From contig JALOLS010000007.1 in the NCBI GenBank assembly GCA_025455865.1, positions 1 through 40,820 of the forward strand: DNA of 40,820 bases, read 5' to 3'. Below the pieces are notes generated by a model that did not search any database, was not told the DNA's origin, and worked only from the letters and a program-made list of their open reading frames with translations. Positions 1 to 40,820 of this stretch are shown in pieces; position 1 is the stretch's first letter, and each line of letters starts with the position of its first letter. The DNA is from Thermoleophilia bacterium. GTDB taxonomy: Bacteria; Actinomycetota; Thermoleophilia; Miltoncostaeales; Miltoncostaeaceae. A program made the translations under genes and the position numbers.

Positions 1-257
1 GCGCGCCCGCGCACCAGGGCGATGCCCGCGCCGAGCACCACCGCCCCGAGCACCACGTGGATCCACCCCCACACCGTCACGTCCATGTCGAACGCATACC
101 CGCGGGCCGGGACGAAGAAGTCCTCGTCGATGATCGCCGAGAGGCCCTGCACGACCTGGAAGAGCCCGACCAGGATGAGCGCGGTGGCCGAGAAGGCGAA
201 CCCGGCGGCCACGGCGGCGGTGCGGGGCGTCGGCGTCCTCGGGGGCAGGCTGGCCAT
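1..257 (-). CDS. DUF7144-like small membrane protein (3' end outside window)
   Basis: The reading frame starts with ATG at 257 and leaves the window at position 1, so only the first 85 or so residues are visible. It begins with a short polar stretch, then a hydrophobic helix (about residues 14-35, AGFAFSATALILVGLFQVV), a loop with the sequence GLSAIIDEDFFV, and a second helix starting at WGWIHVVLGAVVLGAGIAL. This order (helix, GLSAI loop, WGWIH before the next helix) is what I know from the actinobacterial DUF7144 family of small four-helix membrane proteins, whose function is unknown. A -10-like hexamer ends 6 nt before the ATG, which supports this start. No partner gene is visible on this side. 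The family assignment is from memory of the pattern, not a search. Confidence 0.7.
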   Translation of the reverse strand, partial: MASLPPRTPTPRTAAVAAGFAFSATALILVGLFQVVQGLSAIIDEDFFVPARGYAFDMDVTVWGWIHVVLGAVVLGAGIALVRGR

Positions 258-263
258 GCGGGC

Positions 264-269
264 AGCCTA
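264..269 (-). promoter_or_regulatory. -10 element of leaderless promoter (DUF7144 gene)
   Basis: TAGGCT on the minus strand ends 6 nt before the ATG at 257. With normal -10 to +1 spacing, transcription would start at or next to the start codon. No clear -35 is seen. Confidence 0.5.
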
Positions 270-338
270 CCCCGGCCGCTCGGGTGGCCGGCCCGGCGGG
301 CCGATAGGGTCGGTGAGGCCCCGCCCCGGAGGAGCCCC

Positions 339-1244
339 GTGCCCCGCATCGCCGCGCTCGCCGCCCTCATCATCACCGCGGTCGCCCCCGCCGCCGTCGC
401 CGCACCGGTGCCCGGCGCGCCGGGCTGCCCGGTGCTGCCCCGCGACAACGTGTGGAACCTGCCGGTGGACGACCTGCCGGTGGCGGCCGACTCCGACCGG
501 ATCATCCGGGCCATCGGCCTGGACGAGCCGCTGCATCCGGACTTCTCGAGCCTGCGGGGCGGCGGCTACGGCATCCCCTACCAGGTCGTCTCGCGGCGGA
601 CGCCCCGCAGCCGCGTGCGGTTCGAGTACCCGTCGGAGTCCGACCGCGTCCGGTACCCGATCCCCCGGCGGCCGCGCATCGAGCGCGGGGGCGACCGCCA
701 CCTGCTCATGCTCGACCGCGACTCGTGCCGGTTGTTCGAGCTGTTCGCCGCGCGGCGGGCGGGCGGCGGCTGGGCCGCCGGGTCGGGCGCGGTGTTCGAC
801 CTGCGCACGAACGCGCTCCGTCCGGCGGGATGGACGAGCGCCGACGCCGCCGGCCTGCCGATCCTGCCCGGCCTCGCGCGCCACGACGAGGTCACCGGGG
901 CGGGCATCGACCACGCGCTCCGCTTCACCGCGCCCCGGACCCGCCGGGCCTACGTGCACCCGGCGCGCCACCAGGCCGGGGAGTCCGACGACCCGGCGCT
1001 GCCGCCCATGGGCCTGCGCGTGCGGCTGAAGGCGTCGGTGCGCCTGGACGGGTTCGGGCCCCAGGCCCGGGCGCTGCTCGAGGGCCTGCGCCGCCACGGG
1101 ATGATCCTCGCCGACAACGGCTCGCCCTGGTACGTGACCGGCGCGCCCCACGCCCGGTGGGACGACGACGACCTGCACGACCTGCACCGCATCCGCGGCC
1201 GCGACTTCGAGGTGGTGGACACCTCGGGCCTCGGGCGCGGCTGA
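339..1244 (+). CDS. Secreted protein of unknown function (DNVWN family)
   Basis: A 301-aa protein starting with GTG at 339, preceded by GGAGGA; the frame is open further upstream but that part overlaps the divergent neighbour. Residues 1-22 are a clean Sec signal peptide (IAALAALIITAVAPAAVAA). The mature part starts near a Cys and the motif DNVWNLPVDDLPV, followed by blocks HPDFSSLRGGGYGIPY, YPIPRRPRIERGGDRHLLMLD, ALRPAGWTSADAAGLPILPG, RFTAPRTRRAYVHPARH and MILADNGSPWYVTG. I recognise these blocks from a family of exported actinobacterial proteins usually left as hypothetical; no enzyme motif is assigned to it. The conserved His/Asp/Arg-rich blocks suggest a catalytic or carbohydrate-binding role, but that is only inference. 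No functional partner is adjacent. Confidence 0.85.
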   Translation: MPRIAALAALIITAVAPAAVAAPVPGAPGCPVLPRDNVWNLPVDDLPVAADSDRIIRAIGLDEPLHPDFSSLRGGGYGIPYQVVSRRTPRSRVRFEYPSESDRVRYPIPRRPRIERGGDRHLLMLDRDSCRLFELFAARRAGGGWAAGSGAVFDLRTNALRPAGWTSADAAGLPILPGLARHDEVTGAGIDHALRFTAPRTRRAYVHPARHQAGESDDPALPPMGLRVRLKASVRLDGFGPQARALLEGLRRHGMILADNGSPWYVTGAPHARWDDDDLHDLHRIRGRDFEVVDTSGLGRG

Positions 1245-1251
1245 CCGCGGG

Positions 1252-1575
1252 TCAGTGCGCCACGCGCACCCGGACGGGGTGGCCGGCCCGCGCCTCGGCG
1301 GTGAGCTCCTCGCGCAGGAACGGCTCGTCCCAGGCCTGGAGCAGGCCCGCCACCTCGAACGCGTAGCGGCGGATCGGCGCCCCGGCCCGCATCCGCGCGG
1401 CACTCACCGCGGCGTCGCCGAGCCCGCCGAGCAGCCCGAGCGTCGCCTGGCCCGGTGAGACGCGGGCCATGTGGGTCCAGCCCCGCCCCAGGGGGACCAG
1501 CTCCCCACCGGCGTGGGCCACGCGGACGGCGGCCTCGCGGATGCCCTCCACCGGATGGCTCACCAGGCCGCTCAT
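1252..1575 (-). CDS. Hypothetical protein, 107 aa
   Basis: ATG at 1575 is preceded at normal distance by AAGGGAG, a reasonable ribosome binding site. The product is a soluble, mixed alpha/beta-looking 107-residue protein with no signal peptide or membrane segment. It has a Gly-rich middle (LGLLGGLGDAA) and a basic C-terminus ending HPVRVRVAH. I do not recognise a family. It is the last gene of a minus-strand run (thioredoxin, methyltransferase, diguanylate cyclase) and lies 73 nt beyond the cyclase stop, so it may be co-transcribed. The high-GC background makes spurious frames common, so the start and even the reality of the gene rest on the binding site and on the lack of a better frame here. 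Confidence 0.55.
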   Translation of the reverse strand: MSGLVSHPVEGIREAAVRVAHAGGELVPLGRGWTHMARVSPGQATLGLLGGLGDAAVSAARMRAGAPIRRYAFEVAGLLQAWDEPFLREELTAEARAGHPVRVRVAH

Positions 1576-1648
1576 CGCCGCTCCCTTCGCGCTCCGCCGG
1601 CCGGGCGCCGGCGTACCTCCCCCATCGTCGTCCCGCGGGGGCCGCGAA

Positions 1649-3913
1649 TCAACCGGCCGGCCGCGTCCCGGCCACCACCACCCGGTCCCGGCCGCCCTGC
1701 TTGGCCCGGTAGAGCGACTGGTCGGCCAGCCGGAAGAGCCGCTCCGGGCCGCCCGCGGTCTCCAGGTCGGCGACGCCCGCCGACACGGTCACCCGGCCCG
1801 CCGGCGGGACCGGGGCCCCCGACACCGCCCGCAGGGCGCGCTCCAGGGCCAGCCGGGCCGCATCGCGGGTGGCGTCGGGGAGGATCCAGGCGAACTCCTC
1901 GCCGCCCATCCGCGCGACCATCTCCCCGGCGCGGGCCTGGGCGCGCAGGCGCTGGGCCACCTCGGCGAGCACCCGGTCGCCCCCCTCGTGGCCGTGCTCG
2001 TCGTTGACCGCCTTGAAGTGGTCCACGTCGATCACGGCCAGCGCGAGCGGCCGCCCCGCCCGCCGGGCGCGGGCCACCTCGCCCTCCAGGGCGTCGGCCA
2101 GGGCCCGCCGGTTCGGGAGGCCGGTGAGGGGGTCGGTGAGGGCCTGGTGGGCGAGCGCGGCCCGGGCCTCGGCGTTGGCCACCCCGAGCGCCGCGAGCTC
2201 GGCGAAGGCGGCCAGGCGTGCACGGGCCCCCGGCTCGAAGCCCTGGGGCCGCGATGAGCTGACCATGAGCGCACCCCAGGGCGCCCCTTCCACGCGGAGC
2301 AGGGCGGCGAGCGCGGTGCGGGTCCCGGGGTCGCCGCCGGTGCGGCGCGGCAGGAGGGGCGGCACGCCCTCGGCGTGGGCCACCGGCCGGCCCGCGGCGA
2401 TCGCGGCCAGGACCGAGCCGGGCGGCGCCTCGATCACCGGGTCCTCGCTGCGGGGCGGGTGGCCGTCGGTCCGCCAGGCGCCCACCAGCACGGCCTCCCC
2501 GCCCGGGACGAGGCGCGCGAGCACCGCCTCGTCGCCCGCGAGCATGGCGGCGGCCTCACGGGCGACGGCGTCGCAGGCGGCCCGCAGGCCGTCGGCCCGG
2601 GCGACCTCGGTGGCGGCCCGGCGGAGGGCGGCCTCCTCGGCGCCGCGGCGGGCCAGGTCCTCGCGCGCCTCGAGCACGTCGACCGCGTGGCCGGCCAGGC
2701 CGGCCACGCGCTCCAGGCGGGACTCACATCCCTCCGGCAGGTCGGCCGGCGACCCCGCGCCGACGGCGAGGAGCCCCCAGACGCGCCCCGCCGCGCGCAC
2801 CGGCACCACGACCGCCGCCCCCACCCCGGCCCGGGTGAGGCGGGCGGCGTGGGGGTGGTCCGGGGCGATGCGGTCCAGGCGCGCCGGCCGGCCCGCGGCG
2901 AGCCGCGAGGCGGTGGGGTCCTCCGGCGGGAACGGGAACGGCGCGCCGGTGAGCAGGGGGTCGGGGCGGCCGCGCTGCCAGGCGCTCACCACGGTGCCCG
3001 CCGGGGTGCCCTCGCGCAGGCGCAGGAGGGCGCCCGCGGCGCCCCCGAGCAGCCCGACGGCCTCGCCGACGGCGGCCTCCAGCACGGTGCGCGGCGGCCC
3101 GTCGCCGGACACCGCGCGGGCCAGGCGCAGCAGCGCCGCGTGCTCGGCCTCGGCCTCACGGCGGCGCTCCTCGGCGGTGCGACGGGCGGTCTGGTCGCGC
3201 ATGACCAGCACCACGCCGCGGTGGGCCGGCGACTCGGCCACCGAGCGCACCTCGAACCACCGCCGGCCCGACGGGCCGGGGATGTCCACCTCGGCGCGGC
3301 GCTCCCGGCCGTCGGCCATCGTCGCCTCGGCCGCGGAGCGCACCGCCTCGAGCGCCGGGCCCGCGAGCCCGTCCCCGCCCAGGTGCTCGCCGCGTCCGAA
3401 GCCGGCGGCGATCCCGGCCTGGTTGACGTCGACCACCCGCAGATCCGCGTCGAGGCGCAGCACCACGTCGGGCACGAGGTCGGCGAGCGACCCCCGCCGG
3501 CGGGCCGGGGAGGGGGTGAGCGACATGAGGATCAAGCCGGCGGGCAGGCGGGCCAGGTGGAGCGCGGTGAGGAAGCGCGAGCCGTCGGCCCGGCGGCACG
3601 CGTGCCGGCCGTCCACGGGCAGGCCCCCCCGGCCGGCGACCAGCGCGGCCAGGCGGTCGGCGTCCTCGGGCGCCCACCACGGGTAGGGAGGCAGGTGCCC
3701 CAGCAGGCGCTCGGGGAGGAACCCCGTGAGGTCGACCAGGTGCTGGTTGACCCCGGCGATCGCGCCGCTCGCGGGCTCGAGTGCCGCGGCCGCGTAGGGC
3801 AGCGCGTCGAGCACGCCGGCCGCGCCACCGTCGTCCGTTGCCGGCGCGCCGCGGCCCGCCCGGCCCAGCGTCATCCGATCAGATGACACGCGTGTCGTGA
3901 GAACGGCGGACAT
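1649..3913 (-). CDS. Diguanylate cyclase with PAS and GAF sensor domains
   Basis: This 754-aa cytoplasmic protein should make cyclic di-GMP from two GTP. Order of domains: two PAS-like regions (about 35-135 and 150-265, the second ending in a WFEVRSVAES core and a PAC-like VLVMRDQTARR), two GAF-like regions (about 275-420 and 430-585), and a C-terminal GGDEF domain (about 590-750). The GGDEF domain opens with LTDPLTGLPNRRAL, has the metal/substrate stretch VIDVDHFKAVND and an intact active-site loop GGEEF near residue 672. The inhibitory I-site position five residues before GGEEF reads RAGE instead of RxxD. No membrane helix is visible, so the signal is probably cytoplasmic (redox, ligand or light; unknown). 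ATG at 3913 is used; a second ATG lies 14 codons inside. It follows the methyltransferase by 56 nt. Confidence 0.92.
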   Translation of the reverse strand: MSAVLTTRVSSDRMTLGRAGRGAPATDDGGAAGVLDALPYAAAALEPASGAIAGVNQHLVDLTGFLPERLLGHLPPYPWWAPEDADRLAALVAGRGGLPVDGRHACRRADGSRFLTALHLARLPAGLILMSLTPSPARRRGSLADLVPDVVLRLDADLRVVDVNQAGIAAGFGRGEHLGGDGLAGPALEAVRSAAEATMADGRERRAEVDIPGPSGRRWFEVRSVAESPAHRGVVLVMRDQTARRTAEERRREAEAEHAALLRLARAVSGDGPPRTVLEAAVGEAVGLLGGAAGALLRLREGTPAGTVVSAWQRGRPDPLLTGAPFPFPPEDPTASRLAAGRPARLDRIAPDHPHAARLTRAGVGAAVVVPVRAAGRVWGLLAVGAGSPADLPEGCESRLERVAGLAGHAVDVLEAREDLARRGAEEAALRRAATEVARADGLRAACDAVAREAAAMLAGDEAVLARLVPGGEAVLVGAWRTDGHPPRSEDPVIEAPPGSVLAAIAAGRPVAHAEGVPPLLPRRTGGDPGTRTALAALLRVEGAPWGALMVSSSRPQGFEPGARARLAAFAELAALGVANAEARAALAHQALTDPLTGLPNRRALADALEGEVARARRAGRPLALAVIDVDHFKAVNDEHGHEGGDRVLAEVAQRLRAQARAGEMVARMGGEEFAWILPDATRDAARLALERALRAVSGAPVPPAGRVTVSAGVADLETAGGPERLFRLADQSLYRAKQGGRDRVVVAGTRPAG

Positions 3914-3969
3914 TCTTCCCGGAACGCACGGAGAAAGCCTACCGAAACCCCGCCCCGAGGGGCGCCCGG

Positions 3970-4689
3970 TCAGGTCCGGCGCCCCCAGATGACCAGGCCG
4001 CCCCCGAGGGAGAGCCGCCGGGCGCGCAGGTCGGCGAGGCCGGCGTCGGCGTACAGGCCGATCAGCCTCCCCGGGGGCCAGCGGTGGTGGAACGCCGGGA
4101 TGCTCCGGTGCAGGAAGCGCCCGGTGCGCGCCCAGGCCGGGCCGCCGGCGAGGAGGCCGAGCGCGGGCAGGCCGGCCGCGGTGTAGGCGCGCCAGGCGAG
4201 CCGGGCCGGCGGCCACGGGGGGACCCCGAACTCGAGGCTGGCGAGGGTGCCGCCCGGCCGCAGGACCCGCACCAGCTCGGCCATGGTGGCCTCGGGATCC
4301 TCGACGTAGCGCAGCAGGTAGCTCACCGTCACGCCGTCGAAGGCCGCGTCGGGGAACGGCAGGCGCTCCGCCTCCCCCTGCACCAGCACGATGCGCCCCT
4401 CCATGCCCTCCGCCCGGACCCGCGCGCGGCCGGCGGCCAGCATCTCCGGGCTCTGGTCCAGGCCCGTCACCCGGCAGGCCCGGCGGCGCACCAGCATCCG
4501 CGCGATGGCGGCCGTGCCGGTCGCGACGTCGAGCACGTGGTCGCCCGCCCCCACCGGGAGGCGGTCGGCGGTGAAGCGCTTCCAGCGGGGCTCCTGGCCC
4601 AGGGACAGGAACGTCGCCCGCGCCTCGTACCCGCGGGCCAGGCCGGCGAAGAGGCGCCGCGCCTGCCGCTTGTGCCCCGGGAGGGTCAG
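3970..4689 (-). CDS. UbiE/MenG-like SAM-dependent methyltransferase
   Basis: A class I methyltransferase of about 239 aa. The SAM-binding motif I is [11 protein letters not shown] (about residue 53), followed by an acidic residue after strand 2 ([11 protein letters not shown]), the post-motif [19 protein letters not shown] and [14 protein letters not shown]. The N-terminal [19 protein letters not shown] matches the part that precedes motif I in UbiE/MenG enzymes, which methylate demethylmenaquinone; an actinobacterium would use this for menaquinone, but substrate is inferred. No ATG, GTG or TTG lies ahead of that conserved N-terminus. The only plausible start is CTG at 4689, which overlaps the TGA of the thioredoxin gene as CTGA. 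Starting at the first internal GTG would remove the conserved helix. Translation is therefore probably coupled to the upstream gene. Confidence 0.85.
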
Positions 4690-5423
4690 TAGAGGGCGCG
4701 CGCGAGCTGCTTGCGGAAGCGCAGCGTGAGGGGATGCTGGTCGCCCAGCCGGCGGAAGATGCCGATCATGGCCGCGCGGAGCTGGTCCTTGAGCGTGCGG
4801 TCCGCCCGGCCGATCGCGTCGAGCAGGTGGGTCAGCGCGGCCTCCTCGTCGCCCCGGGCGAGGGCGGCGAGGCCGGCCTGCACGTCGGGGTCGTCGGACG
4901 CCGCGAGGCGCACCCGGGCCAGCAGCCCGGCCGCGTCGGGGTCGTGGGCGACCGGCTCGAGCACCTCGAGCGCCTCGTCGGACCGCCCGTCGTCGACGAG
5001 CAGCCGCCCGAGCGCGACCCGCGCGCCGGTGTGGCCGGGCTCGCGGCGGACCGCCTCCCGCAGGGACTCCTCGTCGCCCTCGGCCACCAGCTTGTCGGCC
5101 TGGGAGGGGACGATGCGGTTGAGGAACGCCTCGAGCATCGGCGGGGGCACCATCCCCACGAACTCGTCGACCACCGCGCCGTGCCGGAACGCCTTGACCG
5201 CCGGGATGCTCATCACCCGGTAGGCCTGGGCCAGCCGGGGGTTCGCGTCGATGTCGACCTTGGCCAGCACGACGTCGGGCTCCCGGGCGGCGACGGCCGA
5301 CTCGATGAGCGGCCCGAGCTGCCGGCAGGGCCCGCACCACTCGGCCCAGAAGTCGACCACCACGGGCACCTCGCGCGAGCGCTCCAGCACCTCGGCCTCG
5401 AATGTCGCCTCGGTCACGTCCAT
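4686..5423 (-). CDS. ybbN: YbbN/CnoX-type thioredoxin with TPR-like C-terminus
   Basis: A 245-aa protein with an N-terminal thioredoxin domain (about residues 1-105) carrying the redox motif WCGPC (Cys30 and Cys33) and the cis-proline segment SIPAVKAF. The C-terminal half (about 110-245) is helical with TPR-like stretches such as [22 protein letters not shown] and the end block [18 protein letters not shown]. This architecture is that of YbbN (CnoX), a co-chaperone that forms mixed disulfides with unfolded proteins and hands them to DnaK or GroEL; unlike E. coli YbbN the CxxC pair is complete here, so oxidoreductase activity is possible. ATG at 5423 follows a strong AAGGAG; it is preferred over in-frame codons further up. 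It is the first gene of a minus-strand operon and its stop overlaps the start of the methyltransferase. Confidence 0.9.
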
Positions 5424-5505
5424 GGCATCTCCGTCTCCTTGCCGGCCGCGTCCACGGTAGCGCGGGCGGGGCACGGGGCCGGCGGCGTGCCGCCGGGCGT
5501 CCGGC

Positions 5506-5511
5506 TACCCT
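5506..5511 (+). promoter_or_regulatory. -10 element of leaderless promoter (ettA)
   Basis: TACCCT ends 8 nt before the ATG at 5520; no ribosome binding site is present between them. The +1 is expected at or within a base or two of the start codon. Confidence 0.55.
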
Positions 5512-5519
5512 CGGCCGCC

Positions 5520-7211
<1,692 letters not shown>

Positions 7212-7226
7212 ACAGACGACGGGCGG

Positions 7227-7280
7227 TTGATCGGAAGCTCCCGGTGGTCTATCCCTGTACTCAGCAGCCGAGCACAGGGA
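7227..7280 (+). promoter_or_regulatory. Promoter with overlapping dyad ahead of the 66-aa gene
   Basis: TTGATC (7227-7232), 17 nt, then TATCCC (7250-7255) form a passable -35/-10 pair. An imperfect dyad covers 7252-7280: TCCCTGTACTC, a 7-nt loop AGCAGCC, then GAGCACAGGGA, with 10 of 11 positions pairing. It overlaps the -10, the expected start near 7262 and the first part of the ribosome binding site (GGGAGGA, 7277-7283). It could be an operator or, if transcription starts earlier, a hairpin that hides the binding site. Confidence 0.45.
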
Positions 7281-7289
7281 GGACCAGCC

Positions 7290-7490
7290 ATGAGCGGTGA
7301 TCCGATCCGCCGGGCGACGGGCGACCCGCCCGACCCGGGCCTCTGGTGGGACGGCATCGTGACCGTGATCGAGCCCCGCGCGACCCTCGACGCGCGGCCG
7401 CTCGACGACTTCCACCGCGCGGTGGCGGCCCGCCGCGCCGGCGGCGCCGACGCCCCGGTCACCAGCCCCTACGAGGCGCCGGCGCCCTGA
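7290..7490 (+). CDS. Small protein of unknown function, 66 aa
   Basis: ATG at 7290 sits 6 nt after GGGAGGA, one of the best ribosome binding sites in the window. The frame encodes a 66-residue acidic, Pro/Ala/Arg-rich protein with WWDGIVTVIEPRATLD near the middle and DDFHRAVAARRAGG after it, ending in a Pro-rich tail. It has no signal peptide, membrane helix or Cys. I do not recognise it. It stands alone between ettA and a secreted protein, on the same strand as both, with its own promoter and a dyad over the promoter. The strong binding site and separate promoter argue that it is real and regulated. Confidence 0.6.
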   Translation: MSGDPIRRATGDPPDPGLWWDGIVTVIEPRATLDARPLDDFHRAVAARRAGGADAPVTSPYEAPAP

Positions 7491-7582
7491 CCCGCGCGGC
7501 ACCCGGTCGCCGGCCGGATGCCGATCGGGTGCCCATGACGTCACCCCGGAACGGGGGCCCGGTCGCGGCAGGCGGCCGGGCC

Positions 7583-7588
7583 TACCCT
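7583..7588 (+). promoter_or_regulatory. -10 element of leaderless promoter (secreted 567-aa protein)
   Basis: TACCCT ends 8 nt before the ATG at 7597, with no ribosome binding site between. Confidence 0.5.
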
Positions 7589-7596
7589 CAGGTCCG

Positions 7597-9300
7597 ATGC
7601 GCGCCCGTGCCCCCATCGCGCTCGCGCTGCTCACGATGCTCGCCGCGTCGGGACCCGCCGCCGCGCGCCTGTCGATCCTCTACGACACCGCCGACCAGCT
7701 GCGCGAGGTGACCGGGCTCCAGCCCGACGGCCGCCCCGGCCTGGGGGAGCGCGACGGGATGCTCCAGCAGCAGCCCGCCCCGCTCATCCTGCCCGCCCGG
7801 CGCCACGCCTGGAAGGTCTCGGGCGGGGCCGGGTCGGACGCCACCCCGACGCTCATCGGTCGCGACGCCGAGGGGATGGCCGCCCTGCTGCGCGAGCGCA
7901 TCCGCCGCGCCGGCGCCCACCTGGTGTTCCTGGACGAGCTCACCACCGCGTTCCGCGGGCCGGACGGGACGGCGCTCCGCGGGGCGCTCGAGATCCTCGC
8001 CCGCGAGCCGTCCCCGTGGGGCGGCGGGACGCTGAACCGCCGGGTCCACGTCTACGTGCCGGCGCCCACCTGGCTCATCGCCGACCGGGCGGCGGCCGGC
8101 GACGCCTGGGCGGCCCTCGCGCTCGCCGGGGGGGTGTGGCTGCAGGCCTACCGCGCGCCGCTCCCGCCGACCCCCTGGGAGCCCGAGCAGTGGCTGGCGT
8201 GGCCCCGGGCGGTGGCCGAGGGGCTCGCCGCCGCGGGCGGCGACCCCGCCCGGCTCCACCTGCTGCTCACCGGCGGCGACCAGGCGGCGCAGTGGTCATG
8301 GGCCCGCACCGGATCGGCGTGCGCGCTGCTCGGCAACGGCCCCGGCGCGTACCGGCTCGGCGGGGACGCCGCGGCCTTCGTCGGCGAGTTCCGCGCGGCC
8401 TTCGGCGAGGCCCCCGCCCCGGCCGGCCCGTCCCCGCTCGCCTGCCTGCCCGCGCCGGTGCCCGCGCCCGAGACGGCCGCCGCCCTGACGGGGCTCCTCG
8501 CCGCCCCCGACGAGGGCGTCCTCGCCCCGCCGGGCGCCGTGACCCCCGCGCAGGCGGTGGCGGGCCGGCCCGTGACCGTCCGGGTGGCGCTCGGCCCGGA
8601 CCCCCTGGGGGTGGCCGCCCGCCTCGGCGCCGATCCGGCCGCCTTCTGGGCCGTCGCACGCCCCCGGGTCATCGTGGAGGGCCAGGGGGTGCGCGCCGTC
8701 ACGCCCCTCGGGGCCGACGGCACCGCCCGGGTCACGGTCACGCCGTCCACCCCGGGGCCGCTCGGGGTGCGGGTGCTGATCGACGGCGCCGCGGTGCGCG
8801 AGGCGCTCGGCGGCCCGGTCGACCTGCTCGCCGCCACCGACCCGGAGGCGGCGCGGCTGCCCACCATGCGCGGCCGCATCGCCGCCGGGCCGCTCACCTG
8901 GACCCTGCCGCTCCCGCTCGGGACGCCGGGTGACCCGCGCGGGGCGCCGGTCGGCGTGCTCGCCACCGCGCCGGCCCCGCCCCCGGCGCCGCCGCGGGCC
9001 GCCCGGGTGGTGGTGACCCTGGCCGGGCCGGCGCTCACCCGGCGGCTGCGGGTGGACCCGCGCCGCGGGCACGTCGCGGTGGTGCGGGTGCTCACCCGCG
9101 CGGGCGCGCCGGTGCCCGGCGCGCCGCTGGTCGTGCGCCTCCCGAACGGGCGCGGGCAACGCCTGGCCGCCGATGCCCGGGGCGTCGGCCGCATCGCCGT
9201 CCCGAAGCGCGCGGGGCGGCTCACCGTGGCCGTCGTCGGCACCCGGGTGACCGCCCGGCGCACCATCGCGGGACCGCCGGTGCCGCGCCGGCTCCGGTAG
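7597..9300 (+). CDS. Secreted protein of unknown function, 567 aa
   Basis: Residues 1-24 form a signal peptide (basic MRAR, then IALALLTMLAASGPAAA and a cut near ARL). The first 280 residues of the mature part look like an alpha/beta fold, with VHVYVPAPTWLI, a tryptophan-rich stretch around WEPEQWLAWPRAV and LHLLLTGGDQAAQWSWAR, perhaps a glycosidase-like TIM barrel fragment, but no catalytic pair can be named. After a Pro/Ala linker (about 275-330) the C-terminal part is beta-rich with two Ig-like or carboxypeptidase-regulatory-like stretches, the last being VLTRAGAPVPGAPLVVRLPNG. It ends in a very basic tail (VPRRLR). I do not recognise the family. Start fixed by the signal peptide and the -10 element 8 nt upstream. 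The following acnA gene begins 74 nt later. Confidence 0.75.
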   Translation: MRARAPIALALLTMLAASGPAAARLSILYDTADQLREVTGLQPDGRPGLGERDGMLQQQPAPLILPARRHAWKVSGGAGSDATPTLIGRDAEGMAALLRERIRRAGAHLVFLDELTTAFRGPDGTALRGALEILAREPSPWGGGTLNRRVHVYVPAPTWLIADRAAAGDAWAALALAGGVWLQAYRAPLPPTPWEPEQWLAWPRAVAEGLAAAGGDPARLHLLLTGGDQAAQWSWARTGSACALLGNGPGAYRLGGDAAAFVGEFRAAFGEAPAPAGPSPLACLPAPVPAPETAAALTGLLAAPDEGVLAPPGAVTPAQAVAGRPVTVRVALGPDPLGVAARLGADPAAFWAVARPRVIVEGQGVRAVTPLGADGTARVTVTPSTPGPLGVRVLIDGAAVREALGGPVDLLAATDPEAARLPTMRGRIAAGPLTWTLPLPLGTPGDPRGAPVGVLATAPAPPPAPPRAARVVVTLAGPALTRRLRVDPRRGHVAVVRVLTRAGAPVPGAPLVVRLPNGRGQRLAADARGVGRIAVPKRAGRLTVAVVGTRVTARRTIAGPPVPRRLR

Positions 9301-9373
9301 CCTCTCCGGTTGGCGCCCGCTCCCCGCGGAGGTCGACGCGCGCGCCCCCCGAGGAACCCGACCAGGAGCCGCC

Positions 9374-12064
<2,691 letters not shown>

Positions 12065-12071
12065 CCACCCG

Positions 12072-12104
12072 CCCCCGGCCGGCCCGCCCGCGGCCGGCCG
12101 GGGG
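12072..12104 (+). terminator. Hairpin terminator after acnA
   Basis: A perfect 13-bp stem (12072-12084 with 12092-12104, arm CCCCCGGCCGGCC) and a 7-nt loop start 8 nt after the acnA stop. There is no T-run after it, which is normal for very high-GC actinobacteria. The 3' arm directly abuts the TACCCT -10 of the next gene. Confidence 0.6.
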
Positions 12105-12110
12105 TACCCT
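12105..12110 (+). promoter_or_regulatory. -10 element of leaderless promoter (MNT-HEPN gene)
   Basis: TACCCT ends 6 nt before the GTG at 12117 and begins at the last base of the acnA terminator stem, so the -35 region lies inside the hairpin sequence. Confidence 0.5.
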
Positions 12111-12116
12111 CGGGCC

Positions 12117-12839
12117 GTGGCCACCACCACCGTCCCGGCGCTCCAGGACGCGGTGCGGCGCATCGTCGCCGCCGTCGCTCCCGAGCGCGTGTGGCTCTAC
12201 GGCTCACGGGCCCGGGGCGATCACCACCCCGACTCCGACTGGGACCTGATGCTGGTCATGCCCGGCGCCGGGGCGCCGGCGGCCTGGGTGACCCGCGTGG
12301 CCACGAAGGAGGCCGACGCCGCCGGCCTGGATGTCACCGACATCCATGCGATGTCGCATGAGGACTTCCACGATCGGCTGCACCTTCGTGCGAGCTTTCC
12401 GAGCACCATCGCCAGGGAGGGACGGATCCTCTACCAGGCGGTGGACATGGCCGAGCGCGACGCGCGGCGGTGGCTCGAACGGGCCCGGCAGGATCTCGAC
12501 GCGGTGCGACGGCTCGTCTCGCCCGCCGAGCCGGACATGGCGACCACGATCATCCCCCTGCTGCACCTGGCTGCCGAACGGGCGGCGAAGGCGCTGCTGG
12601 CGTGGCACGACCTGCCATCTCGGCGAACCCATGACATCGCCCTGCTCGCCGGTCACCTGCGCGAATCCGACCCCGAGGCCGCCGCCTGCCTGCACCGGCT
12701 GCGCCGGCTCACCAGGCTCGGGCCGGCCATGCGGTACCCGTCCGACACCCCGGTGCCCGGACCGCGGTCGGTCGCGATGCTGGTCCGGGCCACCTCGGAC
12801 GCCGTCGCGCTGGCCGCCTCCCGGTTACCCCCCGCTTGA
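12117..12839 (+). CDS. Nucleotidyltransferase-HEPN fusion protein
   Basis: A 240-aa protein. The N-terminal half is a minimal (MNT-type) nucleotidyltransferase with the exact pattern GS-X10-DxD: GSRARGDHHPDSDWD, Gly29-Ser30 and Asp41/Asp43. The C-terminal half (from about residue 118) is a helical HEPN domain, with AERAAKALLAWHDLP, RTHDIALLAGHL and RLGPAMRYPSD. MNT and HEPN proteins are usually two genes forming a toxin-antitoxin pair in which the MNT enzyme adds AMP to the HEPN RNase. Here they are one chain. The RX4-6H RNase motif of toxic HEPN proteins is not seen; its place holds an RYP motif like non-toxic HEPN proteins. Codons such as CAT, GAT, CTT, CGT and TTT are commoner than in neighbours, a hint of transfer. 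GTG start supported by the -10 at 12105. The 3' end overlaps the convergent gene by 15 nt. Confidence 0.85.
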   Translation: MATTTVPALQDAVRRIVAAVAPERVWLYGSRARGDHHPDSDWDLMLVMPGAGAPAAWVTRVATKEADAAGLDVTDIHAMSHEDFHDRLHLRASFPSTIAREGRILYQAVDMAERDARRWLERARQDLDAVRRLVSPAEPDMATTIIPLLHLAAERAAKALLAWHDLPSRRTHDIALLAGHLRESDPEAAACLHRLRRLTRLGPAMRYPSDTPVPGPRSVAMLVRATSDAVALAASRLPPA

Positions 12840-13775
12840 GTCCAGCCGGGCCACGTCCTCGGGCGTGAGGTCCACGGAGAGGGCGCCCATGAGGTCGCGC
12901 ACCTGCTCGGGCCGGGTCGCGCTGGCCAGGGGCGCGACGATCCCCGGCTTGGCCAGGAGCCAGGCGATGGCCACCTGCGCCGGAGTCGCCCCGCGCGCGG
13001 CCGCGACCTCCTCCACGGCCGCGAGGACGGCGAAGCCCCGGTCGTTCAGGTAGTCCCGGGCGATGCCCGGCGCGCGAGCCCCCTGGGGAAGATCCCTCCC
13101 GGGCTGGTACTTGCCCGACAGGAATCCGCGAGCGAGCGAGAAGAACGGGGTGACCGCGAGCCCGTGGCGGAGCGCGGTCTCGGCCAGCGGCCCCTCGTAG
13201 GCGTCGCGGTCGAGCAGGTTGTAGTGGGGCTGCAGCACCGACGGCGCGGTGTACCCGTGCTCGGCGCAGGCGTCCATCCATCCGGCGAGCCGGCCCGCGT
13301 CGAACTGGGAGACCCCGATCGCGCGGATGAGGCCCTCCCGGACCAGCTCGTCGAAGGCGCCGGCGATGTCGGCGATGGGCGTGTCCGGGTCGTCCTCGTG
13401 GGCGAGATAGAGGTCGATCACCTCGACGCCGAGCCGCGCGAGCGATCCCTCGATCCCGGCGCGGACCCGGTCGCGGCCGAGCCCCTTGGGGAATCGCGGC
13501 CCGCCGGCCATGCCGACCTTGGTCGCGATGACCACGCGGTCACGCACGCCGCGGGCGGCGAGCCACCGGCCGAGGATCGTCTCGCTCTCGCCGCCCTCGT
13601 TGCCCGGGACCCAGGCCGAGTAGATGTTCGCGGTGTCGATGAAGTCGCCGCCGAGCTCCAGGTAGGTGTCCAGCACGGCGAACGAGGCCTCCTCGTCGGC
13701 GCTCCAGCCGAAGACGTTCCCGCCCAGGCAGAGCGCCGCGACCTCGATGCCGCTCGCGCCGAGGACCCGCCTCAT
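12825..13775 (-). CDS. Aldo/keto reductase
   Basis: A 316-aa NADPH-dependent oxidoreductase of the aldo/keto reductase superfamily, a TIM barrel acting on aldehydes or ketones. Catalytic residues are visible in order: Asp and Tyr in GGDFIDTANIYSAW, Lys in VVIATKVG and His in IDLYLAHEDDP. The cofactor-binding end includes FFSLARGFLSGKYQPGRDLP and the late block KPGIVAPLASATRPEQV. The YajO/Tas-like layout points to a broad-range reductase; the substrate is unknown. ATG at 13775 overlaps the TGA of the enoyl-CoA hydratase gene (ATGA), so the two are translationally coupled and possibly act in the same catabolic route. It ends in TAA, rare in this window, overlapping the convergent MNT-HEPN gene. 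Confidence 0.93.
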   Translation of the reverse strand: MRRVLGASGIEVAALCLGGNVFGWSADEEASFAVLDTYLELGGDFIDTANIYSAWVPGNEGGESETILGRWLAARGVRDRVVIATKVGMAGGPRFPKGLGRDRVRAGIEGSLARLGVEVIDLYLAHEDDPDTPIADIAGAFDELVREGLIRAIGVSQFDAGRLAGWMDACAEHGYTAPSVLQPHYNLLDRDAYEGPLAETALRHGLAVTPFFSLARGFLSGKYQPGRDLPQGARAPGIARDYLNDRGFAVLAAVEEVAAARGATPAQVAIAWLLAKPGIVAPLASATRPEQVRDLMGALSVDLTPEDVARLDSSGG

Positions 13776-14554
13776 CGGTCGCTCCAGACCGGCTCGCGCT
13801 TCTCGAGGAAGGCGCCGATGCCCTCCTGCGCGTCCTCCGTGAGCGCGTTCCGGCACATGACCTCCGATGCCCGCACGTACGCCTCCTCGATGCCCAGGTC
13901 GATCGTCTCATGGAAGGCCCGCTTGCCCACCGCCAGGGTCGCCCCGCTGGCCGACGCCACGCGCCGCGCCAGGTCGGTCGTGGCGGCCTCCAGGTCCGCC
14001 GCCGGGACCACGCGGTTGACCAGGCCCCAGTCCGCCGCGGTGCGCGCGTCGACGGGGTCGCCGGTCAGGAGCATCTCCATCGCGCGCTTGCGGCCGACCG
14101 CCCGGGCCACCTCGACCATGGGGGTCGAGCAGAACAGCCCGATCCGCACCCCGGGCGTCGCGAACCGGGCCTCCTCGGCGGCCACCGCGAGGTCGCAGGC
14201 GGCCACCAGCTGACAGCCCGCGGCGGTCGCGATGCCCTGGACCCGGGCGATGACCGGCGGCGGGACGCCGTGCACGGTGGCCATCAGCTCGGCGCAGGCG
14301 GCGAAGACCTCGCGGGTGAGGGCCTCATCGGCGCCGCGGAGCTCCCGCAGGTCGTGCCCGGCGCTGAAGGCCGGGCCGGTGGCCGCGATCACCACCGCGC
14401 GCACCCCGGGCGCCCCGCCGGCCGCCCGCAGGGCCCTGGTGAGGTCGCGCATGAGCGCGAGCGAGAGGGCGTTCCGCCGCTCCGGCGCGTTCAGCGTGAT
14501 CGTCGCGACCGCGCCGTCGCGGGCCGCGATCAGGTGGTCGGCGGGCGTGACCAT
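13772..14554 (-). CDS. Enoyl-CoA hydratase/isomerase family protein
   Basis: A 260-aa crotonase-fold protein. The oxyanion-hole regions are AFSAGHDLREL and VQGIATAAGCQLVAACDLAVA, and the rest follows the family: LNAPERRNALSLALM at the start, FATPGVRIGLFCSTPMVEVAR and LLTGDPVDARTAADWGLVNRVVP. The expected first catalytic Glu of true hydratases (in the GIATAAGCQL region, GxxxGGG) is not present: the sequence has Ala-Ala-Gly. The second position falls at IGLFCS, where hydratases have a Glu as well. So it may be an isomerase, ECHDC3-like or another crotonase rather than a beta-oxidation hydratase. ATG at 14554 is preceded by AAGGGG and by a TAGACT -10 ending 8 nt upstream. First gene of a two-gene operon with the aldo/keto reductase. 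Confidence 0.9.
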   Translation of the reverse strand: MVTPADHLIAARDGAVATITLNAPERRNALSLALMRDLTRALRAAGGAPGVRAVVIAATGPAFSAGHDLRELRGADEALTREVFAACAELMATVHGVPPPVIARVQGIATAAGCQLVAACDLAVAAEEARFATPGVRIGLFCSTPMVEVARAVGRKRAMEMLLTGDPVDARTAADWGLVNRVVPAADLEAATTDLARRVASASGATLAVGKRAFHETIDLGIEEAYVRASEVMCRNALTEDAQEGIGAFLEKREPVWSDR

Positions 14555-14562
14555 GCCCCTTG

Positions 14563-14568
14563 AGTCTA
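14563..14568 (-). promoter_or_regulatory. -10 element of (near-)leaderless promoter (crotonase operon)
   Basis: TAGACT on the minus strand ends 8 nt before the ATG at 14554. The AAGGGG between them would lie in or before the transcript's first bases, so it may be incidental. Confidence 0.5.
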
Positions 14569-14664
14569 CGACCTCGCCGAAGCGCCACTCCGTGGCCGCC
14601 ACGGATGGGACCGCCCGCCGGCGGGGGCACGATGGGGGCGTCGGTCCACCGGAGGGGAGGGGTC

Positions 14665-15540
14665 ATGAACGCCGTGTTGCGCTTCCTGCTCGCCGGGGCG
14701 GCCGCGCTCGGCCTGGCCGCCCCGGCCGGCGCGCTGGTGCTGCCCCAGCCGGTGGTGCCCGAGGCCGACCGGGTGAGCGTCAGCATCCGCGACCTCGACG
14801 GCCGGGGTCCCGCGGAGCAGGTCTGGGTCTACAACATGGGACAGGGCACCTCCGGGCCCGAGACCTGGATGACGGTGTGGAAGCGGGTCACCGGCGGCTG
14901 GACGCCCGCGTTCCGCGCGCGCCTGTACGGGCCCGGGCCCGGGAACCCCCAGAGCGGGCTCATGCAGGCGTGGGTGTCGGACCTGAACGCCGACGGCCGC
15001 GTGGAGGTGATGGCCCGCAACGACATCACCGCCTCCGCCGGCGAGGTGCTGGTGGTGATGCGCCAGCGGGCCCGGCGCTCGCTCGCGTTCTCGGTGCTCC
15101 AGCGGATCACCGGCGACGAGGTCACCGTCCGGCGGGGCACGCCGGCCCGTCCGGCGGCCGTGGTCACCTCGCGCATCCTCGCCAACCACGCCCCGGACAA
15201 CCGCGCGCACGCCGAGACGTGGACCTGGAGCGCGCGGCCGGGCAGGTGGACCTGCACGGCCGACTGCCGCGGCGGGACCCAGGCCGGGGTGTTCGCCGAT
15301 CCCGCCCAGGCGGCGGTGAGCGGGCTGGCCGGGCTGGGGCCGACGCGGGTCATCTCGACCGTGCGGCGCGACCTGCTGCCCGGGGACACCCGCGACCCGT
15401 CCGCCACGCGCCTCTACATGGTCACGTTCGAGCTGCTGCGGGCGACGCCGGTGCTCCCCGCCGGGGTGCACACGCAGTTCGCCTACGTGGTGCGGTCCGG
15501 ATCCGGCTGGCGCCTCGCCTCGATGGGGACCGGGCCATGA
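14665..15540 (+). CDS. Secreted protein of unknown function, 291 aa
   Basis: ATG at 14665 follows GGAGGGGAGG. Residues 1-24 are a signal peptide (FLLAGAAALGLAAPAGA, cut before LVLPQPVV). The mature part has an FG-GAP/VCBS-like feel: SIRDLDGRGPAEQVWVYNMG and WVSDLNADGRVEVMARND each combine a DxDxDG-like calcium loop with a beta strand. This suggests a short beta-propeller-like or calcium-binding domain, followed by a beta-rich C-terminal part containing two Cys (WTCTADC) that may pair. The last part, LLRATPVLPAGVHTQFAYVV, is unassigned. I do not recognise the whole family. It stands between the divergent crotonase operon and the regulator operon, separated from the latter by 52 nt that hold an operator-like palindrome. 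Confidence 0.75.
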   Translation: MNAVLRFLLAGAAALGLAAPAGALVLPQPVVPEADRVSVSIRDLDGRGPAEQVWVYNMGQGTSGPETWMTVWKRVTGGWTPAFRARLYGPGPGNPQSGLMQAWVSDLNADGRVEVMARNDITASAGEVLVVMRQRARRSLAFSVLQRITGDEVTVRRGTPARPAAVVTSRILANHAPDNRAHAETWTWSARPGRWTCTADCRGGTQAGVFADPAQAAVSGLAGLGPTRVISTVRRDLLPGDTRDPSATRLYMVTFELLRATPVLPAGVHTQFAYVVRSGSGWRLASMGTGP

Positions 15541-15564
15541 CATCTCAGTCCCGGCGGTGGAATT

Positions 15565-15584
15565 TTCTACGCACAGGCGTAGAA
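15565..15584. promoter_or_regulatory. Perfect 8-4-8 palindrome, likely operator
   Basis: TTCTACGC, spacer ACAG, GCGTAGAA. It lies in an unusually AT-rich patch (15561-15587) and its right arm supplies five of the six bases of the -10 element TAGAAT. A repressor bound here would block the regulator's own promoter, so autoregulation by the downstream HTH protein is the natural reading. Confidence 0.6.
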
Positions 15585-15585
15585 T
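15580..15585 (+). promoter_or_regulatory. -10 element of leaderless promoter (regulator-metY operon)
   Basis: TAGAAT ends 7 nt before the GTG at 15593 and overlaps the right arm of the palindrome. Confidence 0.55.
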
Positions 15586-15592
15586 AACCGTC

Positions 15593-16287
15593 GTGAGCGC
15601 CTCCGCCGCCGGGGTCCCTCTCCCGCCCTCGCCGGGCGAGGCGGCCGCGCTCGCCCATCCGTCGCGACGCCGGGTGGCCGAGGCCCTCTGTGCGCGCCCC
15701 AGCGGCGCGACCGCCTTCCAGCTCGCCGAGGCGGTCGGGCTGCACCACAACGCCGTGCGCCAGCACCTGGAGGTGCTCGCCCGCGCGGGGCTGGTCACCT
15801 CGGCCCGCGAGCAGGTGCCGGGCCGGCGCGGGCGCCCGAGCATCCGCTACCGGCTGGTCGCCCCCGGAGGCCTGGCCGAGGCCGGGCACGGCGAGCTCGT
15901 ACGGCTGCTCCTGCGCATCGTGCGCCGGGCAGGGGCCAGCGAGCAGGAGATGGAGGACCTCGGGCGGGAGGAGGGCCGCCTGCTGGCCGGCGCCGGGAGC
16001 GGCGGGGAGGGCCTGGTGGAGGCGCTCGCGCGGCTCGGCTTCGCCCCCGAGGACGTGACCGCGGCCGCCGACCGCGGCCGCGGCGACATGGACCTGCGCC
16101 TGCGCCGCTGCCCGTTCGCCGACGCGGTGCTCGCCGAGGGCGGGCACCTGGTCTGCGCCCTGCACCGCGGGCTCACCCTCGGCTTCCTCGACATGGCGGC
16201 CGCCGACGGCTACCTGAGCGCCTTCGAGCCGCACGACCCGTTGGTCGCCGGCTGCCGGGTGGCCGCCCGGGGGGTGCGCGGGGCCGA

Positions 16288-16291
<4 letters not shown>
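15593..16291 (+). CDS. COG2345-type HTH regulator with C-terminal cysteines
   Basis: A 232-aa DNA-binding protein. A winged helix covers about residues 18-90: AHPSRRRVAEALCARPSG, then the HTH AFQLAEAVGLHHNAVRQHLEVLARAG and a basic wing REQVPGRRGRPSIRYRL. The C-terminal half carries three cysteines, Cys173 in RRCPFADAVL, Cys188 in HLVCALHRGL and Cys221 near the end. CPF...VC...C is the pattern of COG2345 regulators, which include SufR, an iron-sulfur-cluster repressor; a cluster or metal here is inference. The frame is open upstream to 15557, but GTG at 15593 is chosen because the -10 element and palindrome lie between. It is the first gene of an operon: its TGA overlaps the next gene's GTG. 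Confidence 0.88.
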
Positions 16292-18104
<1,813 letters not shown>

Positions 18105-18116
18105 TCGCGGACGCCC

Positions 18117-18141
18117 CCGTCGGTTACCGTGCGCCCGACGG
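18117..18141. promoter_or_regulatory. Short dyad between metY and the YidB-like gene
   Basis: CCGTCGG (18117-18123), 11 nt, CCGACGG (18135-18141). The loop contains TACCGT, a possible -10 for the downstream gene. It may be a weak terminator for metY or an operator; the evidence does not decide. Confidence 0.3.
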
Positions 18142-18159
18142 CGACGCGGAGGTGACCGG

Positions 18160-18540
18160 ATGGGCCTGCTCGACGGCCTGACGTCCACGCTCGGCGGGGG
18201 CGGTGAGGGCGGCATGCCCCAGGCGGTGATGGGGCTCCTCGATCGGTTCGGCGGCCTGGACGGACTGCTGCAGCGGTTCCAGTCCGCCGGCCTGGGCGAC
18301 AAGGTGCAGTCCTGGGTGGGAGCGGGCACCGAGAACGCCGCGCTCTCCTCCGAGGAGGTGACGCGCGCGCTCGGCGACGACGGGCTCGCCCGCGTGGCCG
18401 AGGCCACCGGCACCGACCGGGCGGGGGCCGCGTCCGGCCTGGCCGACGCCCTGCCGGGCCTCATCGACCGGCTCACCCCCGACGGGCGGCTGCCCGACCT
18501 GGGCGCCCTCCAGGGTCTGCTGGGCGGCCTGCTGAAGTGA
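18160..18540 (+). CDS. YidB-like protein (DUF937)
   Basis: A 126-aa protein starting with MGLLDGL at the ATG at 18160, preceded by GGAGGTGA. It has the DUF937/YidB layout: a Gly-rich N-terminus, LLDRFGGLDGLLQRFQSAGLGDKVQSWVG, then SSEEVTRALGDDGLARVAEATG and ALPGLIDRLTPDGRLPD, ending LLGGLLK. The family is widespread and of unknown biochemical function; proteins of this type are cytoplasmic and all-helical. It lies 55 nt after metY on the same strand with its own possible -10 (TACCGT at 18125-18130) inside a dyad, so it may be separately transcribed. Convergent with the chagasin-like gene, 6 nt apart. Confidence 0.88.
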   Translation: MGLLDGLTSTLGGGGEGGMPQAVMGLLDRFGGLDGLLQRFQSAGLGDKVQSWVGAGTENAALSSEEVTRALGDDGLARVAEATGTDRAGAASGLADALPGLIDRLTPDGRLPDLGALQGLLGGLLK

Positions 18541-18546
18541 CCGCGC

Positions 18547-18942
18547 CTACGGGGCGATGACGACCGACACCGACGCCCGCCGCGGCGGGTCGTCGGGGCC
18601 GTCGGGGCCCCGCGAGGTGAACTCCACCGCCGTGGCCCCGGCCGCGAGCGCCCGGAACCGGAAGCGCGCCGTGCCCCCGCTGCCCTCGACCTGGGGCTCG
18701 TCGGGCACGTAGTCGCGGCCCAGGTACCGGAGCGCCGCGGGCACCGTGGTCGGCACCCACCGGTAGCCGGTGGTGGGGTTCTCCTCCAGCTCCAGCGTCA
18801 CCACCTCGCCCACCCGGCCGGCCGGGGCGAGCGGCGGCACGTCCTCCAGGCGCGTGTCGGTGGTCTCGTCCCCGGCCCCGCCGCAGGCGGCCGCGACGAG
18901 GGCCAGGGGGACCAGCAGGAGGGTCGCGAGCGCCGGGCGCAC
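18547..18942 (-). CDS. Chagasin-family (I42) protease inhibitor, lipoprotein
   Basis: About 131 aa. The N-terminus has a basic start, a hydrophobic run LATLLLVPLALVAAA and Cys20, a lipobox-like end, so the protein is probably a lipid-anchored exported protein. The rest is a beta-rich domain with the chagasin hallmarks: ELEENPTTGYRW (the NPTTG loop that enters the cysteine-protease active site, Asn55-Gly59) and a late RxxSVSVVI strand (RRASVSVVI). Chagasins inhibit papain-type cysteine proteases. No such protease is in the window, so the target could be outside the cell or elsewhere in the genome. The start is uncertain: GTG at 18942 is used; a TTG at 18951 gives three more residues. It lies 10 nt after the inositol-phosphatase-family gene and is probably co-transcribed with it. 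Confidence 0.85.
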   Translation of the reverse strand: MRPALATLLLVPLALVAAACGGAGDETTDTRLEDVPPLAPAGRVGEVVTLELEENPTTGYRWVPTTVPAALRYLGRDYVPDEPQVEGSGGTARFRFRALAAGATAVEFTSRGPDGPDDPPRRASVSVVIAP

Positions 18943-18952
18943 GCCCGGCAAC

Positions 18953-19738
18953 CTACGCCGGGGCGGCGGCGTCCACCAGCGCGCGCAGGTCGGGCGCGAG
19001 GCCCGACGCGGCGGCGAGCAGCCCGGGCGCGCCCTCGGGGCCGGCCGGGATCTCCTGCACCACCCCGCCGGCCGCGCGCACGACCACCGCGCCGGCCGCC
19101 CAGTCCCAGTGCTGCACGCCGAACTCGAAGTAGCCGTCCAGCCGCCCGCAGGCCACCCAGCACAGGTCGAGGGCGGCGGATCCCGCCCGGCGCACGTCGC
19201 GCACCGACGGCACCACCCCGAGCAGGCGCTCGGCCTGGATGCGCCGCCGCGTGGCGTCGTAGCCGAAGCCGGTCCCGACCAGGGCCTCGCCGAGCGGCGG
19301 GCCGCCCCCGAGGGTGAGGGCGTCCTCGCCGAGCCACGCGCCCCGGCCCCGCACCGCCCGGAACGTCTCGCCCCGGCACGGGTCGTGCACCACCCCGACC
19401 AGGCCGCCCTCGCGGTCCTGACAGGCCACGCTCACGCACCACTGCGGGATGCCCCACAGGTAGTTGATGGTCCCGTCGAGGGGGTCGACCACCCAGGACA
19501 GCCCGGCGCCGGTGCCGCCGCCCGACTCCTCGGAGAGGATCGCGTCGCCCGGCCGCTCGGCCCGGATCATCCCGAGCAGGAGGTCCTCGCTGGCCCGGTC
19601 GGCGTCGCTCACCAGGTCCGTGCGCGTGCTCTTGGCCTCCAGGCCGGACGCCGGGCCCCCGAAGCGATCGATGAGCAGGGCGCCGGCCGCGAGCGCGGCG
19701 CGGGTGGCGAGGTCCAGGATGCCGGCAGGGTCGGGCAC
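18953..19738 (-). CDS. Inositol monophosphatase family protein
   Basis: A 261-aa Mg-dependent phosphatase. The metal-binding pattern is complete: Glu70-Glu71 in LSEESGGG, Asp85 and Asp88 in VVDPLDGTINY, and the late WDWAAGAVVVRAAGG that binds the third metal and substrate. The N-terminal KSTRTDLVSDADRASEDLL is also typical. Members dephosphorylate inositol-1-phosphate, histidinol phosphate, fructose-1,6-bisphosphate or PAP; in actinobacteria inositol phosphatase serves phosphatidylinositol and mycothiol synthesis, but the exact substrate cannot be told here. GTG at 19738 is chosen over upstream codons because of the family N-terminus and because TACCAT ends 8 nt upstream. Transcribed divergently from ispH. 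Confidence 0.9.
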   Translation of the reverse strand: MPDPAGILDLATRAALAAGALLIDRFGGPASGLEAKSTRTDLVSDADRASEDLLLGMIRAERPGDAILSEESGGGTGAGLSWVVDPLDGTINYLWGIPQWCVSVACQDREGGLVGVVHDPCRGETFRAVRGRGAWLGEDALTLGGGPPLGEALVGTGFGYDATRRRIQAERLLGVVPSVRDVRRAGSAALDLCWVACGRLDGYFEFGVQHWDWAAGAVVVRAAGGVVQEIPAGPEGAPGLLAAASGLAPDLRALVDAAAPA

Positions 19739-19746
19739 GGCCGCGG

Positions 19747-19752
19747 ATGGTA
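19747..19752 (-). promoter_or_regulatory. -10 element of leaderless promoter (phosphatase-chagasin operon)
   Basis: TACCAT on the minus strand ends 8 nt before the GTG at 19738. Confidence 0.5.
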
Positions 19753-19875
19753 GGCGAGCGGGGCACCGGGTCGACCGCCGCCCGGCCGCGCGCACCCGCG
19801 GAGCGGGACGCGGATCGGTGGGCCTGGTGCCACGCGCCCAGGGCCTGACCCGGTGGCCCCGGCCCGCGGGTCCGC

Positions 19876-19881
19876 TACCCT
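19876..19881 (+). promoter_or_regulatory. -10 element of leaderless promoter (ispH)
   Basis: TACCCT ends 8 nt before the GTG at 19890; no Shine-Dalgarno sequence lies between them. Confidence 0.5.
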
Positions 19882-19889
19882 CCGCCTCC

Positions 19890-20828
19890 GTGAGCCGGGC
19901 CCTCGACCTCATCGCCCCGCGGGGCTACTGCGCCGGCGTCGACCGTGCCATCGAGACGGTGGAGCGGGTGCTCGAGGAGCAGGGCGCCCCGGTCTACGTG
20001 CGCGGCGAGATCGTGCACAACCAGCACGTGGTGCGCACGCTGGCCGAGCGCGGGGCGGTCTTCGTGGACACCCCCGAAGAGGTGCCGGCGGGCAGCACGA
20101 TCATCCTCTCGGCCCACGGGAGCGCCCCGGAGATCTACGAGCGCTGCGCCGCGCGGGACCTCACGGTCATCGACGCGACCTGCCCGCTGGTCAGCAAGGT
20201 GCACGCCGAGGTGCGGCGCTTCGCCGGCCGCGGCGCCACCGTGCTGCTGGTCGGGCACGCCGACCACGACGAGGTGGTCGGGACCCGGGGCGAGGCCCCC
20301 GAGCAGGTGATCGTGGTCGAGGACATCGCCCAGGCCGAGGCCGTCGTGGTCCCCGACCCCGAGAACGTGGCCCTCACCACGCAGACCACGCTCTCCCTGG
20401 ACGACACCGCGGCGATCGTCGCGGTGCTCCGCCGGCGCTTCCCCGCCCTGGCCGCACCGGCCTCCAGCGACATCTGCTACGCCACCCAGAACCGCCAGGA
20501 CGCCGTCAAGGGCGCCGTCGGCACCGGGGCCGACCTCGTCCTGGTGGTCGGCTCGCAGAACTCCTCCAACTCCCAGCGCCTGGTCGAGGTGGCCCGCGCC
20601 GGGGGCGCCGACGCGCACCTCATCGACGGCGTGCAGGACCTCGACCCGGCGTGGCTCGACGGCCGGGCCCGCGTGGCCCTCACCGCCGGCGCATCCGCCC
20701 CGGAGGTGCTGGTGCAGGAGGTCGCGGCGATGCTCGAGGGGTCGGGCTACCAGCGCGGTGGCGAGGAGGAGCCCACCCAGGAGGGCGTGGTGTTCGCCCT
20801 GCCCCGCGAGGTGCGCGCGACCGGCTGA
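19890..20828 (+). CDS. ispH: 4-hydroxy-3-methylbut-2-enyl diphosphate reductase
   Basis: A 312-aa iron-sulfur enzyme for the last step of the MEP pathway, giving IPP and DMAPP. All cluster ligands are present: Cys14 in APRGYCAGVDRAI, Cys98 in DATCPLVSK and Cys196 in SSDICYATQNRQ. Substrate-binding histidines and residues appear in GEIVHNQHVV, SAHGSAPE, VGHADHDEVVG, the TTQTTLS segment and VGSQNSSNSQRLVEVA, and the end has LTAGASAPEVLVQEV. Length is normal. The frame extends far upstream, but the family N-terminus and the -10 hexamer 8 nt away fix GTG at 19890. The C-terminus has a short acidic extension (EEEPTQEG). Promoter region shared with the divergent phosphatase gene (151 nt between the starts). 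Confidence 0.96.
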   Translation: MSRALDLIAPRGYCAGVDRAIETVERVLEEQGAPVYVRGEIVHNQHVVRTLAERGAVFVDTPEEVPAGSTIILSAHGSAPEIYERCAARDLTVIDATCPLVSKVHAEVRRFAGRGATVLLVGHADHDEVVGTRGEAPEQVIVVEDIAQAEAVVVPDPENVALTTQTTLSLDDTAAIVAVLRRRFPALAAPASSDICYATQNRQDAVKGAVGTGADLVLVVGSQNSSNSQRLVEVARAGGADAHLIDGVQDLDPAWLDGRARVALTAGASAPEVLVQEVAAMLEGSGYQRGGEEEPTQEGVVFALPREVRATG

Positions 20829-20837
20829 CCCGCGCGG

Positions 20838-20869
20838 GCGCCGGCGCCCCGGGGCCGGGGGACCGGCGC
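20838..20869. terminator. Possible bidirectional hairpin between convergent genes
   Basis: GCGCCGG (20838-20844) pairs with CCGGCGC (20863-20869); the 18-nt loop holds a further self-complementary GCCCCGGGGC. It sits between the stops of ispH and the pyrophosphorylase gene. There is no T-run, and chance hairpins are common at this GC content. Confidence 0.3.
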
Positions 20870-20885
20870 GTCGGGGAGGCCGCCC

Positions 20886-22310
20886 TCAGCCGCGCGGAAG
20901 CCGCTCGGGCCCCAGGATCGTGGGGCCGCCGATCACCAGGCCGGGCGGGACCCGCTCCGCGAGCTCGCCGGGGTCCAGCGCCAGGCGCGGGTCGATCTCG
21001 ACCGGGTGGAGCGGCGCCCCATCCGGGTCGCGCGGCACCGCCACCCCCGCCGCCGCGAGCCAGCGCGCGGCCCGGGCCGCCACGTCGCGGGCGGCGCTGG
21101 CCGGCGAGTCGGCCCCCTCGGCGTTCTTGATCGGCGAGAACTCCTCGCCCCGCTCGGCCTCCACGGTCACCGTCCGCTCGGCCAGGGGCAGCGCGTCGAA
21201 GATGAAGGTCTCGAACTTGACCGCGTTGGGCTCGGCCGGGTCGACCACCGAGCCGGAGTCGTCCACGTGGCGCACCTTCTTGACCGCCCGGTGGAACGGG
21301 AGCGCGAGCCCCCCGCCGGTCAGGCGCTCGGCGAAGGCCAGGTCGATGCAGTGGACCGCGATCGAGCCGGCCCAGTAGCGCAGGCCCCCGTCGGGCTCGC
21401 GCGCCTCGGCGAGCTCGTCCGGCAGGTCCGAGTACTCGACGACCGCGGTGCGGCCGTCCACCGTGGCGACCACGCCCATCCGCTCGGACGGGCCGGTCTT
21501 GGCCACCACGACGCTCGACATCTGCGCCCCGCCGAGCAGGTGGTGGCCGATGAGCTCCGGCCGGGCCACCCGCACGAGGGGGTTGTCCACCTGGAAGGTG
21601 TAGATGACCCGGATGCCCCGGGAGCGCATCTCGTCGAGCAGGCCGTGGCGGCGCAGCGCGGCCAGCAGCCCGCCGTGCCCGTCCGGCGAGAGCGCCAGCC
21701 GGTCGGGGGCCTCGCGCAGGATGTCGCCGGTCCGCAGGTCGACGGCCGGCATGGTGCCCTGCACGAAGGGCTGCACGGAGTCCGGCGGGAGGCCGAAGGA
21801 GCCGCAGTCGGCCAGGAACTCGCGGGTGTCCTCGTCGTTCTGGGGCGAGGTCATCAGGTACCAGGGCAGGTCGCACCCGTAGCGGGCCCGCACCGCCTCG
21901 ACCGACGCGGCGTGCTGGGCGAAGAGCGTGCGGCCGCTCACCGGCGCGAACGGGAACATGCCCTTGGGGGCGGCGAACCCCAGGCGCGTGCCCTGGCCGC
22001 CGGCCAGCAGCACCGCGGCCACCGCCCCCTCGCGCAGGGCCTCCTCGCCGGCCTCGCGGGCCCGGCGCTCACGGTCCCGGTCGGCGTCGGTGCGGGGCAG
22101 CCGGACGACCTCGGCCGGGCCGAGCTCCCCCGGGGCGGCCTCCCCGCCGCCGCCGAGCACCAGGTCACGCACGAGCCCCTGGATCTGCCCGAGGTCGAGC
22201 GCCTGCACCTGGGCGGCCAGGCGGGCCCGCGCGGGACCCTCCAGGCCGTCCAGCGCGTCGGCCAGGCGCTCCTGGCCGTGGTCGCGCAGCCGGCGGACGA
22301 GGTCGGGCAT
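20886..22310 (-). CDS. UDP-N-acetylhexosamine/UDP-sugar pyrophosphorylase (UDPGP type 1)
   Basis: A 474-aa nucleotidyltransferase that should form a UDP-sugar and pyrophosphate from UTP and a sugar-1-phosphate. After a helical N-terminus (about 1-95) comes the nucleotide loop LLAGGQGTRLGFAAPKGMFP. Further blocks are WYLMTSPQND, FVQGTMPAVD, LALSPDGHGGLLAAL, YTFQVDNPLVRVA (the VDN that handles the uridine/sugar end), PNAVKFETFIFDALPLA and EEFSPIKNAEGADSP. The last block is characteristic of UAP1-type UDP-GlcNAc/GalNAc pyrophosphorylases of eukaryotes rather than bacterial GlmU or GalU. Substrate is inferred as an N-acetylhexosamine-1-phosphate. ATG at 22310 overlaps the upstream dehydrogenase stop (TGATG), so the two are coupled. 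Confidence 0.88.
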   Translation of the reverse strand: MPDLVRRLRDHGQERLADALDGLEGPARARLAAQVQALDLGQIQGLVRDLVLGGGGEAAPGELGPAEVVRLPRTDADRDRERRAREAGEEALREGAVAAVLLAGGQGTRLGFAAPKGMFPFAPVSGRTLFAQHAASVEAVRARYGCDLPWYLMTSPQNDEDTREFLADCGSFGLPPDSVQPFVQGTMPAVDLRTGDILREAPDRLALSPDGHGGLLAALRRHGLLDEMRSRGIRVIYTFQVDNPLVRVARPELIGHHLLGGAQMSSVVVAKTGPSERMGVVATVDGRTAVVEYSDLPDELAEAREPDGGLRYWAGSIAVHCIDLAFAERLTGGGLALPFHRAVKKVRHVDDSGSVVDPAEPNAVKFETFIFDALPLAERTVTVEAERGEEFSPIKNAEGADSPASAARDVAARAARWLAAAGVAVPRDPDGAPLHPVEIDPRLALDPGELAERVPPGLVIGGPTILGPERLPRG

Positions 22311-23407
22311 CAGGCGGCCAGGCCCGGGGCGACCGCCACCTTGACGACGCCCTCCCGCCGCTCCTCCATCATCCGGTAGCCCTCGGCGGCCCGGTCGATG
22401 GGGAGCGTGTGGGTGAGCATGGGCGCCGGGTCGAGCCGGCCGGCCTCGACCAGGCCGAGCAGCTCGTCGAAGTAGTGCGGGCCGGGCACCAGCCCGCCGG
22501 TGATCCGGATGTTGCGCAGGAACTGGTCGAACCAGTTGATGGCCGGCGTCTTGCCCATGAAGTGGTCCATCCCCAGGCACGAGATGGCCCCGCCGGCCCG
22601 CACGCAGGCGTGGGCGGCCTCCATCGACGCGGTGCCGGAGATCGTGTCGATGACCGCGTGGGCGCCCTCGCCCCCGGTCAGCTCCATCACCTGGGCGCGG
22701 ATCTCCTCGGTGTCACGCGAGGTGACCACCGCGGTCGCCCCGAGCGCGGTGGCCCGCTCCAGCCGGTCCGGGTGGTGGCCCAGGCAGATCACCGCCGAGG
22801 CGTCCTTCGCCGCGGCGCCGTGGACCGCCGAGAGGCCGACGGCGCCGTCGCCGATGACGACCACCCGGTCGCCGGGCTGCACGCCGGCCCCCACCAGCCC
22901 GTGCCACGCGGTGGACATCACGTCGACCAGCGGCAGGACGGTCGGCCGGCGCGCCTCCCCGCGGAGCGACTCGGGGATGGGGTGCAGGGTCGAGGCGGCG
23001 AGCGGCACCCGGACGAACTCCGACTGGCCGCCCTCCACCGCGCCCCCGTGCTGCCACACCCGCGGAGCCCAGCCGAACAGCGACCAGCTCGCGCAGGAGC
23101 TCTGCAGGCCCTCGGCGCAGTAGGTGCAGGTGCCGTCGCACACGCAGCAGGAGGCCATGACCTCGTCGCCCGGGGCGAGGCCGGCGACCTCGGGGCCGAC
23201 CTCCTCGACGATCCCGATGAACTCGTGCCCGAGCCGGCCGCCCGGGGCGAAGCCGAACTGCGCGCCGGCGTGGTAGATGTGCAGGTCGGAGCCGCAGATG
23301 CCGGCGAGCGTGACCCGCACGACGGCGTCGGTGGGCCGCTCGATGCGGGGGTCGGGCACGTCGTCGACGCGCACGTCCTCGTTGCCGTGGAAGGTCAGCC
23401 CGCGCAT
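22310..23407 (-). CDS. Zinc-dependent alcohol dehydrogenase
   Basis: A 365-aa medium-chain dehydrogenase. Catalytic zinc ligands lie in AGICGSDLHIYH and GRLGHEFIGIVEE; the structural zinc lobe is the Cys-rich VMASCCVCDGTCTYCAEG. The NAD-binding fold has GVQPGDRVVVIGDGAVGLSAV and then a short loop (CLGHHPDRLERA). The block MDHFMGKTPAINWFDQFLRNIRITGG is typical of the sub-group annotated as zinc-dependent dehydrogenase or formaldehyde-type alcohol dehydrogenase; substrate unknown. ATG at 23407 follows GGAGG at good spacing. It is the first gene of a two-gene minus-strand operon with the UDP-sugar pyrophosphorylase, and is divergent from the OsmC operon (59 nt between starts), so the two promoters overlap. 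Confidence 0.93.
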   Translation of the reverse strand: MRGLTFHGNEDVRVDDVPDPRIERPTDAVVRVTLAGICGSDLHIYHAGAQFGFAPGGRLGHEFIGIVEEVGPEVAGLAPGDEVMASCCVCDGTCTYCAEGLQSSCASWSLFGWAPRVWQHGGAVEGGQSEFVRVPLAASTLHPIPESLRGEARRPTVLPLVDVMSTAWHGLVGAGVQPGDRVVVIGDGAVGLSAVHGAAAKDASAVICLGHHPDRLERATALGATAVVTSRDTEEIRAQVMELTGGEGAHAVIDTISGTASMEAAHACVRAGGAISCLGMDHFMGKTPAINWFDQFLRNIRITGGLVPGPHYFDELLGLVEAGRLDPAPMLTHTLPIDRAAEGYRMMEERREGVVKVAVAPGLAA

Positions 23408-23440
23408 TCGGCCTCCGGCGGATCGTGGTCGGGACCGGCG

Positions 23441-23446
23441 TAGTAT
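23441..23446 (+). promoter_or_regulatory. -10 element for the OsmC operon
   Basis: TAGTAT followed by a 20-nt leader with GGAGG before the ATG at 23467. The same AT-rich spot is the only AT-rich sequence between the two divergent genes and probably serves both directions. Confidence 0.4.
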
Positions 23447-23466
23447 CGCGAACGGGTGGAGGTCGC

Positions 23467-23961
23467 ATGACACTTTCGGACCGGGTGGAGGACCTTCGGT
23501 CCCGCCTGCGCGCGGAGCCGGACCGGGCCCGCATCACCGTGCGGACCACGGCGGCGCTGGAGGGCGGCATGCGCTGCGAGGCGCCGTTCCGCCGCCACAC
23601 CGTGGTCGCCGACGAGCCGCCCTCGGTGGGGGGCACCGACACCGCGCCCAACCCGCTGGAGCTCGCCATCGGGTCGCTGGCCACCTGCCAGGCCATCACC
23701 TACCAGGTGTGGGCGCAGATCCTCGGCATCAAGGTCGACCGGATCGAGGTCGACGCCGAGGGCGACATCGACGTCGGCAAGTTCATGGGCACGGCCGAGG
23801 GCGCCGAGGCCGGGTTCACCGGCATCCGCCTGCGCGTGCGGCTGACCGGGCCCGAGGATGAGGCGCGCTACCGCGAGCTGGAGGAGGCCGTGGACACCCA
23901 CTGCCCCGTGCTCGACCTGGTGAGCCGCCCGGTGCCGGTGGAGCGGATGCCCCCCGGGTGA
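23467..23961 (+). CDS. OsmC-family protein
   Basis: A 164-aa OsmC/Ohr-fold protein. The two family cysteines are seen: Cys74 in ELAIGSLATCQAIT on the central helix and Cys146 in DTHCPVLDLVS. The first would be the peroxidatic Cys and the second the resolving one, as in peroxidases that reduce organic hydroperoxides with a dihydrolipoyl or thiol partner. The N-terminal part has the substrate-facing RTTAALEGGMRCEAPF and the PPSVGGTDTAPNPLEL loop common to YhfA/OsmC-like proteins. Ohr versus OsmC-like cannot be settled by eye. ATG at 23467 has GGAGG 6 nt upstream. Its TGA overlaps the GTG of the phosphatase gene (GTGA), so it heads a three-gene operon with the LMW-phosphatase and the fructosamine kinase. 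Confidence 0.9.
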   Translation: MTLSDRVEDLRSRLRAEPDRARITVRTTAALEGGMRCEAPFRRHTVVADEPPSVGGTDTAPNPLELAIGSLATCQAITYQVWAQILGIKVDRIEVDAEGDIDVGKFMGTAEGAEAGFTGIRLRVRLTGPEDEARYRELEEAVDTHCPVLDLVSRPVPVERMPPG

Positions 23962-24446
23962 GCGCCCCGGTGCGGATCTGCTTCGTGTGCCTGGGCAACA
24001 TCTGCCGCTCCCCCACCGCCGAGGCGGTGATGGCCCACCGGCTCGCCGAGGCCGGCCTGGACGGCCTCGTGGTCGTCGAGAGCGCCGGCACCGGGAACTG
24101 GCACATCGGCGAGCCGGCCGACGCCCGGGCCCGGGCCGAGGCGGGCCGGCGGGGCATCCCCATGTCCGGCCGCGCGCAACAGTTCACCCGCGCGGACTTC
24201 GCGCGCTTCGACCTGGTGCTCGCGATGGACGCCGAGAACGTCGCGGCGCTCCGGCGGATCGCCCCGGCGGAGGCCGCGGACCGGGTGCGCCTGTTCCGCT
24301 CGTTCGACCCGGACGCCGCCCACCACGAGGTGCCCGACCCCTACTTCGGTGGCGAGGACGGGTTCACGGCGGTGTTCGACATGGTCGACGCGGCCTGCCG
24401 GGGGCTGATCGACCACCTGCGTGCCGGACCGCTCCGGGATCGCTGA
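23958..24446 (+). CDS. Low-molecular-weight protein-tyrosine-phosphatase family protein
   Basis: A 162-aa phosphatase with the full P-loop CLGNICRSP near the N-terminus (Cys11 nucleophile, Arg17) and the general-acid Asp127 in VPDPYFGG. The intervening SAGTGNWHIGEPAD and FDLVLAMDAENV are family typical. Members dephosphorylate phosphotyrosine, but the human LMW-PTP-A protein has also been shown to act as a protein-ribulosamine-5-phosphatase. The neighbour here is a fructosamine-kinase family gene, so a role in repair of glycated proteins is a fair inference. GTG at 23958 overlaps the OsmC stop by 4 nt; the 3' end overlaps the kinase gene by 26 nt. Confidence 0.94.
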   Translation: MSAPVRICFVCLGNICRSPTAEAVMAHRLAEAGLDGLVVVESAGTGNWHIGEPADARARAEAGRRGIPMSGRAQQFTRADFARFDLVLAMDAENVAALRRIAPAEAADRVRLFRSFDPDAAHHEVPDPYFGGEDGFTAVFDMVDAACRGLIDHLRAGPLRDR

Positions 24447-25284
24447 ACGGGTCGGCCGGGCGCTCGGCGCGGCCCCGGCCGCGGTGCGCCCCGCGCGCGG
24501 CGGCGACGTCAACCGGGCGATGCACCTCGACCTGGCCGACGGCCGCGCGGTGTTCGTCAAGCACCGCCCGGATCCCGCGCCGGGGATGTACCGGGCCGAG
24601 GCCGACGGCCTGGAGTGGCTGGCCGCCGCCGGGGCGGTCCGCGTGCCGCGGGTGCTCGCGGTCGACGAGGGCTTCCTGGCGCTGGAGCGGATCACCCCGG
24701 CGCGGCCGGCCCCCGGCCACGACGAGCGCCTGGGCCGGGGGCTCGCCGCCCTGCACGCGGCCGGGGCGCCGGCCTTCGGGCTGGATCGCGACACCTGGAT
24801 CGCGACGGTCCCCATGCCCAACGGCCCGCTCCCGGACTGGCCGGCCTTCTACGGCGCACGGCGGATCGCCCCCCTCGCCCGCGCCGCCCGCGACGGCGGG
24901 CTGATCGGACCCCAGACCGCCGCGCGGCTGGACCGGGTGGTCGCGCGCCTGGCGGACCTCTGCGGCCCGCCCGAGCCGCCCGCGCGCCTCCACGGCGACC
25001 TGTGGGGCGGGAACGCCATGTGCGACGAGCGCGGCGCCCCGGTGCTGGTGGACCCGGCCGCCTACGGCGGCCACCGGGAGGCCGACCTGGCGATGATGCG
25101 CCTGTTCGGGGGCTTCGGCGCCCGGGTGTTCGCCGCCTACGCCGAGGCCGCCCCGCTCGCCCCGGGTCATGAGGACCGCGTCGAGCTCCACCAGCTCTTC
25201 CCGCTGCTGGTCCACGTGCTGCTGTTCGGGGGCGGCTACGCCGGCCAGGTCGACCGGGCCGCCCGGCGCTACGCGGGCCGGTGA
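24421..25284 (+). CDS. Fructosamine/ketosamine-3-kinase family protein
   Basis: A 287-aa kinase of the aminoglycoside-phosphotransferase fold. The nucleotide lysine is in GRAVFVKHRPD, the catalytic loop is HGDLWGGN (His191, Asp193) and the metal Asp follows in PVLVDPAAYGGHREADLAMM; the C-terminal QLFPLLVHVLLFGGGY completes the family pattern. HGDLWxGN is specific to fructosamine-3-kinase relatives. Bacterial members phosphorylate ribulosamines or erythrulosamines on protein lysines, which then fall apart and free the lysine. GTG at 24421 is used; it lies inside the end of the phosphatase gene (26-nt overlap), so the two are tightly coupled. Convergent with the tandem hydrolase gene, 7 nt away. 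Confidence 0.93.
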   Translation: MPDRSGIAERVGRALGAAPAAVRPARGGDVNRAMHLDLADGRAVFVKHRPDPAPGMYRAEADGLEWLAAAGAVRVPRVLAVDEGFLALERITPARPAPGHDERLGRGLAALHAAGAPAFGLDRDTWIATVPMPNGPLPDWPAFYGARRIAPLARAARDGGLIGPQTAARLDRVVARLADLCGPPEPPARLHGDLWGGNAMCDERGAPVLVDPAAYGGHREADLAMMRLFGGFGARVFAAYAEAAPLAPGHEDRVELHQLFPLLVHVLLFGGGYAGQVDRAARRYAGR

Positions 25285-25291
25285 GCCGGGC

Positions 25292-27175
25292 TCAGGCCCG
25301 GGCGGCCAGCCAGCCGCCGACCGCGCCGACCACCTGCTCATGCGCCCCCTGGAAGGGGTGCCCGGTGCCGGGGATCATCGCCACGGTCACGTCCGGGTTC
25401 CCCGCCGCGCGGGCGGCCTCGGCCAGCCGGGCGGCGTCGGGCGGGTCGACGATCACGTCCCCGTCGCCCTGCACCAGCAGCACCGGCGCCGGGCAGGCGC
25501 CGATGTGGCGGTGGCTCATCGCGTCGACCGCCTCCGGGCCCCGGGAGTGCCACCAGGTGCGCGCGGTGTAGACCCCGCAGAAGCGCGGCTCGTCGCGGGG
25601 GCCGTAGAGGCGCCGGATGACCAGCGCCTCGTCGGCGCGGCCGGGATCCGACCCGGCCCAGGCCAGGTCCCGGGCGAGGTCCGCGTACGCCGGCGTCGCC
25701 CCCCCGGCCGCCATGCGCGCCCGGGTGGACTCCGGCAGGCTCCACGCGCACCCCAGCGTGACCAGGCCGCGGAGGGGGAGGGGGAGCGGGCCGGCCGCCG
25801 CCCGCACGGCCAGCACCGCCCCGAGCGAGTACCCGCTGACCACCACGTGGTCGAACCCGTGGTCGGCCAGGCACCCGACGGCCGCGGCGACGTCGAGGAG
25901 CGCGTCCTCGAAGACCGCCTCCCCGAAGAGCTGGGAGACGTTCCCGATCCGGGTGGTCACCGAGAGCAGCGGGAACCCGGCGGCGGCGAGGGGCTCGGGC
26001 AGGAACCGCAGGGCCCCGACCGTCATGTTGCCCTGGTTGCCGTGCAGGTGCACGACCGCGGTGCGCCGGCCGGAGGCCCGTGCCCGCTCCTCGGCGGCGC
26101 CCCAGTCCACGTGCAGGAGCGCGTCGTGCTCCACCCCGTCGGCGGCGGCGACGGTGAGCGGCCGCACCCCCGTCCCCCGCACCAGGTGCCGGCGCGGCGC
26201 CGGGGGCGCGCCGTCGCGGGGCAGCGCGTCGATCCAGCGCGCGGCCCGCTCGGCCACCTCGGGCACCCGCCCCCAGAACACGTGGTCGGCGCCCTCCACG
26301 TGGTCCAGGTGGACCGGCACCCCCGCCTCGCGGGCCCGCCGGGCCAGGGCGTGGCCGTCGCCCGCGGGCAGGACCGGGTCGGCCCCGGCCTGGATCAGGG
26401 CGACCGGCACGCCCACCGCGCCGATCCGCTCGGCCGACACCGCGTGCGCCTGCCCGGGCCCGCGGCAGTCCCACCACGTGCGGTGGGTCCACATCTCGCA
26501 GTCGGTGGCCGCCTCGGTGGGGCCGGCCCCGCGGCGCACCAGCACCACGTCGTCGCGGGCGGCGGCCGGGTCGTCGCCGAGGGCCGCCCGCGCCGCCCGC
26601 TCCATCTCTGCGAAGGAGGGGTCCGACCCGTACCGGGCCCAGCGCTCGGCCAGCGACCGCCGCAGCGAGTAGGGGTGGGCCACGGTGCACAGGCCGACGA
26701 CCTCGGGCGCCCGCCGCAGCGCCTGCCAGTTGGTCACCATCGTCGCGCCCATCGAGTGGCCCACCCCCACCACGCGGCGGAAGCCCCGCGCCCGGAGCAG
26801 CGCGAGGGCCGCGTCGAGGTCGAGCGGGGTCTGGTGGATCAGCCCGCCGCCGTAGACCACCCCGAACCCGGCCATACGCGTGTTGCACGCCAGCACCGGG
26901 AACCCGGCGTGGGCCAGGTCGAAGGCCAGGCGGCGGGTGACGCCGCCCAGGTAGTTCCCCATGGACCCGTGCACGAGCAGGAGGGCGGTGTCGGCCCGCT
27001 CCGGGAGCATCCGGCGCGGCAGCCACAGCAGGCCGTCCCAGGCGTGGCCGTCGGCGGTGTGGACCACGACCGCCTCGGTCAGCGAGGCGTCGTCGTCGCG
27101 CCCGAAGGCGGTGTGCGGCCGCGCGCCGTCGCGCGCCTCGATGCGCCCGGGGCGCGGCGGCGGCCCGCCGGTCAC
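25292..27175 (-). CDS. Tandem alpha/beta hydrolase (two complete domains)
   Basis: A 627-aa protein made of two alpha/beta hydrolase domains. Domain 1 (about 35-320): oxyanion-hole LLVHGSMGN, nucleophile elbow VGHSMGAT (Ser141), acid AGADPVLP (Asp266) and His298 in GADHVFWG. Domain 2 (about 335-627): VHLHGNQGNM, SGYSLGAVLA (Ser450), QGDGDVIVD (Asp573) and His606 in PGTGHPFQG. Both triads look intact. Each domain also has a WW-x2-RGP cap motif (TWWDCRGP and TWWHSRGP) about 307 residues apart, so the gene arose by duplication of one hydrolase. No signal peptide; cytoplasmic. Substrate unknown (ester, thioester or peptide-like). The frame runs on upstream, but GTG at 27175 overlaps the hemQ stop (GTGA) and precedes the first domain. 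Confidence 0.88.
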   Translation of the reverse strand: MTGGPPPRPGRIEARDGARPHTAFGRDDDASLTEAVVVHTADGHAWDGLLWLPRRMLPERADTALLLVHGSMGNYLGGVTRRLAFDLAHAGFPVLACNTRMAGFGVVYGGGLIHQTPLDLDAALALLRARGFRRVVGVGHSMGATMVTNWQALRRAPEVVGLCTVAHPYSLRRSLAERWARYGSDPSFAEMERAARAALGDDPAAARDDVVLVRRGAGPTEAATDCEMWTHRTWWDCRGPGQAHAVSAERIGAVGVPVALIQAGADPVLPAGDGHALARRAREAGVPVHLDHVEGADHVFWGRVPEVAERAARWIDALPRDGAPPAPRRHLVRGTGVRPLTVAAADGVEHDALLHVDWGAAEERARASGRRTAVVHLHGNQGNMTVGALRFLPEPLAAAGFPLLSVTTRIGNVSQLFGEAVFEDALLDVAAAVGCLADHGFDHVVVSGYSLGAVLAVRAAAGPLPLPLRGLVTLGCAWSLPESTRARMAAGGATPAYADLARDLAWAGSDPGRADEALVIRRLYGPRDEPRFCGVYTARTWWHSRGPEAVDAMSHRHIGACPAPVLLVQGDGDVIVDPPDAARLAEAARAAGNPDVTVAMIPGTGHPFQGAHEQVVGAVGGWLAARA

Positions 27176-27948
27176 CGGGTGAGGCCGCTCCGGGCGAGCG
27201 CCGCCTCGGGGTCCATCACCAGGCCGACGAAGAACGGGCCGAACTCCCCGTAGCGGGCGCTGACCTCGTCGAAGCGCATCTCGTACACGATCTGCTTGAC
27301 CGGCACCGGGTCGTCGGCCAGCAGGGTGACGCCCCACTCCCAGTCGTCCAGGCCGGTGGAGCCGGTGATGAGCTGCAGGATGCGCCCCGCGTAGGCGCGT
27401 CCGACCCGGGCGTGGCCCTGCATGAGGGCCTTGCGCGCCGCGAAGTCGAGCGAGTACCAGTTGTCGGCGCCCTCGCGGCGCTTGGACATGGGGTAGAAGG
27501 CGATGACCTTGCGCCGGGGCAGCCGCGGGTGCAGCCGCGCGTCGCGGTAGTGGGCCATGCGATCGCGCCAGGCGGCCATGCGGTCCTCGTCGGCCGCCTC
27601 GCCGGCCGCCGCCAGCCGGGCGCGCTCGTCGTCCTCGGTCGAGGTGTACTCGCTGCCCTCGGTGAGCGACACGAACGAGTAGGCGCACTCGACCGGCCCG
27701 GCCAGGATGCGCTTGGTGAGCCGGTCGAGGCGGTCGAGGTCCGGGCCCAGGCACATGAACCCGAGGTCGGCGCGGCCCCCGAGCACCGAGCACGCGACGA
27801 CCTGGTTGGGCTCCTCGGCGGTGAACTCGGCGATGGCGTCGACCACGTCCCCGGCCCCCGGCTCGCCCCGCCGGGCGCGCAGGAACAGGTGCACCACCCC
27901 CCAGCCCTCGGAGGGCCGGACCCCGTCCGTCGTCGCCGCATCGTCCAC
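27172..27948 (-). CDS. hemQ: Coproheme decarboxylase HemQ/ChdC
   Basis: A 258-aa chlorite-dismutase-family protein. In monoderm bacteria HemQ oxidatively removes two propionates of coproheme III to give haem b, the final step of the coproporphyrin-dependent pathway. Visible signatures are the catalytic tyrosine block FYPMSKRR followed by ADNWYSL, the haem-ligand histidine region ALMQGHARVGRAYAGR and the long conserved stretches ILQLITGSTGLDDWEWG and VYEMRFDEVSARYGEFGPFF. The actinobacterial type is indicated by SKRR. The frame is open far upstream; GTG at 27948 is chosen because it precedes the ferredoxin-like first domain (GWGVVHLFLRARRG) and because TACCGT ends 8 nt upstream. Its TGA overlaps the start of the tandem hydrolase. 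No other haem gene is in the window. Confidence 0.94.
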   Translation of the reverse strand: MDDAATTDGVRPSEGWGVVHLFLRARRGEPGAGDVVDAIAEFTAEEPNQVVACSVLGGRADLGFMCLGPDLDRLDRLTKRILAGPVECAYSFVSLTEGSEYTSTEDDERARLAAAGEAADEDRMAAWRDRMAHYRDARLHPRLPRRKVIAFYPMSKRREGADNWYSLDFAARKALMQGHARVGRAYAGRILQLITGSTGLDDWEWGVTLLADDPVPVKQIVYEMRFDEVSARYGEFGPFFVGLVMDPEAALARSGLTR

Positions 27949-27956
27949 GGGCGCGG

Positions 27957-27962
27957 ACGGTA
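27957..27962 (-). promoter_or_regulatory. -10 element of leaderless promoter (hemQ)
   Basis: TACCGT on the minus strand ends 8 nt before the GTG at 27948. Confidence 0.45.
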
Positions 27963-28002
27963 CCGCCTTGCGCCGCCGGACCGCCCGCGGCACCGTGGAG
28001 GC

Positions 28003-28299
28003 GTGGCCGGTCCGGACGACTTCGACCCCGGAGGCGCGTTCCGCGCCCAGGTGCGGGACTCGCTCGCATCCGACCCGATGCCCGCGCTCAGCACGCTGGC
28101 CGGCCGCCTCGGGATCCCGGTTGAGCAGGTCGTCCACTTCGCCCTGCACCGCTGGGCGTCCGCCGGGTCGGAGGCGCTCCTGGCCGGGCCGCCCGAGGTC
28201 CTGGGCGCGCTCCGCGACGCCGCCGAGGCCGGCGACCTCGACCGGGTGCGCGGCATCGCCCGCTTCCTGCTCTCCGCGTATGAGGAGGACCCCGCATGA
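28003..28299 (+). CDS. Hypothetical protein with HTH-like segment, 98 aa
   Basis: GTG at 28003 starts a 98-residue protein; a GGAGG lies directly before it but is too close for an ideal binding site. The N-terminus is acidic (AGPDDFDPGGAFRAQVRD), followed by ALSTLAGRLGIPVEQVVHFALHRWAS, which has the length and pattern of a helix-turn-helix, and a helical C-terminus LGALRDAAEAGDLDRVRGIARFLLSAYEEDP. DNA binding is only a suggestion. I do not recognise the family. Its TGA overlaps the ATG of the DUF427 gene (ATGA), so it is co-translated with it. Divergent from hemQ with 54 nt between starts. Confidence 0.65.
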   Translation: MAGPDDFDPGGAFRAQVRDSLASDPMPALSTLAGRLGIPVEQVVHFALHRWASAGSEALLAGPPEVLGALRDAAEAGDLDRVRGIARFLLSAYEEDPA

Positions 28300-28796
28300 G
28301 GAGGCCTCGTGGCGCCGTCGTCCCCGGCCCGGGCCAGGAGTCGGTGTGGGACTACCCCCGCCCGCCGCTGCTCGAGCCCACGCCGCGGCGCATCCGGGTC
28401 GTCCTGGGCGGGGAGGTGGTCGCCGACACCACGCGGGCATGGCGGGTGTGCGAGACCAGCCACCCGCCCTCCTACTACGTCCCGCGCGAGGACTGCGCCC
28501 CCGGGGCCCTGGTGCCCGCCGCGGGGTCGAGCGTCTGCGAGTGGAAGGGCCCGGCCGCCTACCTGACCGTGCGCGCGGGCGGGCGGGTGGCCGAGCGGGC
28601 GGCCTGGACCTACCCCGACCCGAGCCCCCGGTTCGCCCCGATCGCCGGCCACGTGGCCTTCTACCCGGCGCTCATGGACGAGTGCTGGGTCGGGGACGTG
28701 CGGGCGGCGCCGCAGGAGGGCGGCTTCTACGGCGGCTGGGTCACCCCCGACGTGGTCGGCCCGTTCAAGGGCGGGCCGGGTACCTGGGGGTGGTGA
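28296..28796 (+). CDS. DUF427 domain protein
   Basis: A 166-aa protein with the DUF427 pattern: SVWDYPRPPLLEPTPRRIRVVLGGEVVADT, RAWRVCETSHPPSYYVPREDC, SVCEWKGPAAYLTVRAGG, AAWTYPDPSPRFAPIAGHVAFYPALMD and a C-terminal Gly-rich tail. The W-x2-PRPP opening, the CEWKG block and the AWxYPxP block are the fold's conserved lines. The family is small, soluble and of unknown biochemical function; it is often found near redox or nucleotide-handling genes but with no fixed partner. ATG at 28296 overlaps the stop of the preceding 98-aa gene. The gene ends 3 nt before the stop of the convergent sugar dehydrogenase gene, leaving no room for a separate terminator. Confidence 0.9.
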   Translation: MRRPRGAVVPGPGQESVWDYPRPPLLEPTPRRIRVVLGGEVVADTTRAWRVCETSHPPSYYVPREDCAPGALVPAAGSSVCEWKGPAAYLTVRAGGRVAERAAWTYPDPSPRFAPIAGHVAFYPALMDECWVGDVRAAPQEGGFYGGWVTPDVVGPFKGGPGTWGW

Positions 28797-28799
28797 GGC

Positions 28800-29923
<1,124 letters not shown>

Positions 29924-29927
<4 letters not shown>

Positions 29928-30754
29928 GCCCGGGGAGGATGCCAGCGACGGGCGCCGGGGTCGCCCCCCGCGGTTCGCCGGGCCAGCGCGCCGGCGGCCA
30001 CCGCGGCGAGCAGGCCCGCCACGACGGGCACCGTGGCCGGCACCGAGTCGGCCACCCCGAGCATGAGGCCCCAGGCGAGCGCGGCGGCGGCGGTCACGCC
30101 CGCGGCCAGCAGGCGCACCCGCGTGCGGCCGGCGAGCACCGTGGCGAGCAGGGCGGGCGCGAGCACGTCCATCCAGCCCATGATCGCGCGCCCGAACTCG
30201 GCGTCCTGCAGGCTGGGGAGCGGCACGCTCCCGCCCCCCGGCACCGCCACGGCGGGCGGCACCACCTGGCGGAGCGCCTCGGTGGCCGGCTGCACCTGCT
30301 GGAGCCAGAAGACCAGCACGACGTCGACCGCGGCCACGACCACCAGCCCGGCGGCGATCCACTCGCGGGGGGCGACGGCCGCGATCAGCGCGGCCAGGGT
30401 CAGGCAGGCGCCGCCGACCAGCACGAGGCCCGCCGCGTCGGCGTCGAGGCCGTCGCCGCGCCAGGCCAGCGCGAAGCAGGCCGCCGCGACCGGGGGCCCG
30501 AGCCAGGGGAGCGGCCAGCGCCAGGCCCAGCCGACCGCGGCGGCGAGCGGGGGGGCCGCGAACGTGGCGAGACCGGCCACGGCCTCGGCCCCGCCCTGGC
30601 CGGCGCGGATGAGCGCGACGCCGCCCGCGAGCGCGACGAGGGGGATGAGCAGGCCGGCCAGGCGCGAGCCCACCAGGCGCCACGGCCGCCAGGGCATGGC
30701 GACCAGGAGCCCCTGGAACAGGCAGAGCGCCGCGTAGTTCCAGCCGTAGGGCAT
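29924..30754 (-). CDS. Polytopic membrane protein, possible GxGD-protease relative
   Basis: A 276-aa protein with eight or nine hydrophobic segments. No family is certain. Two membrane-embedded aspartates stand out: Asp144 in VVVAAVDVVLVFW and Asp196 in GWMDVLAPALLATVL (193-207), followed in the last segments by PATVPV (239-244). In presenilin/signal-peptide-peptidase proteases the order is an Asp in one helix, GxGD in the next and PAL in the last. The order and roughly 50-residue spacing are similar, but the middle Gly of GxGD is Met here, and nothing proves catalysis. ATG at 30754 overlaps the stop of the YcaQ-like gene (TGATG); its own TGA overlaps the sugar dehydrogenase start. It is therefore the middle gene of a coupled trio. 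Confidence 0.8.
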
Positions 30755-31938
30755 CAGGACAGCGCGCGGGCGAGGGCGGGGGCCAGGTCGCCGCGGTCGG
30801 CCACCACGACCCGCTCCAGGCCGAGCCACGCGGCCATGCGCGTGAGCTCGGCCGCGACCGGGGGCGCCCCGCGGCGGACGTCCGCCCGCGGCTCGGCCCA
30901 CGCCCCGAGCACCTCGAGCGTCCCGGCGTCCCGGCGCGCCCGCACGTCGGCCCGGCCGATCAGGGCGCTCCCGGCCAGGAGGGGCAGCACGTAGTAGCCG
31001 TACCGGCGCCGGGGCGCCGGCGTGTAGATCTCGATGCGGTAGCGCATGCCGAACAGCCGCTCGAGCCGGGGCCGGAACCACACCAGCGGATCGAACGGGG
31101 CGAGCAGGGCGGCCCGCGTGGCCCGGGCCGGCGGGCGGGCCCCGGGGAGCACGTAGGCCGGCTCGGGCCAGCCCTCCACGCGGACCCGCTCGAGCGCGCC
31201 CTCGCCCACCAGGGCGCGCACCAGCGGCCGGACCGGCCCGGCCCGCAGGCGGAAGTGGTCGGCCAGGTCGGCCTCGGTCCCCACGCCGATCGCCCGCGCC
31301 GCGCGCAGGAGCAGCGTGCGCCGGGCCTCGTCGGCGTCCGGGACCGGCAGGTCGAGCACCGCCTTCGGGATGACCCGCTCGGGGACGACGTACCGGCGCT
31401 CGAAGCCCCGCCGCACCGCGGTGACCTCGCCGGTCAGGAAGAGGAGCTCACACGCGTGCTTGGCGTCGTGCCATCCCCACCAGGGCCCCCGCCGGGGCTC
31501 GGCCCCGGCCAGCTCGCGGGCGCTCACCGGGCCGTGGTCGCGGACCTCGGCCGCGATCCGCGCCACGAAACCGGGCCGCTCGCGCTCCAGGCGCTCCAGC
31601 CCGCCGCGGGCGCGGCCCAGGGCCGCCTCCGCCATGAGCCGGCGCATGGGCGGGTGCAGGTCGACCGGCAGGAGCGACGCCTCGTGCCCCCACCACTCGA
31701 AGGCCTCGCCGGCGGCCACCAGCCGCCAGGGGAGGTCGCGCGGGTGCGCGCCCAGGCGCGCCAGGAGCACCAGCTCGTGCGCCCGCGCGACGGCCGCGAC
31801 CGAGTCGAGCTGGATGACCCCGAGGCGGTCGAGCACCGCACGGGCATGGCGCCGGTCGATCCGGCCCGCCGGGCGCGGGCCGGTGAGGCCGCCGGCGGCG
31901 ACCGCGAGCCGCCGGGCCTCGGCGAGGCTGAGATCCAT
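30754..31938 (-). CDS. YcaQ/AlkX-type DNA glycosylase (HTH_42 family)
   Basis: A 394-aa winged-helix protein. The HTH_42 family acts as DNA glycosylases that remove alkylated or cross-linked bases; the N-terminal catalytic motif is Q-x-D in the YcaQ/AlkX branch (Q-x-Q in AlkZ). Here VIQLDSVAAVARAHELVLLARL gives Gln43-Leu-Asp45, so the YcaQ branch is indicated. Further family marks are AFEWWGHEASLLP, WWGWHDAKHACELLFLTGEV, LLAPFDPLVWFRPRLERLFG and MRYRIEIYTPAPRRRYGYY. The enzyme would work on DNA in the cytoplasm during repair of interstrand cross-links. ATG at 31938 is used; a GTG directly before it adds one residue. First gene of an operon with a membrane protein and a sugar dehydrogenase, an odd combination. 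Confidence 0.92.
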   Translation of the reverse strand: MDLSLAEARRLAVAAGGLTGPRPAGRIDRRHARAVLDRLGVIQLDSVAAVARAHELVLLARLGAHPRDLPWRLVAAGEAFEWWGHEASLLPVDLHPPMRRLMAEAALGRARGGLERLERERPGFVARIAAEVRDHGPVSARELAGAEPRRGPWWGWHDAKHACELLFLTGEVTAVRRGFERRYVVPERVIPKAVLDLPVPDADEARRTLLLRAARAIGVGTEADLADHFRLRAGPVRPLVRALVGEGALERVRVEGWPEPAYVLPGARPPARATRAALLAPFDPLVWFRPRLERLFGMRYRIEIYTPAPRRRYGYYVLPLLAGSALIGRADVRARRDAGTLEVLGAWAEPRADVRRGAPPVAAELTRMAAWLGLERVVVADRGDLAPALARALS

Positions 31939-31971
31939 CACGCCCCGTCGGCCGGGGCCCCGCGCGCCGGG

Positions 31972-32226
31972 CTAGGAGGCGACGGCCGGCTCGATGGCCG
32001 GCTGGACGACCCGGCTGACCGTGACCGGGAGGAGCCGCACGAAGGCGTTCAGCTCGGCCGGCGGCGCGCCCGTCTTGAGCCCGTTGAGCAGCCGCTGGAG
32101 CACGGCGACCTCGCGGGGGCCGAGGTCGGCGGACACCGACTGGAGGGCTTCGGTGAGCCGCTCGGCGATGACCGGGTCGATCTCGCCCAGCTGGTCGGTG
32201 ATCTCGGCGGGGATGGCATCTGACAT
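31972..32226 (-). CDS. Small hypothetical protein, 84 aa
   Basis: ATG at 32226 begins an 84-residue, mostly helical, acidic-to-neutral protein without Cys, Trp, signal peptide or membrane segment. Patterns are AEITDQLGEIDPVIAERLTEALQSV and LGPREVAVLQRLLNGLKTGAPPAELNAFVRLLP, suggesting a compact helical bundle, perhaps a protein-binding module. I do not recognise it. A TAGAAT -10 ends 7 nt before the ATG, so a leaderless transcript and this start are well supported. It may be co-transcribed with the YcaQ-like gene 33 nt downstream. The divergent VWA gene starts 75 nt away. Confidence 0.65.
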   Translation of the reverse strand: MSDAIPAEITDQLGEIDPVIAERLTEALQSVSADLGPREVAVLQRLLNGLKTGAPPAELNAFVRLLPVTVSRVVQPAIEPAVAS

Positions 32227-32233
32227 GCGCGGG

Positions 32234-32239
32234 ATTCTA
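32234..32239 (-). promoter_or_regulatory. -10 element of leaderless promoter (84-aa gene)
   Basis: TAGAAT on the minus strand ends 7 nt before the ATG at 32226; one of the closest matches to TATAAT in the window. Confidence 0.55.
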
Positions 32240-32288
32240 TCGCACGCTGCGACGGAACCGCGGTCGGTGGGCCGGGCTCCCGCCGGGA

Positions 32289-32294
32289 TATGCT
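32289..32294 (+). promoter_or_regulatory. -10 element of leaderless promoter (VWA operon)
   Basis: TATGCT ends 6 nt before the GTG at 32301, with no ribosome binding site between them. Confidence 0.55.
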
Positions 32295-32300
32295 GCGCCT

Positions 32301-33995
32301 GTGAAGGCCTCTCGGGTCATCGCGATCCTGGTCGCCGTGGCCCTGGTCGCGGGTGGGCTCATCTGGCGCTTCGCCGGCTCCGGCGACAGCGGCGGTGGTG
32401 GCGGTGGTGGCACGGTCACCGAGGCGCCCGAGGGCGCCGTCGAGGTCCCCTTCGTCTACTCGCCCGAGAAGCGCCCGCTGCTCGAGCCGCTCCTGGCCGA
32501 GTACAACGCGGCCGGGCGCGAGGTGGGCGGGCGGCCGGTGTTCGTGCGCGGCGAGGTCGTCTCCTCGGGGGACTCCGCGGACAAGATCGACCGCGGCGTG
32601 CTCCGCCCGGTGCTCTGGAGCCCGGCGTCGTCGTTGTGGGGGCGCCTGCTGAACTACCGCGCCGACCAGCCGCTGGTGGCCGACGAGAACCCCTCGCTCG
32701 TGCGGACCCCGCTGGTCATCGCCATGTGGGAGCCGCTCGCCCGGGCGCTCGGGTGGCCGGCCAAGCCGCTGGGATGGAAGGACATCCTGCGCGAGGCCCG
32801 CAGCGAGGAGGGCTGGGCGGCCTACGGGCATCCGGAGTGGGGCCGGTTCAAGTTCGGCCACACCAACCCGGACTTCTCGACCTCGGGGCTCTCGGCCGTG
32901 GCGGCCGAGTACCTGTCGGCCGCGGGCAAGACCGAGGGCCTCACGCTGGCCGACGTGCGCGACCCCGCCGTGCGCACGGAGGTCCGCGACATCCAGCGCT
33001 CGGTCGTCCACTACGGCGACACCACCCTGTTCTTCGCCGAGCGGATGAAGGAGCAGGGCCCCTCCTACGTGAGCGCGGTGGCCATGGAGGAGGTCACCGT
33101 CCTGGACTTCAACCGCGCCCCGGACCGGCGGGTCCCGCGGCTGGCGGCGATCTACCCCAAGGAGGGCACGTTCTTCAGCGACAACCCGCTGATCGTGCTG
33201 AACGGGGACTGGGTCACGCCGGAGCAGAAGGCGGCGGCCCAGGACCTGATCGCGTTCCTGCAGGAGAAGGTGACGCCCCAGAGGGCGGCCGAGCTCTCGT
33301 TCCGGCCCTCCGACCCCGACGCCCGCCCGCTGCCCCCGGTGACCACCGCCAACCTGGTCGACCCGGCCAAGCCGACCCGGCTGCTCAGCCTGCCCGAGCC
33401 CCGCGTGCTGAACGCGATCACCGGGGCGTGGCGGCAGGACCGCAAGCCCGCCTACGTGCAGGTGGTGCTGGACATCTCGGGCTCGATGAACGACGAGGGC
33501 AAGCTCGAGGGGGCCAAGCAGGGCCTGGAGAGGTTCCTGGACCTCATGCAGCCCCAGGACCTGGTGGGCCTCACGGTGTTCAGCGACCGGGTGACCGTGC
33601 TCGCGCCCCCGCGGCCCATCCGGACCGACCGCGCCGTGCTCAAGGGGCGCATCCGCAACCTCATCGCCGACGGCGGCACGGCGGTCTACGACGCCACGCT
33701 GGCCGCCCAGCAGGGGGTCGCCCGCGGCGCCCGCCCCGACCGCATCAGCGCGGTGGTGGTGCTGACCGACGGCGCCGACAACCAGAGCCGCGCGGGGATC
33801 GACCAGGTGCTGCGCGAGCTCAGGCGGCGCTCGGGCAGCGAGGGCGACGGCGTGCGCGTGTTCACCATCGCCTACGGCTCCGACGCGGAGCGGGAGAAGC
33901 TCCAGGAGATCGCCCGCGCCGGCGGCGGCGCCGCCTACAGCGGCGACCCGGCCACGATCGAGCGGGTCTACACGCAGATCGCGTCGTTCTTCTGA
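32301..33995 (+). CDS. Membrane-anchored substrate-binding and VWA domain protein
   Basis: A 564-aa protein. Residues 5-24 (RVIAILVAVALVAGGLIWRF) form an uncleaved anchor or signal; there is no lipobox Cys. A Gly-rich linker follows, then a periplasmic-binding-protein-like region (about 45-370) and a C-terminal von Willebrand A domain. The metal-ion-dependent adhesion site is complete: D391-x-S393-x-S395 in LDISGSMND, Thr460 in DGGTAVYD and Asp490 in LTDGADNQ. The domain pair is known from actinobacteria (solute-binding plus VWA proteins) but has no defined job; no ABC permease is nearby, so it is unlikely to be a simple transporter component. VWA domains usually mediate metal-dependent protein contact. 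GTG start is supported by the -10 element. The two following genes are joined to it by CTGA overlaps. Confidence 0.88.
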   Translation: MKASRVIAILVAVALVAGGLIWRFAGSGDSGGGGGGGTVTEAPEGAVEVPFVYSPEKRPLLEPLLAEYNAAGREVGGRPVFVRGEVVSSGDSADKIDRGVLRPVLWSPASSLWGRLLNYRADQPLVADENPSLVRTPLVIAMWEPLARALGWPAKPLGWKDILREARSEEGWAAYGHPEWGRFKFGHTNPDFSTSGLSAVAAEYLSAAGKTEGLTLADVRDPAVRTEVRDIQRSVVHYGDTTLFFAERMKEQGPSYVSAVAMEEVTVLDFNRAPDRRVPRLAAIYPKEGTFFSDNPLIVLNGDWVTPEQKAAAQDLIAFLQEKVTPQRAAELSFRPSDPDARPLPPVTTANLVDPAKPTRLLSLPEPRVLNAITGAWRQDRKPAYVQVVLDISGSMNDEGKLEGAKQGLERFLDLMQPQDLVGLTVFSDRVTVLAPPRPIRTDRAVLKGRIRNLIADGGTAVYDATLAAQQGVARGARPDRISAVVVLTDGADNQSRAGIDQVLRELRRRSGSEGDGVRVFTIAYGSDAEREKLQEIARAGGGAAYSGDPATIERVYTQIASFF

Positions 33996-34771
33996 GCCGC
34001 GACGACCTCATCCGCGACCTCGCGCTGCGCGCGCTCTTCCGCCCGGCCAACCTGCTCCCGCCGGCCGCGGTCCTCGCGGTGGGCCTCGCCACCGGCCTCT
34101 GGCCCCTCTACATCGCCGCCGCGGTGCTCTACGGGGTGCTCGCCGGGACCACGTTCTTCAACGTGGACGAGGGCCGCAAGGTGATCGCCGCGCGCCGCGG
34201 CACCGGCGAGGCCGAGGCGCCCGCCCCCGCCCCGGTGCTCCTGACCGACCCGCTCGTGCGGGCCCGCTACGCCGAGGCCCGCGACGAGGAGGCGCGCATC
34301 CGCGCCGCGCTCCAGAAGAGCCCCATCCCGCTCCCCGAGGTCGAGGTGGAGATGGCGGGGCTCATGGACGACGTGCGCCACCTGTGCGAGCAGGCCGAGG
34401 TCGTCACCGGCTACCTGCGCACGGTCGACCGGGAGCGGCTCGCGGCCCGGCTCGCCGCGGTCGAGCGCGACCGGGCCGCCGCCGGGCCGGACCTCGAGGC
34501 GACCCTGGCCGAGACGGCCACCGCGCTCGCCCAGCAGATCCAGACCGTGGACGAGATGGAGGATCACACCAGCCGGTTCCACGCGCGGATGACCCAGCTG
34601 GTGAGCACGATGGGGGCCATCCGCGCCCAGGTCGTGCGCCTGCAGGTGCAGGGCCAGCCGGACGCCTCCGAGCGGGTGCGGGGCCAGCTCGCCGGCGCCC
34701 GTGAGCTGCTGGCCGGCATCAACGCCGGCATGGACGAGGTCGCCGAGCGCGCCCAGGAGACGCCGGGCTGA
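33992..34771 (+). CDS. Two-helix membrane protein with coiled-coil tail
   Basis: About 259 aa. After a short basic N-terminus (RDDLIRDLALRALFRPANLL) come two adjacent membrane helices (PPAAVLAVGLATGLWPLYIAAAVLYGVLAG). The remaining two thirds is a long cytoplasmic, charged helical region with heptad-like patterns, for example VRHLCEQAEVVTGYLRTVDRERLAARL and TLAETATALAQQIQTVDEME, ending in ELLAGINAGMDEVAERAQ. I do not recognise a family. No ATG, GTG or TTG lies in frame before the first membrane helix; the first GTG would start inside it. CTG at 33992 overlaps the TGA of the VWA gene (CTGA) and is the likely start. Position in the operon suggests it is the membrane partner of the VWA protein. 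Confidence 0.72.
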   Translation: MSRDDLIRDLALRALFRPANLLPPAAVLAVGLATGLWPLYIAAAVLYGVLAGTTFFNVDEGRKVIAARRGTGEAEAPAPAPVLLTDPLVRARYAEARDEEARIRAALQKSPIPLPEVEVEMAGLMDDVRHLCEQAEVVTGYLRTVDRERLAARLAAVERDRAAAGPDLEATLAETATALAQQIQTVDEMEDHTSRFHARMTQLVSTMGAIRAQVVRLQVQGQPDASERVRGQLAGARELLAGINAGMDEVAERAQETPG

Positions 34772-35700
34772 GCGCCGGGCGCCTGTTCGACGCGTACCTG
34801 TTCGTCGACTGGAGCGCGAGGAACCGGCCGTCGCCGGCCACGCCGAAGCCCGACACGATCTGGGTGGGCGAGCGGTGCGGCGAGGATGGGGACGAGAAGT
34901 ACTGCCGGACCCGCCATGAGGCCACCGAGCACGTGCGCGCCCGCCTGCGCCACCACGTCACGGGCGGGCGGCGGGTGCTGGTGGGCTTCGACTTCCCCTA
35001 CGGCTACCCGGCGGGGCTGGCCGCCCGGCTCGGCCTGAGCGGGGCCCCGTGGCGCGCGGTGTGGGACACCCTGGCCGACGTGGTGCAGGACACCCCCGAG
35101 AACGTGAGCAACCGCTTCGCCGCCGCGGGCGGGCTCAACCGGCGCATCGGGCCCGGTCCCGGGCCGTTCTGGGGTTGCCCGGCGAGCCGGCGACACGACG
35201 GGCTGACCTCGACGGCGAAGGGGCTCATCGCGTTCCCGTTCTGCGACCTGGCGAAGCTGCGGCGCACCGAGGCGGCGATCGCCGGCGTGCAGGAGACCTG
35301 GAAGCTCTCGGGCGCGGGCAGCGTGGGGAGCCAGGCGCTGACCGGGATCCCCCGGGTGCGCGCCCTGCGCGACGACCCGCAGCTCGCCGCCGTGAGCCGC
35401 GTCTGGCCGTTCGAGACCGGCTTCACCGCCCGGCCGGTGCCGGACCGCGGCCCGTTCGTGCTGCACGCCGAGATCTGGCCGGGCATCGTGCCCGCGGCGG
35501 AGGTCGGGCACGAGACCGCGACGACCGGGGCGATCAAGGACCAGGCCCAGGTGCGTCTGATGTGCCGCTGGGCCGCCCGGCACGATGCGGATGGCGCCCT
35601 CGGGGCCTTCCTCGCCGACCCGGGCCTCGCCCCGCCGGACCGGGCCAGGGTGGACCAGGAGGAGGGCTGGATCCTCGGGGTGGCGCTCCCGGCCCCCTGA
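34768..35700 (+). CDS. RNase-H-fold-like protein (homologues labelled molybdopterin guanine dinucleotide synthesis)
   Basis: About 310 aa. The N-terminus YLFVDWSARNRPSPATPKPD is an Asp-bearing first strand, followed by YCRTRHEATEHV, RRVLVGFDFPYGYPAGL, TPENVSNRFAAAGGLNRRI, GPFWGCPASR, ETWKLSGAGSVGSQALTGIP, VWPFETGF, VLHAEIWPG and AIKDQAQVRLM. I recognise these from proteobacterial proteins that carry an automatic label 'molybdopterin guanine dinucleotide synthesis'; the label has little behind it, and the Asp/Glu pattern (VDWS, GFDFP, HAEIWP, KDQAQ) fits a DUF429/RNase-H-like nuclease fold. Known starts fail: the first GTG (34864) removes the first strand. CTG at 34768 overlaps the preceding TGA, and an in-frame stop at 34702 bounds the choice. 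Third gene of the VWA operon. Confidence 0.78.
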   Translation: MSAGRLFDAYLFVDWSARNRPSPATPKPDTIWVGERCGEDGDEKYCRTRHEATEHVRARLRHHVTGGRRVLVGFDFPYGYPAGLAARLGLSGAPWRAVWDTLADVVQDTPENVSNRFAAAGGLNRRIGPGPGPFWGCPASRRHDGLTSTAKGLIAFPFCDLAKLRRTEAAIAGVQETWKLSGAGSVGSQALTGIPRVRALRDDPQLAAVSRVWPFETGFTARPVPDRGPFVLHAEIWPGIVPAAEVGHETATTGAIKDQAQVRLMCRWAARHDADGALGAFLADPGLAPPDRARVDQEEGWILGVALPAP

Positions 35701-35715
35701 CCGCGGGCCGGCCTC

Positions 35716-37479
35716 CTACGGGCGGACGGGGCCGGCGCCGCCGCGCATGGGGCGGAGCACCAGGCGCTCGATGCGGTCCAGCACGGGCTGCTCCTCGGCC
35801 GACGGGAGCGCCCAGTTGATCTGCCGGGCGGTCGCCAGGCCGGCCTCGAGCACGGCCACGGCGTCCTCGACGTCCACCGGGTGGGGCGGGATGCCGGTCT
35901 CCTCCATGCGGGAGAAGACCTCCCGCCGCAGGCGCGCCTCGATCATGTCCGGCAGGAAGAAGGCGTCCTTGACCGCGCCCCCGAGCTCGTCGAAGTCGAC
36001 CAGCGCGACGAGCGGGCCGATGCGCCCGTCCTCCTTGCCCACCGCGATCACGATCTGCTGCTGGTCGGGGGCGTCGTCGGGGGAGGTGGCCCAGGCCGCC
36101 ACCGGGCGCGCCGACATGAGGCCGCTCACCCCGGGGCGCACCGCGCGGGCCCCGCCCGCGGCGCGCCACGCCGCCTGCCCGACCTCGCCGGGGAGCACCA
36201 CCGCGAGGGCCAGGCACGCCTCGCGCCCGTCGGCCCCGCCGTCGGTCCCGAGCACCTCGATGAGCCCCTCGAGCTCGTCGGCGCCCATGGCCGCGAGCAT
36301 GCCCTCGGCGGCCGCCTCGATGAGATAGGAACGCCGCAGGCCCAGCAGCGCCCGCGCGATGCGCTGGGGCGCGGCGTCGACCGCGGCGTCCCGGCCGCCG
36401 CCCGGACCGCGCTCGGCCAGCCGGCGGAACGCGGCCTGGGCGTCGAGGTCGTCGGCGAGGTCGGCCAGGCAGGCGGCGACCTCCTGGTCGCCCGGCCCCT
36501 CGCTGCGGGCCAGGCCCTCCTGCACCAGGCGCCGGCCGGTGACCAGGTCGCCGCCGCCGAGGGCGACGACCGCGCCCTGGTAGAGGTTCTCCGGATCCGG
36601 GTCATCGCCCACGATCAGGTCGCGCAGCGCCGCGAGGGCCTCGTCGTGGCGGCCGTCGCGGGCCAGGAGCTGGGCCAGGCGCCGGCGGGCGGGCGGCAGC
36701 CGCTCGGGCAGGTGGCGCTCCAGCAGGGCGACCAGCCGGGCCTGCTGGGCCGCCGCGGGGCCGAAGCGCTCGTCGTGGGCCAGGTCCTCGACCTCGATCT
36801 CCATGATCTCGGCCTCGACCTCGGTGAGGCTCTGCCACGCGGTGCCCTCCCGGCCCACCCAGCCCAGATGGGTCTCCAGGCCGGCGTCGGCGAGCACGGT
36901 GGTGATGGGGCGCCCGGGCGTGCGGAACGCCTCCGGGGACCCGGCCGTGATGCCGAGCACGAGCGGGCCCAGCGCGACGACCGGCGGCACCAGGAGGGGG
37001 TCGACGCCCGGCCCGCGGTCGAGCCGGCGCATGATGGCGCCGACCAGGGCGGCCTCGTCGGCGGTGCGCGCGTCCACCGCGTCGACCGCCTGGACCACCA
37101 GCCGGCGGGCGACGGGGTCCTCGATCCGGACCACGACCACCTGCCCGGGGCGCGTGCCCCGGGGGAGCGGGACGCTCGGGCCCACGCCGATCATCGCGAG
37201 GGGCGCGAGATCCGGGTCGACCTCGACGGCCCGCGCATCGACGTCGCGGGGCGCCACGACCGCCGACAGCACCACGCCCTGGAGCGCCTGGGCCTTGCTG
37301 ACCAGCCGCCCGTCCTCGAGCTCCACCACCCGCGTGTCGTCGCGCAGCGCGCGGCGGACCGCCCCGGCGGGGTCGCGGGAGCGCGTGACGCCCTCACTGG
37401 CGAGCGCGTCCCCGAGCTCACGGGCGGACCGGGGACCGCCGGCCAGCAGGGCGAGGGCGGCGTCGGCGATGCGTCCCAT
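35716..37479 (-). CDS. Hypothetical protein with winged-helix-like and TPR-like regions, 587 aa
   Basis: ATG at 37479. The first 70 residues (IADAALALLAGGPRSARELGDALASEGV, then RALRDDTRVVELEDGRLVSKAQAL) look like a winged helix. A beta-rich middle (about 70-240) contains GRPITTVLADAGLETHLGWVGREG. From about 245 to 400 the chain is helical and TPR-like (ARRRLAQLLARDGRHDEALAALRDLI; LVTGRRLVQEGLARSEG). The C-terminal part has a hydrophobic core stretch QQQIVIAVGKEDGRIGPLVALVDFDELGGAVKDAFFL, which resembles the IVRIVRxDGxxH-like alpha/beta of metal-independent domains seen in some SEC-C or TPR regulatory proteins, but I cannot name it. No signal peptide; cytoplasmic. Convergent with the VWA operon, 15 nt between stops. 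A TAGCCT hexamer ends 10 nt before the ATG. Confidence 0.78.
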   Translation of the reverse strand: MGRIADAALALLAGGPRSARELGDALASEGVTRSRDPAGAVRRALRDDTRVVELEDGRLVSKAQALQGVVLSAVVAPRDVDARAVEVDPDLAPLAMIGVGPSVPLPRGTRPGQVVVVRIEDPVARRLVVQAVDAVDARTADEAALVGAIMRRLDRGPGVDPLLVPPVVALGPLVLGITAGSPEAFRTPGRPITTVLADAGLETHLGWVGREGTAWQSLTEVEAEIMEIEVEDLAHDERFGPAAAQQARLVALLERHLPERLPPARRRLAQLLARDGRHDEALAALRDLIVGDDPDPENLYQGAVVALGGGDLVTGRRLVQEGLARSEGPGDQEVAACLADLADDLDAQAAFRRLAERGPGGGRDAAVDAAPQRIARALLGLRRSYLIEAAAEGMLAAMGADELEGLIEVLGTDGGADGREACLALAVVLPGEVGQAAWRAAGGARAVRPGVSGLMSARPVAAWATSPDDAPDQQQIVIAVGKEDGRIGPLVALVDFDELGGAVKDAFFLPDMIEARLRREVFSRMEETGIPPHPVDVEDAVAVLEAGLATARQINWALPSAEEQPVLDRIERLVLRPMRGGAGPVRP

Positions 37480-37489
37480 CTCGAGCCTG

Positions 37490-37495
37490 AGGCTA
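37490..37495 (-). promoter_or_regulatory. -10 element of short-leader promoter (587-aa gene)
   Basis: TAGCCT on the minus strand ends 10 nt before the ATG at 37479, so a leader of only about 2-4 nt is expected. Confidence 0.4.
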
Positions 37496-37563
37496 CACCG
37501 GGGTCCGGCCGGCGCGGTGCAACGCTCGCATCACGTTCCGCACGCCGCGCGACCGGGACCGCG

Positions 37564-38289
37564 TCAGGTCTGGACCACGACCGGGGTGCCCGGCCGGACG
37601 ATCCTCGCCAGCTTCACGATGTCGGCGTTGCCCACCCGGATGCACCCGTGGCTCACCCGCTGGCCGAGCAGCTCCGGGAGCGAGGTCCCGTGGATCGCCA
37701 CCCGCCCGTTGCCCCCCGCGTACTCGTTCAGGTGGTTGGAGTAGCCGGTCAGGGGGAACACGACCGGGCCCAGGAACGCGCCCGGGGTCCACGTGCGGAT
37801 CATCTCGGCGATCGCGAAGCGTCCGTTGGGGGTCGGGGTGGCGGGGGTGCCCACGGCCACCTTGACCTTCATGACCGGCCGGCCCGCGCGGAAGAGGGTG
37901 AGCCGCCGGTCGGTCTGGTCGACCACGATGCGCAGCCCGGTCTCCCGGAAGCGCAGGACGTCGGCGGGGATCCAGCCCTTGGACCCGTTCGGGCGGATGG
38001 GCAGCATCACGCGCACCCAGTAGCGGCCGTCCACGCGCCGGGCGCCGGAGACCATGAGCCAGGTGGGGCCCTTGCCGAGCGGCGCGACCGGCTGCAGCAC
38101 CGTGACGGCCTTCGCGCCGGGCCGCGGATGCACCCGGGCGGTGACCGGGGCGAGCACCCGCGCCGACCAGGACTTGTCGAACGTGGGCGCCTCCAGGGCG
38201 ACCTGGGCGGTCGCCTGCGACGCGCCGGCGGCGGCGATGAGCGCCGCGGCGCAGGCGGTCCCGAGGGCGGTCCTGGTGAGTCCGGTCAC
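37564..38289 (-). CDS. L,D-transpeptidase (YkuD domain)
   Basis: A 241-aa exported enzyme that forms 3-3 peptide cross-links or attaches proteins to peptidoglycan. Residues 1-29 are a signal peptide (TRTALGTACAAALIAAAGASQATA). A small SH3-like N-terminal region (about 40-110, with GRYWVRVMLP and KGWIPADVL) is followed by the YkuD domain: RIVVDQTDRRLTLFRAG, VAVGTPATPTPNGRFAI and the catalytic stretch IHGTSLPELLGQ...SHGCIRVGN, with His200, His214 and Cys216. The order matches active transpeptidases. GTG at 38289 is chosen for the signal peptide and because TACCCT ends 7 nt before it; the frame continues upstream into the divergent gene. Its substrate specificity is not visible. Confidence 0.94.
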   Translation of the reverse strand: MTGLTRTALGTACAAALIAAAGASQATAQVALEAPTFDKSWSARVLAPVTARVHPRPGAKAVTVLQPVAPLGKGPTWLMVSGARRVDGRYWVRVMLPIRPNGSKGWIPADVLRFRETGLRIVVDQTDRRLTLFRAGRPVMKVKVAVGTPATPTPNGRFAIAEMIRTWTPGAFLGPVVFPLTGYSNHLNEYAGGNGRVAIHGTSLPELLGQRVSHGCIRVGNADIVKLARIVRPGTPVVVQT

Positions 38290-38296
38290 GTCGTTC

Positions 38297-38302
38297 AGGG
38301 TA
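38297..38302 (-). promoter_or_regulatory. -10 element of leaderless promoter (L,D-transpeptidase)
   Basis: TACCCT on the minus strand ends 7 nt before the GTG at 38289. Confidence 0.5.
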
Positions 38303-38345
38303 TCGGCCGCACGGCCGCGAAATCTGAAGAAGCGGAAAGGGTGTC

Positions 38346-39077
38346 GTGAAGACCCGGGCGTGCCCGCCGCGCCTGCAATCATCCGCGCGTGGCCTCCGCG
38401 CCCATGCCACGGTGACCGGCATCGCCTGGGCGACCCTGCTGCCCGCGGCGATCGGCCCCTTCGCCGACGCCGCCGAGTGGGCCGCGAGCTACGGGTACCT
38501 CGCCGTGCTGCTGATCGTGGCCGGCGACGGCGTCATCCCGATCTTCCCCGGCGAGACCTCGATCGTCGTCGCCGCGGTCCTGGCCGCCGACGGCCGGCTC
38601 AGCCTGGTCGGGGTGATCCTCGCCGGCGCCGTGGGGGCGGTCATCGGCGACTCGCTCGCCTACTGGGGCGGGCGGGCCGGCGGCCCCCAGATCCGCCGCG
38701 GCCTGGTGCGGATGGCCGGGCGCGAGCGGATCGAGGCGGGCGAGCGGATGGTCGCCCGCCAGGGCGCCGCCCTGGTCTTCACCGGGCGCTTCCTGCCGGG
38801 CCTGCGCCTGGCCATCAACCTCGCCTGCGGGGCCGGCGCCATGCCCTTCGGGCGGTTCCTGTTCTTCGACACCCTGGGCGCCATCGTCTGGTCGACCCAG
38901 GCCGCCCTCATCGGCTACTTCGCGGGCCGCGCGTTCGCCGAGCAGACCTGGCTCGCGCTGGTCATCGCCCTGGGCGTGGCCGGGATCGTCATGGGCATCG
39001 TCTACCTGCGCGAGCGCCGGCGCATCCGGGAGGAGCGGCGGCTGGCCGGGCTCGAGGACGCCCCGGGCGAGGCGTGA
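38346..39077 (+). CDS. DedA-family membrane protein
   Basis: A 243-aa polytopic protein of the SNARE-associated/DedA superfamily, whose members act as undecaprenyl-phosphate or phospholipid translocases or scramblases in the inner membrane. Family marks are PGETSIVVAAVLAADG near the first re-entrant loop, GAVIGDSLAYWGGRAGG, the motif FTGRFLPGLRLAINLACGAGAMPFGRF (F-x-R-x-x-P-x-x-R with a following Gly-rich turn) and FFDTLGAIVWS. The last helix (WLALVIALGVAGIVMGIVYL) is followed by a basic, charged tail (RERRRIREERRL). GTG at 38346 has AAAGGG before it; a second in-frame GTG at 38412 would remove 22 basic residues and could be the true start. Divergent from the transpeptidase (56 nt between starts); both are envelope proteins. 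Confidence 0.92.
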   Translation: MKTRACPPRLQSSARGLRAHATVTGIAWATLLPAAIGPFADAAEWAASYGYLAVLLIVAGDGVIPIFPGETSIVVAAVLAADGRLSLVGVILAGAVGAVIGDSLAYWGGRAGGPQIRRGLVRMAGRERIEAGERMVARQGAALVFTGRFLPGLRLAINLACGAGAMPFGRFLFFDTLGAIVWSTQAALIGYFAGRAFAEQTWLALVIALGVAGIVMGIVYLRERRRIREERRLAGLEDAPGEA

Positions 39078-39114
39078 CCGCCCACCCCGGTGGCGACGAC
39101 CCGCCGGAGGCGTG

Positions 39115-40386
39115 TCAGGCCGGGGCGGCCGGCGCCGGCGCTCCCGGCCCGGCCGAGGCGGCCGACCGGGCCCGGGCGATCTGCGCGTCGCCCGCCTGCA
39201 GCGGCAGGAGCAGCGAGACCAGCAGCGTGAGCGCGCCGAAGACCAGGAACGTGGCCCGCAGCCCCAGGGCGCTCGCCACCGCGCCGCCGAGCAGCGCGCC
39301 CACCGGCGCCGCCCCCACCCCGACCAGGCGGTAGCTCGACGACACCCGCCCGAGCAGGCGGTCCGGGATGATCTCCTGGCGCAGCGAGATCGTGATCACG
39401 TTCCAGACGATCACGAACACCCCCTCCAGGGCCCCGAGCAGGGCGGCCACCCAGGGCGAGGAGGTGACGGCCAGGCCGGTCATCGCGACGCCGCCGAGCA
39501 GGCCGGCGCCGAGCATGGCCCGGCCCGGCCCCAGGCGCCGGGAGAGCCGGGCGGCGAGCGCGGTGCCCGCGAGGGCCCCGACCGCCCCGGCGATGAGCAG
39601 GAACCCGACCTCCGCCTCGCCGAGCCCCAGCTCCTCCAGCGCGAACAGCACGTAGACCGCGGCGGCGGCGGCCCCGGCCAGGTTGAACACGCCGAGCACG
39701 AGGGCCAGGAACCGCAGCAGGGAATGGCGCCACAGCCAGCGCAGGCCCTCGCCGATCTCGGCCCGCAGCGTGGTGGGGGGACCGGCGGCGCGCTCGGGGC
39801 GGTACGTGCCGGCGATGCCGGCGAGGAGCGCCGCCGAGGCCAGGAACGTGGCCGCGTCGACCGCGAAGGGCAGCGCGGCGGCGGCGGCGAAGAGCAGGCC
39901 GCCGACCGGCCCGCCCAGGAACCGGTTGGTGAGGATCTCGCCGGCGTAGAGCCGGGCGTTGGCCCGCTCCAGGTCGCGGCCGCCGGTGAGGGCCGGGATG
40001 AGCGGCTGCACCGCGTTCGCGTAGAGCACCTCGCCGGACCCCTGCAGGAAGGCGACCGCGGCCAGCAGCGGGAGCGAGGCGACCCCGGTGAGCACCGTGG
40101 CGGCGAGGGCGGCCACCACCCCGGCACGGGCGAGGTCGACCGCGACCATGAGCCGGCGCCGGTCCACCCGGTCGACGAACGCGCCGGCGTGCAGGGAGAA
40201 CAGCAGCCACGGGAGCTGACCGGCGGCCGCCACCACCGCGACCAGGAACGGGTCGCGGGTGAGGCTCGCCGCGAGCAGCGGGATCGCGACCAGGGTGATC
40301 CCGTCGCCCAGGTTGGAGACCGTCGACGCGGCCCAGAGCCGTGCGTATCGCGGCCCGAGGCCCCCGCCACCCGTGATGCCCGGCAT
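39115..40386 (-). CDS. MFS transporter (EntS/MFS_3-type exporter)
   Basis: A 423-aa integral membrane protein with about 12 hydrophobic helices. The MFS signatures are visible: the loop 2-3 motif GAFVDRVDRRRLMVAVD (G-x-x-x-D-R-x-x-R-R) and a related second-half loop ALAARLSRRLGPGRAM. The N-terminus YARLWAASTVSNLGDGITLVAIPLL and the block GSGEVLYANAVQPLIPAL are typical of the EntS/MFS_3 branch, which exports siderophores, drugs or other small molecules; substrate unknown. ATG at 40386 is fixed by a promoter: TTGGAC-N17-TAGGCT with the -10 ending 6 nt before the ATG. A palindrome overlies its -35. It is divergent from an ArsR-like gene, so repressor control of an efflux pump is likely. Confidence 0.93.
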   Translation of the reverse strand: MPGITGGGGLGPRYARLWAASTVSNLGDGITLVAIPLLAASLTRDPFLVAVVAAAGQLPWLLFSLHAGAFVDRVDRRRLMVAVDLARAGVVAALAATVLTGVASLPLLAAVAFLQGSGEVLYANAVQPLIPALTGGRDLERANARLYAGEILTNRFLGGPVGGLLFAAAAALPFAVDAATFLASAALLAGIAGTYRPERAAGPPTTLRAEIGEGLRWLWRHSLLRFLALVLGVFNLAGAAAAAVYVLFALEELGLGEAEVGFLLIAGAVGALAGTALAARLSRRLGPGRAMLGAGLLGGVAMTGLAVTSSPWVAALLGALEGVFVIVWNVITISLRQEIIPDRLLGRVSSSYRLVGVGAAPVGALLGGAVASALGLRATFLVFGALTLLVSLLLPLQAGDAQIARARSAASAGPGAPAPAAPA

Positions 40387-40392
40387 GGGACG

Positions 40393-40421
40393 AGCCTAGC
40401 CATGATTGGACGTCGGTCCAA
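40393..40421 (-). promoter_or_regulatory. Leaderless promoter of the MFS gene
   Basis: Minus strand TTGGAC (40421-40416), 17-nt spacer, TAGGCT (40398-40393), 6 nt to the ATG at 40386. Confidence 0.55.
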
Positions 40422-40423
40422 TC
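40404..40423. promoter_or_regulatory. Perfect 8-4-8 palindrome, likely operator of the MFS/ArsR pair
   Basis: GATTGGAC, spacer GTCG, GTCCAATC. It lies between the divergent genes and covers the whole -35 of the MFS promoter (40416-40421). A weaker related repeat follows at 40424-40441 (GATTGG...CCAA), overlapping the ArsR promoter's -35, so two sites may exist. Confidence 0.6.
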
Positions 40424-40425
40424 GA

Positions 40426-40454
40426 TTGGCAGCCCTTCCAACCACCGCTACGCT
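40426..40454 (+). promoter_or_regulatory. Leaderless promoter of the ArsR-like gene
   Basis: TTGGCA (40426-40431), 17-nt spacer, TACGCT (40449-40454), then 8 nt to the ATG at 40463. The -35 matches TTGACA at five of six positions, the best promoter in the window. Confidence 0.65.
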
Positions 40455-40462
40455 CACCGGGC

Positions 40463-40820
40463 ATGGACGAGGCCCGAGTGGACGCCACGCCGGAGCAGAT
40501 CCGGGCGCTCGCGAGCCCGGTGCGGCTGCGCATCCTGCGCCTGTGCGCCACCGGGGAGCGCACCAACCAGGAGCTCGCCCGGCGCCTGGAGCGCGACCCG
40601 GCCACGATCCTCCACCACGTGCGCCTGCTGGTCGCGACCGGGCTGCTCGAGCCGGCGACGCCGCGACCCGGCCGGCGCGGGGCCTTCGAGAAGCCCTACC
40701 GGGCCCCGGGGCTGTCCGGGCGGCTGCGGGTCCACGCCGCGTCCCGGGCCGAGCCGCAGGTCGGGACCCGCGCGGCCTGGACCGCGTGCCTGGACGAGGT
40801 CCAGGAGGCGGGCGGCCCCG
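40463..40820 (+). CDS. ArsR-like winged-helix regulator (3' end outside window)
   Basis: About 119 residues are visible before the window ends. The N-terminus is a typical ArsR/HTH_20 winged helix: IRALASPVRLRILRLCATGERTNQELARRL, then RDPATILHHVRLLVATGLLEP (recognition helix with the LHHVRLL pattern) and a basic wing TPRPGRRGAFEKPYRAPG. It resembles regulators that control a neighbouring exporter; whether it senses a metal or a drug is not visible, and no ArsR-type Cys pair (ELCVCDL) is seen. ATG at 40463 is supported by TTGGCA-N17-TACGCT ending 8 nt upstream. The palindrome between it and the MFS gene is a likely binding site for the encoded protein. Confidence 0.85.
   Translation, partial: MDEARVDATPEQIRALASPVRLRILRLCATGERTNQELARRLERDPATILHHVRLLVATGLLEPATPRPGRRGAFEKPYRAPGLSGRLRVHAASRAEPQVGTRAAWTACLDEVQEAGGP

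What the first reader, a model, noticed from the sequence alone, without database searches (positions are those of the whole stretch)
33992..34770. Three genes whose only plausible start is CTG inside a CTGA stop-start overlap
Seen: the methyltransferase (4689), the coiled-coil membrane protein (33992) and the RNase-H-like protein (34768) have no ATG, GTG or TTG in frame before their conserved or structurally needed N-termini. Each has CTG placed exactly so that its TG and the next A form the stop of the upstream gene. For the third gene an in-frame stop at 34702 limits the options and the first GTG (34864) cuts off the Asp-bearing first strand. Other overlaps in this window use ATGA or GTGA in the same place. 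Inference: termination-reinitiation allows CTG as a start in this organism. Automated annotation would truncate all three proteins.
Basis: partly seen in the sequence, partly recalled or inferred. Interest (0 to 1): 0.6.

Follow-up and report, generated by a model that had tools for sequence, protein, structure and literature searches.

The report
CTG used as a bacterial start codon
In this very GC-rich bacterium (class Thermoleophilia) several genes, including the three in this window, appear to begin with CTG instead of the usual ATG, GTG or TTG, often exactly where the previous gene stops, so standard gene finders would cut off the front of these proteins.

Summary
All three genes have CTG in a CTGA stop/start overlap and no ATG, GTG or TTG near where coding begins. 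A gene finder that ignores start codons puts the onset exactly at 4689 and 33992, and three codons before 34768. Orthologues of the 33992 gene have ATG or GTG at that position. In the 34768 gene the internal GTG would remove an invariant Asp-Trp-Ser and the first strand of an RNase-H-like fold. Across 1.56 Mb from three genomes of the family, CTG is the most enriched of 58 non-canonical codons at the onset of genes lacking a usual start, ranking first in each genome. A YchF-like GTPase has CTG in five genomes where ten close orthologues have ATG, GTG or TTG in the same column. ispE has CTG in four genomes, one a single-contig assembly, so assembly error is not the cause. CTG is a known but very rare bacterial start; unusual here is its use in roughly 1-2% of genes and 10-15% of four-base overlaps. 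No protein data exist.

The parts
4687..4689 (-). CTG start codon of the UbiE-like methyltransferase, inside CTGA
   Evidence: start-blind onset exactly here; orthologues in G004 and G025 also have CTGA at the end of the upstream gene and no canonical start
3970..4689 (-). UbiE/MenG-like methyltransferase gene, 239 aa
   Evidence: Pfam PF01209 1e-35, TIGR01934 9e-41 but below its cut-off
4686..5423 (-). upstream gene: thioredoxin-TPR (CnoX-like) protein, stop TGA 4688-4686
   Evidence: Pfam Thioredoxin 8e-24, TPR_20 2e-16
32301..33995 (+). upstream gene: substrate-binding-like plus VWA-domain protein, stop TGA 33993-33995
   Evidence: Pfam VWA 2e-17
33992..33994 (+). CTG start codon of the coiled-coil membrane protein, inside CTGA
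   Evidence: start-blind onset exactly here; orthologues have ATG (G015, G025) or GTG (G006) in the same column and GTG one codon earlier (G013)
33992..34771 (+). membrane-anchored coiled-coil protein, 259 aa, no named family
34755..34759 (+). AGGAG Shine-Dalgarno, 8 nt before the CTG at 34768
   Evidence: read in sequence; anti-SD duplex -7.4 kcal/mol
34768..34770 (+). CTG start codon of the RNase-H-like protein, inside CTGA
   Evidence: in-frame stop at 34702, no other NTG before it; orthologue starts ATG-P-LFDAYLFVDWSS against window CTG-SAGR-LFDAYLFVDWSA
34768..35700 (+). RNase-H-fold-like protein, 310 aa; relative of the C-terminal half of PRK14495 (NF011066)
   Evidence: D14 W15 S16 invariant in 21 homologues; model pLDDT 92, first strand residues 9-14; best structural neighbours are RNase-H-like folds at middling Z

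Best explanation
CTG is a genuine, minor start codon in this Thermoleophilia family, and all three window genes begin with it. Inferred mechanism: a ribosome finishing the upstream gene at TGA stays on the mRNA and restarts at the overlapping or adjacent CTG; where coupling is absent, a strong Shine-Dalgarno can do the same. In overlaps the first base of the start codon is also the third base of the upstream gene's last codon, so in a 73-76% GC genome it drifts towards G or C; as the machinery tolerates CTG, GTGA can turn into CTGA. Shown: position, conservation of the protein from the CTG on, exchange of CTG with ATG/GTG/TTG among orthologues, genome-wide enrichment of CTG. Inferred: initiation with methionine, reinitiation, and GC drift as the cause.
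For: Start-blind onsets at the CTGs. Gene 2 orthologues with ATG/GTG in the same column. Gene 1: CTGA without canonical start also in G004 and G025. Gene 3: invariant DWS and first strand lost from any canonical start. Unbiased scan of 58 codons: CTG first, 38/105 startless against 89/626 normal genes, p=3.4e-7; CTC, also Leu, only 22/105 against 86/626; rank 1 in each of three genomes, rank 9 in an alphaproteobacterial control. CTGA frame test pooled p from 0.001 to 0.00002 over six sets of criteria. YchF-like GTPase: CTG in five genomes; ATG in 4, GTG in 5 and TTG in 1 close orthologues; in G024 an in-frame stop 11 codons upstream. ispE: same NTG position, CTG in G000, G004, G011, G019 and GTG, ATG or TTG in six others, with GGAGG 7 nt upstream in G000, G011, G019 and G025. 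EamA transporter CTG against GTG/ATG/TTG. 7 of 38 CTG candidates have a Shine-Dalgarno against 4% background per internal CTG.
Against: No peptide or ribosome-profiling data. In E. coli CUG works at 0.86% of AUG, and it is 0.024% of annotated bacterial starts (PMC11497404), so yield should be low unless coupling or an altered ribosome helps. The initiator tRNA has the normal GGG/CCC stem and infC looks normal, so no special factor was found. 16S rRNA could not be inspected. Coding onset is located only to a few codons, and some of the 38 candidates are chance. Over all genes CTG near the onset shows no Shine-Dalgarno excess. In G025 alone the CTGA frame test shows no excess.
Confidence: 0.87

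Rival explanations
1. The real starts are the first downstream canonical codons (34864 for gene 3, +29 codons for gene 2, +45 for gene 1), and the stretch before them is untranslated.
For: These are the downstream starts that a caller limited to ATG/GTG/TTG can reach.
Against: The stretches score as coding (gain 16 to 27 log units), align with orthologues up to their ATG/GTG, and in gene 3 hold invariant residues and the first strand.
Confidence: 0.04
2. The pairs are made as fusion proteins by -1 frameshifting or stop readthrough at the overlap rather than by initiation at CTG.
For: Frames overlap in -1 register, and in one MAG (G019) the Trx frame runs into the methyltransferase frame.
Against: No obvious slippery heptamer at the three sites by eye; orthologues of genes 1 and 2 have their own ATG/GTG, some clear of the upstream gene; the G019 case looks like a local deletion in the upstream gene; ispE and YchF exchange CTG with other NTG codons.
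Confidence: 0.05
3. Assembly or sequencing errors removed the true start codons.
For: The window is from a 186-contig assembly.
Against: CTG recurs at homologous starts in independent genomes, one of them a single contig (G011), and in five genomes for YchF.
Confidence: 0.02

Closest known systems
CTG (CUG) as a rare alternative bacterial start codon (listed in NCBI table 11)
   Same: Same codon, presumably read by the normal initiator tRNA.
   Different: Literature: 0.024% of annotated bacterial starts and 0.86% of AUG efficiency in E. coli (PMC11497404); switches of ancestral AUG, GUG or UUG to CUG were 4 in about 69,000 starts of related genomes (PMC5622118). Here roughly 1-2% of genes, with repeated switching inside one family.
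Four-base NTGA overlaps with translational coupling by termination-reinitiation (PMC6728339, PMC10666635, PMC12548453)
   Same: Same geometry; the downstream start shares two bases with the TGA stop.
   Different: The surveys name ATGA and GTGA for this overlap; CTGA does not occur in the text searched.
Ribo-RET mapping in Mycobacterium tuberculosis (PMC9094748)
   Same: Another GC-rich actinobacterium.
   Different: There ATG, GTG and TTG are enriched at initiation sites but CTG is not, so CTG use is not a general trait of the phylum.

Membership tests
CTG start codon | No canonical start near the onset of coding | tested here: met
CTG start codon | Orthologues have ATG/GTG/TTG in the same alignment column | tested here: met
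   Gene 2: ATG/GTG; YchF, EamA, ispE elsewhere in the genome. Gene 3: orthologue starts two residues before the same LFDAY, so near but not the same column. Gene 1: two orthologues keep CTGA, others have a nearby GTG.
CTG start codon | CTG, and not other codons, is over-represented at such onsets | tested here: met
CTG start codon | Protein begins with methionine encoded by CTG | not testable with these tools
   needs N-terminal proteomics
NTGA translationally coupled gene pair | Four-base overlap of stop and start | tested here: met
NTGA translationally coupled gene pair | Downstream translation depends on upstream translation | not testable with these tools
   needs reporters; gene 3 also has its own Shine-Dalgarno, genes 1 and 2 have none
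RNase-H-like fold (gene 3) | Strand 1 ending in a conserved acidic residue, as in RuvC | tested here: inconclusive
   first strand residues 9-14 with invariant D14; best matches are Tex, RuvC, terminase nuclease, YeaZ but at Z about 7 or less and no Foldseek hit below 1e-3

The most novel reading that the evidence does not exclude
In this Thermoleophilia family CTG has become a regular fourth start codon, used for some 1-2% of genes including conserved ones (ispE, a YchF-like GTPase, dnaE2), both in stop/start overlaps and behind Shine-Dalgarno sequences, because initiation is permissive for a first-position C or because coupled reinitiation relaxes start-codon checking; GC pressure on the wobble base of the upstream gene feeds it.
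Probability: 0.6. Interest if true: 0.65.

Novelty: new variant of a known kind. Interest (0 to 1): 0.55.

Why it matters
Gene finders limited to ATG, GTG and TTG would miss or truncate such genes, some of them conserved housekeeping genes, across a large uncultured group, and published start-codon frequencies inherit that bias. The exchange of CTG, GTG, ATG and TTG between close orthologues also gives a natural experiment on how strictly ribosomes check the first base of the start codon, and whether coupling to an upstream stop relaxes that check.

Tried and rejected
1) Altered initiator tRNA (the M1-type C30-G40 change known to loosen CUG discrimination): own tRNA-fMet has the normal GGG/CCC stem. 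2) Unusual infC: start is TTG or GTG, protein normal. 3) 16S G1338/A1339: a conserved 16S pattern found nothing in any of 31 genomes, probably withheld or masked, so not testable. 4) A general Shine-Dalgarno excess at CTG near onsets over all genes: none; it appears only in startless genes. 5) For ispE the CTGA itself first looked like the start; orthologues show that the start is the NTG three codons earlier, so the CTGA count contains at least one such case. 6) G019 methyltransferase orthologue left out because its upstream gene is frameshifted. 7) Mannosyltransferase (L202): homologues did not inform the N-terminus; RNase J (L148): not searched. 8) Caulobacter dnaA as a CUG precedent: the paper shows that this CUG is not used in vivo.

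Full report
What was checked. CTGA at a gene end is common in this genome (211 of about 500 gene ends), since most genes end in TGA and third codon positions are mostly C or G. The junction alone therefore means little; the question is whether the downstream genes lack any other start.

Start-blind evidence in the window. I trained a codon-frequency gene finder on the genome itself and let it place the beginning of each gene from coding signal alone. It put the methyltransferase at 4689, the coiled-coil protein at 33992 and the RNase-H-like protein at 34759, while nearly every other window gene had an ATG, GTG or TTG within a few codons of its onset. The next canonical start downstream is 45, 29 and 32 codons away, and the stretches skipped score as strongly coding. 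Upstream canonical codons are either absent (gene 3, in-frame stop at 34702) or about 200 codons away inside the previous gene.

Orthologues of the three genes. The window is contig 145 of a 3.16-Mb assembly. Its family contains a genome whose contig matches in length and content Thermoleophilia bacterium HKST-UBA59, and its class one matching a Gaiellales bacterium. For gene 2, window CTG-SRDDLIRDL aligns with ATG-GRDEAIGRL, ATG-SRRADIRDL, GTG-RRDEAIGRL and GTG-A-SRDAQIREL, so the CTG sits in the start column. For gene 1, G004 and G025 have the same CTGA at the end of the same upstream gene and no canonical start before the conserved LF(A/R)GL; G013, G011 and G005 have a GTG slightly further on. 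For gene 3 the closest orthologue begins ATG-P-LFDAYLFVDWSS against CTG-SAGR-LFDAYLFVDWSA; residues D14, W15 and S16 are invariant in 21 homologues from several phyla. A confident model (pLDDT 92) has its first strand at residues 9-14, and the nearest solved structures are RNase-H-like proteins such as RuvC and Tex, with middling scores. The GTG at 34864 is residue 33, so a protein starting there would lack these parts.

Genome-wide test. In 761 kb of this genome and 400 kb each of two relatives, I compared pairs in which CTGA lies in the frame of the downstream gene with control pairs (other frames, or TAG/TAA stops). Onset at the junction without a canonical start occurred in 12/66 against 8/187 in the own genome (p=0.0009; 0.01 without the window genes), and 19/120 against 18/360 pooled (p=0.0003); other criteria gave pooled p between 0.00002 and 0.001. 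G025 alone shows no excess in this test. In the own genome the same filter passes 50 of 118 ATGA/GTGA/TTGA pairs, so CTG makes up about 10-15% of four-base overlaps after subtracting the control rate. A second test made no assumption about which codon is used: among 58 non-canonical sense codons, CTG is the most enriched within three codons of the onset of genes without a usual start (38/105 against 89/626, p=3.4e-7; the synonymous CTC 22/105 against 86/626). It is first in each of the three genomes separately and ninth in a small, redundant set of alphaproteobacterial loci used as control. The excess is about 20 of 1371 genes, i.e. 1-2%.

Independent genes. A YchF-like GTPase starts CTG-QLGLVGLANAG in this genome and CTG in four genomes of another genus of the family (G009, G018, G021, G024), while ten close orthologues have ATG (4), GTG (5) or TTG (1) in that very column; G024 has an in-frame stop 11 codons upstream. 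Its CTG follows a TGA by one base. ispE, behind rsmA, has an NTG three codons before the rsmA stop; the codon is CTG in this genome, G004, G011 and G019, GTG in G025, G006 and G013, ATG in G015 and G018, TTG in G008, with GGAGG seven bases upstream in this genome, G011, G019 and G025. An EamA transporter has CTG where orthologues have GTG, ATG or TTG. dnaE2 has CTG behind GGAGG. Two CTGA genes begin signal-peptide-like sequences at the CTG. G011 is a single-contig genome, so draft-assembly errors do not explain the pattern.

Mechanism. Two of the three window genes have no Shine-Dalgarno before the CTG, and gene 3 has AGGAG eight bases upstream. Reinitiation by the ribosome that has just terminated is the natural explanation for the first two and for the YchF-like gene; Shine-Dalgarno-led initiation fits ispE and dnaE2. 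In overlaps the first base of the start codon is the wobble base of the upstream gene, which GC pressure drives to G or C; this would explain why GTGA is the commonest form here and CTGA appears beside it (inference). I found no special initiator tRNA or IF3, and 16S rRNA could not be examined.

Place in the literature. CUG is 0.024% of annotated bacterial starts and 0.86% as efficient as AUG in E. coli (PMC11497404). Evolutionary switches to CUG were almost absent in 36 genome groups (PMC5622118). Overlap surveys list ATGA and GTGA (PMC10666635). M. tuberculosis ribosome profiling shows no CTG enrichment (PMC9094748). The codon is known; its frequency, its exchange with other NTG codons in conserved genes, and its place in overlaps in this family are what is new. 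Only protein-level data can close the case.

Noticed in passing
L154:3537-3836 (-), G000:C91: YchF-like GTPase with CTG start conserved in five genomes of two genera, and ATG/GTG/TTG in the same column elsewhere; context TGA-N-CTG.
   Followed up: yes
L196:4528 (+), G000:C43: ispE begins with CTG 7 nt after GGAGG, overlapping the end of rsmA by 13 nt; four genomes have CTG here.
   Followed up: yes
L126:9400 (-), G000:C3: Error-prone DNA polymerase dnaE2-like gene with CTG start behind GGAGG; orthologues use ATG/GTG nearby.
   Followed up: partly
L210:15603 (+), G025: Fur-like regulator whose coding onset falls on CTG (CTG-RRTPQREAIL) with no canonical start nearby.
   Followed up: no
L371, G048 ispE: No ATG/GTG/TTG before IV-GTGA-NAPAKLN in the codons shown; a GGAGG lies 10 nt before ATC, a possible ATC start.
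   Followed up: no
L017, G019:C40: Upstream thioredoxin-TPR gene carries a frame-changing deletion relative to orthologues so that its frame runs into the methyltransferase frame; assembly error or real fusion.
   Followed up: partly
window 34768-35700: Family without a Pfam model, matching only the C-terminal half of PRK14495 (MobB fusion); RNase-H-like model with invariant DWS, VWPFE and EEG motifs; patchy in the class but common among Caulobacter and Phenylobacterium.
   Followed up: partly

What the first reader, a model, noticed from the sequence alone, without database searches (positions are those of the whole stretch)
32301..35700. VWA/solute-binding anchor, coiled-coil membrane protein and RNase-H-like protein in one CTGA-linked operon
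Seen: a leaderless promoter, a membrane-anchored protein with a complete MIDAS site, a two-helix protein with a long helical tail, and an RNase-H-fold candidate, all joined by CTGA overlaps. No ABC permease or ATPase accompanies the binding-protein-like domain. Inference: an envelope complex with an extracytoplasmic metal-dependent adhesion module, an inner-membrane relay and perhaps a cytoplasmic nucleic-acid-acting effector. This layout would suit a surveillance or defence role, but that is speculation; I know of no described system with these three parts.
Basis: inference. Interest (0 to 1): 0.55.

Follow-up and report, generated by a model that had tools for sequence, protein, structure and literature searches.

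The report
Envelope-stress gene pair, PspA partner
Two of the three genes form a conserved bacterial pair, an outside-facing binding protein and an inner-membrane partner, that in many relatives sits beside the membrane-repair protein PspA; the third gene is an unrelated insertion.

Summary
The three genes are real, but they are not one system. p1 (32301-33995) is a membrane-anchored solute-binding + VWA protein with a complete MIDAS site. p2 (33992-34771) is a two-helix membrane protein with a helical bundle. They form a conserved pair in Actinomycetota and Myxococcota. p3 (34768-35700) is an insertion: relatives G015 and G006 keep the same flanking genes without it, and p3 was never found near p1/p2 elsewhere. 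In a 396-genome phylum sample, p1 occurs in 21 genomes besides the window's; in 14 of these PspA/IM30 (the bacterial ESCRT-III protein) lies downstream of p1 and p2 on the same strand, and in 12 of the 14 it is the genome's only PspA. G048, the nearest relative outside the window's family, has this arrangement. The window's family has p1-p2 without an adjacent PspA; its genome has two PspA genes elsewhere, not of the operon type. Best reading: p1-p2 is the outside-to-inside arm of a PspA-type envelope-stress module. Defence has no support. I found no description of the SBP-VWA/p2/PspA linkage in the papers searched, including the main text of the 2024 PSP partner survey. RNase H folding of p3 is unproven. 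p2 and p3 both seem to start at CTG.

The parts
32289..32294 (+). TATGCT, possible -10 element of a leaderless promoter for p1
   Evidence: sequence; similar TANNNT hexamers before the start in G015 and G006; by eye only
32301..33995 (+). p1: membrane-anchored solute-binding + VWA protein, 564 aa
   Evidence: Pfam; relatives; alignment
32763..33347 (+). solute-binding-protein-like region of p1 (residues 155-349)
   Evidence: SBP_bac_8 E 1.9e-5, below cutoff; SBP-only paralogue in L032 matches SBP_bac_11 E 8.3e-20
33462..33926 (+). VWA domain of p1 (residues 388-542) with MIDAS residues D391, S393, S395, T460, D490
   Evidence: PF00092 E 1.9e-17; five residues invariant in 16 rows
33992..34771 (+). 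p2: membrane hairpin plus helical bundle, 259 aa, CTG start overlapping the p1 stop (CTGA)
   Evidence: family
34768..35700 (+). p3: insertion, stand-alone copy of the unknown domain of PRK14495; not part of the p1-p2 module
34755..34759 (+). AGGAG, possible Shine-Dalgarno site 8 nt before the CTG of p3
   Evidence: sequence; by eye
31972..32226 (-). divergent flanking gene, 84 aa, conserved next to p1 in G015 and G006 (synteny marker)
   Evidence: cluster 19
35716..37479 (-). convergent flanking gene, 587 aa, directly after p2 in G015 and G006 (synteny marker showing p3 is inserted)
   Evidence: cluster 20; only weak TPR matches

Best explanation
p1 and p2 are the trans-envelope arm of an envelope-stress / membrane-maintenance module of the PspA (bacterial ESCRT-III) kind. 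Shown: p1 has one N-terminal anchor, a solute-binding-like region and an intact MIDAS VWA domain; p2 has a membrane hairpin and a helical bundle; the two genes are a conserved pair, and in many genomes the next conserved gene is the genome's only pspA. Inferred: p1 faces outward and, by its binding and metal-dependent domains, detects a ligand or a change in wall or membrane; it passes this to p2, whose bundle lies in the cytoplasm and recruits or regulates a PspA polymer on the inner leaflet. In the window's own family pspA is not in the operon, so p1-p2 must use a PspA encoded elsewhere, or act without it. p3 is not part of the mechanism.
For: Phylum sample: in 14 of 21 other p1 genomes, from 8 families, p1, p2 and PspA lie on one strand within 4.2 kb; in 12 of the 14 this is the only PF04012 gene of the genome. 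Chance per genome of a PspA in such a place is about 0.0003-0.0012. G048, sister to the window's family in the p1 tree (100/99), is one of the 14. PspA is confirmed by Pfam in L048 (E 1.1e-41) and L029 (E 2.4e-20). Ten of 33 named loci have PspA too. Other neighbours are envelope genes: MurJ in five loci, a PspM-family gene in five. MIDAS intact.
Against: No pspA lies next to p1-p2 in the window or in the four same-family relatives with p1; the two pspA copies of the window's genome were not found by the operon-type PspA HMM at E<=1e-10, and same-family genomes without p1 also carry pspA. In 3 of the 14 genomes (G189, G287, G297) other genes separate p1 from p2, in G287 and G297 partly on the other strand. 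Six genomes have only divergent p1 homologues with neither p2 nor PspA nearby. PspA adjacency needs 8 changes on the p1 tree. Five Myxococcota loci have a second binding protein instead of PspA. No physical interaction is shown. The genomes are related, so counts are not independent.
Confidence: 0.55

Rival explanations
1. p1-p2 belongs to a broader class of vWA membrane-remodelling systems like the vWA/FtsZl1 operons, with PspA, TelA or others as interchangeable cytosolic partners.
For: Makarova and Koonin 2010 (PMC2875224, passages) describe MIDAS-intact, partly secreted vWA proteins in operons with a tubulin-like protein. In Rarobacter (L059) p1 is followed by a 327-aa gene and TelA.
Against: No tubulin-like family among the neighbours scanned; whole genomes were not searched for it. 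p2 is specific to the p1 loci seen here.
Confidence: 0.15
2. p1-p2 is an orphan solute-binding receptor: a nutrient or anion uptake or sensing system that lends its binding protein to a transporter encoded elsewhere, and PspA adjacency is a by-product.
For: Solute-binding-like region; SBP-only paralogues upstream or downstream in many loci.
Against: No permease or ABC ATPase in the flanking genes scanned or among the conserved neighbours; the fused MIDAS VWA domain is unusual for uptake (recalled); repeated PspA linkage.
Confidence: 0.15
3. The three genes form a surveillance or defence system with p3 as nucleic-acid-acting effector.
For: CTGA overlaps join all three; nominal p1-p3 co-occurrence in the sample (4 genomes against 0.9 expected, hypergeometric P 0.008), but this includes the window itself and three genomes of one genus.
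Against: p3 absent from all five nearest p1 genomes; synteny without p3 in G015 and G006; p3 elsewhere in unrelated places; no PADLOC match; RNase H fold not supported.
Confidence: 0.03

Closest known systems
Phage shock protein (PSP) systems, PspA/IM30 (bacterial ESCRT-III), including mycobacterial ClgR-PspA-PspM-PspN
   Same: In relatives p1-p2 sit with the genome's PspA, often the only one; five Dactylosporangium loci add a PspM-family (PF25587) gene; p2 has the same hairpin-plus-cytosolic-helices plan as described for two-TM PspM
   Different: No PspB/C, Toastrack or ClgR seen at these loci; outside-facing SBP-VWA protein not mentioned in the main text of the 2024 survey (0 occurrences of vWA and Willebrand); p2 shows no profile similarity to PspM; no PspA next to p1-p2 in the window
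vWA/FtsZl1 membrane-remodelling operons (Makarova and Koonin 2010, PMC2875224, passages read)
   Same: MIDAS-intact vWA protein with a membrane or secretion signal, linked to a polymer-forming cytosolic protein and membrane proteins
   Different: No FtsZ-like gene among neighbours scanned; polymer protein is PspA
XpaC-TelA pair
   Same: Small membrane protein with long helices plus helical cytosolic partner (recalled); TelA two genes after p1 in Rarobacter
   Different: p2 and six relatives give no XpaC match; PspA rather than TelA in most loci
ABC-transporter solute-binding proteins
   Same: p1 region 155-349 resembles SBP_bac_8
   Different: fused to VWA; no permease or ATPase nearby
PRK14495 MobB/unknown-domain fusion (NCBIfam NF011066), for p3
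   Same: p3 matches the C-terminal unknown domain, E 8.9e-52
   Different: the MobB part is absent

Membership tests
PSP (PspA-centred) system | PspA/IM30 gene in the same operon | tested here: not met
   No PspA next to p1-p2 in the window or its four same-family relatives; met in 14 of 21 other p1 genomes of the phylum sample
PSP (PspA-centred) system | PspA present in the genome | tested here: met
   Two PF04012 genes on other contigs of G000, not found by the operon-type HMM at E<=1e-10
PSP (PspA-centred) system | physical or functional link to PspA | not testable with these tools
   needs interaction or deletion experiments
PspM (Rv2743c, PF25587), for p2 | sequence or profile similarity | tested here: not met
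   Pfam no match; hhalign of both p2 clusters against PspM-type cluster: probability 0.6 and 0.3%
XpaC (for p2) | Pfam XpaC match | tested here: not met
   none for p2 at E<=1 or six relatives at E<=0.1
vWA/FtsZl1 system | tubulin-like FtsZl1 gene in the operon | tested here: not met
   three genes flanking p1-p3 in the window scanned with Pfam, none tubulin-like
vWA/FtsZl1 system | vWA protein with intact MIDAS, membrane-associated | tested here: met
ABC uptake system | permease and ATPase with the binding protein | tested here: not met
   flanking genes scanned; conserved neighbours
Known anti-phage defence systems | PADLOC model match | tested here: not met
   no match at E<=1 for p1, p2, p3
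RNase-H-like DUF429 (for p3) | profile similarity or fold | tested here: inconclusive
   only a 20-column motif match, probability 31%; model unusable
PRK14495 MobB/unknown-domain fusion (for p3) | homology to the C-terminal unknown domain | tested here: met
   E 8.9e-52, profile positions 167-441 of 452; below the full-length cutoff
PRK14495 MobB/unknown-domain fusion (for p3) | MobB domain at the N terminus | tested here: not met
   profile positions before 167 not matched; no Pfam MobB match

The most novel reading that the evidence does not exclude
SBP-VWA plus the two-helix bundle protein define an undescribed class of bacterial ESCRT-III system with its own outside sensor: the binding domain reads a cell-wall or lipid II signal, the MIDAS VWA domain switches, and p2 carries the signal through the membrane to nucleate PspA; in some genomes it is wired to MurJ and an AAA+ ATPase. 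It would be an outside-in trigger for PspA in lineages that own a single PspA gene.
Probability: 0.3. Interest if true: 0.75.

Novelty: new variant of a known kind. Interest (0 to 1): 0.5.

Why it matters
How PspA polymers are told where and when to act is unclear outside Proteobacteria; Ravi et al. write that it is unknown how PspA homologues without an associated AAA ATPase regulate assembly (PMC11237479). A conserved outside-facing binding protein and a membrane bundle protein near the only PspA of many actinobacterial genomes give a concrete, knock-out-testable candidate for the sensing arm.

Tried and rejected
Defence system: PADLOC negative. Three-gene unit: rejected by distribution and synteny. 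p1-p3 co-occurrence is nominally above chance (P 0.008), but it counts the window itself and three genomes of one genus, so it is not used. p2 as PspM, XpaC or PspA by sequence: no match. p2 fold searches gave generic helical bundles (no PDB match at Foldseek E<=0.001; two Chlamydia IncA rows, the better at Z 12.1, given no weight; the ESCRT-III filament CdvB2 only at rank 46, E 0.28). p3 structure without an alignment failed, pLDDT 34. PDB profile search with p3: nothing at E<=10. DUF429 comparison weak.

Literature: eight searches; none listed a paper describing the SBP-VWA/p2/PspA linkage. Supplements and most subscription journals were not readable. Seen: PMC11237479 outline with abstract, passages, section 16 part 1 of 2, sections 22 and 29; PMC2875224, PMC12791056, PMC13271388 and PMC7159879 passages only.

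Rows dropped or qualified: L140 and L143 left out of the p3 alignment (in-frame TGA in the search listing); L040 left out of the p2 alignment used for folding (masked letters); L064 and L152 have no 'strong p1'; L134's 'p2' label there is a protein kinase and is not counted; L060's p2 call is weak (E 5e-4). L034 and L120 have identical p1 and appear to be one locus from two collections, so the 33 named loci and the 396-genome sample overlap and are not added together. AAA, SBP-only and MurJ labels rest on HMMs built here from six, six and three loci, Pfam-checked only in L122 (AAA), L032 (SBP-only), L038 and L121 (MurJ). In one search the SBP-only paralogue and p1 overlap in HMM hits; the labels were separated by p1 score.
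Full report
Anatomy. p1 (32301-33995, 564 aa) has a single N-terminal hydrophobic segment, a solute-binding region that Pfam recognises only weakly in this member (SBP_bac_8, E 1.9e-5, below cutoff) and a strong VWA domain. A separate SBP-only paralogue in the Myxococcota locus L032 matches SBP_bac_11 at E 8.3e-20. All five MIDAS residues are invariant in 16 aligned rows. p2 (33992-34771, 259 aa) has no Pfam family. An alignment of 21 rows gave a good model (mean pLDDT 83.4): a membrane hairpin followed by a helical domain, residues 87-256. Basic residues on both sides of the hairpin suggest that both ends are cytoplasmic (inference from the positive-inside rule). p3 (34768-35700, 310 aa) matches only the C-terminal unknown domain of the PRK14495 MobB-fusion model (E 8.9e-52).

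Start codons. Both downstream genes begin at CTGA overlaps. For p2 the CTG lines up with ATG in G015 and GTG in G006; for p3 no ATG, GTG or TTG exists between the in-frame stop at 34702 and codon 33. CTG initiation at both is therefore the best reading; it needs protein-level proof.

The trio is not a unit. Of 61 genomes searched, five besides the window's have a p1 orthologue at 54-67% identity, and none of the five has p3. In G015 and G006 the locus is collinear with the window: same divergent small gene, p1, p2, same convergent large gene, with 6 bp between p2 and that gene. In the window p3 fills that gap. Elsewhere p3 lies in differing neighbourhoods, and in the three phylum-sample genomes besides the window's that have both p1 and p3 these are on different contigs or about 750 kb apart.

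The pair is a unit. Two clusters of downstream proteins, one from the window's family, G048 and Myxococcota, the other from other Actinomycetota, join in one family by profile comparison (98.7%, E 2.8e-16, 253 columns). A p2 gene follows p1 in 4 of 4 same-family relatives with p1, in G048, and in 23 of 33 named loci, mostly Actinomycetota and Myxococcota with one weak Chloroflexota case; in L044 another gene lies between, and L050, one of the ten without, is cut at the contig end. The window's genome holds one p2-family gene only.

The conserved third gene is PspA. In the phylum sample (396 genomes, 22 with p1 at E<=1e-40 including the window's) 14 of the 21 others, from 8 families, carry p1, p2 and PspA on one strand within 4.2 kb. 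In three of the 14 (G189, G287, G297) other genes separate p1 from p2, in G287 and G297 partly on the other strand, so these three are neighbourhoods, not simple operons. Of the remaining seven, G353 is cut by a contig end, and six (G087, G237, G247, G307, G318, G378) hold only divergent p1 homologues without p2 or PspA nearby. A whole-genome search with PF04012 shows that this PspA is the only one in 12 of the 14; G277 and G421 have a second. By position alone a PspA would fall there with probability of about 0.0003-0.0012 per genome; the genomes are related, so I do not multiply these. Among the 33 named loci ten have PspA. Some loci also hold an SBP-only paralogue upstream, an AAA+ ATPase (AAA_lid_6 in L122), MurJ between p2 and PspA (five loci), or a PspM-family gene after PspA (five Dactylosporangium loci). 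In five Myxococcota loci the order is p1, p2, SBP-only.

Where the window stands. In the p1 tree (63 rows) the window's family is one clade (100/99) whose sister is G048, which has the PspA arrangement; the PspA label needs 8 changes on the tree. PspA adjacency has thus been gained or lost several times; loss in the window's family is one simple reading of the local branch, not proven. The window's genome has two pspA genes on other contigs, each followed by a 92-aa gene resembling the PspAA domain (my reading, not tested). They were not detected by the operon-type PspA HMM at E<=1e-10. Whether they serve p1-p2 is unknown.

Mechanism. Shown: gene order, predicted topology, intact metal site, frequent linkage to a sole PspA in relatives. 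Inferred: p1 senses outside, p2 transmits, a PspA polymer acts inside. MurJ, a wall-hydrolase gene (M23 and cell-wall-binding repeats in L124) and PspM neighbours fit envelope maintenance. Nothing here points to anti-phage defence.

Known work. The 2024 survey of PSP partners (PMC11237479; outline, passages, section 16 part 1, sections 22 and 29 read) lists AAA+, band-7, CesT/Tir, TPM, thioredoxin and PspM associations and a PBPB-OmpA protein with ABC genes, but has no VWA or Willebrand in its main text; it calls PspM restricted to mycobacteria and corynebacteria. The vWA/FtsZl1 operons (PMC2875224, passages) are the nearest conceptual precedent. Eight paper searches found no description of this linkage; supplements were not readable, so it may be listed there.

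Noticed in passing
window 33992-33994 and 34768-34770: Two consecutive genes seem to use CTG as start codon at CTGA stop/start overlaps; gene callers that allow only ATG/GTG/TTG would truncate both.
   Followed up: partly
L153 (G000:C57) 4072-5153 and L154 (G000:C10) 523-1628: The window's genome has two pspA genes, each followed by a 92-aa gene that resembles the PspAA domain (by eye); they are not found by the operon-type PspA HMM.
   Followed up: partly
L045, L048, L049, L051, L052 (Dactylosporangium): A PspM/Rv2743c-family gene (PF25587, E 1.9e-16 in L048) follows PspA, outside the mycobacteria and corynebacteria to which the 2024 survey restricts PspM.
   Followed up: partly
L038, L117, L118, L121, L122: The lipid II flippase gene murJ lies between p2 and pspA, tying the module to peptidoglycan export.
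   Followed up: no
L117, L118, L121-L125, L127, L129 and others: Upstream of p1 lie an AAA+ ATPase (AAA_lid_6 in L122) and an SBP-only paralogue of p1; the AAA+ could be an energy source for PspA turnover.
   Followed up: no
L059 (Rarobacter faecitabidus) 9755-12109: Here a p1 homologue is followed by a 327-aa protein and TelA instead of p2 and PspA.
   Followed up: no
L144, L148, L149 (family f52): p3 follows three genes that read by eye as rimO, pgsA and cinA; the order recurs in this family.
   Followed up: partly
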